Assembly (NCBI GenBank): GCA_903847315.1
Contig: CAINDG010000034.1
Span: forward strand, 1 to 36,966
Source of the DNA: an uncultured Planctomycetota bacterium
GTDB taxonomy: Bacteria > Planctomycetota > Phycisphaerae > Sedimentisphaerales > UBA12454
DNA length: 36,966 bases
Direction: 5' to 3'
Positions within the stretch are counted from its first letter, which is position 1, and every line of letters starts with the position of its first letter. A program made the translations under genes and the position numbers. The notes beneath the pieces are model-generated. The model made no database searches and was not told the DNA's origin. It saw only the letters and a program-made list of their open reading frames with translations. Positions 1-36,966 of the stretch are shown here, piece after piece.

Positions 1-2300
1 AGCGAATATTTCCGCAGGAACGGATACGTCTGATTTTCACCTATGCCCCAGATATCGGCAAAATCCCATCCCGCCGATGTAAATGTCGAAAGCGTTTTCA
101 TTTCCGCCGTCGTCTTTCCTGTCCCGCCGACACTTGTCGTTTGCCCCGAAGTCTGGGTATCCCAGAAAGATGCTGTAGTGGTAGTACTGCCACTCCATTT
201 ACATCCTATCAGTCCGCCAGTGGTGGTGTCATTACCGTTTCCAAGAACCACACCTATAGCATAACAACTGGTAATAGTACCTCTATTATCACATCCTACC
301 AGACCGCCGATATAGCCGCTAGTAAAGGGACCATAATTACTATAGCCCATGCCAAAAACTGTTCCTGTGGCATAACAATCCGTAATAACGCCGATGTTAA
401 ACCCCACCAGCCCGCCGCTGGCAAAGCCCATAAATCTGCGGATTGGCCCTGTCGCATAACATCTGGTGATGCCTCCGTAATTTACTCCCACAAGACCGCC
501 GCTGCCCTCCGGCAATCTGCCGCTCGACCGAATGTTTATGTAATCTTGTCTAATCGTAACTCCGGCATAACAGTCGCTGATGATAATATTACCACTACCG
601 TTACTCCTCCCCGCTAACCCGCCGGTATTACAACCTCCGGTAACTGTTCCAGTGACATAACAGTTGGTAATATTGCCTCCATAAATTCGTCCTGCTAACC
701 CGCCGACATAATATCTGCCAATAATTCCGACATTCTCTACGCCTAAGTTGCGAATCTTGCCGGAGCCGACATAACCGAACAGGCCGACGTAATCGCTATT
801 AGGCATATTCACGACCACATTGCGGACGATACGGCCGCTGCCATCAAATACACCGGTAAAGTTTGTACTGCTATTGCCGATTATAGATATCGCACCATTT
901 CTGAAATCAAGGTCGTTCATCAAAATAAAATATTTATTCCAGAGTTCCGAATGACTGGTAAGAAACAGCCACTGGCAAACAGTTCTAATCTGATATGGGT
1001 CGGTTTCTGTCCCGCTGCCGCCGTCTATCTGGTTCGGACAGAAGACGGTCAAATTTATTTTTGTAATTCCCACAGTGCCGTTAGAATCTGCCGCAGGGTC
1101 CTGACTGACAACATACCCGACAGGAACAGTTTGACTGCTTGTCAGGGTAAGAGAACCCATTACAAGCCCTGCACCTTTGACAGTATCTGCCGCATCTTCA
1201 AAACTCATACCATTGACGTCAGGTATCCTGACCGATTTCCAGTATTTCCACGCAAGATGCGGATAGTCATTTTCAGGCATAATCCAGTCGGCAGGATTGC
1301 CGTCATCGGTGGTAAAATCCCAGAATACAGATGTAAAAGTAGAAAGCATTTTCATTTCTGTTGTGGTCTTGCCTGTTCCGCTGGCGCTGGTCATTTGCCC
1401 TGACGTCTGGATGTCCCAGAAACAGAAATTGGTGAAACCGTGATGGATCTCCTCCCCCACTAAACCGCCGACATTTTCATTTCCGGTAACCGCACCGGTA
1501 GAATAACAATATCTGATAGGGGCAGGAGGAAAATCTCCATGATTATATCCCACCAATCCACCTACACCATTATTGCCGGTAACTGCACCAGTAGCATAGC
1601 AGTAGGCAATAGCGCCATCATAATTTCCTCCTACTAGTCCGCCAACATTCCTGTCTCCAGTAACTGCACCGGTGGCATAGCAGTAGGCAATACCGCCATC
1701 ATAATTTCCTCCCACCAGACCACCAATAAAACGATAGCTATTTCCACCAGTAACTGTTCCCGCAGCATAACAGTTGATAATATCGCCCTCAAAATTAGAC
1801 CCCACCAATCCGCCGACAGAACTATATCCAGTAACAGTACCAATAGCATAACAATTAGTAATATTGCCATCATTATCTCCTGCCAACCCACCGACACTGC
1901 CGCCTCCGATTATATTAACATCCTTCACACCTAAGTTGCGAACCTGGCCGCCAGTACCTATAGAACCGAACAGGCCAACGCTACCGCTGCCGGGCATATT
2001 TAAAACTGCGTTGCGGACGATATGACCATTGCCTTCAAAAATACCTGTAAAGTAACCAATCGGCGTAAGTGCAACGCCGGCCAAATTTACATCGGCAGTC
2101 ATAATAAAATATTTGTTCCAATCACCAGCCGTATTCATCAAGTCGTTCCAATCGGAAACATTGCTAATCTGATATGGGGAATTGGATTCGCCGGTGCCGC
2201 CGGAGTAGGCAAAAGCAGATGAAAATAAACAGAAGATAAGAGCAATAACTGGCAGTACTCTGCGATATGCGCTCGACATTATTAATCGAGTCCTTTTCAT
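1..2300 (-). CDS. Secreted GLUG-repeat protein with central PASTA-like domain (partial)
   Basis: Frame is open from the ATG at 2300 (complement) to the window edge, about 766 codons, so the C-terminus is missing. An AGAGG ribosome site lies about 10 nt upstream. The N-terminus is a signal peptide (hydrophobic VLPVIALIFCLFSSA, cleavage near AFA). Two similar modules follow. Each starts with 'G(T/S)GTE..PYQI' and 'WNKYFI', then a 'GLFG' strand and GLUG repeats (GGLVG..., NCYATG.VTG), around residues 115-290 and 525-720. Each module closes with 'FWD.QTSGQ' and 'TTAEMK'. Between them, about residues 356-420, is a PASTA-like domain ('RIPDVNGMSFEDAADTVKGA'). GLUG repeats form a beta-helix-like fold in surface or adhesin-like proteins; the exact role is unknown. 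All open frames on the plus strand here are shadows. Confidence 0.88.
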   Translation of the reverse strand, partial: MKRTRLIMSSAYRRVLPVIALIFCLFSSAFAYSGGTGESNSPYQISNVSDWNDLMNTAGDWNKYFIMTADVNLAGVALTPIGYFTGIFEGNGHIVRNAVLNMPGSGSVGLFGSIGTGGQVRNLGVKDVNIIGGGSVGGLAGDNDGNITNCYAIGTVTGYSSVGGLVGSNFEGDIINCYAAGTVTGGNSYRFIGGLVGGNYDGGIAYCYATGAVTGDRNVGGLVGGNYDGAIAYCYATGAVTGNNGVGGLVGYNHGDFPPAPIRYCYSTGAVTGNENVGGLVGEEIHHGFTNFCFWDIQTSGQMTSASGTGKTTTEMKMLSTFTSVFWDFTTDDGNPADWIMPENDYPHLAWKYWKSVRIPDVNGMSFEDAADTVKGAGLVMGSLTLTSSQTVPVGYVVSQDPAADSNGTVGITKINLTVFCPNQIDGGSGTETDPYQIRTVCQWLFLTSHSELWNKYFILMNDLDFRNGAISIIGNSSTNFTGVFDGSGRIVRNVVVNMPNSDYVGLFGYVGSGKIRNLGVENVGIIGRYYVGGLAGRIYGGNITNCYVTGTVTGGCNTGGLAGRSNGSGNIIISDCYAGVTIRQDYINIRSSGRLPEGSGGLVGVNYGGITRCYATGPIRRFMGFASGGLVGFNIGVITDCYATGTVFGMGYSNYGPFTSGYIGGLVGCDNRGTITSCYAIGVVLGNGNDTTTGGLIGCKWSGSTTTTASFWDTQTSGQTTSVGGTGKTTAEMKTLSTFTSAGWDFADIWGIGENQTYPFLRKYS

Positions 2301-2341
2301 CTTCCGTATTCCTCTTTTTGTTTAATTTTTAAGCCGGCACA

Positions 2342-2370
2342 ATTATATCCCTTTCCCATCCAAAATTCAA
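2342..2370 (-). promoter_or_regulatory. Predicted sigma70-type promoter of the GLUG protein gene
   Basis: On the minus strand TTGAAT (2370-2365), a 17-bp spacer and a perfect TATAAT (2347-2342) lie about 40 bp upstream of the ATG at 2300. Predicted by consensus match only. Confidence 0.6.
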
Positions 2371-2711
2371 GAAAAAAGGAACGGTCTTTTCCGCCGCCCG
2401 GCATCTTTCCAATTCAACATTTAAAATTATCTTTGTATTTTCATCTCTTCGTGTTCTCGGTGGTGAATATAATCCGCGTCATCCGCAAAACTTGTCCGCC
2501 AAAGCCTTGGCGACGGCGGATCTGTGGTTTCGTCCAAACGCGCAAAGCCTGTCCTCGCGCAAGCGGGGATGCTACTGCGCGCAAAGCTTCGAAAACACCC
2601 AAAACCACCGAAAAAAAACCGATTTTTTCCGATTTGTAAGCAAAATATTCGAATTCTGTGGCAAAAGTACCCTCATTTTTAGCGTAATTTTAAAAACTTG
2701 CGCGTTTGGCA
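2371..2711. other. Intergenic stretch with two palindromic repeats
   Basis: No convincing gene here; the plus-strand frames have no coding character or ribosome site. The stretch holds two palindromes of the type scattered through intergenic DNA: TCCGCC/GGCGGA arms at 2495-2500 and 2515-2520, and TCCTCGC/GCGGGGA arms (with G-T pairing) at 2552-2558 and 2563-2569. The right end (2698-2711) borders the insertion sequence target duplication. Confidence 0.6.
2495..2569. repeat. Pair of REP-like palindromes
   Basis: Two stem-loop sequences lie close together: TCCGCC...GGCGGA (2495-2520) and TCCTCGC...GCGGGGA (2552-2569). They look like dispersed palindromic intergenic elements. A genome-wide copy count is needed to confirm they are a repeat family. 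Confidence 0.45.
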
Positions 2712-2743
2712 AAAGAAATCGGAATTATGTACTTGACAAAGCA
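2712..2743. repeat. Left target duplication and left terminal inverted repeat of the IS
   Basis: AAAGAAAT (2712-2719) is the left copy of the target duplication. The inverted repeat (2720-2743) starts CGGAATTATG and ends CAAAGCA. It contains the TTGACA -35 box of the element's promoter. Confidence 0.88.
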
Positions 2744-2760
2744 AGGGGATGGTATATGAT
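2733..2760 (+). promoter_or_regulatory. Promoter of the IS operon, -35 inside the terminal repeat
   Basis: TTGACA (2733-2738), a 16-bp spacer and TATGAT (2755-2760) form a near-consensus sigma70 promoter. Transcription would start near 2767, so the passenger gene's ATG at 2770 would be read from an almost leaderless mRNA. The ATG at 2749 lies upstream of the -10 box and is therefore unlikely to be used. Confidence 0.72.
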
Positions 2761-2769
2761 GTTTGGCGT

Positions 2770-3510
2770 ATGGATTTGGAATTTATTGAAAATAACCGAA
2801 TTATCAAGTTCATCAAGACTCATAAGTTTTATGACTTGCTGGTCTCGCTTACTGTATGGTGGCTTATGAGTTATAGATTTAACACGCCTTTTATTGGAGC
2901 AATCGTTTTGTTGGTGATTGAGTTCGGCGTAGTGATAGCCCTGTTAGAACTTTTAACTAAAGCTATTAAGTCAAATATCTATCGTTATTCTATAATCTGT
3001 TTTATTGCTTTAGTTGTTTGCGGTTTAACAATAGGGTTTTATTGGGACGTATTATATGACTGCTCTAACCCTACTAATCCGTATAAACAACCATTACAAA
3101 CAGGTATAGCGACTATTGAAATAACGACCGAAGAAAATGGCCCATATAAAAGCGAATGGAGCGAGGGGTATGTTAAATTTATAAAAGAGCATAAAGTTCT
3201 TCTTATGATGCCAGCACAATCAGATATGATTTTTAGAGAATTAGGCAATAATCGAAGATGGTATAGAGCAACATTTGAACTTGATATATTGGGCAAATTC
3301 ATTGGCAAACCTATTCGTTATTTTAACAAAACTGAATCTGTTTGGATAAACTTGAGTATAATATTAAAAAAAAGCAAAATTACTGGAGGAACAATAAAAT
3401 GCACGTTCAATAATTCTGTCTGTTTTCAAATTCCAATACCGCCCCAAACAATGGAAGATGATATAATAGTTATCCCGGATGTTGGCAAATATTTTAACAA
3501 GGAATATTAA
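2770..3510 (+). CDS. IS1595 passenger: three-helix membrane protein of unknown function
   Basis: 246 aa from ATG 2770, chosen because the promoter's -10 box lies between the two candidate starts (the other is 2749). Three hydrophobic segments occupy roughly residues 20-105 (FYDLLVSLTVWWLM; FIGAIVLLVIEFGVVIALLE; YSIICFIALVVCGLTIGFYW). A soluble C-terminal domain of about 135 residues with alternating beta-type pattern and two cysteines follows. The stop is 2 nt before the transposase ATG, so both are co-transcribed. It sits inside the inverted repeats and so travels with the element. I do not recognise the family; it is not a transposition protein I know. Confidence 0.8.
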   Translation: MDLEFIENNRIIKFIKTHKFYDLLVSLTVWWLMSYRFNTPFIGAIVLLVIEFGVVIALLELLTKAIKSNIYRYSIICFIALVVCGLTIGFYWDVLYDCSNPTNPYKQPLQTGIATIEITTEENGPYKSEWSEGYVKFIKEHKVLLMMPAQSDMIFRELGNNRRWYRATFELDILGKFIGKPIRYFNKTESVWINLSIILKKSKITGGTIKCTFNNSVCFQIPIPPQTMEDDIIVIPDVGKYFNKEY

Positions 3511-3512
3511 CT

Positions 3513-4463
3513 ATGAAATACATACCGCCAAAATTTAGTAAATTAAGCGAAATGGCCTCAATAGATGTTGGCCGATTAACAGAAAACGAGGCAAGAACAA
3601 TCCTTGAAAATATCCGTTGGCCTAATGGCATTGCTTGCCCTCATTGTGGCGGCTTGTCTATAACAAGGTTATTGCCTAAATCCGATAAGGTTCGAGATGG
3701 TGTTATACAGTGCAATGATTGCCGCCAGCAATTTACCGTAACGGTTGGAACGATTATGCAGGGTTCGCATATAACGCTCCGGCAATGGGTACAAGCTTTT
3801 TATTCTATGTGTTCTCATAAAAAGGGAGTGTCCGCTTTGCAGTTACAAAGGAATTTAGGATTACATTCTTATAAATCGGCGTGGTTTTTATGCCATAGAA
3901 TACGCAAGGCGATGAGGCAAGAGCCTGTAGCCGGTATGCTGAAAGGTATAGTAGAAGTGGACGAGACATACGTTGGCGGCAGGCCGAGAAAAGACGGCAC
4001 ACTACATAAAAGAGGACGAGGCACAAAAAAGACTCCTGTATTGGCAATCGTTGAAAGAGACGGCAAAGCAGTATCAAAACCATTAGATGTTGTTAATTCT
4101 GCAAACCTAAAATCTGCTGTTAATGAAGTGGTTAGCCGGCAGTCAACAATTATGAGTGATGATTTACAGTGTTATCACGGAATAGGGCAAGGCTTTGAAG
4201 GCGGACATAAATTGGTTAATCATACATTAGGAGAATATGTTAATGGTGATATTTCAACAAATACCGTAGAGAGTTATTTTGCCTTATTAAAAAGAGGTGT
4301 AACCGGAACATTTCATCATATATCAAAGAAACATCTTCCACGATATTGTGATGAATTTGCGTTTCGTTGGAATCAAAGGGAAGTAACGGACGGACAACGT
4401 GCGGTTGCAGCCATACAAGGTATTGAGGGCAAAAAATTAACCTATAGTAAGATTATAAATTAG
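3513..4463 (+). CDS. IS1595 (ISXO2-like) family transposase
   Basis: 316 aa, full length for the family. An N-terminal zinc ribbon has Cys42/Cys45 (CPHCGG) and Cys67/Cys70 (CNDC). A helix-turn-helix-like stretch follows ('GVSALQLQRNLGLHSYKSAW'). The DDE catalytic core shows D150 in 'VDETYVGG', D216 in 'MSDDLQCYHG' and E253 in 'NTVESYF'; 'FRWNQR' near residue 284 is also typical. It cuts and joins the element ends at the inverted repeats. No frameshift or stop is seen, so it is probably active. Confidence 0.95.
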   Translation: MKYIPPKFSKLSEMASIDVGRLTENEARTILENIRWPNGIACPHCGGLSITRLLPKSDKVRDGVIQCNDCRQQFTVTVGTIMQGSHITLRQWVQAFYSMCSHKKGVSALQLQRNLGLHSYKSAWFLCHRIRKAMRQEPVAGMLKGIVEVDETYVGGRPRKDGTLHKRGRGTKKTPVLAIVERDGKAVSKPLDVVNSANLKSAVNEVVSRQSTIMSDDLQCYHGIGQGFEGGHKLVNHTLGEYVNGDISTNTVESYFALLKRGVTGTFHHISKKHLPRYCDEFAFRWNQREVTDGQRAVAAIQGIEGKKLTYSKIIN

Positions 4464-4466
4464 CCT

Positions 4467-4586
4467 ATGAAAAATAAGAAAAAAAGCAAAAAGTATCAAA
4501 AACCAATTTCGTTTTATCCGCTAAAAGCGGAAAAGGTTTTGGGGGCAATTATGAAAATAAAAGCCAAAAAACGTAAAGATAGGTAA
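4467..4586 (+). CDS. Small Lys-rich ORF in the IS, downstream of the transposase
   Basis: 39 codons (ATG 4467, TAA 4584-4586), starting 3 nt after the transposase stop and ending 2 nt before the right inverted repeat. The protein is very basic (MKNKKKSKKYQKPISFYPL, then AEKVLGAIMKIKAKKRK). The 'KPISFYPL...EKVLGAIMKIK' core looks like a short conserved motif I associate with tiny ORFs near such transposases, but that is recollection. A nucleic-acid-binding accessory role is possible; unproven. Confidence 0.5.
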   Translation: MKNKKKSKKYQKPISFYPLKAEKVLGAIMKIKAKKRKDR

Positions 4587-4588
4587 TA

Positions 4589-4620
4589 TGCTTTGCCAAA
4601 GGCATAGTTCCGAAAGAAAT
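4589..4620. repeat. Right terminal inverted repeat and target duplication of the IS
   Basis: 4589-4612 is the inverted partner of 2720-2743. AAAGAAAT at 4613-4620 repeats 2712-2719 exactly. Rejoining the flanks gives a target with two near-identical copies of TTGCGC(G/T)TTTGGC (2698-2710 and 4620-4632), so the element entered a short tandem repeat. Confidence 0.88.
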
Positions 4621-4963
4621 TGCGCTTTTGGCTGAAAAAAATCGCCATAACCCCTTTATTCTCTAAAAATAATAAAGACTTATAGCATTTCCAACAACGT
4701 AAATAAATAACTTATCGAAGCGAAGCGTCGAAGCTGTAGCGGAGACCCCCGTGGCCTGATTCGTCGAGAATCAACGGGGGTAAACTTTGCCGACTTTACT
4801 GCCGGCCTTATTTTTTGCATAATTTTACAAAAAATATCACTTTTTTTGTAAAAAAACGTGCAATTATTGGACTTCTTCTTAAAATATTGTTTATCCTGAG
4901 ATCTTAAAGGGCTTGTCCTAAGTGAAAAATCGAAGGACTTGTTTCGCATTGAAAGGACGTGTT
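4621..4963. other. Intergenic stretch with a strong long-stem palindrome
   Basis: No gene is supported; the minus-strand frame at 4680-4949 lacks coding character. The notable part is a stem-loop at 4746-4780: CCCCCGT / ACGGGGG outer arms, a GGCC bulge, TGATTC / GAATCA inner arms and a GTCGA loop. Just before it (4713-4744) is a run of degenerate GAAGCG-type repeats. It could be a dispersed intergenic repeat or a processing/termination structure. Confidence 0.5.
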
Positions 4964-5440
4964 ATGGCAAAGGGGCTTGTGATTTATTTCTCCAAAAGCG
5001 GCAATACAAAGGCAATGGCTGATATAATCTCCAAGTCTATGAATGACAGTGGGTTAGCAACTGAGTGCAAACCTGTCGAAAAGGCCAAAGTCGATGATTT
5101 ATTGGCTGCTGATGCCATCGTGATAGGTTCTCCGACATATTACGGCCAAATGGCCGCTCCGATTATGCAACTCTTTACGGATTCAGTAGTTAAGCACGGC
5201 AGGTTAGCCGGAAAAATAGGCGCAGCCTTCGCCACTTCCGCCAATATTGGCGGCGGAAATGAAACCACGATTATGGGCATTTTGGAGGCTATGCTTATTC
5301 ACGGAATGATTATCCAGGGCGACCCGCAAGGCGACCATTATGGAGCCGTTGCGATTGGCAGTCCGGATGACAGGGCCACGGCACAATGTAAAAGAGCGGG
5401 CAAAAGGATTGCGGAATTGGCCAATAAATTATTTAAATAA
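4964..5440 (+). CDS. Flavodoxin-family protein
   Basis: 158 aa from ATG 4964, preceded by AAAGGA at 7 nt. The N-terminal 'YFSKSGNTKAMA' is the FMN phosphate-binding loop and 'GSPTYYGQMAAP' is the second flavin-binding loop of flavodoxin/WrbA-type proteins. Expected to bind FMN in the cytoplasm and carry electrons or reduce quinones; the partner is not identifiable. The protein is a single domain. A rho-independent terminator follows, so it is probably monocistronic. Confidence 0.88.
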   Translation: MAKGLVIYFSKSGNTKAMADIISKSMNDSGLATECKPVEKAKVDDLLAADAIVIGSPTYYGQMAAPIMQLFTDSVVKHGRLAGKIGAAFATSANIGGGNETTIMGILEAMLIHGMIIQGDPQGDHYGAVAIGSPDDRATAQCKRAGKRIAELANKLFK

Positions 5441-5452
5441 ATATCCTTATTT

Positions 5453-5478
5453 TCGCCTTAAAAAGGGCGATTTTTTTT
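5453..5478 (+). terminator. Rho-independent terminator after the flavodoxin gene
   Basis: A TCGCC/GGCGA stem (5453-5470) is followed by eight T's (5471-5478), 12 nt after the stop codon. The T tract runs into the -35 box of the next promoter. Confidence 0.75.
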
Positions 5479-5503
5479 GACAATTGTTAATAGACAGTAT
5501 AAT
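5477..5503 (+). promoter_or_regulatory. Predicted promoter of the Hc1-like gene
   Basis: TTGACA (5477-5482) and TATAAT (5498-5503) are both perfect hexamers, but the spacer is only 15 bp. Confidence 0.55.
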
Positions 5504-5538
5504 CTTTCAGAGGTTAATTGTTTAGAATGGAGGCTATC

Positions 5539-5712
5539 ATGCAAGAATATGATGATCTTAAAAGACTGACAGAAGAGGCTGAAAGCGATATCAGCAAGGC
5601 TCAGGGCGGAAATAAAGCTGCCGGAACAAGGGTCCGCAAACAAATGCAGCAGATTAAACAGGCCGCTCAGGCTGTCAGAAACAAAGTTCTCGAAATGAGA
5701 GTGGTAGAGTAA
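5539..5712 (+). CDS. Small histone H1-like (Hc1-type) protein
   Basis: 57 aa from ATG 5539, preceded by GGAGG at 5 nt; this ribosome site rules out the upstream in-frame TTG and ATG. The helical charged sequence has the core 'GGNKAAGTRVRKQMQQIKQA', which I recognise from short 'histone H1-like' proteins of planctomycetes and related bacteria. Probably a nucleoid-associated DNA-binding protein; function inferred from the family. A small hairpin (ACAGGT/ACCTGT, 5791-5807) lies downstream. Confidence 0.8.
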   Translation: MQEYDDLKRLTEEAESDISKAQGGNKAAGTRVRKQMQQIKQAAQAVRNKVLEMRVVE

Positions 5713-5840
5713 ACTGCCAGGCCGTAAAAAAATCTCATTCTTCTTACTCGCATACTGCCGGTAACGGGAGAATGGACTTATTGGCTCAACACAGGTTGCA
5801 TACCTGTAATGCTGCTTTTTGAATTTCAGAAAGGATATTA

Positions 5841-6314
5841 ATGCCCCCAACATTATTGTTCGACCTGACAAAAATAGACTTAAGCCAAACCGTTTTCGAC
5901 AAAAAAGCGATAGAGGAAGTAAATCCGCAGCGCTACGAAATGCAGCATCTCGACGGGGTTATCTGGTACGATAAGGAAAAATTCCTCATCCTTGGCTACA
6001 AAGACATCACCGAAAATGAATTCTGGATTCGCGGACATGTTCCCGGCAGACCTCTTATGCCTGGGGTGATAATGATTGAAGCGGCGGCACAGCTTTCCAG
6101 CGTATTCATAAAAAGGGTTTATGAAAAAGTAGGCTTTATCGGCTTTGCCGGCATCGAATCGGCAAAGTTCAGGAAACCTGTCGAGCCCGGCTCACGACTC
6201 TATCTGCTCGGCCATATTACAGGCTATGACAGAAAAAAATATACCTGCATCTCGCAGGGAGTTGTCAACGGGGTAATGGTTTTCGACGCCGTTCTTTCCG
6301 GCCTTAAAGTCTGA
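5841..6314 (+). CDS. FabZ-like 3-hydroxyacyl-ACP dehydratase
   Basis: 157 aa, hot-dog fold. The active-site helix 'GHVPGRPLMPGVIMIEAAAQ' carries the catalytic pair His66 and Glu80. FabZ enzymes have 'GHFPGHP', so the second His is Arg here. The N-terminus has about 40 extra residues before the fold. It would dehydrate 3-hydroxyacyl-ACP in fatty acid elongation; a paralogue with another acyl substrate is equally possible because no other fab gene is nearby. An AAAGGA ribosome site precedes the ATG. The stop overlaps the start of the next gene by one base (TGATG), indicating translational coupling. Confidence 0.88.
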   Translation: MPPTLLFDLTKIDLSQTVFDKKAIEEVNPQRYEMQHLDGVIWYDKEKFLILGYKDITENEFWIRGHVPGRPLMPGVIMIEAAAQLSSVFIKRVYEKVGFIGFAGIESAKFRKPVEPGSRLYLLGHITGYDRKKYTCISQGVVNGVMVFDAVLSGLKV

Positions 6315-7480
6315 TGGTAATCCGGGCAGAGGAAATTTTCGAAAACTGCATTCTGCCCGATGACAAATCCATAAATACTGCTTCGCGAAATACCACTTCG
6401 CTACGCAGTACAGGCCTGCCAGGTTCGGCAGGTCTCATTCTTTTCACCGACAGTCAAGATTCGCCGATAACCCTGTTGACAACCGCCAATATTAAACGAA
6501 CCATAAAAAACAAACTCGCCGAGCAGGAACAAAAAACAAAACGGGCAGATTTAAAAAGCATCACCGCAAAAATTTATTATTCCCCCTGCCAGTGCAAATT
6601 CCGGCTGGCCGTAAAACACCTCAATGCTGTTAAGAAAATTTTCGGCCAAAACTACAAGGACTATATAACGCTGGTCCTGCCGTGGTATATTCAAATCGAC
6701 CTCAGTAAAAAGATCCCTTTTTTTTCAGTAACAAGAAAGCCCGCCCCGGAAGGAGAAATTTTAGGGCCGTTTCCAGGCCAAAAGTCCGCAACTGTATTTT
6801 TAAAAACGCTTGAGGATGTCTTTAAACTTTGCAAAAGAAGCGACCTCGTAAATAATCCGGCATTGGCGGCAAGCTGTCCATATCTGCAAATGGACGCCTG
6901 CGTCGGCATTTGCGGCGGCAAAATCAATCCTGAAAATTATCGAACCCTTTTAAAAGCCGCCTTTGAAGCAGGAGCAATCCCCGTAAAGACCATCGAAAAC
7001 TTCCAGGCCCAAATGCAAATTGCCGCGAAGGAATTAAAATTCGAAAATGCCGCTCAACTGAAGAAAAAAATTGAAAAGCTCTCTGCCCTTAATAAACAAA
7101 GCTATAAATGGACAAGCAATTTGAAAAAATTAAAAATTGTGCATATAGATAAGTCCGTCAAGGTCAGGCCAAAGGGCAGCAAAAAGAAAGTGCAAACCTT
7201 CGCGGTATTTGTGATAAACTTTTTCAATATAATCGACCTTGGCGATTTTGTTTTGGAAAATCCCGATTCAATTTACGAGGTGATTAGCAAAAATCTCGAT
7301 AATCTCCCCAATCCTGCGGAAACAGATAACAATGAACTGCTCGAACGATTTTCAATCGTGTCATACTTTCTTTATCGCAGCAAACCGTCGGGGTTGTGGC
7401 TGAATGTCTCTGAAAGTTTTAACACGGCAGCGATTTTAAAAGCAATCTGCGAAAAATTTGAACTTCAGACAACCTTATAA
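6314..7480 (+). CDS. UvrC-related protein lacking the nuclease domains
   Basis: 388 aa against about 600 for UvrC. The middle matches UvrC: 'GPFPGQKSATVFLKTLEDVF', then 'CPYLQMDACVGICGGKINPE' as in UvrC's Cys-rich segment, then a UVR helix hairpin ('AAKELKFENAAQLKKKIEKL'). The N-terminal GIY-YIG region is degenerate: 'AGLILF' remains, but the catalytic Tyr/Gly and the expected Glu are not evident. The C-terminal RNase H-like endonuclease and helix-hairpin-helix domains are replaced by unrelated sequence. A DNA-repair or UvrB-binding role without incision is an inference. An odd 17-residue N-terminal insertion is described separately. Coupled to the FabZ-like gene. Confidence 0.72.
   Translation: MVIRAEEIFENCILPDDKSINTASRNTTSLRSTGLPGSAGLILFTDSQDSPITLLTTANIKRTIKNKLAEQEQKTKRADLKSITAKIYYSPCQCKFRLAVKHLNAVKKIFGQNYKDYITLVLPWYIQIDLSKKIPFFSVTRKPAPEGEILGPFPGQKSATVFLKTLEDVFKLCKRSDLVNNPALAASCPYLQMDACVGICGGKINPENYRTLLKAAFEAGAIPVKTIENFQAQMQIAAKELKFENAAQLKKKIEKLSALNKQSYKWTSNLKKLKIVHIDKSVKVRPKGSKKKVQTFAVFVINFFNIIDLGDFVLENPDSIYEVISKNLDNLPNPAETDNNELLERFSIVSYFLYRSKPSGLWLNVSESFNTAAILKAICEKFELQTTL
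6376..6432. repeat. In-frame palindromic insertion inside the UvrC-like gene
   Basis: Two stem-loops lie side by side in the coding sequence: TACTGC/GCAGTA (6376-6381, 6405-6410) and CCTGCC/GGCAGG (6415-6420, 6427-6432). The encoded segment (about residues 22-38, 'TASRNTTSLRSTGLPG') is low-complexity and breaks the expected start of the GIY-YIG-like domain. It resembles palindromic elements inserted in frame, as known from Rickettsia. Confidence 0.5.
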
Positions 7481-7494
7481 CAATTAAACCGCGA

Positions 7495-8721
7495 CTACTC
7501 TTCCGCCGCGACAAATTCTTCAGAGTCCAGATAAGATTGCGTCCTTCTGCCAAACGATAATAGTATTTTCCCTGTTATATAGCCTGTCAATATCGCTATT
7601 GCGATTGATATTCCAATGCCTTTGAACTGCACAGCCTTATCAATGCCGCCAACGACAAATACAGCCGCGATACCGCCCATCAATCCGGGCCAGCCGTGCA
7701 GATTAAGAACGCCGCAGGTATCGACGCTCTTTATTTTTTTCTGGAGTTTTTCCTGGATAACGGCAAAGCCGAATACCGAAAGCACGCCGCTTAATATTCC
7801 AATGACAAACGCGGTCGGATGGCCGGCAGAGTCGCATGTAGAGCCGGTTGCCACGCCTCCGGCCAGTGTCGCGTTAGCCATATCCGCGATAGATATTTTG
7901 CCCCGCCGGAAAATGAGCGAAGAAAAATAGGTTGCCAATGTAGCGCCGCAAAGCGCCAAAACAACATTGACGGCAGTATGCGGGATTTGCTTGGGCGCTA
8001 CCAGCGCTGCGCAAAAACTCGGCCAGAACAGCCACAAGACCATACTTCCAACCATTGAAAAACGATCGCTGGCGGCATCGGATTCTATCGGCTCATTAAA
8101 TTCTTTTTTGGCTGTCATCGCAATGATGATGCCCAGCCCGAAAATCGCGCCAAAGGCATGAATCACTATAGAGCCGCCGGTATCCACAAAGCCGCTGCCA
8201 AGCAAACCGAGCCCGCCGTTCAAAACTATCCATTCGTTTAGTTTGTAGCACAGTATAAAAAATACGCCCAGGACGATATATTGAATCATCTTCAATCTTC
8301 CCAGCACGGCGCCGGCACATATCAAAAGGCTGGCTGCCGCGAATTCCGCCAGGATAAGTTTTTCTATCTCTACTGATTTTGAAGTGCCGAATATGTCAAA
8401 ATTGCCAAGCAGAAAATAAACCGGTATTGCCACACTCACCAGAAGGTACGTTGCTGTCACAGCGGAACGTCCGTATTTTTTCACAAACACCATCAGGAAT
8501 CCAAAACCAACCAGCAGCATCGCCATAATATGAATACTGCGATTGTACGTCTGGACATCCCGCATTGCAGACAATTCGCTCGTCATATTTGAGCCGCTGC
8601 CCTGGTCCGTTAAGGATGATACGCCCTGCTCGGCTTCTGAAGCCAAAAGTTTACCCGGGCAGAGACAAACAACCGCGAAAGCACAAATAACAAACGTCAG
8701 AACCAACTTACATCCGTTCAT
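7495..8721 (-). CDS. Rh-type ammonium/ammonia channel (Amt/Rh family)
   Basis: 408 aa. N-terminal signal sequence (VLTFVICAFAVVCLCPG) followed by about eleven hydrophobic segments. Motifs follow the Rh branch rather than bacterial AmtB: 'GGSIVIHAFGAIFGLG' (first pore His), 'LWLFWPSF', 'ANATLAGGVATGS' and 'DTCGVLNLHGWPGLMGG' (second pore His). Moves NH3/NH4+ across the inner membrane. The start is backed by AAAGGAG 4 nt upstream. No PII gene (glnK) is adjacent, as often seen for Rh proteins. Transcribed divergently from glnS, with a tandem 18-bp repeat in the shared upstream region. Confidence 0.9.
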   Translation of the reverse strand: MNGCKLVLTFVICAFAVVCLCPGKLLASEAEQGVSSLTDQGSGSNMTSELSAMRDVQTYNRSIHIMAMLLVGFGFLMVFVKKYGRSAVTATYLLVSVAIPVYFLLGNFDIFGTSKSVEIEKLILAEFAAASLLICAGAVLGRLKMIQYIVLGVFFILCYKLNEWIVLNGGLGLLGSGFVDTGGSIVIHAFGAIFGLGIIIAMTAKKEFNEPIESDAASDRFSMVGSMVLWLFWPSFCAALVAPKQIPHTAVNVVLALCGATLATYFSSLIFRRGKISIADMANATLAGGVATGSTCDSAGHPTAFVIGILSGVLSVFGFAVIQEKLQKKIKSVDTCGVLNLHGWPGLMGGIAAVFVVGGIDKAVQFKGIGISIAIAILTGYITGKILLSFGRRTQSYLDSEEFVAAEE

Positions 8722-8815
8722 ATAACTCCTTTGGCAAAAGTGATAATTTTTTCAGCAAAATCATCCGCTGCTCAAATTTTAAACTCAGCTTATATAGAAT
8801 ATTTTAAGGATTAAA

Positions 8816-8851
8816 TCTACAAAAATGTATTATTCTACAAAAATGTATTAT
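8816..8851. repeat. Perfect tandem 18-bp direct repeat between amt/rh and glnS
   Basis: TCTACAAAAATGTATTAT occurs twice without a gap (8816-8833, 8834-8851). It lies about 95-130 bp upstream of the ammonium channel start and 33 bp upstream of the glnS -35 box. Two identical sites in a divergent promoter region suggest a regulator-binding site; the regulator is unknown. Confidence 0.55.
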
Positions 8852-8883
8852 GCGATTGGATATTTACCCCCATTTTTATAGTC

Positions 8884-8911
8884 TTGACTGGAAAAACGGT
8901 TTGATTATAAT
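8884..8911 (+). promoter_or_regulatory. Predicted promoter of glnS
   Basis: TTGACT (8884-8889), 16-bp spacer and TATAAT (8906-8911), 50 bp before the glnS ATG. Confidence 0.65.
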
Positions 8912-8961
8912 ATTTGCCTTGTTTGTAAGACTTTAAAAAATAAGGACTTAAATCCATAAAA

Positions 8962-10653
8962 ATGTCTTCGGTAAACGAAAATCAGCAGAACCTTGATTTT
9001 GTCCGCCAGATAGTAGCCGATGATTGCAAGAGCGGTAAATGGGACGGCAGGGTCGTTACGCGATTCCCGCCCGAACCCAACGGCTATCTGCATATCGGAC
9101 ACGCGAAGAGCATCTGTCTGAATTTCGGAATTGCCTCCGAGTTCGGCGGAAAATGCCATTTGCGATTCGACGATACCAACCCCGAAAAAGAAGAGCAGGA
9201 ATATGTCGATTCGATTATCGAAGATGTAAAATGGCTTGGCTGGGACTGGGGCAAAAATCTTTTCTTCGGCTCGGATTATTTCCAGCAGATGCACGACTGG
9301 GCGGTTGACCTGATAAAAAAAGGCAAGGCCTACGTCTGCGACCTTAACGCCGAGCAGATTCGCCAAAGCCGCGGGACCCTAACGGGAGCCGGAAATGATA
9401 GTCCGTATCGCAATCGCAGCGTTGAGGAAAATCTCGACCTGTTCGAGAGAATGCGGAAAGGCGAATTTCCGGACGGCTCAAGAACACTCCGCGCGAAGAT
9501 TGATATGTCGAGTCCTAATTTTAATTTGCGCGACCCTGTGATGTATCGAATCGTTCACGCATCGCATCACCGTACAGGCGATAAATGGTGTATATATCCG
9601 ATGTACGACTGGGCGCACGGACTGGAAGATTCCACCGAAAAAATTACGCATTCAATCTGTACGCTCGAATTTGAAAACCACAGGCCTTTATACGACTGGT
9701 TTATCGAACAGCTCGGCATTTATCATCCGCAGCAGATTGAATTTGCCCGGCTGAACCTCACATATACCGTTATGAGCAAACGAAAACTGCTTAAGCTGGT
9801 ACAGGAAAATTTAGTCACCGGCTGGGACGACCCGAGAATGCCGACGATATGCGGAATGAGACGGAGAGGATATTCGCCGGCGGCGATAAGAAGCTTCTGC
9901 GATAAAATAAGTGTAAATAAATTCAACAGTACAATTGACTTTGCGCTTTTGCAGCATTGTCTGCGCGAAGAATTAAATAAATCGAGCCCGCGAGTAATGG
10001 CGGTGCTTAATCCGCTCAAGGTTGTAATTGAAAATTACCCGCAAGATAAAGTTGAATATCTTGATGCAATAAATAATCCTGAAGACCTATCGACGGGAAC
10101 AAGGCAGATTCCATTTTCACGCGAAATTTATATTGAGCGCGACGATTTTATGGAAGAGCCTCCCAAGAAATTCTTCCGTCTTTCACCCGGCAGAGAAGTT
10201 CGCCTGCGGTATGCATATTTCATTACCTGCACAAGCGTAATAAAGGATTCTGCGGGAAATATAACCGAGTTGCGATGTACCTACGACCCTGCCACGCGAG
10301 GCGGCGATGCGCCGGACGGGCGAAAAGTAAAATCGACGCTGCATTGGGTCTGCGCGAAAAACGCCATTGAAGCCGAGGCAAGGCTTTATGATAATCTCTT
10401 CACAAAAGAAAATCCTGACGAGGCGAAGGAAGGCAAGGACTTTACCGCATATTTAAATCCGAATTCACTGACGAAACTGGCCGGCTGCAAAGTTGAGCCG
10501 AGCTTGAAAGACGCAAAGCCTTTGAGCAGATGGCAGTTTGAAAGATTGGGCTATTTTTGCGTTGACTCCGACAGCAAAGACGGAAAATTGGTTTTCAATC
10601 GCACGGCAACGCTTCGCGATGAGTGGGCAAAAATCAAAAACGCCGGGGCGTAG
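8962..10653 (+). CDS. glnS: Glutaminyl-tRNA synthetase
   Basis: 563 aa, close to the E. coli enzyme's length. Class I signatures: '[14 protein letters not shown]' (HIGH motif, residues about 37-50) and 'VMSKRKL' (KMSKS-equivalent). '[10 protein letters not shown]' and '[12 protein letters not shown]' are typical of GlnRS rather than bacterial GluRS. The C-terminal anticodon-binding beta-barrels are present. Charges tRNA-Gln with glutamine in the cytoplasm, so at least tRNA-Gln does not depend on GatCAB here. AAGGA lies upstream at unusually long spacing (about 16 nt). Convergent with the TauE-like gene, 25 nt away. Confidence 0.97.
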
Positions 10654-10678
10654 GCACAAAACACAAAGAAAACAACAG

Positions 10679-11041
10679 CTATTTAAAGAAAATCATCCTC
10701 AGCGAAATTATCAGAAAGAATATACCAAATATTCTTTTTAAAGTCGGAGCCGGGATTCCGAGAGCCACCTTTGCCCCCAGCAGGCCGCCAATGACAAAAC
10801 CGATACACAAAAGACCGGCAACTTTAAAATCTACATACCCCTTTTGATAATATGCCCAGACAGCCAACACTCCTATCGGCGGAAGCATCATCGCAAGAGT
10901 TGTGCCTTGTGCCATATGCTGTTCCATACTGAACAGAAGAACAAGTGCCGGAACGACAATTATACCGCCGCCGATACCGATAAGACCGCTGGCTACGCCG
11001 GCGATAAGACCTAAAAGCAAATAAAGAGTGACATTTGTCAT
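10679..11041 (-). CDS. Half-size TauE/SafE-type membrane permease
   Basis: 120 aa, about half of a normal TauE/SafE protein (about 250 aa). Four hydrophobic segments; 'GLIAGVASGLIGIGGGIIVVP' is the family's first-repeat signature, and 'GTTLAMMLPP' and 'GGLLGAKVALGIP' also fit. The family exports sulfite or organosulfonates, or moves other anions. A single half would have to dimerise to rebuild the two-repeat fold. AAAGGAG lies 5 nt before the ATG, so the gene is expressed as is. No second half is seen nearby. Confidence 0.85.
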   Translation of the reverse strand: MTNVTLYLLLGLIAGVASGLIGIGGGIIVVPALVLLFSMEQHMAQGTTLAMMLPPIGVLAVWAYYQKGYVDFKVAGLLCIGFVIGGLLGAKVALGIPAPTLKRIFGIFFLIISLRMIFFK

Positions 11042-11201
11042 CGCAACTCCTTTATAATTAAATTATTTCAGAGCCTGATACTGCCAAAAGTATAACATAA
11101 ACCATAAATATTAGTTTTTTTATTCTTGTTTGCAAAATGTTTTTGACTTATTTTCAAACAAAGGCCAAAATTCTAATTCAGGCGTATTCCGGAGCTTTCT
11201 T

Positions 11202-11558
11202 ATGAATGAGGCAACAAAAAAGAGTCTTTGGGCAGACCTTCTGGGCTGTCTCGCCGTGGTAGTGGCTATCGCGGCCATAACAGCCATAATTCACTGGATG
11301 AATGCTTCAAATAGTCCGTCTGTTCCAAACAGTCCGACCGTTTTGAACGTTCGGCCAGAGCCGAACAAGCCCCCTGTCGTGGTTGAGCAGGTTGTGCTTT
11401 TGTGCAAAAATCCGCTATGCGGCCACAGGTTCGAGATGAGCCGGGAAGAGTTCCTCGCAAAATCGCCGCCGGAGGGAACACCTGTTTTTAAATGTCCAAA
11501 GTGCGGCCAGGAATCGGCATACGCAGAAAAAGAAACTCCGAATAAAAACGGCCAGTGA
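11202..11558 (+). CDS. Membrane-anchored zinc-ribbon protein
   Basis: 118 aa from ATG 11202, chosen for GGAG at 7 nt; an upstream in-frame TTG at 11130 has no ribosome site. One N-terminal transmembrane helix (LLGCLAVVVAIAAITAIIHW), a Pro/Asn-rich linker, then a zinc ribbon with two Cys pairs ('LLCKNPLCGH' and 'KCPKCGQ'). Function unknown. The stop overlaps the next gene's GTG by 4 nt, starting a plus-strand run through trpC. Confidence 0.75.
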   Translation: MNEATKKSLWADLLGCLAVVVAIAAITAIIHWMNASNSPSVPNSPTVLNVRPEPNKPPVVVEQVVLLCKNPLCGHRFEMSREEFLAKSPPEGTPVFKCPKCGQESAYAEKETPNKNGQ

Positions 11559-12094
11559 TATGTTTTATTTATGAGAGCAAATTAGTGGAAAAACTTGAAA
11601 AATTCAGCAGAGCGGTGTTCTTTTCCCTGTTTTGTGCGATAGGAATTTTTTCCATGGTGCTTGCAGTATTGGCGCCGGAGTGGAAAAACCTTTATAAGAT
11701 AAAATCGGCCACAAAACAATCCGAGCAGAACAACAGTAAGATAGAACAGATTATGAAAGACCACGAGGAGTTGATTAGACGGATAAACAAGGACCCGAAT
11801 ATGCTGAATCGCATCGCCCCGGCAACCCTGGGAGAAAAATCGCAGGACCACAATCTTCCTGCAGTAGAAGTAACCGCTGATACGCTCGCTCAGGCAAAGT
11901 CTGTGCTTGAGCAGTCGGACAATGATGAAAATCTGAAAGTCCCCGAAGAGGAAATTCCGGTCTGGCTCCAGCGGGTTACTCTCGTCCGGTCGCGGATAGT
12001 TTTGTTCGCTGCCGGCGCCGGACTGGTTCTGGTTTCATTCGTCTGCTTTTGCGCGAAAAAACAAAATTTCACTTCTAAAAACAAGTCTGCTTAA
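11555..12094 (+). CDS. Coiled-coil protein with two transmembrane helices
   Basis: 179 aa from GTG 11555, which overlaps the previous stop (GTGA); GTG 11585 is an alternative start. A transmembrane helix at about residues 19-41 (AVFFSLFCAIGIFSMVLAVL), a polar coiled-coil-like stretch (SATKQSEQNNSKIEQIMKDH), and a second helix near the C-terminus (IVLFAAGAGLVLVSFVCFC). The loop would be extracytoplasmic. I recognise no family. Its place between the zinc-ribbon protein and dus suggests co-transcription only. Confidence 0.65.
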   Translation: MICFIYESKLVEKLEKFSRAVFFSLFCAIGIFSMVLAVLAPEWKNLYKIKSATKQSEQNNSKIEQIMKDHEELIRRINKDPNMLNRIAPATLGEKSQDHNLPAVEVTADTLAQAKSVLEQSDNDENLKVPEEEIPVWLQRVTLVRSRIVLFAAGAGLVLVSFVCFCAKKQNFTSKNKSA

Positions 12095-13075
12095 GTGCAA
12101 ATAGGAAACATAAAATTTAATACACCAGTTATGCAGGCTTCCCTGAGCGGCTACAGCGACCGGGCGATGAGAACGCTTGCGAGACAATTCGGCTGCGAAC
12201 TGACGTTCAGCGGCGTTATGCTCGATAAATCCGTCTGTTACAAACCGTTTCTCAGGAAAATTTTTCACAAAATCAGAGACGATGAACATCCTGTCGGCAG
12301 CCAACTGCTCGGAACCGACCCGAAAACGATGACGCAGGCCGCGATAAATCTTTGCGACGCCGGCTATGATATAGTCGATTTGAATTTTGCCTGCCCTGCC
12401 CCGAAGGTTCTGCGAAGAGGCAGAGGTGGCGCGATGCTCGATAAGCCGCGGCAGGTAATTGAAATTCTCCGTGCCGTTAAAGATGCTGTAAAGAAACCGG
12501 TTATGATGAAACTTAGAATCGGAGTTGATGACAGCAGCGCATCGCATGAAGACTTTTTGCAAATTTGCGAAGAGGCTGTCGCTGAAGGCGTTGACGCTCT
12601 GATTATACACGGCAGAACGGTTTCGCAGGTTTTCAGGGGTCATGCGGACTGGAACATCGTCGCCGAGATAAAAAAACAATATCCCCAGGCGGTTATTATA
12701 GGCAGCGGAGATTTATTTAATGCGGCCGATATAGTCGATAAACTAAAAACAAGCGGCGCTGACGGCGTCGCTATCGCAAGAGGAGCGATAGGAAAACCCT
12801 GGATTTTCAGACAGATAAAAGAACTGCTCGAAGGCCACCTCCCGGTGGAAAAAATCTATCAGCCCGACATAAAGGAGCAGGGACAGATTATTCTTGAGCA
12901 TTTCAGCCTGCTTACGGAATTGTATGAGCCAAAAAAAAGCGTCTGGTATTTCAGGAAATTTCTTTCTCACTATGGCAGGAGCCACGACCAGCCGGGAAAG
13001 GTCCGCAGGGAACTTGTAATGGCAAAAGACGAGGCGGCACTGATGGATACAATCAAAAAATGGTATGGCGTTTAG
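12095..13075 (+). CDS. dus: tRNA-dihydrouridine synthase
   Basis: 326 aa from GTG 12095, directly after the previous stop. FMN-dependent TIM barrel: 'VMQASLSGYSDRAMR' at the N-terminus, catalytic Cys100 in 'DLNFACPAPKVLRRGRGG' (usually 'NMGCPxxKV'), 'MMKLRIG', 'IIHGRT' and 'IGSGDLF', with 'GVAIARGAIGKPW' as phosphate-binding end. Reduces uridines in tRNA to dihydrouridine. It resembles the DusB/NifR3 group, but I cannot assign the target position. Confidence 0.92.
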   Translation: MQIGNIKFNTPVMQASLSGYSDRAMRTLARQFGCELTFSGVMLDKSVCYKPFLRKIFHKIRDDEHPVGSQLLGTDPKTMTQAAINLCDAGYDIVDLNFACPAPKVLRRGRGGAMLDKPRQVIEILRAVKDAVKKPVMMKLRIGVDDSSASHEDFLQICEEAVAEGVDALIIHGRTVSQVFRGHADWNIVAEIKKQYPQAVIIGSGDLFNAADIVDKLKTSGADGVAIARGAIGKPWIFRQIKELLEGHLPVEKIYQPDIKEQGQIILEHFSLLTELYEPKKSVWYFRKFLSHYGRSHDQPGKVRRELVMAKDEAALMDTIKKWYGV

Positions 13076-13101
13076 CGGGTCTGCTGTGGTATTATACGGC
13101 T

Positions 13102-13581
13102 ATGCCAAAAGACGAAAAAAAGAGCAAACATATACCCAAGATGGAGAACCGCAGGGCCTTTTATGATTATGAAATAATCGAAAAGATAGAGGCCGGTATG
13201 GCTCTGCTCGGCAGCGAGGTTAAATCGCTAAGAGATGGCGGGGCCGATTTGAAAGGGGCTTTTGGCCGAATAGATGGTAATGAATGCTGGCTTGTCGGGT
13301 GCAATATCGCGCCGTACAACCAGGCGAATATCCGCAATCACGACCCATTGAGAAAACGAAAACTGCTGCTGCACAAAAGACAGATTAAGAAAATTGACGG
13401 CAAACTCCGGCAGAAAGGTTTTACTCTTGTGCCGCTGCGGATATATTTTTCCGACACAGGCCACGCAAAAATCGAGCTGGCGATAGCGACCGGAAAACGA
13501 CAATACGACAAACGCGAAAAAATAAAAAATAGACAGCAGAAAACCGATATGCAAAGAAGTATGAGAAAATACAAGCGGTAG
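13102..13581 (+). CDS. smpB: SsrA-binding protein SmpB
   Basis: 159 aa from ATG 13102; the upstream in-frame ATG at 13060 overlaps the end of dus and would add 14 residues foreign to the family. 'NRRAFYDYEIIEKIEAGMAL', 'GSEVKSLR', 'DGGADLKGAF' and 'GKRQYDKREKIK' are characteristic. Binds tmRNA and brings it to stalled ribosomes for trans-translation. The C-terminal basic tail is intact. No strong Shine-Dalgarno before the start. The ssrA gene is not in this window. Confidence 0.95.
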   Translation: MPKDEKKSKHIPKMENRRAFYDYEIIEKIEAGMALLGSEVKSLRDGGADLKGAFGRIDGNECWLVGCNIAPYNQANIRNHDPLRKRKLLLHKRQIKKIDGKLRQKGFTLVPLRIYFSDTGHAKIELAIATGKRQYDKREKIKNRQQKTDMQRSMRKYKR

Positions 13582-13615
13582 AAATTTAAATATAAACTCA
13601 GGATTTGGTGACATT

Positions 13616-13996
13616 ATGGCAGAAGAAAAAAATCAGGAAAAGAAAATCATCATTGATGAAGACTGGAAAAACAAGGCGCAAAAAGAAAAAGAAACCCTGA
13701 AAGACAAGGCTGAAAAAAAACCTGCCGGCGAAAAACAATCCCCTCAATCACTGCCGCAGGGCGATTTTAACGCTCTTGTCAGTTTGCTGGCAACGCAGGC
13801 CTTTTTCGCGATGGGCCTGATTGCGGCTGAAAACGATAAGGAACCGAAAAAGGATTTGCCGCTGGCGAAGTTTCATATAGATATGCTCGAAGCGATTGAG
13901 CAGAAAACAAAAGGTAATCTAACCGAGCAGGAACAAAAATTTCTGTCCGGCGCCATAAGTCAGCTTAGAATGGGTTTTGTTAACGCGGCAGGATAA
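13616..13996 (+). CDS. DUF1844 family protein
   Basis: 126 aa. The first 45 residues are highly charged and Lys/Glu-rich. The rest matches DUF1844: 'FNALVSLLATQAFFAMGLI', then 'AKFHIDMLEAIEQKTKGNLT' and 'FLSGAISQLRMGFV'. Function unknown; common in planctomycetes and deltaproteobacteria. Ends 3 nt before trpC's GTG, so the two are co-transcribed. Confidence 0.82.
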   Translation: MAEEKNQEKKIIIDEDWKNKAQKEKETLKDKAEKKPAGEKQSPQSLPQGDFNALVSLLATQAFFAMGLIAAENDKEPKKDLPLAKFHIDMLEAIEQKTKGNLTEQEQKFLSGAISQLRMGFVNAAG

Positions 13997-13999
13997 TCT

Positions 14000-14809
14000 G
14001 TGGCAAATATACTCAAAGAAATAATTGACCACAAACGAAAAGAGCTGTTGCGGCAAATGGCGAAAGTTTCCACCGAACAGCTTAAAGAGCGGATAAAAAA
14101 TCTGCCGAAATGCCGGAACTTTCACAAGGCTGTCACGAAATCCAACCCGCGAGGCATAAACGTTATTGCGGAAATCAAAAAAGCTTCTCCCTCGGCGGGA
14201 ATTATTCGTTCAGATTTTGACCCTGTAAAAATCGCGGAAATTTACGAATCCTGCGGCGCGGACGCTATCAGTGTTTTGACAGACGAAAAATATTTTCAGG
14301 GCAAACTCGAATATCTGACGCAGGTTAAACAGACTGTATCTATACCTGTCCTGCGAAAGGATTTTATTATTGACGAGTATCAAATATACCAGGCCCGCGC
14401 GGCCGGCGCCGATGCGATACTGCTCATAGCCGAGGCTTTTGAGCCGACCGACGGCAAAATTCTTGATTTGATGATTCTGGCGGCGGAGCTTACGCTTTCG
14501 ATACTGCTGGAAGTTCACAGCGCCGATACTCTGTTGCGGGCAAGAAGCCTGATTGGTTTTCCAAAGGCTCATTACAGCGTAATAGGAATAAACAACCGTG
14601 ACCTTGAAACAATGCAGGTCGATTTGAATACAACAATCAGGCTTGCTGAACTTGCCGGGGCCGCAAATGGTTTAGTTGCCGAGAGCGGAATAAAAACAAA
14701 AAAAGATGTTGAGAAAATTAAAAAAGCAGGCGCGACAGCGGTACTGGTCGGCGAAATCCTCTGCAAAGCCCCCGATATCGCCGGCAAATTCAAAGAGGTT
14801 TTTGGTTAG
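14000..14809 (+). CDS. trpC: Indole-3-glycerol phosphate synthase
   Basis: 269 aa from GTG 14000. 'VIAEIKKASPSAGII' holds the conserved catalytic Glu/Lys pair, 'LRKDFIIDEYQI' the general-acid Lys, and 'GINNRDL', 'VAESGI' and 'AVLVGE' the phosphate site. Closes the ring of carboxyphenylamino-deoxyribulose phosphate to indole-3-glycerol phosphate in tryptophan synthesis. Other trp genes are absent here, so the pathway is dispersed in this genome. Confidence 0.95.
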   Translation: MANILKEIIDHKRKELLRQMAKVSTEQLKERIKNLPKCRNFHKAVTKSNPRGINVIAEIKKASPSAGIIRSDFDPVKIAEIYESCGADAISVLTDEKYFQGKLEYLTQVKQTVSIPVLRKDFIIDEYQIYQARAAGADAILLIAEAFEPTDGKILDLMILAAELTLSILLEVHSADTLLRARSLIGFPKAHYSVIGINNRDLETMQVDLNTTIRLAELAGAANGLVAESGIKTKKDVEKIKKAGATAVLVGEILCKAPDIAGKFKEVFG

Positions 14810-14875
14810 GCCGATATCTATCCCGATTTTAATCAACCGAACCGTAAAGAATATGCTATTGCTTTCAAAGTCTAA

Positions 14876-17323
14876 TTAATTATCCAGACGCCAGTCGGCA
14901 ACCCACAACCAGGACTCACAGAAAATTTCCAAATCCTTATAATCAATGGTACCATCATTATTGAGGTCGCAGATGTCGTCGTAGCCGGGCTGTCCCTCTG
15001 ATATCATCCAGGATTCGGCAAGAACATTAAAATCTAGAAAATTAACTACGCCGTCATATGGCAGAAAATCGGCCGGATGGCGATAAAATTCGTCTGCCCC
15101 CATATCAACTCTTGCCGTGCCGTTATGTTCGCTGGCCATTATTCTTGGTTCACCATCGATGTCAGTTTCGGTTGAAGAACTAAAATTGGGGTCGCCCTTA
15201 TTAATGCAAGGCGAACCATATTTTAAATGATAATTGCTTGTGTCTGGGTTTCCAAAACACGGATCGCTGGTGATATTGTGTAAGCCGCCGCCGGTATAAT
15301 TTTGTATGCAATTAAAATGTATTTTTGTAAATGTGTCGCCGACTAAACTGCCGGCATTGTTGCCCCACACAATATTGCTATAGATATTTGGGTCGACGCC
15401 TAGAGAGTAAATACCATACCAGTAATTTTCGGCTATGGTATTATTCCTTATTCGGGTAGAGGAACCACCGCTTATAGATATGCCGCCATCCGAACCATTA
15501 TGATGGATCATATTGTTTATTATAGTGGGAGCACTGCTAATGCCGGATATATATATGCCGTTATATACGTTGTTCCATATATTACAGTGACTTATCGTCG
15601 GATTGGAGCTGGCACAGGTTATTCCATTGCCTCCGGCGATTATCGAAAGGCCTGCAACCACGCTGCCGTTATTATTTAACATATGGATTATTGGATCTCT
15701 TATTTCCACTCCCTTATCGGTCAGTCTTGATGAACCATACAGTCTGGTCCTATCCACAACCGACATATTATTCGGGTCCTGGCCCTTGAGTGTTATGGGC
15801 TTATTGTTAAAATTAATGTTTTCACAATAGTAACCTTCATTCACCTCAATTACATCATTATTATTCGCCTCGTTGACCGCAGGCTGAACACGCCTATACC
15901 ATTTATTTTGCGTTTTATTGTGAACGTTCACTTCGTAAACATGAAGAGGCGTCGGCGTATTGATATTATTAGCTGGGCCGATGCCAAGTCTGCCGTTACT
16001 GCCCTTGCCCCACACCCAGACTGTTCCCCATTTGTCAACTGCAAGATTGTGCCAATAACCGGCCGAAATAAAAACAATATCTTTAAGATAGCCGGTGCTA
16101 TTAGGTCCAACGACCTTTACTGGCAAAGGTGTTGGGAAGTGGTATGTTGTGCCGTTACCAAGTTGACCGTAACTATTATCACCCCATGTGTAAACCCTGC
16201 CTTTGCAGTTGGAATCGTTTGCATCAAATTTCTCAAGGGCCATACAATGGCCTTCGCCCGCCTTTATTGAAATAATATTCCGCAAATTTGCAGTGGGGTG
16301 ATTGGGGTCTTGCTGGCCTGCCAGAACTCTTATGGGCACAGGGCTATCGCCGTCTACCTCGCCATTACCAAGCCTGCCGCCATAGGTATAATCACTGGTA
16401 TCATTATAACCCCATGTATAGACTCTGCCTTGGCAGTTTGGGTCGTTGTGGTCGATTTTCTCAAGCGCCATAGAATGGTCCCAGCCGGCAGCGATAGCAA
16501 TAATATTCTGCAGATAATTTACATCATTAACGCCATGAACCTTGACGGGAGTAGCTATTTTATCAATTACAGTATTATTTATACCAAGTTTGCCGTAACC
16601 GCCGGGATAAAACTCGCCATAAGAATTATCGCCCCACGTATAGACACAGCCGTTGGCATCCAACGCCATCGAATGATGTGCGCCGCCGGATACGGAAACA
16701 ATGTTTGCAAGATAATTCACATCATTAACACCATGAACCTTGATAGGCAGAAGGTTTGAATCTGCTTCAGAACTGCCTTTATTATTTCCGAGCTGGCCGT
16801 AATCGTTAATGCCCCATGACCAGACAAAATGGTTAACATCAACCGCCAAAGAATGTCGCCCGCTTCTGCCGGCGGTTATGGCAACTATATTTTGTAAATA
16901 TGTCGTTTGCATCTGGCCGCCGCGAACCTGAACAGGGACAGCTCTATTCAGCAGGTCGCCAACGCCCAATTGTCCATTACCATTGCCTCCCCATGCCCAG
17001 ACATAACCATTTTCATCCCTCGCCAGCGAATGCAGCCAGCCCGCAGCGATAGCGCTAATATTCTCAAGACAATCGCTCGGGGTATTCATATCACCGTCAT
17101 ATACCGGAACAGGAACATATCTGTCTTCGTATGTGCCGTCGCCAAGCCCGCCAAGATAATTGCGTCCGCAACTCCAGACTTCGTGTGATTCGGTAAGAAT
17201 AAGTGTGTGGTCTTCGCCGCCGGAAACTTTGACGGCAGGGATAGGAGTTAGGGCATTCACTGCCGAAGCTAAACCGGCCAATACAACAATGCCTGCGACT
17301 AATAAAGCCGGCTTCCTGAACAA
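14876..17323 (-). CDS. Secreted RCC1-repeat / beta-helix protein with dockerin-like C-terminus
   Basis: 815 aa from TTG 17323 (AAAGGA 8 nt upstream). Signal peptide: 'LLVAGIVVLAGLASAVNA'. About residues 30-480 are RCC1-type propeller repeats ('ISAIAAGWLHSLARDENG.VWAWG', 'GQLGNG...P..V'). Residues about 490-735 form a right-handed parallel beta-helix of the pectate-lyase type ('AVNEANNNDVIEVNEGYY', 'ISGGSSTRIRNNTIAENYWY'). The tail has two Ca-binding dockerin-like motifs ending in ESW ('DGVVNFLDFNVLAESWM' and 'DLNNDGTIDYKDLEIF'), a marker of Phycisphaerae-type secreted proteins. Probably cell-surface or exported; ligand unknown. Confidence 0.9.
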   Translation of the reverse strand: MFRKPALLVAGIVVLAGLASAVNALTPIPAVKVSGGEDHTLILTESHEVWSCGRNYLGGLGDGTYEDRYVPVPVYDGDMNTPSDCLENISAIAAGWLHSLARDENGYVWAWGGNGNGQLGVGDLLNRAVPVQVRGGQMQTTYLQNIVAITAGRSGRHSLAVDVNHFVWSWGINDYGQLGNNKGSSEADSNLLPIKVHGVNDVNYLANIVSVSGGAHHSMALDANGCVYTWGDNSYGEFYPGGYGKLGINNTVIDKIATPVKVHGVNDVNYLQNIIAIAAGWDHSMALEKIDHNDPNCQGRVYTWGYNDTSDYTYGGRLGNGEVDGDSPVPIRVLAGQQDPNHPTANLRNIISIKAGEGHCMALEKFDANDSNCKGRVYTWGDNSYGQLGNGTTYHFPTPLPVKVVGPNSTGYLKDIVFISAGYWHNLAVDKWGTVWVWGKGSNGRLGIGPANNINTPTPLHVYEVNVHNKTQNKWYRRVQPAVNEANNNDVIEVNEGYYCENINFNNKPITLKGQDPNNMSVVDRTRLYGSSRLTDKGVEIRDPIIHMLNNNGSVVAGLSIIAGGNGITCASSNPTISHCNIWNNVYNGIYISGISSAPTIINNMIHHNGSDGGISISGGSSTRIRNNTIAENYWYGIYSLGVDPNIYSNIVWGNNAGSLVGDTFTKIHFNCIQNYTGGGLHNITSDPCFGNPDTSNYHLKYGSPCINKGDPNFSSSTETDIDGEPRIMASEHNGTARVDMGADEFYRHPADFLPYDGVVNFLDFNVLAESWMISEGQPGYDDICDLNNDGTIDYKDLEIFCESWLWVADWRLDN

Positions 17324-17442
17324 GCCCCCGTTCCTTTCGAATCAAAGTTTCAAATTAGCATGATAATTGCGTACCATATTTAGATTCCAGCCGTGCCGCT
17401 CATCCTTGTTCTGTCTTCAAAACAGCGGTCCTTCACCCAGTT

Positions 17443-17471
17443 AGAATAATGGATAAATCCATAAAAGTCAA
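17443..17471 (-). promoter_or_regulatory. Promoter of the RCC1 protein with a palindrome in the spacer
   Basis: Minus strand: TTGACT (17471-17466), 17-bp spacer, TATTCT (17448-17443). The spacer holds a 14-bp inverted repeat ATGGAT-AA-ATCCAT (17449-17462), placed where a repressor could block RNA polymerase. Confidence 0.5.
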
Positions 17472-17710
17472 GGAAAAAACAACTCTTGCCTAAACTGCCT
17501 TCGGCGCATAACTATCTAAATGACCTAAAGATACAACTCCTTTGGATGCCATTCAACCCCTTATTTCAGGCATTGTCCTCACCTGCTGGATATATCTCTT
17601 TTTTATGCCAAAATCAAAAAATCCCTGTTTTTAGCCAATATATCCACATTAAAGTTCGCCGACCATCTCCTTGGCTCATTGTATATTAGTATTTATTTCC
17701 CATTTTTTTC
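17472..17710. other. Intergenic stretch without recognised genes
   Basis: AT-rich spacer between the RCC1 gene and the DNA-acting island. The plus-strand frame 17486-17689 has no ribosome site and no recognisable protein. Nothing else is seen. Confidence 0.5.
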
Positions 17711-17739
17711 TTGACTCTTGTTAGATGATTTGTTAAAAT
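17711..17739 (+). promoter_or_regulatory. Predicted promoter of the HNH-AP2 gene
   Basis: TTGACT (17711-17716), 17-bp spacer and TAAAAT (17734-17739). A GAGGAG ribosome site follows at 17807-17812. Confidence 0.6.
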
Positions 17740-17897
17740 ACCCACAAGTTTAGTCAAAAAGCTAATTTTTCGACAAAAATATCCTACAATTTTTAATTTC
17801 CTTATCGAGGAGCCTTCCCATCGAAATCACTATTCCAATCAAGTTTGAAGTCAAAATCCGTCCGCCATTAGCAAATTGGCTTATTAGCATTGCGCTT

Positions 17898-18380
17898 TTG
17901 TACAGGCGTCTGCGATACGGCTATCCCTTTAGGCGTATTCGTCTGTCGCGAGGCCAATATGCAATCGTAGATGTGGAAGATTTTGAAAAGCTCAGCAAAC
18001 ACAAATGGTGCGCCATCCCAAAACGCGACACCTTTTACGCCAAACGCTATGGCCTGAGAAACGGCAGATATACTACAATAGCTATGCATCAGCAGATTAT
18101 GCGTCCCCCTGAAGGATTATTTGTTGACCATGAAAACCATAACGGGCTGGACAACAGAAAAGCGAATTTAAGAATCGCCACACCCGCCCAAAACGCCTGC
18201 AACAGCAGAAAGAGCGCAAACCCCTGCAGCTCAAAATACAAAGGCGTCTCTTACGACAATGACAAAAATCTATGGCGGGCTTATATAACCTATAATGGAA
18301 AGCGAACATATTTAGGCAGGTTTGAAAACGAGGAAGACGCCGCGCGGGCCTACGACAAAGCCGCACAGTTGTACTTTTGA
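17898..18380 (+). CDS. HNH endonuclease with AP2 DNA-binding domain (unusual start, premature UGA)
   Basis: 160 aa from the only standard in-frame start, TTG 17898. HNH domain at residues about 64-92 (His64; 'DHENHNGLDNRKANLR' with Asp77-His78 and Asn90). AP2/ERF domain from about residue 113 ('YKGVSYDNDKNLWRAYI', 'YLGRFENEEDAARAYDKAA'). Such proteins are homing-type nucleases of phages and mobile DNA. Two oddities: the frame is open and protein-like upstream to 17820 ('IEITIPIKFEVKIRPPLANW'), where GAGGAG sits 7 nt before an ATC codon; and the stop TGA 18378-18380 interrupts the AP2 domain where a Gly codon is expected. Either a decaying gene or one with non-standard initiation. Confidence 0.78.
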   Translation: MYRRLRYGYPFRRIRLSRGQYAIVDVEDFEKLSKHKWCAIPKRDTFYAKRYGLRNGRYTTIAMHQQIMRPPEGLFVDHENHNGLDNRKANLRIATPAQNACNSRKSANPCSSKYKGVSYDNDKNLWRAYITYNGKRTYLGRFENEEDAARAYDKAAQLYF

Positions 18381-18440
18381 AAATTCGCTTCTTTGAATTT
18401 CCCCGACAAATCGCAATCCAAAAAACATTTAGCCCCTTGA
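18381..18440 (+). pseudogene. Detached C-terminal tail of the HNH-AP2 gene after an in-frame UGA
   Basis: The same reading frame continues after TGA 18378-18380 as 'KFASLNFPDKSQ...' to TGA 18438-18440. AP2 domains normally end 'YFGEFAxLNFP', so the family end is intact apart from Gly to stop (GGA to TGA) and Glu to Lys. One base change explains the stop; no frameshift is needed. Confidence 0.65.
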
Positions 18441-18452
18441 TTTATCAAGGGG
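18433..18452 (+). terminator. Terminator-like hairpin at the end of the HNH-AP2 gene
   Basis: Perfect CCCCTTGA / TCAAGGGG arms with a TTTA loop, overlapping the original stop codon at 18438-18440. The trailing T run is poor, so termination may be weak. Confidence 0.5.
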
Positions 18453-18487
18453 TTGGATTAACATAAACAAAACAGAGAGACAAGAAA

Positions 18488-18778
18488 ATGAAGCGATATT
18501 ATATTTATATACTGGCAAGCAAAAGAAACGGTGCTCTCTATATTGGCGTAACTAATAACTTAATTGGCAGAGTAAGCGAACACAAAAACAATAGCATTGA
18601 TGGCTTTACCAAAAGTCGCGGCATTCACACTCTTGTCTACTATGAGGAATTTGATGATATCCGCAAAGCCATTGCCCGGGAAAAACAATTAAAAAAATGG
18701 CCAAGGCAATGGAAGATAAGATTAATTGAAAAGGATAATTTAGAATGGAAAGATTTATATCCTGATTTATCATCATGA
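18488..18778 (+). CDS. GIY-YIG family nuclease-like protein (UPF0213 type)
   Basis: 96 aa, a single GIY-YIG domain: 'YYIYILASKRNGALYIGVTN' contains the two motif halves (YIYI...LYIG), followed by the Arg in 'LIGRVSEHK', then 'GFTKSRGIHTLVYYEEF' and 'AIAREKQLKKW', which includes the conserved Glu. Such small proteins are widespread; they are related to homing and repair nucleases, but most lack a tested activity. Preceded by GAGAG at about 9 nt. It lies between the HNH-AP2 gene and the DpnI operon, forming a cluster of DNA-acting genes. Confidence 0.9.
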   Translation: MKRYYIYILASKRNGALYIGVTNNLIGRVSEHKNNSIDGFTKSRGIHTLVYYEEFDDIRKAIAREKQLKKWPRQWKIRLIEKDNLEWKDLYPDLSS

Positions 18779-18860
18779 TGATATACTCTTACTTTGAGGT
18801 TACTGCTTTGATGTGTCATTCCTGAGATAACGCTTCATTGAGTAAACTGCAAGGAATCAT

Positions 18861-19049
18861 CTAATTCAAATTATCAAAAAAATCTTCTTCAATAATTCCA
18901 GTCCCAATTAATTTATAACATTCCTCCGGATGAGCCATGAAGAGTTTAGATAGAATATCTTCAAGAAGTTTTGCATCGTTGGGAAAGTCCTGTTTTCCAT
19001 CCCATTCGTCAGCAATTCTGTTAGCAATAGCCCTTGCCCATTTATTCAT
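18861..19049 (-). CDS. Small protein, third gene of the DpnI-like operon
   Basis: 62 aa from ATG 19049, chosen because it overlaps the nuclease stop as ATGA; an in-frame ATG at 19061 would add 4 residues. Soluble, acidic, helical: 'MNKWARAIANRIADEWDGKQ', 'LLEDILSKLFMAHPEECYKL' and an acidic end (EEDFFDNLN). I recognise no family. The coupled translation suggests a job with the nuclease, such as a regulator or inhibitor. It is not obviously DpnD of the pneumococcal DpnI locus. Confidence 0.7.
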   Translation of the reverse strand: MNKWARAIANRIADEWDGKQDFPNDAKLLEDILSKLFMAHPEECYKLIGTGIIEEDFFDNLN

Positions 19050-19819
19050 TTTTTCGCCCATCGATAAAACCCTCGCCTGACAAATTCTAAATATCCCAAA
19101 TCTCGTAAAACCTGCAATTGTTGCCTTATCTTATCTCTGACATGATAATTTTCCGGGTGTCTTTCGGATAAAGCACTTTCAAATAAATAAGCATCATCTA
19201 AAGTAAACTCTGATTTCTTTATCGAACGCAGGACTGTAAGAACATCAAGCGTCCAACCCCTTGTTTTCGTTGATAAGTCGCTTAACGGCTGAACCAAACG
19301 AAATCTCTCTCTGACTTTCCCTTTCGGTGATATGAATCCTGAATTAATTACATTAATCCTGCCTTCGGGCGGAACCATATCGAGAATTATATTACATCCC
19401 ACCCACCCGGCGCGCCGTGCACTTGAACTCAATGGTTTTCTTGCTTCGATAGCCGACCTCGGCAGACAGAATTTTGGTATGATTAAAAGGTCTTTAACTA
19501 TCGCGCCAATATTATCATAACTAAGTAGCAAAAAATGCGGCAATTGGTCTCGTGTAATTGCCCTTATCATGGCATCATAAGCGGCATCGACTATTTTCCT
19601 GCCAAAAGGTTTTGATACCGCTTTAAGTTGATATTGCGAATCGCACCCGGAACAGACAAAATCTACAGCTTCCGTCCCTGTTCTGGTTTTATCTAAACGG
19701 TCTGAGGTACACGCCGGACAATACATATTTTCAAAGGCCCATGCCTCCGTTATGACCCGCGCCCGTTGCGATGCGCTTTTATATCCCTGTGCCTCTTTAA
19801 TCGGTAAATTTAGAATCAT
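19046..19819 (-). CDS. dpnI: DpnI-family endonuclease (methyl-directed GATC restriction)
   Basis: 257 aa; pneumococcal DpnI has 254. Similar along the full length: 'YKSASQRARVITEAW', zinc ribbon Cys34/Cys37 and Cys56/Cys59, catalytic Asp53, Lys66, then 'RKPLSSSARRAGWVGCNI' (DpnI has 'RKPLAPTARRAGWIGCNI') and the C-terminal winged helix ('RGWTLDVLTVL', 'SEFTLDDAYLFES', 'KIRQQLQVLRDLGYLEF'). DpnI cuts G(6mA)TC, using both domains to read methylated DNA. Position 64 is Gln instead of Glu, a change in the metal-binding E-x-K; activity is probable but untested. The specificity is inferred from the family. Second gene of an operon with ATGA overlaps on both sides. Confidence 0.95.
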   Translation of the reverse strand: MILNLPIKEAQGYKSASQRARVITEAWAFENMYCPACTSDRLDKTRTGTEAVDFVCSGCDSQYQLKAVSKPFGRKIVDAAYDAMIRAITRDQLPHFLLLSYDNIGAIVKDLLIIPKFCLPRSAIEARKPLSSSARRAGWVGCNIILDMVPPEGRINVINSGFISPKGKVRERFRLVQPLSDLSTKTRGWTLDVLTVLRSIKKSEFTLDDAYLFESALSERHPENYHVRDKIRQQLQVLRDLGYLEFVRRGFYRWAKK

Positions 19820-19980
19820 TGCTTTTTATATCTTATAAATGCTTCAACCGCTTTATCGAAATCGCCAAAGGCAAATTCTGCAAGCTCCTCTATTGTGGCA
19901 TTTACCGCCACTTCATCAAATTCTTTGTTAAGGAATTCTAGGAAACCCGAATTTGTTTCATATCGTTTAGCTTTATCCAT
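19816..19980 (-). CDS. Small protein, first gene of the DpnI-like operon
   Basis: 54 aa from ATG 19980; its TGA overlaps the nuclease ATG (ATGA). Acidic and helical: 'MDKAKRYETNSGFLEFLNKE', then 'TIEELAEFAFGDFDKAVEAF'. No family recognised and no resemblance to the Dam fragment upstream. The ATG lies 8 nt past the -10 box, so the mRNA would be nearly leaderless and no Shine-Dalgarno is seen. The overlap makes it likely to be a real gene; it may control or assist the nuclease. Confidence 0.7.
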   Translation of the reverse strand: MDKAKRYETNSGFLEFLNKEFDEVAVNATIEELAEFAFGDFDKAVEAFIRYKKQ

Positions 19981-19987
19981 GCCACAG

Positions 19988-20016
19988 ATTATTGATCAAC
20001 CAAAAAGCCTTGTCAA
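19988..20016 (-). promoter_or_regulatory. Promoter of the DpnI-like operon containing a GATC site
   Basis: Minus strand: TTGACA (20016-20011), 17-bp spacer, AATAAT (19993-19988), then ATG at 19980. A GATC (19994-19997, within TGATCA) directly abuts the -10 box. The TGA stop of the Dam fragment lies within the -35 box. Confidence 0.6.
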
Positions 20017-20135
20017 TTAAATATCAAAAGTCTGTTTGGCAGACGTTTTTCAATCTCGTCAAGAAGTTGTGTTTTACCTCCTGCCCATTTCAGAAATGGT
20101 TTAGCCGTTATTGTTTTTTCTATAGTTGATATCAT
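20013..20135 (-). pseudogene. dam: Truncated Dam-type adenine methyltransferase (N-terminal 40 codons)
   Basis: ATG 20135 to TGA 20015-20013, 40 aa. '[18 protein letters not shown]' is the hallmark N-terminus of Dam/DpnM enzymes (FLKWAGGK, part of the S-adenosylmethionine site), followed by 'EKRLPN'. Intact enzymes are about 270-280 aa; everything after about residue 34 is missing, including 'EPFxGGG' and the DPPY catalytic motif. The fragment runs into the promoter of the DpnI-like operon, so a deletion or cassette swap seems to have joined them. Confidence 0.8.
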
Positions 20136-20161
20136 AAGAAAATCTTAAAAATATTTTCGCA

Positions 20162-20189
20162 ATTCTAATCTATTAAAAATCCAATGCAA
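20162..20189 (-). promoter_or_regulatory. Possible promoter of the Dam fragment
   Basis: Minus strand: TTGCAT (20189-20184), 16-bp spacer, TAGAAT (20167-20162), 27 bp before the fragment's ATG. If it still works, it could read through into the DpnI-like operon. Confidence 0.4.
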
Positions 20190-20230
20190 TTTGTTTTATT
20201 CTGCCCTCTATAATCTGTAACCTATAATCT

Positions 20231-20647
20231 TCAATTCTCCGGGTACATAAATTCCGGCACGCGACGCGGTTTGCCGTTATCATCGACGCAGGCGAGGATA
20301 CTCGAGCCTTCGGCAATCAGCAGGCCGACGCCCGGCCGGATAAGTTTATAACTATGTTCGATTTTTGCCGCGGATACTTTTGTGCATTCGGTTATCAATT
20401 CTAATTTCTCATCGTAATACGCCGGCCTGCGATACTTGACGAAAAGTTCCGCGACGACCATATAAAAACCTTCTCTTTCAAGGTCTTTGTACGCAAGGCC
20501 GTTGGCGCGGAGAAGTTCTGTTCTGCCCATCTCGAAATAGATTGGGAAAACGCTGTGATGGACGACGCCTGCCTGGTCGGTCTCGCAGTAGCGGGGAATG
20601 ACTGTTATTGTGTAAGATTGAATTGTCGTTTTTTCTGGAAATTTCAT
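20231..20647 (-). CDS. Acyl-CoA thioesterase (4HBT/YbgC-like)
   Basis: 138 aa from ATG 20647; a GTG at 20662 would add 5 residues. The hot-dog thioesterase signature is clear: 'RYCETDQAGVVHHSVFPIYF' contains the catalytic Asp and 'EMGRTELLR' the following helix; 'VKYRRPAYYDEKLELIT' is also typical. Hydrolyses acyl-CoA thioesters; the substrate is not predictable. No clear ribosome site. Confidence 0.88.
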   Translation of the reverse strand: MKFPEKTTIQSYTITVIPRYCETDQAGVVHHSVFPIYFEMGRTELLRANGLAYKDLEREGFYMVVAELFVKYRRPAYYDEKLELITECTKVSAAKIEHSYKLIRPGVGLLIAEGSSILACVDDNGKPRRVPEFMYPEN

Positions 20648-20877
20648 AAATAATTTAACCACAAAAAATTGTTTTCACTCAAATTATACCTTTTCCCACG
20701 TAATCCGTGCAATCCGTGGTTCGGGATTCAAGTTAGCACATTGCCTAAAAAATTCAAGAAACAATCGGCAAAATACCTGTAAAGTCCGGTAAAAATTGCC
20801 TAAGTTGCCAAAAAACAAGGGGTTTGTGGTTAGCCGGGCGATATAAAATTAAATTTTAGATTTAAACTCTGCCCAGT
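20648..20877. other. Intergenic region upstream of the thioesterase
   Basis: No genes. The sequence is AT-rich with one short direct repeat, AATCCGTG (20702-20709 and 20711-20718, one base apart). It holds the divergent upstream regions of the thioesterase (minus) and the lipoprotein/cdaA genes (plus). Confidence 0.4.
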
Positions 20878-20906
20878 TTGACATTTAGATTACAATCTGT
20901 TACAAT
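20878..20906 (+). promoter_or_regulatory. Predicted promoter of the lipoprotein-cdaA-cdaR genes
   Basis: TTGACA (20878-20883), 17-bp spacer and TACAAT (20901-20906), 90 bp before the lipoprotein ATG. Confidence 0.65.
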
Positions 20907-20995
20907 TTATTAGAGAATAATACTGTACAAAGCAGCTTGTTGCTGTTAAGTTTTGTAGATTACTGTAGTTAGCATAATTTAGCTGGGGAAGGATT

Positions 20996-21214
20996 ATGAT
21001 AAGAAGATTTTTGCCCGGTATTTTGTTGGCGTGTGTTTTGTTGGCGTTGGCTTTAACGACAATTGGCTGTCACGGCCTTGGCGAAACGGCCCACGAAAGA
21101 AGTGACGACCATTCGAGACAGCTTCGGCTGAATGGTTCGATGATGATTGACGACATTGACGCTATCTTTCAACAGGACAGGCCCAGCAGACTTACCGAAT
21201 ATACTGTAAGGTAA
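20996..21214 (+). CDS. Small predicted lipoprotein upstream of cdaA
   Basis: 72 aa. Signal peptide (FLPGILLACVLLALALTTIGC) with a lipobox-like end at Cys25, then a short charged tail. The start has GGGGAAGG 4 nt upstream. No family recognised. Same strand as cdaA, 48 nt away, probably one transcript. Confidence 0.72.
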   Translation: MIRRFLPGILLACVLLALALTTIGCHGLGETAHERSDDHSRQLRLNGSMMIDDIDAIFQQDRPSRLTEYTVR

Positions 21215-21262
21215 AAACGGAAACAAAGGGAAGCAAAAAAAAGACAAGGGATTTTCGCTAAA

Positions 21263-22132
21263 ATGTGGCTGGATGCTATTTTTGAGTACCTCAACCGTAT
21301 CGCAACATACAATCCGCTTATAGTCACCATCGAGCTTTTATTGATAGGGCTCGTTGTTTACTGGGCAGTGGATTTTCTCGAAGGCACAAGGGGCGAACGA
21401 TTGTTTAGAGGAATTATTATTCTGCTGCTCGCGGGGTCGATGATTCTTAAACTGCTGATAGGGCGATTTGAATTCGAGAGGCTTCAGTATCTATACGGCA
21501 GTTTTCTTATTCTCGTGCTGATTATCGCTGTGGCGGCATTCCAGCCGGAAATAAGAAGAATGCTTATCAGAATAGGCCAGGCAGGCAGTTTCGGCAGTTC
21601 ATCACACCAACAACTCGCACAAACCGTCGAAGAAATCATAAGCGCAGTTACTAATCTTTCCGAAAAAAAGGTTGGGGCCATTATTATCCTCGAAAGACAG
21701 GTGGCGCTGGGCGAATTTACGGAAACAGGGGTAAGAATCGACGCCAAGGTAAAATCGGCACTGCTTGAGACCATATTTCATCCGGGTTCGGCGCTGCATG
21801 ACCTTGCGATAATAATACACGGGGACAGAATCGCAGCGGCGAGGGTCCAACTGCCCCTGGCAGAAGTCGGAGCCGTAAAAGGTTCGCTCGGCTCCCGGCA
21901 CAGAGCGGCAGTAGGCATAACCACCGGCAGCGATGCGTTCGCCATAGTGGTAAGCGAAGAGACGGGAATTGTAAGCATAGCCGAAGACGGCCAACTCGAC
22001 CGGCATATAACCGAAAACGACCTGCGAAAAAGACTCACAAAGATAATCGTCGATACCGGTCCGCTAACGGCTAAACTGCGGAAAAAAGCGGAAGAGAAAA
22101 AAGATACCGATTCTACAGGTCAAGGAATATAA
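21263..22132 (+). CDS. cdaA: Diadenylate cyclase, CdaA type
   Basis: 289 aa. Three N-terminal transmembrane helices (to about residue 95), linker 'AAFQPEIRRMLIRIG', then the DAC domain: 'GAIIILERQVALGEFTETG', 'SALHDLAIII', 'GSRHRAAVGI', 'VVSEETG'. Makes cyclic di-AMP from two ATP at the membrane. The RHR motif (212-214) is intact, but the usual DGA is D180-L181-A182. Gly to Leu in the active-site motif is unusual and could change activity. Followed 3 nt later by a CdaR-like gene, the standard cdaA-cdaR order. Confidence 0.93.
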   Translation: MWLDAIFEYLNRIATYNPLIVTIELLLIGLVVYWAVDFLEGTRGERLFRGIIILLLAGSMILKLLIGRFEFERLQYLYGSFLILVLIIAVAAFQPEIRRMLIRIGQAGSFGSSSHQQLAQTVEEIISAVTNLSEKKVGAIIILERQVALGEFTETGVRIDAKVKSALLETIFHPGSALHDLAIIIHGDRIAAARVQLPLAEVGAVKGSLGSRHRAAVGITTGSDAFAIVVSEETGIVSIAEDGQLDRHITENDLRKRLTKIIVDTGPLTAKLRKKAEEKKDTDSTGQGI

Positions 22133-22135
22133 GTT

Positions 22136-23149
22136 TTGTTCGCGAGACTGAAAAAAGCAATACTCGTAGTTTTTATAACCTGCCTGATATGGGTCTGGGC
22201 AGATTTGTCTCTGGATAAAGACTTTACCGACCAGACCGTAACGATAATCGCCAGCAAGGGCAATCCGCGGCTATGGGTAACTCTTGAAGGCAAACCTGAC
22301 ATACAAATAAAAGCTGATTTCAGAGGGCCGGCAAAAAAAGTGGGCGAACTAATCAGTAAAATAGACGCCGGCAAAGAAAAACTGGAAATTACATTCGACG
22401 TTGAAAAACAGAATATGGCCGCTGAAGGCGAATACAGCCTGCCGGATGTGCGGAGATTTCTTGCTGAAAGCGAAAAGATTCAAGAATACGGTCTGGCCGC
22501 CAAAGCGGCAAGGCCGGACAAACTGCAAAAAATAAAAGTGGTCGCACTTAAGGAAAAAACTCTGCCGGTTAAATGCGTGGATGAAACGGACGCGGAAATA
22601 ACCGCAGCGAAAATGACGCCTGATATCATTGTAACTCTCGCGCCGGAACAGGTAACAGAAGCAAGGGTAAAGCTGGTTTCGGCCGCTGAAAAGAAACAGG
22701 CCCGCGGCGGAGCAATCGACAAAAAACCTTATATCGAACTTGCCAAAGGCGAAGTGAGATATGCCGATACGTCGGTTAAAATTGAATTACCGACGACCGG
22801 CGAAGATATGAAACAATATACAATTCGCGGCACACTCGGATATATATTCAGCGCAAATCTTATCGGCGGATATAAAGTAGAATTCATTAAACGGCCTGAA
22901 ATCGGCAGTATTACAATAACCGCAACCGATGAAGCAAGGGTAGCGTACGAGGGAAAGGGATTTGAGGTACTGCTTGAAATTCAGGATGACGATGTAGGCA
23001 AGCCTGAAGTAACACGGCAGATAATTTATAATTTTCCGGCACAATACGTCCGTGAGGATAAAATCCGCTTAAAGGGGGAACCCGCTGAGGCAAAGTTCAA
23101 ACTCGTTCCTATAACTGACCAGAACCAGCCGGCGGCCGCGACACCATAA
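22136..23149 (+). CDS. cdaR: YbbR-domain protein, CdaR-like regulator of CdaA
   Basis: 337 aa from TTG 22136 with AAGGA upstream. One N-terminal transmembrane helix (AILVVFITCLIWVWADLSL), then extracytoplasmic YbbR-like beta domains rich in Val/Lys ('VTIIASKGNPRLWV', 'TLPVKCVDETDAEI'). The pairing with cdaA is conserved widely; CdaR binds and modulates the cyclase. It lacks a long C-terminal extension. Convergent with der, 3 nt apart, with no room for separate terminators. Confidence 0.85.
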   Translation: MFARLKKAILVVFITCLIWVWADLSLDKDFTDQTVTIIASKGNPRLWVTLEGKPDIQIKADFRGPAKKVGELISKIDAGKEKLEITFDVEKQNMAAEGEYSLPDVRRFLAESEKIQEYGLAAKAARPDKLQKIKVVALKEKTLPVKCVDETDAEITAAKMTPDIIVTLAPEQVTEARVKLVSAAEKKQARGGAIDKKPYIELAKGEVRYADTSVKIELPTTGEDMKQYTIRGTLGYIFSANLIGGYKVEFIKRPEIGSITITATDEARVAYEGKGFEVLLEIQDDDVGKPEVTRQIIYNFPAQYVREDKIRLKGEPAEAKFKLVPITDQNQPAAATP

Positions 23150-23152
23150 GCA

Positions 23153-24505
23153 CTAAAACTGCTTTTTAGAACTTCCCCGGTACGACTCTCTTTTTTTTGG
23201 GCGAACAAGTAATCTTATCGGCACTTCAGCAAAACCAAGATTATCGCGAAGTCTGCCGACAAGAAAACGTTTGTAGTTTTCATCGAAAAGTTCCGCCCTG
23301 TTGACAAATAAAATTATCGTAATCGGTTTTATGGCGACCTGTGTCGCATAGTATATTTTCGGCAGATGAGCGACTCTTATTTTTCCACCCAAACGCTCTT
23401 CGCTTATCTGCTCAATCGCCCTGTTCAATCGCGGCGTGGAAACTTTTGTTGTCGCCTGCTTGTAAAGCTCGGTGGCTAAATCGAGAACCGACTGAACATT
23501 TTTGCCTTCGGTAGCGGTAATAAAAGCTATCGGGGCGTAACTTAACTGCGGCAGCATTTTGCCGAGATATTTGACGTAATCGTCCGTCGAGGCCTTGCCT
23601 TTCGCTAAATCCCATTTGTTTACAACGATGATACAGGCTTTGTATTCTTCGGCAATGAGGGCGGTAAGTTTCTTGTCAACCTGCGAAATCGGCTCGGCGG
23701 CATCTACCAAAAGCAGTACGACGTCCGCCCTGCCGACGGATCTTGTCGCTCTTACATAGCCATAAAATTCAATGCTATTGGCGAGACTGCTTTTTTTTCG
23801 CAGGCCTGCCGTGTCAATTACGATGAAAGTTTTGCCGTCCTTTTCAAACCGGACGTCCACAGCATCGCGGGTTGTGCCGGGAATCTCGCTTACTATTACG
23901 CGGTCGGAGCCTGCGATTGCATTCGTGAGGGTGCTCTTGCCGGCGTTGCGTTTGCCGACAATGGCAAGTCGCATCTCCACGTTTTTCGGTTTCTCATTGA
24001 TATGGTCTTTGAGCAGTTCGACTATTTTTTCGACGAGGAGCTGTTTGTTCATATTGTTTGTCGCTGAAATACAAAGTGCGTGACCGAAACCGAGCTTTGC
24101 AAAATCGGCGGCGGCGGGAAACATTTTCGCTTCATCGGCCTTGTTCGCTACCAAAATAATGTTCTCCAAGTCGTTCTTCCGCAACAAACGGGCAATTTCC
24201 TCGTCCAGCGATGTCAGGCCGTCACGAACATCAACGACAAAAAGAACAAGGTCGGCCAAGCTGATGGCCTGCCTTATCTGGTTTTCAATGTGTTCTTTGA
24301 GCTCGTCGGAATCGACAATGCCGTAGCCGCCGGTGTCTATAAGCTCGAAATAACGGTCATTGTACTCAATAACCGTGCTTACGCGGTCCCGAGTTACACC
24401 CGCTGTCGGCTCGACAATGCTTATCATTTCGCCCGCTATAGCGTTAAAAAGCGAGCTTTTGCCCACGTTTGGGCGACCGATTATTGCAACAACAGGTAGT
24501 GCCAT
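23153..24505 (-). CDS. der: Ribosome-assembly GTPase Der (EngA)
   Basis: 450 aa. Two tandem GTPase domains: G1 'GRPNVGKSSLFN' with G3 'DTGGYG' and G4 'NKAD', then 'GKRNAGKSTLTN' with 'DTAGLRKKS' and 'NKWD'. A C-terminal KH-like domain follows, ending in a basic tail. Essential for 50S subunit maturation. The start is ATG 24505, with no clear Shine-Dalgarno. Confidence 0.97.
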   Translation of the reverse strand: MALPVVAIIGRPNVGKSSLFNAIAGEMISIVEPTAGVTRDRVSTVIEYNDRYFELIDTGGYGIVDSDELKEHIENQIRQAISLADLVLFVVDVRDGLTSLDEEIARLLRKNDLENIILVANKADEAKMFPAAADFAKLGFGHALCISATNNMNKQLLVEKIVELLKDHINEKPKNVEMRLAIVGKRNAGKSTLTNAIAGSDRVIVSEIPGTTRDAVDVRFEKDGKTFIVIDTAGLRKKSSLANSIEFYGYVRATRSVGRADVVLLLVDAAEPISQVDKKLTALIAEEYKACIIVVNKWDLAKGKASTDDYVKYLGKMLPQLSYAPIAFITATEGKNVQSVLDLATELYKQATTKVSTPRLNRAIEQISEERLGGKIRVAHLPKIYYATQVAIKPITIILFVNRAELFDENYKRFLVGRLRDNLGFAEVPIRLLVRPKKRESYRGSSKKQF

Positions 24506-24683
24506 AAATTAAAATCCGAAATTCTAAATACGAAACAAATACGTTGCGGGATTATAACAGAAATGCGAACTTATTGAAATAACTATTGGCTGAGCTTTTT
24601 AGCGAGTGGTCTTTGGTACCATAAGCGGCATTTGTTGACTATTTTGTATTAACTGATTTATTTTTAACGATGGGGCATCTGAA

Positions 24684-25445
24684 TCAATCCTGCTTCCAGC
24701 GAAGAGTTGGAAAATCTTTAGTTAGGACGAATTTAACGTGGCCATCGGCAAATAAGATAACGCAGCCATCGCCCTGATGATTATCCGCATTTAACATTTC
24801 TGGTCCGCCGGCGGGATTTACGCCGGGCTTTGTCTCAAAGAGTAACACTGTATCGGGATAAACTTTTGAAGCATTTTTGCCTGCAAGATTAATGTTAAAG
24901 GCATAACTTGATTTGCCTTCTTCTTTATCGCCAGCGGGACAACGGAATTGTTCCGGAATGACATCGCAATCTTTAATAAGCACATTACACCAATTATCTG
25001 CCGATGGATAGGCATCGTTATGGTCGCTGGTATAAAGAACTATTGCTTTGCCAAGGCCGGATAAATTGGTCGAACACATTATCCTTTGAGCCAACTGTCT
25101 TGTTCTGCCCAGAGCCGGCATTAATATCGCCAGCATTATCGGTAAAATGAAAAAGGTATAAACAACCGGAACGGTTATTCCCGCTACGGCAAAGCCGATG
25201 CCTTTTAATCGGCCGCTGCTTTTGCTGATTTTGACCAAGCCGACAATTCCGCAAATCAGGGCAGGCAGAGCCGTAATCATAAAAGTAAATAAACCTATAA
25301 TTGCAAGAACAAACGACCATATTGCCAAGGCGCTTGTTTTGACGGCGGATTGTGACACATCAGAGGAGGCAGGTAAAGGCTGATTACATGAAGAACAAAC
25401 CCCGGCGTTTTCAGAATTTTGCGTTCCACATTTTGGACAGTACAT
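24684..25445 (-). CDS. Zinc-ribbon/DUF4190 membrane protein with planctomycete H-X9-DG tail
   Basis: 253 aa; AAGGAGA precedes the ATG. Residues 1-22 form a zinc ribbon ('MYCPKCGTQN...CSSC'). Two hydrophobic segments follow ('LAIWSFVLAIIGLFTFMITA' and 'GFAVAGITVPVVYTFFILP'), as in DUF4190. Then a pilin/pseudopilin-like segment 'LMPALGRTRQLAQRIMCSTN' and the C-terminal 'FADGHVKF' motif, typical of the large planctomycete DUF1559/H-X9-DG group. Combines a ribbon with a pseudopilin-like domain. Function unknown. Confidence 0.8.
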   Translation of the reverse strand: MYCPKCGTQNSENAGVCSSCNQPLPASSDVSQSAVKTSALAIWSFVLAIIGLFTFMITALPALICGIVGLVKISKSSGRLKGIGFAVAGITVPVVYTFFILPIMLAILMPALGRTRQLAQRIMCSTNLSGLGKAIVLYTSDHNDAYPSADNWCNVLIKDCDVIPEQFRCPAGDKEEGKSSYAFNINLAGKNASKVYPDTVLLFETKPGVNPAGGPEMLNADNHQGDGCVILFADGHVKFVLTKDFPTLRWKQD

Positions 25446-25555
25446 AATATTCTCCTTCTATATTATATAAAATCGCGGAAATATTTATCAGGCGCTGCCA
25501 CAGAGAAAACGAAGGGGCAGGTAATAAGCCTGCCCCGTTTATTTGTCTTTGCGGA

Positions 25556-25765
25556 TTATTTTACCTGTGCGTTAGCGTCTTTTACGAGTGTTTCTGTTTC
25601 CTTGACGGTCTGTTTCTTTACGGTCTCAGTGGTTGTTTTGCCATCCTTTACGGACTGCTTAGTACTTACGGTATTCTTGGTTTTGGTCTCCGTGTTTGTG
25701 TTTTTGCAGCCAAATGAGAAAAGCAGGGCGATAACGAATGCGATTGTCAGAATTTTTTTCAACAT
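25556..25765 (-). CDS. Small Thr/Lys-rich lipoprotein
   Basis: 69 aa. Signal peptide 'ILTIAFVIALLFSFGC' with lipidation Cys at residue 20, then a short repetitive tail made of TKTK/VKDG/TETV-type residues. AGGAGA lies 7 nt before the ATG. No family recognised; probably an envelope lipoprotein. Confidence 0.75.
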   Translation of the reverse strand: MLKKILTIAFVIALLFSFGCKNTNTETKTKNTVSTKQSVKDGKTTTETVKKQTVKETETLVKDANAQVK

Positions 25766-25883
25766 TTCAAATTCTCCTTAAAAATGTTCCTGTTTATTTG
25801 TTTGGTTCGTTTCCACGTTTTCCATATTATTGTTCATATCAGGTCGAATATGTCAATACAAAATTAGGCTTTCAATCGAATAT

Positions 25884-25899
25884 TGTACCAGCAGGTACA
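25884..25899. promoter_or_regulatory. Palindrome upstream of the DUF1015 gene
   Basis: TGTACC-AGCA-GGTACA, a perfect 6-bp inverted repeat, in the 287-bp gap (25766-26052) between the divergent lipoprotein and DUF1015 genes. Looks like an operator; the regulator is unknown. I see nothing else in this gap. Confidence 0.4.
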
Positions 25900-26052
25900 T
25901 ATTTTGCAATGTTATTGTGACGTTCAAGAAGAAATGTTTTTTTTATTTCAATTTTATTATTCATCTATTGAAATATAAAACCAATTCTGATAAATTCTGT
26001 ATTCCGCTTTTGCGTGATATTTACAGATAGTTTTTCAGGATTAACAAGATAT

Positions 26053-27351
26053 ATGGAAATAAAGGCGTTTAAAGCATATCGTTTCAATCCCGATGTTGTC
26101 GGTGACAACGGCAAGTGCATTGCACCACCATACGATGTAATCAATCCGACACAGCAGAAAAAACTCTACGAGCAGAATCAATACAACATAATCAGGGTTA
26201 TCCTGGGCAAACAGGAACCGACAGATAACGGCAAAAAAAATCAGTACAGCCGGGCTGCGGAATACCTGAAGGACTGGCTGAATAAAAACGCACTGAAACA
26301 GGACGACAAAGAAGCGGTTTACGCTTATGTTCAGAGTTTCCAAGTAGCGGGAAAAGAATATAGCCGCAGCGGTTTTATCGCACTGGGAAAACTGGCTCAG
26401 TTCGGCTCGGGCGTTCAGCCTCACGAAAAAACGCTCGACGGCCCAAAGGCGGACAGGCTCAAACTTACGCAGGCGACGGCGGCTCAATTCGAACTGGTAT
26501 TTATGCTCTATGACGACCCGCAGCAGGTCGCTGACAAAATTATCGCAAAGGCGGCAGCCGGCAAAAAAGCAGTTATTGAATTTACAGATGACGACGGGGT
26601 GCAGCATAAATTGTTTTCCATCGACTCTCCGCAAGATGTAGCCCTGATTGTAAAAATGATGGCTCAAAAAGAAGGGTTGATTGCAGACGGTCATCACCGC
26701 TACGAAACCGCGCTGAATTATTACGCCCTGACAAAAAATCCGGCGGCACAATGGCTGATGATAGCGTTTGTCAATATGCACAACGAAGGATTGGTGGTTC
26801 TGCCGACTCACAGGCTGGTTGGAAACCTGGCAAGCTTCAACATCGATGAGCTGATAAAAAAATTACAGACGAATTTTAAAGTAACTGAGTTTGAATTCAA
26901 AGAAGCGAAAGAAAAAGCACAATCCTTAATGCAGAAAAGAATGGATAAAGCTTTTTTGCAAGGAGAAAACGCTTTTGGGATTTATGACGGCAAAAGTTTT
27001 TATTTTATCTTATTAAAGAATAAGGATGCTTTGAAGTCTCTGGCTATGAGCGATGCATCGAAATCGCTTGATGTGATTGTTTTGCATAAACTTATTCTTG
27101 ATGGAATTCTCGGCATTGGAGACGCACAGCTTGCGGGCGAGGCCAATATCGAGTACATTAAGGATATAGGCGAAGCGGTCGATGAGGCCATAGCGAAGGT
27201 GGACAGCGGCGAGAAACAGATTTTGTTTTTTGTGAATCCGACAAAAGTCGAGCAGGTAAAAGCAGTGGCGGCGGCGAATGAAAAAATGCCGCAGAAATCA
27301 ACGTTCTTCTATCCGAAAATATTTTCGGGTTTAACGATAAATAAATTGTAA
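26053..27351 (+). CDS. DUF1015 family protein
   Basis: 432 aa from ATG 26053; upstream in-frame starts add residues foreign to the family. 'CIAPPYDVINPTQQKKLY' and 'ADGHHRYETALNYY' are the conserved DUF1015 motifs. Cytosolic, of unknown activity. It precedes the class V aminotransferase by 46 nt, and this pairing with serine-type aminotransferase genes is common, suggesting a role in amino acid metabolism (inference). Confidence 0.88.
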   Translation: MEIKAFKAYRFNPDVVGDNGKCIAPPYDVINPTQQKKLYEQNQYNIIRVILGKQEPTDNGKKNQYSRAAEYLKDWLNKNALKQDDKEAVYAYVQSFQVAGKEYSRSGFIALGKLAQFGSGVQPHEKTLDGPKADRLKLTQATAAQFELVFMLYDDPQQVADKIIAKAAAGKKAVIEFTDDDGVQHKLFSIDSPQDVALIVKMMAQKEGLIADGHHRYETALNYYALTKNPAAQWLMIAFVNMHNEGLVVLPTHRLVGNLASFNIDELIKKLQTNFKVTEFEFKEAKEKAQSLMQKRMDKAFLQGENAFGIYDGKSFYFILLKNKDALKSLAMSDASKSLDVIVLHKLILDGILGIGDAQLAGEANIEYIKDIGEAVDEAIAKVDSGEKQILFFVNPTKVEQVKAVAAANEKMPQKSTFFYPKIFSGLTINKL

Positions 27352-27397
27352 GTTGTATTCAGTATAAATTCGTGGCTAATTTTTTGGAGGTAATAAA

Positions 27398-28486
27398 ATG
27401 GTAGACTGGAAAAATCCGCCGAGGCTGTTTATACCCGGGCCTGTGCATGTCCTACCCGACGTATTGCAGCAATTAAGCAGATATACTCTCGGCCACAGGG
27501 GCAAAGAGTATGCACAACTGCACAAAGAAACAGTGGATATGCTGAAGAAAATTCTGTTCACCGAACAGCATGTCTTTTTGAGTACATCGTCCGCATCCGG
27601 CATCTGGGAAGGCAGTGTCCGTAACTGCGTTGACCACAACGAGACAGTACTTGCTACGATGTGCGGCGCGTTCAGCGATAAATGGGCGTCTGTCGCAAGA
27701 AGCTGCGGCAGAAACGTCGAAGAATTAAAGGTTGAATGGGGCCAGCCGACGACGGCGGATATGATAGACAAGAAACTTGCCGGCGGAAAATATGCCGCGA
27801 TAACACTGATGTACAACGAGACCAGTACAGGTCTTACAAATCCGGTTTATGAAATCTCCGAGATGATGAAAAAGAAATATCCGGATGTGCTGGTATTCGT
27901 CGATGCGGTAAGCGCAATGGTCGGCCTGCCAATGCATTTCGACCAGCTCGGCTGGGATGTAGCGTTTGCGTCTGTGCAAAAGGCATTCGCGATTCCGCCG
28001 GGAATGGCGGTTTTCGCTGTAAGCAAACGAGCAATGGAAAAAAGCAAAAAGGTCACCGGCCGCGGCTACTATTTCGATTTCCAGGAATTCGCAAAGAGCG
28101 CGGAAAAAGACCAGACACCGACCACCCCTTCTATTCCGCATATTATGGCATTGAATTATCAGTGTCATAAGTTTGTTAAAGAAGGTATGGAAAATGTCTG
28201 GCAGAGACATAAGGAAATGGGCGATTACGTTAGAGGCTGGGCAAAACAAAAATTTGGACTGTTCTGCGAAGAAAAATACGCATCAAATACACTGACGACA
28301 ATCAAAAACACAAAAGGTATAGTCGTCGGCGATGTTATTAAGGCTGTTCAGGCTAAGCATAACACGGTATTCGGCAACGGCTACGGCAAGTTGAAAGATT
28401 TGACGTTCAGAATCGCGCATATGGGCGATATTACTCTGAAAGACGTAAAGGAAGTTACCCAGTGGATTGACGACGAAGTAAAGTAG
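27398..28486 (+). CDS. Class V aminotransferase (serine/alanine-glyoxylate type)
   Basis: 362 aa; GGAGG lies 7 nt before the ATG. PLP enzyme fold type I: 'RLFIPGPVHVLPDV' at the start, 'FLSTSSASGIWEG' phosphate loop, D169 in 'VFVDAVSAM' and PLP Lys195 in 'ASVQKAF'. Resembles archaeal-type phosphoserine and serine-glyoxylate aminotransferases. Probably makes phosphoserine or transaminates serine/alanine; the substrate is not fixed by sequence. Ends at a strong terminator. Confidence 0.9.
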   Translation: MVDWKNPPRLFIPGPVHVLPDVLQQLSRYTLGHRGKEYAQLHKETVDMLKKILFTEQHVFLSTSSASGIWEGSVRNCVDHNETVLATMCGAFSDKWASVARSCGRNVEELKVEWGQPTTADMIDKKLAGGKYAAITLMYNETSTGLTNPVYEISEMMKKKYPDVLVFVDAVSAMVGLPMHFDQLGWDVAFASVQKAFAIPPGMAVFAVSKRAMEKSKKVTGRGYYFDFQEFAKSAEKDQTPTTPSIPHIMALNYQCHKFVKEGMENVWQRHKEMGDYVRGWAKQKFGLFCEEKYASNTLTTIKNTKGIVVGDVIKAVQAKHNTVFGNGYGKLKDLTFRIAHMGDITLKDVKEVTQWIDDEVK

Positions 28487-28510
28487 GTCCCCTGCTTCTG
28501 TAAAAACCCA

Positions 28511-28538
28511 AAAGGCCGGCCAAAACCGGCCTTTTTTT
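28511..28538. terminator. Strong, bidirectional terminator
   Basis: AAAGGCCGG / CCGGCCTTT stem with a short CAAAA-type loop and seven T's (28532-28538), placed between the convergent aminotransferase and response-regulator genes. The A-rich left flank lets it serve both strands. Confidence 0.85.
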
Positions 28539-28575
28539 GTGTTCGTGTGCCGAACAGGATTATAAACGTCCCTTA

Positions 28576-29073
28576 TTAAATTCCAGGGACAGATATGAAT
28601 TTTTTGATAGTATGGGCGCTAAGTTCACGCTTTGGGAACTTTTCAGCCAACCTCTTGCTTAGATAGACCTTGCCCTGGAGCACTTGTCTTATCGCAATTA
28701 CAATTTTTTCAGACAGCTCATCCTTAAGAATATATCCGCTTGCACCTGCCTCAAAAGCCTGTTTGACATATTGAGGGTTATCACTCATAGAAAATATCAG
28801 CACAATCAGATTTGGATACAGCGCTTTTATCTTTTTGGTAACCTGAACACCTGTCTCGTTTTTAAGCAACATATCTACAAGAGCCAAATCAATTCGCTGT
28901 TTTTTTACAGCTTTTACGGCTTCTGCAATATTGCCGGCCTTGGCACTGACCACAAGGTCCGCTTCAAGATTAATAAGCTGTGCCACTCCATCACGTACGA
29001 TTGGAATGTCATCAACAACCAGAATTATGGTTGTTTTTACTATAGTATTCGTGTTGTTTTTCTTTTCACTCAC
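28576..29073 (-). CDS. Response regulator receiver without output domain
   Basis: 165 aa from GTG 29073. NarL-type receiver: acidic pair in 'VVDDIPIVRDG', phospho-Asp67 ('LALVDML') and Lys117 ('YILKDE'). It is closely related to the full regulator encoded upstream at 29271-29960 (same positions for Asp67 and Lys117) but ends about 35 residues after the receiver, with no helix-turn-helix remnant in the DNA beyond. Probably a single-domain partner or phosphate sink for the same kinase. Confidence 0.87.
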   Translation of the reverse strand: MSEKKNNTNTIVKTTIILVVDDIPIVRDGVAQLINLEADLVVSAKAGNIAEAVKAVKKQRIDLALVDMLLKNETGVQVTKKIKALYPNLIVLIFSMSDNPQYVKQAFEAGASGYILKDELSEKIVIAIRQVLQGKVYLSKRLAEKFPKRELSAHTIKKFISVPGI

Positions 29074-29270
29074 AATATATTTGCCTGCAACTTTCCTAAT
29101 AACCCGCAGAAAAGCAAATTTACCTGAAGGCGTTTCATAGAATCTAATAATAACATAAGTTCAATCTGTGTGTAAATCAGGGGTATATCTGTTTTTTTTG
29201 TCGGTGAAAGTACTTACATCTGTGTAACCGAAGCGTTCTGTTGTCTGAAGGACTATGATTCAGGATACAA

Positions 29271-29960
29271 TTACTCTCTGTCCTGACTCTTTGCCCATCT
29301 TATTGAATACTTGAGGAGTTCAGAGGCGTTGACAAGGTCTAATTTTTCTTTAAGGCGTGTGCGGTAAGTCTCGATTGTTTTTATGCTCAGATGGAGCTGC
29401 TCGGCTATCTGGGATGCCTTTAAACCCTCGCCAATCAGGCGAAAAACTTCGAATTCACGGTCGCTGAGGCTCTCTATTGGTGTTTTGGTTGTACCAGCCT
29501 TGTCTCCGGCAATTTTGTGGAGGAACTTCTTTAAAATTGCGTCGCTAACATATATCTCGCCGGTTAAAACCATACGAATCGCCTTGATAATATTTTCAGA
29601 GACCTTATCTTTCATCAGATAGGCTTTTGCGCCAGCTAAAAGGGCTCGCTCGGCATATAGGGATTCATCATGAACTGAAAGAATAATGACAGGCAATTTT
29701 GGATATCTTGCCTTGATATTCTTTGTCAGTTCAATGCCATCGGAACTCTTTAATGATATATCTGTAACAACGACATCAGGCTTTAATTCAGCAACGGCTT
29801 TTAGAGCTGTATAAGCATCCCCAGCCTGGCCGCATACATTCAGGTCTGGTTCGTGATTGATAATAGTGACAAGGCCATCCCTTATTACAGGATGGTCATC
29901 AACTATAAGAACCTGTGTTTTCTTTTCATTAGCTTTATCTTGTTTTTTCTTTAAAGCCAT
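29271..29960 (-). CDS. LuxR/NarL-family response regulator
   Basis: 229 aa from ATG 29960, 4 nt after the kinase stop; GTG 29984, overlapping the kinase end, is an alternative. Receiver: 'VLIVDDHPVIRDG', phospho-Asp67 ('VTDISL'), Lys117 ('YLMKDK'). C-terminal LuxR helix-turn-helix: 'LSDREFEVFRLIGEGLKASQ', 'LHLSIKTIETYRTRLKEKL'. Activated by phosphorylation to bind DNA. Forms a two-component pair with the kinase. Confidence 0.94.
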   Translation of the reverse strand: MALKKKQDKANEKKTQVLIVDDHPVIRDGLVTIINHEPDLNVCGQAGDAYTALKAVAELKPDVVVTDISLKSSDGIELTKNIKARYPKLPVIILSVHDESLYAERALLAGAKAYLMKDKVSENIIKAIRMVLTGEIYVSDAILKKFLHKIAGDKAGTTKTPIESLSDREFEVFRLIGEGLKASQIAEQLHLSIKTIETYRTRLKEKLDLVNASELLKYSIRWAKSQDRE

Positions 29961-29964
29961 ACGA

Positions 29965-31056
29965 TTATTCTTTACTAAGTTCACTATCCTCTGTTAGAAA
30001 ACGTACTGTTACAATTGTTCCGCCTTTGCTGCGTTTACGAATATCAAGAAAGCCTCCTATCAGATCGGTGCGGTATTCCATAATTTTCAATCCAAAACCT
30101 TTTCTATTTGGAGATAACTTCGGAAAATCCAAGCCGTCATTTTCAATTGACAGAACAGTTCCTTTTTTAGTTAAGCAAAGATTTATGTTGATATTCTTTG
30201 CTTTGCCGTGTTTGACCGCATTGGTAATCGCTTCCTGAACAATACGATAAATTTGCTTTGCCTCAATAAGATTTTTAACCGAGACAGATTTTCCACACCG
30301 GAATCGACAAGTAACTCCCATGGCCTCCTGGGCATCGGATGCCAGCGTTTTTAAGGCCGATACCAAACCGCCTGTTTGAATATCAACAGGATAAAGCATT
30401 TTGGCAATGTCTCGTGCCTGAGCTATGGCCTTGTTGGCAAGTTTTGATATTACTAAGGCGTCTTTCATTTCTTCCGATGATTTGCCCTTAAGCTTCAGCG
30501 ATAATCCTTTACATTTAATAGCAATGCCGGTAAGTACTTGGCCTATGCTATCGTGTATTTCCTGGCCTATCAGTTTTCGTTCTCTTTCGGTTAGATCCAG
30601 AATTTCTTTTTCCAGGCGTCTGCGGTCAGTAATATCATGGCCGACACAAAGGATTTCCACACCACTCCCATCTTCATTGTGAATCGCCTTGTTTGCCCAG
30701 GAGACCCAAACTCTTCGGCCGTTTTTACAAATATTCTCATTCTCGCAGGCGGCATAAAATCCCGGCAGCTTTTTGATGTCTCTGGCAATTTTCGCAAGGT
30801 TCTGGCCGAAGCTATCCTCTTTGGATATGATTGTCCCTATGATATTTTTACCAAGGATTTCCTGCTCGGTATAGCCGTAGAACTTCTGGGCGAATTCATT
30901 GAAGAAAGTTATTTTCCCGTCTTTGTCCATACGCAGAATAATACAGGCGACATTCTCTACAAGCTGGCGGTATTTATCTTCGCTAGCATGCAGCCTCTGT
31001 TCTGCACGCCCAAGCTGTGTGGTTATCTTTTTTATTTTTTTCGTTTGTTTTTCCAC
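29965..31056 (-). CDS. PAS-domain sensor histidine kinase (HisKA_3 type)
   Basis: 363 aa from GTG 31056. N-terminal coiled coil, PAS domain at about residues 25-145 ('QLVENVACIILRMDKDGKI', 'GYTEQEILGKN', then a PAC 'GHDITDRRRLE'). The phospho-acceptor His168 sits in 'GQEIHDSIGQVLTG', typical of NarL-type partners. The ATPase has 'IVQEAITNAVKHGKA' and 'GFGLKIMEYR'. No transmembrane helix, so it senses a cytoplasmic signal (possibly redox or ligand through PAS). Same operon as the response regulator. Confidence 0.93.
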   Translation of the reverse strand: MEKQTKKIKKITTQLGRAEQRLHASEDKYRQLVENVACIILRMDKDGKITFFNEFAQKFYGYTEQEILGKNIIGTIISKEDSFGQNLAKIARDIKKLPGFYAACENENICKNGRRVWVSWANKAIHNEDGSGVEILCVGHDITDRRRLEKEILDLTERERKLIGQEIHDSIGQVLTGIAIKCKGLSLKLKGKSSEEMKDALVISKLANKAIAQARDIAKMLYPVDIQTGGLVSALKTLASDAQEAMGVTCRFRCGKSVSVKNLIEAKQIYRIVQEAITNAVKHGKAKNININLCLTKKGTVLSIENDGLDFPKLSPNRKGFGLKIMEYRTDLIGGFLDIRKRSKGGTIVTVRFLTEDSELSKE

Positions 31057-31372
31057 CTTTCTTGCCTGCCTTTTCCATAACCCATGTCGGGAAATTGCAA
31101 GAAGACACCAAATAACTTCTTCTTATATTTTAATGATATTGAATAAATTGTCAATCGGGCATTGGCGATAGCTCGGTCCTACGAATCGGTTTAATGTAAG
31201 GGATTTTGCCGACAGTCAGATAGTCAATTCGTCTTACAATAGAAACAGGTTCCACACTGATTTACAAATAAATCCTTGTTGTTACTATAGTTACATAAGT
31301 TAGACCGGAGCGTTAAAAGTAAAGCCGGCAAAGTAATGGTTGAATATGTCTTTAATGATGGAGGCACAAAAA
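31057..31372. other. Intergenic region between the kinase and channel genes
   Basis: Divergent gap of about 315 bp. No RNA gene or clear promoter seen. The frames over 31340-31372 are an upstream extension of the channel gene without a ribosome site. Confidence 0.4.
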
Positions 31373-32059
31373 ATGTTAGCTGAAATTGAATGGAAAAATC
31401 TTGTTATTGAACCGGTTACCCAAATGTTGACCAGAATTATGGCCTATCTTCCTGTCCTGCTTGGGGCATTGATAATCCTGATAGTAGGTTGGCTTGTGGC
31501 CAAGGCAATCAGACGATTAGTCGATTGGCTGCTTAAGACAGTACGCTTTGATTCGCTGGCGGACAAGGCGGGCATATCGGAAATTCTCAGGAAGGGTGAT
31601 TTAAAAATTTCGGCCAGAGAAGTGGTAAGCAGTATCGTTTATTGGCTGGTTATTATTATGGTTTTAGTGATGACAGTTGATGCACTGGGTTTGCCCAAGT
31701 CTTCCGATATTCTTGAAAGCTTATTTGCTTACATCCCGAAGGTCATAGCCGCCCTGCTTGTCCTTATAGTTGCTATGTTTCTGGCCAGTTTTGTGTCAGG
31801 AATAGTCCGCACGGCCGCAGGCAATGCCAATTTGCCTAAGCCGGAGATACTTGCCGGTATATGCCGATGGGCGATTATAATTTTCGCAGTAACTATTTCA
31901 CTGGAACAGCTTGGTATCGCCCCGCTTCTGGTAACGGCTACTTTCAATATTGTTCTTGGCAGTATTTGCCTTGCATTGGCTCTTGCGTTCGGATTAGGCG
32001 GTAAAGATGCCGCAGCGAAGTATCTTGAGGAATTAAGGCAAAAACGCTCTGGGAAATAA
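31373..32059 (+). CDS. Small mechanosensitive-channel-like membrane protein (TM-helix repeat, CmpX-like)
   Basis: 228 aa from ATG 31373, chosen because GGAGG lies 8 nt upstream (31360-31364); in-frame TTG 31340 and ATGs 31346-31358 have no site. Five or so hydrophobic segments with two conserved TM-helix repeats ('YLPVLLGALIILIVGWLVAK' and 'YIPKVIAALLVLIVAMFLAS'), and 'LALALAFGLGGKDAA' near the end. The family is related to MscS-like channels and is linked to envelope stress. It opens the run of envelope genes to the right. Confidence 0.85.
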   Translation: MLAEIEWKNLVIEPVTQMLTRIMAYLPVLLGALIILIVGWLVAKAIRRLVDWLLKTVRFDSLADKAGISEILRKGDLKISAREVVSSIVYWLVIIMVLVMTVDALGLPKSSDILESLFAYIPKVIAALLVLIVAMFLASFVSGIVRTAAGNANLPKPEILAGICRWAIIIFAVTISLEQLGIAPLLVTATFNIVLGSICLALALAFGLGGKDAAAKYLEELRQKRSGK

Positions 32060-32113
32060 CGAAGAGTTAATGAGTGTTATTGTATGACTTCACTTTTAAT
32101 AAAGGAATAGTAA

Positions 32114-32521
32114 ATGAAAAAAGTAATTATGATTGTAGTAATATTAGTACTAGTAACTGTCTTAGGCTGCTATTCGAGCAGCGAGAAAGGCGGCAGCGTG
32201 CTTAAGGGTGAAGGATTTAAAATCTCTGTCCCAACTTTTGACGTAGAGATGAAACAGGGTGAAATCCAAAGCGTTACCATCTCTATAGAGAGAGGCGAGT
32301 CTTTCAAGCAGGACGTGAAGCTACAAATTGAAGCGGCCAAGGGCCTCAATGTCGACCCGACCAGAATTTTCGTCAAGGCGAGCGACACGCCTGATGTGCA
32401 GCTCCGGATTATGGCGCCCAAAGACGCTGCTCTTGGTGTATATCGCATCTCTGTGAAGGGAACGCCGAAAATTGGCGAACCGACCTCGACGGAATTTAAC
32501 GTGAAAGTTATTACTCCGTAG
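32114..32521 (+). CDS. Lipoprotein with Ig-like beta-sandwich domain, copy 1
   Basis: 135 aa. Signal peptide with lipobox 'VTVLGC' (Cys19). The mature part is one beta-sandwich-like domain of about 105 residues: 'GGSVLKGEGFKI', 'KQGEIQSVTISIERGESFKQ', 'VKASDTPDVQLRI', 'PKDAALGVYRISV'. Reminiscent of NEW3/COG1470-type Ig-like domains that bind to surfaces or stabilise proteins, but the family is not certain. AAAGGAA precedes the ATG. Copy 2 is 534 bp downstream. Confidence 0.85.
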   Translation: MKKVIMIVVILVLVTVLGCYSSSEKGGSVLKGEGFKISVPTFDVEMKQGEIQSVTISIERGESFKQDVKLQIEAAKGLNVDPTRIFVKASDTPDVQLRIMAPKDAALGVYRISVKGTPKIGEPTSTEFNVKVITP

Positions 32522-32545
32522 ATTTCGGGCAGTTTGTTTTAACCT

Positions 32546-32591
32546 GAGCAACCCCAGGTCGCTTGACGCAGGCTGCTCGGTTGTTTAACCG
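32546..32591 (+). terminator. Double hairpin after copy 1
   Basis: Stem GAGCAACC/GGCTGCTC (32546-32578, one mismatch), then CGGTT/AACCG with a GTTT loop (32578-32591). The same structure follows copies 2 and 3. Confidence 0.55.
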
Positions 32592-32647
32592 AAAAAGAAA
32601 AGGAAAATTGTTATTGTATGACTTCACTTTTAATAAAGGAATAGTAA

Positions 32648-33055
32648 ATGAAAAAAGTAATTATGATTGTAGTAATATTAGTACTAGTAACCGTCTTGGG
32701 CTGCTATTCGAGCAGCGAGAAAGGCGGCAGCGTAATTAAAGGTGAAGGATTTAAAATCGCCGTCCCAACTTTTGACGTAGAGATCAAACAGGGTGAAATC
32801 CAAAGCGTTACCATCTCTCTGGAGAGAGGCGAGTCTTTCAAACAGGACGTGAAATTCATTATTAAAACAACCAAAGGTATTACTGTCGAACCGACTGACG
32901 TTATGGTCAAAGCGAGCGACACACCTGATGTGCAGCTCCGGATTACGGTGCCCAAGGACGCCGCTCTCGGTGTATATAGCGTCTCTGTAATTGGAACACC
33001 GAAAACCGGCGAACCGACCTCTACTGTGTTCAACGTGAATGTTGTTGTTCCGTAG
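32648..33055 (+). CDS. Lipoprotein with Ig-like beta-sandwich domain, copy 2
   Basis: 135 aa, paralogue of the gene at 32114. Signal peptide identical through 'VLGCYSSSEKGGSV'; the mature domain differs at scattered positions (for example 'VKFIIKTTKGITVEPTDVMV'). Same lipidation Cys19. Substitutions concentrated outside the signal peptide suggest divergence after a recent duplication, with the leader sequence kept. Confidence 0.85.
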   Translation: MKKVIMIVVILVLVTVLGCYSSSEKGGSVIKGEGFKIAVPTFDVEIKQGEIQSVTISLERGESFKQDVKFIIKTTKGITVEPTDVMVKASDTPDVQLRITVPKDAALGVYSVSVIGTPKTGEPTSTVFNVNVVVP

Positions 33056-33079
33056 ATTTCGGGCAGTTTGTTTTAACTT

Positions 33080-33125
33080 GAGCAGCCCCAGGTCGCTTGA
33101 CGCAGGCTGCTCGGTTGTTTAACCG
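33080..33125 (+). terminator. Double hairpin after copy 2
   Basis: GAGCAGCC/GGCTGCTC (33080-33112, perfect arms), then CGGTT/AACCG (33112-33125). Confidence 0.55.
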
Positions 33126-33146
33126 AAAAAGAAAAGGAAAATTGTT

Positions 33147-33299
33147 ATGCTTTACACTATCGCTGTTGTTTTGCTTATATTGTGGCTCCTGGGGTTGGTG
33201 AGTTCCTACACCATGGGCGGTTTCATTCACATTCTTCTGGTAATCGCCATCGTGGTTGTCTTGCTTAGAATTATCAGCGGACGAAGACCCGTTTTATGA
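33147..33299 (+). CDS. Small membrane protein, lmo0937 (DUF5670) family
   Basis: 50 aa from ATG 33147 with AGGA about 8 nt upstream. Two transmembrane segments: 'IAVVLLILWLLGLVSSYTMG' and 'HILLVIAIVVVLLRIISG', the typical lmo0937 layout. Such proteins are common next to stress genes; molecular role unknown. Confidence 0.88.
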   Translation: MLYTIAVVLLILWLLGLVSSYTMGGFIHILLVIAIVVVLLRIISGRRPVL

Positions 33300-33401
33300 G
33301 CCAGGCATCAAAATCAAAAGTCTTAGGCGTGAAATATGTTTTACATAAAATGGAGTATTGTATGACTTCGTTTTTAATTTAATTTAAGAAAGGAATAGAA
33401 A

Positions 33402-34184
33402 ATGAAAAAAGTAATTGCAATTATGGTCGTATTAACACTGGTTTTGGCGACCGTCTCCCTCGGCACTGACAGCCCTAAAGGCGGCAGTGTGGTCAAAGGC
33501 GAAGGCTTCAAGATTGATGTCCCGACTCTCGACGTGAAGGTCAAACAGGGTGAAACCCAAAGTGTTACCATCAAACTGCAGAGAGACGAATCTTTCAAGC
33601 AGGACGTGAAGCTGGTAATTGTAGCAGCCACTGGTATCAGCATTGAGCCAGAGAAAGTTACCGTCAAAGCGAGTGACAAACCGGTTGTGGAACTCACGAT
33701 TACGGTACCCAAGGACGCTGCTCTCGGTGAGTATAAAGTCTCTGTTACTGGAACCCCGACAACGGGCGAAGCAACCTCAGTGGACTTCACGGTGAAGGTT
33801 GTTGCTCCGGATGCCGGCTACACCCTGAAATCAGACAGTGATAAAGGCGGTAGCACACTCAAAGGCGAAGGATTCAAGATCGCTGTCCCAACCTTCGACA
33901 CGAAGATTAAACAGGGCGAAACCCAAAGTGTTACCATCTCTCTGGAGAGAGGCGAGTCTTTCAAGCAGGACGTAACGCTGGAAATTAGATTGTTCAAGGG
34001 TAAAGGTCTCACCTTTGAACCGGCCAAAGTTGTCGTCAATGCCAGTGATAAACCGGATGTACAACTCATGATTACGGCACTTAAGGACGCCGATCTCGGT
34101 GAGTATAAGGTTTCTGTGACTGGAACCCCAACAACCGGCGAACCAACCTCAACAGAATTCAACGTTAAAGTTGTTGCTCCATAA
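33402..34184 (+). CDS. Secreted two-domain version of the beta-sandwich protein, copy 3
   Basis: 260 aa. Signal peptide 'VIAIMVVLTLVLATVSLG' lacks a lipobox Cys, so the protein is probably released to the periplasm or exterior rather than lipidated. Two tandem domains, each homologous to copies 1 and 2, start 'KGGSVVKGEGFKI' and 'KGGSTLKGEGFKI', joined by 'DAGYTLKSDSD'. Domain duplication and fusion on top of the gene duplication. Confidence 0.85.
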   Translation: MKKVIAIMVVLTLVLATVSLGTDSPKGGSVVKGEGFKIDVPTLDVKVKQGETQSVTIKLQRDESFKQDVKLVIVAATGISIEPEKVTVKASDKPVVELTITVPKDAALGEYKVSVTGTPTTGEATSVDFTVKVVAPDAGYTLKSDSDKGGSTLKGEGFKIAVPTFDTKIKQGETQSVTISLERGESFKQDVTLEIRLFKGKGLTFEPAKVVVNASDKPDVQLMITALKDADLGEYKVSVTGTPTTGEPTSTEFNVKVVAP

Positions 34185-34208
34185 ATTTCGGGCAATTTGT
34201 TCTAATCT

Positions 34209-34254
34209 GAGCAGCCCCAGGTCGCTTGACATGGGGCTGCTTGGTTATTTAACC
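34209..34254 (+). terminator. Double hairpin after copy 3
   Basis: GAGCAGCCCC/GGGGCTGCTT (34209-34218, 34233-34242) then GGTT/AACC (34243-34254), followed by an A run. The first stem is longer than in copies 1 and 2, with changes on both arms. Confidence 0.55.
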
Positions 34255-34264
34255 AAAAAAGAAT

Positions 34265-35344
34265 ATGAAAAATACTAAAGACACTGTTTTATTGACCGGA
34301 ATAACCGGTAACCTTGGAAGCTGGCTTGCCGTAGAAATGCTGCGGCATGGGAAAAAAGTTTTAGCGCTGATGCGAGACCAGAACAGCGAAGCTGCCACCA
34401 AGCGACTCAATCGGATCCTCGATATTGCGGGAGGCAGAGACCTCAAAGACAATATAGAGATAATTCATGGGGATATCTGCAAGAAGGGGCTCGGGCTTAA
34501 ATCAAATGCGAAGAATCTGAACCGGCTTTCTAAAATCATTCATTGTGCGGCCTGTACAAAATTTTTAGGTGACGACGGTAAATCTCATCAAACGATGAAC
34601 GTTCAGGGTACCATTAATGTTCTGGAATTGGCCAGCCGCCTATCTGTACCATTAGTTCACGTCAGCAGCGCTTATATCTCCGGTAAACGAACCGGCATAG
34701 TAAAAGAAGATGAAATCGATGTCGGCCAATCTTTTAGTAACATTTACGAGGACACAAAATGCAGGTCAGAAATGCTCGTTCACGGATGGGCGCAAACGAA
34801 TTCTCTGCCGACGGTTGTTCTGCGGCCAAGTATCGTTCTAGGAGATTCCCAGTGTGGAAAAACGGTAAATTTTACCTCATTGTATGATTATATGCGACTT
34901 CTGACTCTCCTTGTGCCGCGCCTGGGTAAAAATTGTATCCGTGTCGCAACCAAACCTGACGTAACGAAAAATATTATACCGGTAGATTACTTCGCGAAAG
35001 TTTCTTCTTATATCATTAATCGCGGCATTCCTGGTACTTATCATATTACTAACCCGGTACCGTTAACTATGAAAGATTTCGGCGAGATATTTTCCCGTCT
35101 CTTTGGGGTAAATCGCTATAAACTGGTAAAGGCTGACAGTTTTCTCAGTCATAAACCAAACGAAATCGAAAGGCTAATCCAGGAATCAACTTCAGTATAC
35201 AGCCCTTATATGTTATCAGAACCTGTTTTTGAACGGACTAATACCGACACAGTTCTTGCCGGCAGCGGAATAAAATTACCATTAATGGACTTATCATACT
35301 TTAAGAAATTGCTCGACTATGCCTGCCTGGTTAAATGGCGATGA
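34265..35344 (+). CDS. Extended SDR / NAD-binding reductase (thioester reductase-like)
   Basis: 359 aa. Rossmann motif 'LTGITGNLGSWLAVEML', 'HGDI', 'HCAACTKF', 'NVQGTINVLELA', 'HVSSAYISG', and the active-site pair Tyr/Lys in 'YEDTKCRSE'. 'VVLRPSIVLGD' and 'IIPVDYFAKV' match the NAD_binding_4 (fatty acyl reductase/thioester reductase) group. Substrate unknown. It follows the third paralogue directly. Confidence 0.85.
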   Translation: MKNTKDTVLLTGITGNLGSWLAVEMLRHGKKVLALMRDQNSEAATKRLNRILDIAGGRDLKDNIEIIHGDICKKGLGLKSNAKNLNRLSKIIHCAACTKFLGDDGKSHQTMNVQGTINVLELASRLSVPLVHVSSAYISGKRTGIVKEDEIDVGQSFSNIYEDTKCRSEMLVHGWAQTNSLPTVVLRPSIVLGDSQCGKTVNFTSLYDYMRLLTLLVPRLGKNCIRVATKPDVTKNIIPVDYFAKVSSYIINRGIPGTYHITNPVPLTMKDFGEIFSRLFGVNRYKLVKADSFLSHKPNEIERLIQESTSVYSPYMLSEPVFERTNTDTVLAGSGIKLPLMDLSYFKKLLDYACLVKWR

Positions 35345-35416
35345 AATCTCAGTTAATATAAACAGAATGAAATATGAAGCAAATGAACTTATATAATTTT
35401 TAGAAGGCAGTAAAAT

Positions 35417-35457
35417 ATGGCCAATTATTCCAGCAGTGAGAAAGGCAGCCGTATACT
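35417..35457 (+). pseudogene. Remnant of a fourth beta-sandwich lipoprotein copy
   Basis: 'YSSSEKGSRIL' (DNA 35423-35457) matches the start of the mature part of copies 1 and 2 ('YSSSEKGGSVL'). The rest of the domain is missing; the real downstream gene starts at 35501. The fragment shares the frame of the next gene but not its ribosome site. Confidence 0.5.
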
Positions 35458-35500
35458 CAACCGGCAAACCGATATCAACGTAATTCAAAAGGAGAATTGT

Positions 35501-35734
35501 ATGGCAAGGGTAAAGATTTTATTTGCTACGATGTTTTTGATTTCTTTGTTCCTTATGTGCGGCGGCTGCGAAAGCCACAGACATGAGCGACGGGAGGATT
35601 TGCGGGACAAGCAGTCGGAGCGAGAGGAGTTGCGAGATAAGCAGTCGGAGCGAGAGCAGCAACTGGAGCAGGAACGGCAATCGGAGGAGCAGGACTCGGA
35701 TTCACGAGGGGGACGGCATGAAGAGCGACATTGA
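35501..35734 (+). CDS. Small lipoprotein with charged repeat
   Basis: 77 aa from ATG 35501 with AAGGAG 7 nt upstream. Signal peptide 'ILFATMFLISLFLMCGGC' with lipidation Cys. The mature part is a charged helix containing two copies of 'LRDKQSERE', Glu/Gln/Arg-rich, then a His/Arg-rich tail. Likely an envelope coiled-coil lipoprotein; no family recognised. Confidence 0.75.
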   Translation: MARVKILFATMFLISLFLMCGGCESHRHERREDLRDKQSEREELRDKQSEREQQLEQERQSEEQDSDSRGGRHEERH

Positions 35735-35777
35735 TAAGGCGTGTGCCTTTGGCAATAAATAATTGAAAGGAGTTTTT

Positions 35778-35942
35778 ATGGGATTGATATTACTTATTAT
35801 TGTTATCTTACTTCTTGTCGGCGGGCTGCCTCGATGGAATTACAGCCGCGATTGGGGTTACGGCCCAACCGGCGGCCTGGGATTGGTGCTGATGATCCTG
35901 CTGATACTGGTGCTGTTGGGATATATTCCCCGCGGCTTCTGA
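35778..35942 (+). CDS. Small membrane protein, DUF3309 family
   Basis: 54 aa from ATG 35778 with AAAGGAG 5 nt upstream. Layout: 'LILLIIVILLLVGGLPRW', 'NYSRDWGYGPTGGLG', then 'LVLMILLILVLLGYIP', the characteristic DUF3309 pattern. Function unknown; often found with stress or envelope genes. Confidence 0.9.
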   Translation: MGLILLIIVILLLVGGLPRWNYSRDWGYGPTGGLGLVLMILLILVLLGYIPRGF

Positions 35943-36059
35943 GTAAATAGTTCCATGAAGTAAGCGTTAGAAGCCTTCCCGAAGTCAATGTCTTTGGCTC
36001 GCATCGGCGCGAAGTTTTAAAAACTAACTAATAATTACTATGATTCAAGGATATGTAAC

Positions 36060-36899
36060 ATGAAAATGATATATATGTTTTTGCTTTTTTCCATCGTGAC
36101 GGCAGGCAGCTGCTACAGTAAAAGCGAAAGCACGGCTTTGAGCGGTCCAACGGTTATATTGAAATGCGATAAAGTTCTGGAAAATCCTACTCCTGACTTT
36201 ATGTATTTTGTTCCACTGATATCGCCGACACTGGTTTACAGTGAGACGAGTAAAGGTAACGGGCAGAAATCCGGCCTGATTTCCTGTGTCAGGAAACCAA
36301 CTTCAAAATCTTTTTATGCTTCCGGCGAATTCCAGATGCAGGGAAGCGGTTTTCATAAAAACAAATTTGATTCAGCCGGAATGATTGCAAGAAATACAAA
36401 AGGATTAAAAAAGGGAAAGCCCCTTCAGAATATACTTGGTTATATTAAGTTTGAAGGAGAAGGATACGGCTGGATTGAGATTAAAGGCAAGCTTGATGGA
36501 AAAAAAGCGACCGCGACAGAGGTGAAAGTTCATTTTAACGGCAGAGGCAAAACCAGTCCGGTTACAGTGGGGCTTTACAGCGTTAAATCTGTAAATGGAG
36601 AGTATAAATATGAAAATAAATATGACGAGATAGTTGCCAGAGTTAACACCCTTACATTCAATAAAAGTACAGACAAGCCCATGATGGGTATTATAGTATC
36701 TTCGGTCTACGCCGAAGGCGGCAAACCCGGTTTTTGGGGAAATATAAAAGGATCTCTGGCTAATTTAATTATAAAGCCCTTAGAGATAGACAAATTAGGC
36801 AATGATACGATGCTTGATTTTGGCTGTGCATTATTCGAAGAAAAAGAGACGTTTACTTTTCCAAAGGCAAAGAATTTAAAGGCAGGCGGCAAGGATTGA
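36060..36899 (+). CDS. Putative secreted lipoprotein of unknown function
   Basis: 279 aa. Signal peptide 'MIYMFLLFSIVTAGSC' with lipobox-like 'TAGSC' (Cys18). The mature part is beta-rich with no domain I recognise ('YSETSKGNGQKSGLI', 'GYIKFEGEGYGWIEIKG', 'VKVHFNGRGKTSPVTVGLYS'). Separated by 117 bp from the DUF3309 gene on the same strand. Confidence 0.72.
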   Translation: MKMIYMFLLFSIVTAGSCYSKSESTALSGPTVILKCDKVLENPTPDFMYFVPLISPTLVYSETSKGNGQKSGLISCVRKPTSKSFYASGEFQMQGSGFHKNKFDSAGMIARNTKGLKKGKPLQNILGYIKFEGEGYGWIEIKGKLDGKKATATEVKVHFNGRGKTSPVTVGLYSVKSVNGEYKYENKYDEIVARVNTLTFNKSTDKPMMGIIVSSVYAEGGKPGFWGNIKGSLANLIIKPLEIDKLGNDTMLDFGCALFEEKETFTFPKAKNLKAGGKD

Positions 36900-36933
36900 T
36901 TAACAGTTATTACGGTTTAAATTGAAGCATAAC

Positions 36934-36966
36934 ATGAAAGGGGTATGTATATTTTTATGTTTTTGC
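36934..36966 (+). CDS. Start of a gene cut by the window edge
   Basis: ATG 36934 opens a frame with a hydrophobic start (MKGVCIFLCFC), like a signal peptide, and runs off the right edge. Too short to identify. Confidence 0.35.
   Translation, partial: MKGVCIFLCFC

Follow-up and report, generated by a model that had tools for sequence, protein, structure and literature searches.

A DpnI-type nuclease and a small, translationally coupled protein encoded upstream of it (p54) sit, in an uncultured Planctomycetota bacterium, within the remnants of a methylation system that the nuclease would attack. The window, i.e., the whole stretch of 36,966 nucleotides analyzed here, is contig C34 of genome G000, the assembly of which is 2.4 Mb in size and 97% complete. 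We give about even chances to the reading that this locus is a 6mA-dependent, dam-displacing cassette, in which the promoter would be gated by the attacked mark and p54 would serve as a control protein. The relevant features, all on the minus strand, are the following.

18861..19061, minus strand: orphan ORF of 66 aa (62 aa from an inner ATG at 19049), sharing an ATGA overlap with the nuclease stop
19046..19819, minus strand: DpnI-type nuclease of 257 aa, with a catalytic domain (D53, Q for E64, K66) and a DpnI_C winged-helix (wH) domain
19816..19980, minus strand: p54, 54 aa, acidic and predicted helical, in the control slot and ATGA-coupled to the nuclease
19988..20016, minus strand: promoter-like site TTGACA-N17-AATAAT, top of a GATC-blind scan
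20016-20011, minus strand: -35 hexamer TTGACA, overlapping the end of the dam stub
19993-19988, minus strand: -10 hexamer AATAAT
19994..19997, minus strand: GATC abutting the -10 hexamer, found in the blind scan and proposed as a methylation-gated site
20013..20135, minus strand: dam stub, approximately the first 36 codons followed by a stop (TIGR00571, 1.6e-07)

Operon Structure and the DpnI-Type Nuclease

The three-gene operon is confirmed. The original prediction had described three frames joined by ATGA overlaps, and in these minus-strand frames an ATGA is indeed present at both junctions, combining the stop of the 54-aa frame with the start of the 257-aa frame (19819-19816) and the stop of the latter with the start of the 62-aa frame (19049-19046). 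The middle frame, proposed to be a DpnI homologue, matches this family over its full length (PF06044, 1.5e-54; PF17726, 1.6e-27; PDB 4esj, E 1.8e-58), and both domains are full length at 184.9 bits (PF06044, cut-off 26.7) and 95.9 bits (PF17726, cut-off 23).

The nuclease itself is of a known kind. Similar to R.DpnI of S. pneumoniae, it is a two-domain nuclease that keeps the listed GmATC-reading residues: in the alignment, the methyl cleft (L129, R135, and W138, with G140), the base contacts (R126, S17, and Q18), and K229 and R231 of the wH domain are all retained, as are the catalytic residues D53 and K66. It differs from R.DpnI in having Q at E64 and G at N48. The roles of the catalytic, methyl-cleft, base-contact, and wH residues are those reported for R.DpnI (PMC4117772); residue numbering was transferred via the 3-residue offset of the 4esj chain, a mapping of our own. 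We infer that the window nuclease is specific for GmATC, and it is presumably methyl-directed. The E64Q replacement, which could reduce catalysis, recurs throughout the sister clade (L039 reads QVK), and a classical E at position 64 is found in five loci (L030, L031, L032, L044, and L009).

The family comparison comprised 17 DpnI-family loci, including L040, which has an in-frame stop, and L033, the C-terminus of which is not alignable. A DpnI piece at a contig end (L043), L045, and weak wH-only matches (L022-L029) were kept outside the neighbor analysis, and several stretches are duplicates (L117 and L035 of L007; L036 of L008). The gene at L040:4391-5170 encodes a Q-clade DpnI-type nuclease and is interrupted by that one stop.

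Both small partners had been judged unlike DpnD, which agrees with the absence of PF14207 from either protein. DpnD-type ORFs (PF14207) follow the nuclease in the classical DpnI loci L031 and L009, whereas the window partner p54 lies upstream and is not DpnD. The 62/66-aa gene did not hold up as a recurring partner and was detected in one of 161 genomes of the order, its own. The 62/66-aa protein matches no Pfam or NCBIfam model at E 1 and has no relative in the other order genomes or in plasmids; one 17-residue viral match to the 66-aa protein was noted (L056). Because no relative was found, the ATGA overlap is the sole mark of this frame being real, and its product, a presumed accessory, may be dispensable.

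The p54 Family Accompanies wH Nucleases

Members of the p54 family were identified in seven of the 161 order genomes and in six of 397 genomes of the class, all six of which belong to that same order; none was found in plasmids, phages, or viral contigs. The 54-aa frame had been put forward with its conservation as the point to check, and it proved to be under purifying selection, with pN/pS of 0.23-0.43 across 15 pairs of six members. Compared with the five others, the window p54 has pS of 0.71-0.95, i.e., strongly diverged silent sites, and pN/pS of 0.28-0.38, and its conservation as a protein in spite of such divergence indicates that p54 is a real gene.

The original prediction regarded the small ORFs as partners of DpnI. 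For p54, coupling and conservation stood and recurrence beside other DpnI homologues held narrowly, but the protein is not DpnI-specific: it precedes two of the 17 DpnI-family loci (the window and L008/L036) and occurs with another nuclease fold as well. In L113 and L114, p54 overlaps a gene in which a PLD nuclease domain is joined to DpnI_C (PF13091; PF17726 about 2e-24), and in L115 it overlaps a truncated copy of the PLD-wH gene. PLD-wH genes were assigned by Pfam in L113 and L114 and by similarity to these two in L136-L138. Because p54 also precedes the PLD-wH nucleases of L113 and L114, it goes, on gene neighborhoods, with the wH 6mA reader and not with the DpnI catalytic fold. In L098, p54 occurs without a nuclease, and in L116 p54 itself is broken.

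The six p54 proteins are acidic (pI 4.2-4.75; 4.64 for the window protein). An AF2 model of p54 contains four helices (pLDDT 82, pTM 0.61), and a Foldseek search with p54 recovered no structural relative (best E 7.6). A DNA-binding HTH was considered for helices 30-38 and 41-53 of the AF2 model and rejected, as the proteins are acidic and Foldseek was empty; a RecX identity was disregarded at 20.1 bits in NCBIfam against a cut-off of 351. We consider p54 likelier to be an inhibitor or regulator of wH nucleases, at about one chance in three, than a DNA binder; the former role is favored because p54 is acidic, occupies the C slot, is co-translated with the nuclease, and is common to two wH-bearing folds.

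A second small family, p81, is located downstream of the nuclease in the p54 loci L008:5777-6022 (DpnI-type) and L114:6461-6958 (PLD-wH). This family has no Pfam family over cut-off, and a relative is present at L028:1951-2307, a locus with a weak wH match. Directly behind p54, L098, L115, and L116 contain similar convergent methylases of 275-284 aa (PF01555 in the L098 copy); in L115 and L116 a protein of 216-218 aa comes next, the L116 copy of which has no Pfam family. The methylase of these three loci perhaps represents another R-M system that truncated the p54 operon.

A Control Slot Shared With C-Type Sister Loci

The wH domain scores over cut-off in 12 of the 161 order genomes. p54 lies upstream of the wH nuclease in four of them (G000, G045, G250, and G389) and an XRE (C-like) gene in five (G404, G772, G260, G769, and G304); the listed stretches of G034, G020, and G023, all classical DpnI, contain neither. 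Each alternative, p54 or the C-like gene, is found with both nuclease folds. Among solved structures, the L135 C-like copy is closest to the R-M controllers C.BclI (8e-17) and C.AhdI (6e-13).

The C-like gene and the nuclease are closely spaced at four of the five C-type loci; the exception is L007, where they are approximately 775 bp apart, so that the C promoter there may not serve the nuclease. An amino-methylase gene (MT2) is present downstream in all five, its L135 copy cut by the contig end and its L138 copy approximately 2.4 kb from the nuclease. These sister loci, in the order C, nuclease, and MT2 and with a C-like gene in the p54 slot, resemble C-protein-controlled type II R-M systems, whereas the window has p54 and no C or MT2 match: the C-like protein of L136 found no counterpart in the window, and the search for a cognate methylase at the window locus yielded no MT2 and only a stub of dam. 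Palindromic C-box-like repeats (CTACCTATAGGTAG) are present upstream of the C genes in L136 and L138, and the same repeat stands upstream of p54 in L098.

Remnants of Dam-Containing Cassettes

Upstream of the operon lie a dam stub and a GATC promoter, both absent from the original prediction. The stub is 72% identical to the Dam protein of L097 over 36 aa and is the sole TIGR00571 match of its own genome, at 27.5 bits and under cut-off. The arrangement is therefore of the Neisseria drg type, in that dam is cut short at the site and G000 (97% complete) contains no further Dam-model match. Among the 12 wH genomes, two have Dam-model matches over cut-off, namely, G045 (290 bits, beside the nuclease and lacking the usual ELLITN-like end) and G250 (122.6 bits, on another contig); weaker matches occur in G034 and G023.

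Aligned 5′ stubs of dam extend over 36 codons in the window, 62 in L113, 32 in L114, and 20 in L116, and these differing breakpoints suggest repeated loss of dam. The stub lies 1.9 kb upstream in L114, where a C gene precedes it, and 2.9 kb upstream in L116. dam is full in L098; in L008 it lacks only its usual ELLITN-like end and is fused to a second dam piece. No dam was found at L115, which is at a contig end, and no dam stub in the C-type loci (0/5). 3′ pieces of MT2 were identified in L008, L113, L114, and L116 and not in the window or L115. The dam upstream in L008 raised the possibility of a true R-M system formed by DpnI with Dam, which was rejected in view of the reduction of dam to a stub at four loci (the window, L113, L114, and L116).

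Relatives encode cassettes in the order Dam, R, and MT2 with an exchangeable R gene (L094-L098, L102, and L103). For this comparison, 17 genomes scored over the dam cut-off and 12 loci were taken together with G045; L104 and L105 are not Dam-R-MT2-like and stand outside the ten controls. The R types, read from cassettes other than L099-L101, include DpnII (L096 and L097, PF04556), MutH (L095), DUF6996/6997 (L102 and L103), and, in L098, a 405-aa protein that belongs to no Pfam or NCBIfam family; the last two types, DUF6996/6997 and the 405-aa protein, may represent new GATC endonucleases. MT2 is present in nine of the ten Dam cassette stretches (not in L099). Because of Dam and DpnII, the Dam-R-MT2 cassettes can be read as GATC systems. 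L098 retains the whole Dam-R-MT2 set without the nuclease, and most p54 loci resemble cassettes of this kind that have been gutted.

A Conserved GATC at the Promoter

The stretch upstream of each first gene was searched for its best promoter with a GATC-blind, sigma70-like scan, designed post hoc, after the GATC had been noticed, and using, as in the background and drg scans, approximate promoter weights. The blind best promoter carries a GATC at its -10 in 10 of 12 operons and in none of 23 controls (Fisher p 3.6e-7, shared ancestry uncorrected; the counts are not independent because the promoters share ancestry). By class, these are six of seven p54 loci (not L115), four of five C-type loci (not L135), none of 13 solitary DpnI loci, and none of ten Dam cassettes. 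The background frequency, taken from a mechanical set of ORFs of at least 150 aa, is 3/489.

The layout seen in the window is repeated at six of the seven p54 loci, where the promoters read as TTGACN-N17-NATAAT with a spacer ending in TGATC in 6/6. Collected DNA contains 11 unique strict matches to TTGACN-N17-NATAAT, and the six with GATC are all six p54 promoters. Among nine different spacers bearing GATC, every remaining column reaches at most 6/9, in a table restricted to GATC-bearing promoters; the strict-motif, blind, and background scans are less biased. The promoter GATC is common to sister operons despite strongly diverged silent sites. An extended -10 element does not explain it, because the canonical TG sits two bases nearer to the -10.

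The L098 gene start was moved nine bases so that the promoter fell within the scanned stretch. Because the longest p54 frame begins inside the -10 region in L008, L113, and L098, a downstream ATG is taken as the p54 start at these loci, a choice compatible with the alignment. In L115, the p54 locus with a promoter lacking GATC, the nuclease is broken; in L135, the C-type locus lacking a GATC promoter, it is intact. In the literature, among the matches listed, no recognizable description of a GATC at the promoter of a methyl-directed nuclease was found.

Insertion Site, Neighbors, and Mobile Carriage

A thioesterase gene marking the site is present in nine of 13 genomes of the family, the window's own included. 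At the eight other flanks, w21263 stands beside the thioesterase gene in 8/8, and the gene after it follows in the same order in 7/8 (not in L061); none of these eight flanks contains the dam stub, p54, or the nuclease. Adjoining the operon on the opposite strand, the window encodes an HNH-AP2 homing-type endonuclease (17898-18380) and a GIY-YIG protein (18488-18778). In viral contigs, a search with the DpnI alignment matched wH-domain pieces only (five loci), and searches with the window nuclease alone or with PLD-wH gave no match.

Proposed Mechanism and Alternative Explanations

In the reading that we favor, a solitary DpnI/Drg-like, 6mA-dependent restriction cassette would have taken over a GATC R-M locus, and its enzyme would cut incoming Dam-methylated DNA. 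A GmATC-cutting nuclease would have to stay unmade in a Dam+ cell. There the promoter GATC would be methylated and the nuclease off, if the effect of methylation has the proposed direction; in a Dam- cell, the promoter would be unmethylated and the nuclease on, so that its production would be confined to cells whose chromosome is safe from cutting. Silencing through GATC methylation at the -10 would need no protein, and p54 may replace the controller protein of the sister loci as a second control level. Binding of wH or p54 at the promoter GATC is an alternative to methylation gating, and if MT2 makes GmATC, the gating scheme fails at C-type loci.

A more far-reaching version, which we hold somewhat short of even, is a self-sensing system in which GmATC silences the promoter. 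Such a system could enter Dam+ genomes harmlessly and would arm on loss of dam; the p54 family would act on wH whatever the nuclease, and the dam and MT2 stubs, with their differing breakpoints, would be fossils of repeated arming. The interlock is not general, because a promoter GATC is missing from the solitary DpnI loci and from L149, a Neisseria drg locus.

Among known systems, R.DpnI offers a parallel in position, as the window operon stands where a GATC R-M cassette was, and DpnI is an alternative to DpnII (PMC12707154). Neisseria drg is likewise a DpnI-family gene at a truncated dam (PMC4269198); it differs in that, at the one locus compared (L149), the 400 bp preceding the gene are devoid of GATC and no GATC promoter is present. 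Cognate sites in a system's own promoter are described for CfrBI, AhdI, and LlaDII, where methylation affects the methylase promoter and, in CfrBI, thereby favors the nuclease promoter (PMC12707154), whereas here methylation would silence a nuclease attacking the methylated site. Control by promoter methylation is described as apparently rarely used (PMC12707154).

The locus could instead be an ordinary case of dam replacement, in which dam gave way to a DpnI/Drg homologue, the small ORFs are passengers, and the promoter GATC is a chance inheritance from a homologous promoter. Insertion of drg in Neisseria with truncation of dam is known (PMC4269198, PMC516771), the 66-aa gene is an orphan, and common descent is probable for the p54 promoters. 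We nevertheless regard this explanation as unlikely, though worth keeping in view, because p54 is under purifying selection and precedes two nuclease folds, the GATC is kept while other spacer columns vary, and a GATC is rare at other promoters (10/12 vs 3/489).

By analogy with R-M genes for which promoter-methylation control has been described (PMC12707154, PMC3874152), the GATC might be a feedback site of the cognate methylase (MT2 or Dam), inherited from the ancestral R-M system and not an interlock. The presence of MT2 and C-like genes in 5/5 C-type loci fits such feedback, but the Dam cassettes lack a GATC at the -10 before dam (0/10) though MT2 is present in 9/10, and the window, L113, L114, and L116 keep the GATC though their MT2 is missing or a stub, which makes it rather improbable. 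A type II toxin-antitoxin system, in which p54 would neutralize the wH nuclease and the GATC would be an operator for p54 or the nuclease, read regardless of methylation, is most doubtful: the small acidic upstream ORF is coupled, G022 (full Dam, no wH match) keeps p54 and its promoter alone, like an orphan antidote, and PLD-wH enzymes either failed to yield protein or proved toxic, even in Dam- E. coli (PMC11037411), but C-type operons have the GATC without p54, and a nuclease in a Dam- host should need no antidote.

Implications for Methyl-Directed Restriction

As far as our searches extend, a p54 family tied to the wH reader and the exchange of p54 and C genes in one slot appear to be new, as do the takeover of Dam-R-MT2 cassettes that left fossil methylases behind and the conservation of GATC at the promoter, all judged from gene content and alignments. 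The wH-fusion 6mA-dependent endonucleases (Helbrecht et al., 2024; PMC11037411) similarly carry the DpnI_C reader on interchangeable nucleases. How methyl-directed nucleases coexist with genomes bearing the attacked methylase, or pass from one such genome to another, is a question raised in that work under "Avoidance of genomic conflict" (PMC11037411), where conflict is suggested to be possibly avoided via tight expression control; a term search of its main text yielded neither "promoter" nor "operon".

p54 represents a concrete candidate regulator or inhibitor of 6mA readers, which would be of practical value since PLD-wH enzymes resist expression. A recognition site on the nuclease's own -10 box would provide a simple, testable, and regulator-free answer to the question of self-conflict.

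Follow-up and report, generated by a model that had tools for sequence, protein, structure and literature searches.

A 40-codon open reading frame (dam') in front of a DpnI homologue, found in an uncultured Planctomycetota bacterium of the order Sedimentisphaerales, is likely the left-hand scar of a swap in which a GATC restriction-modification operon gave way to a DpnI-type cassette: the position at which relatives have a restriction system that methylates GATC is taken up by what is probably a cutter of GATC-methylated DNA. The stretch of DNA analysed (the window; 36,966 nucleotides) belongs to genome G000, where G-numbers denote genomes and L-numbers loci of the comparison set. The features that bear on the argument are listed in Table 1.

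Table 1. Coordinates of the dam remnant and of the adjoining cassette in the window.
Feature	Position	Strand	Description
dam' stump	20013..20135	minus	40-codon ORF; match to TIGR00571, likeness to the Dam of G006
Dam-derived part of dam'	20135..20031	minus	about 35 codons, then five junction codons and the stop
Cassette promoter	19988..20016	minus	-35 TTGACA (20016..20011), 17-nt spacer, -10 AATAAT (19993..19988)
Promoter GATC	19997..19994	minus	between -35 and -10
orf54	19816..19980	minus	small acidic protein of 54 aa; overlaps the dpnI start (ATGA)
DpnI homologue (dpnI)	19046..19819	minus	257 aa; PD-(D/E)XK domain with a winged helix; QLK variant
orf66	18861..19061	minus	final gene of the apparent operon; overlaps the end of dpnI; no family

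The earlier note described the first 40 codons of a Dam-type methyltransferase on the same strand as a DpnI-like operon and 32 bp before it. Identity and position are confirmed: dam' matches the NCBIfam dam profile TIGR00571 (E 1.6e-7), its N-terminal FxKWAGGK SAM-binding motif lines up with the start of Dam, and 32 bp separate its end from the start of orf54; the match to Pfam PF02086 falls below threshold (E 0.0046). The extent is shorter than described. Start codons of dam' and of the intact Dams of relatives coincide, identity to the intact Dam of congener G006 – with which dam' clusters in the tree (support 0.86) – is 77% over 35 codons, and homology ends at about codon 35 (RLPN), the final five codons (LLIFN) being non-Dam. 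Since only positions 2-26 of the 267 in TIGR00571 are present, dam' is a remnant and not a methylase; EPFxGGG and DPPY, the motifs of the full methyltransferase domain, are absent from the 40-codon frame. A second Dam was not found in the window's genome (2.44 Mb, 97% complete). A chance reading frame is ruled out by the E value, the position and the recurrence of such remnants, and because comparable stumps occur in independent assemblies (70 codons in G459, 29 in G450) dam' is not an artefact of assembly either.

A search of the same order showed that it carries GATC-type restriction operons with the layout (C)-dam-R-M2, where C is a controller gene, dam is the first gene of dam-R-M2 and M2 encodes a DNA methylase (PF01555; PADLOC MTase_II) whose motif I precedes THPPY, a motif order that does not look like that of DpnA. 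Intact dam-R-M2 was first seen in nine relatives; across the order Dam has a scattered distribution, with 17 of 59 genomes above the cut-off. Because controller-gene remnants precede dam in G022 and G008, the ancestral layout was probably C-dam-R-M2. The R slot is variable: it is occupied by DpnII (PF04556, E ~1e-99), by MutH/Sau3AI-like enzymes (PF02976), by DUF6996/6997 proteins, by a 405-aa protein without family, and also by nucleases whose winged helix is of the DpnI type. DUF6996/6997 and 405-aa proteins lie between dam and M2 at L064:9480-10250, L069:6584-7357 and L068:2532-3749; they are candidate GATC endonucleases, because the same position is held elsewhere by DpnII or MutH-like enzymes. 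The window's genome contains another putative restriction-modification pair (L085:1177-3216, on G000:C26), a 379-aa methylase (~30% identical to M2) with a 298-aa neighbour.

Winged-helix nuclease loci come in a Form A and a Form B. Form A (four loci) reads C-nuclease-M2, with dam absent and M2 without visible break; the nuclease is of the DpnI type in G475 (where the contig stops within M2) and G537, while G452 and G471 have the PLD-winged-helix (PLD-wH) type. These operons are a puzzle, since m6A-dependent nucleases would be expected to stand alone: at L079:809-1946, L037:5007-7718, L138 and L146 one operon holds a controller, a winged-helix nuclease of either the DpnI or the PLD type, and an unbroken M2. 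Form B consists of a dam stump, a promoter, orf54, the nuclease and a 3' remnant of M2. The window belongs here, with M2 gone, as do G459 (PLD-wH, M2 3' remnant), G450 (PLD-wH, M2 3' remnant, the stump following a complete C gene) and G045 (DpnI type, M2 3' remnant). In the window, G459 and G045 the breakpoint falls directly before the cassette promoter; in G450 a 1.9-kb insertion parts stump from promoter, and ParB-like and phosphoribosyltransferase-like genes (named by eye) lie between the two (L166:4610-6327). At the canonical dpnI locus of G034 a MutH-like R remnant directly follows dpnI. In G023 (L073) dpnI sits between purD and a glycosyltransferase gene, where the congener G019 (L069) has dam-R-M2, the flanking proteins being 95 and 93% identical; the likeness to the exchangeable DpnI/DpnII cassettes, drawn in the earlier note, thus has its counterpart at one chromosomal site.

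If dam had merely decayed, deleted for unrelated reasons, and a DpnI cassette had landed or drifted nearby by chance, then neither the patchiness of Dam in the order nor the lack of a right-hand scar in the window would be surprising. Such a coincidence is nonetheless very improbable: stump and cassette share a strand and lie 32 bp apart, the breakpoint is placed alike at three loci, scars of dam or M2 repeat at sister loci, and G019 and G023 show exchange at the same site. Exchange of a cassette accounts for these regularities. The mobile unit would comprise the promoter with its internal GATC, orf54 and the DpnI-type nuclease; it would have replaced most of a (C-)dam-R-M2 operon, leaving only the 5' end of dam, while the 3' end of M2, still seen at sister loci, would have been lost at the window. 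Short dam and M2 ends may have served as recombination arms. Since Dam and the nuclease are incompatible, such a swap must remove or break dam, and the cell would have moved from methylating GATC to keeping GATC unmethylated, together with a nuclease attacking GATC-methylated DNA. Directly observed are the homology of the stump, a genome in which neither Dam nor a close M2 was found, the recurrence of stumps and remnants among sister loci and the same-site exchange in a sister genus. Against exchange, the window carries no M2 remnant, and synteny between its site and a dam-R-M2 site in congeners is lacking: alternation of nuclease and dam at one site is seen in G019/G023, and the event in the window is not seen directly. 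In a search for an empty site, the left flank of the window's cassette was not syntenic in congeners G001-G004. The suggestion that methylase loss marks a switch from methylating to anti-methyl defence thus holds in part. Relatives' dam-R-M2 operons have been replaced by DpnI-type nucleases, and intact dam and live nuclease exclude each other at most loci (below); the unit lost would be a dam-R-M2 operon rather than dam by itself, and the stump would be a recombination junction.

Mutual exclusion was judged by gene integrity at the locus, whole-genome counts of dam and dpnI being too small for statistics. Next to a live winged-helix nuclease the adjacent dam is missing or reduced to a stump of 29-70 codons in seven of eight loci. 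An adjacent dam is present at 16 of 17 loci with DpnII, MutH-like, DUF6997 or 405-aa enzymes and at one of eight winged-helix loci (Fisher p 1.3e-4, for loci that are not independent and with kinship uncorrected). Loci with a HARE-HTH R enzyme, taken as a control, have also lost dam (present in 0 of 7), so absence of dam alone is not specific to winged-helix nucleases, which tells against exchange. Stronger evidence than these counts is the reciprocal case in G022: the same promoter and orf54 come after an intact dam-R-M2, and the PLD-wH gene there is interrupted by in-frame stops, the first at codon 19. A PLD-wH gene shrunk to a stop-ridden start follows orf54 at L068:4786-5063 and at L132.

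The exception is G045, in which an open dam of 318 codons lies beside the dpnI arrangement closest to that of the window, a further point against exchange. The conserved C-terminal tail of this dam (INELLITN or similar in relatives) is swapped in frame for a second dam fragment that ends in QKYQQVH and a stop, and the C-terminal 51 residues of its AlphaFold model (11 sequences) are below pLDDT 50, too low to bear on whether the swapped tail disables the enzyme. Because the upstream part and the M2 remnant match the dam-DpnII-M2 operon of G460 (83.7 and 88% nucleotide identity), and the junction matches the stump of G459 (84.7%), the probable event is recombination of a nuclease cassette, stump included, into a dam operon. 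The claim that an active Dam and a G(6mA)TC-cutting nuclease cannot coexist agrees with seven of the eight winged-helix loci and is strained by the open recombinant dam of G045: an intact dam beside the same dpnI, looked for in relatives, occurs formally once, and weakens the claim without overturning it, since that dam is recombinant and its tail replaced.

The G045 recombination, which joined a stump to a full dam, also speaks for the notion that the stump is kept for use, either as a leader peptide of the cassette or as a homology arm by which the cassette stays exchangeable. Three or four loci have such stumps, all open and with no frameshift along their length. Their lengths differ (29, 35 and 70 codons), however, the G450 stump is cut off from the promoter by the insertion, and the stump in the window is so short that, after a recent loss, it could look intact by chance; a retained function is improbable.

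As part of the presumed exchange unit, the promoter deserves attention. A motif of the form TTGACN-N11-TTGATC-WATAAT lies upstream of orf54 in the window (where the -35 box overlaps the stop codon of dam'), G045, G459, G450 and G022; at the sixth locus, G497, orf54 and a dead PLD-wH gene are present without it. The promoter GATC is thus kept in five of six loci, in genomes that are GATC-poor. Among four distinct promoter sequences one of 11 spacer columns is invariant, compared with six of six TTGATC columns (p 6e-4). The motif occurs once in 151 kb of G000, and its GATC is the sole one within 18861-20135. GATC in G000 reaches 0.11 of the expected count (59 against 530; sampled contigs, 151 kb), the lowest of the 16 four-base palindromes; depletion is similar in G045, G034 and G007, and CTAG is rare as well. 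GATC depletion was dropped as a clue to the specificity of the nuclease, being strong in genomes where no system was detected (G003, 0.20; G011, 0.00) and weak in some that have a system (G019, 0.64). Retention of GATC where other spacer bases diverged, in genomes that purge it, is the ground for a more tentative proposal: the promoter GATC is possibly a methylation sensor carried by the cassette itself. On this hypothesis Dam methylation of the promoter GATC would silence the nuclease on entry of the cassette into a dam+ cell; the silencing would end only once dam has been replaced and methyl marks diluted, making safe an otherwise suicidal exchange. Methylation control of this kind is conceivable, though we rate it well below the swap itself.

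Homologues of orf54 are present in seven of 161 genomes of the order and mostly adjoin a winged-helix nuclease or a remnant of one; for orf66 there was neither a Pfam match nor a homologue at comparable loci. Just past orf66, on the opposite strand, lie AP2/HNH and GIY-YIG endonuclease ORFs (17898-18778), possible mobile elements at the edge of the cassette. Further on, at 14876-17323, is an 815-aa protein with RCC1 repeats, a beta helix and a dockerin.

The product of dpnI matches PF06044 (E 1.5e-54; 184.9 bits against a curated cut-off of 26.7) and PF17726 (E 1.6e-27; 95.9 bits, cut-off 23), and DpnI itself (4esj, E 1.8e-58) at 37-39% identity. Its AlphaFold model (pLDDT 74) has the DpnI fold, with 4kyw and 4esj the best Foldseek matches (E 4e-25). 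Together with three relatives it forms a clade of QLK variants, monophyletic with support 1.00 in a small tree. The gene is under purifying selection (dN ~0.25, dS saturated); close relatives were not found in viral contigs, plasmids or phages, the plasmid matches being Neisseria drg-like at 33%, plus short winged-helix matches. Catalytic D53 and K66 are present, and every one of the four clade members has Gln for E64, a departure from D53-E64-x-K66; QxK is found in other active PD-(D/E)XK nucleases. With contacts and numbering taken from PMC4117772, the GATC-contact and methyl-pocket residues S17, Q18, R126, L129, R135, W138 and G140 are all kept, and a further contact, N48, is Gly in three of the four clade members, the window's among them.

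The substitutions at E64 and N48 count against exchange, as does the resemblance of C-dpnI-M2 in G475 and G537, with M2 unbroken, to an ordinary restriction-modification operon. They raise the alternative that the QLK clade is the R half of a C-R-M2 system cutting DNA that M2 has left unmodified, the window copy being a leftover that lost both methylases and must be weak, repressed or inactive. The C-PLD-wH-M2 operons of G452 and G471, the open dam beside dpnI in G045 and the fact that controller proteins usually serve R enzymes able to cut the host point the same way. This alternative is unlikely all the same. Direct contacts to GATC and the methyl pocket are kept except N48; a controller also precedes dam (the remnants in G022 and G008), so that C-dpnI-M2 can arise by replacement of dam-R between C and M2; and the tested PD-(D/E)XK-wH, HNH-wH and GIY-YIG-wH fusions prefer Gm6ATC, while toxicity of PLD-wH is Dam-dependent (PMC11037411). 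Moreover, as neither Dam nor a close M2 was found in the window's genome, the window nuclease has no protecting methylase adjacent, as expected of a stand-alone type IV/IIM enzyme, whereas in G475 and G537 a methylase adjoins the nuclease gene. With ~950 GATC sites in that genome (extrapolated from 59 in 151 kb), the host is therefore unlikely to tolerate a cutter of plain GATC, yet dpnI is intact and under selection; a cutter of Gm6ATC would be tolerable. We infer that the window nuclease is probably active and cuts G6mATC. Anti-methyl activity itself remains putative, given E64Q throughout the clade and the unbroken M2 and controller gene adjoining two of its four members.

Comparison with known systems places the window among several precedents. 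In S. pneumoniae a strain has either a methyl-cutting nuclease or a dam-type restriction-modification operon with a second methylase (PMC3573125), an either/or occupancy that G019 and G023 repeat; the present loci differ in their variable R slot and in scars that persist at several loci. The m6A-dependent type IV endonucleases fused to winged helices correspond in architecture, the window encoding a PD-(D/E)XK-wH and sister loci PLD-wH proteins (PMC11037411). Of such fusions 87% lack a neighbouring methylase, and methylases directly adjacent to some PD-(D/E)XK-wH genes are inactivated by frameshift (PMC11037411). Here, in contrast, four loci have a controller and an unbroken M2, and at four more the methylases are broken or missing: set against the published frameshifts, the unbroken C and M2 of Form A remain a puzzle (PMC11037411). 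The closest precedent besides DpnI/DpnII is Neisseria, in which a DpnI-family Gm6ATC nuclease gene (drg) is inserted in dam (PMC4269198): a truncated dam is left in N. meningitidis MC58, 053442, Z2491 and alpha710, and dam+/drg- and dam-/drg+ are mutually exclusive (PMC4269198, PMC516771). Both cases pair a DpnI-family nuclease gene with a truncated dam; the Neisseria site is leuS/dam, while here it is a (C)-dam-R-M2 operon, orf54 and a promoter containing GATC form part of the unit, and QLK replaces ELK. The DpnI/DpnII and drg/dam exchanges raise the question of how a cell can trade GATC methylation for a cutter of methylated GATC without killing itself. Natural intermediates of such a trade can be found in this order: stumps of dam, a live dam adjoining a dead nuclease, a dam-dpnI pair of recombinant origin and an exchange at one and the same site. 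New here is the GATC in the cassette promoter, possibly a methylation sensor and, if truly so, a simple and testable mechanism for safe exchange.
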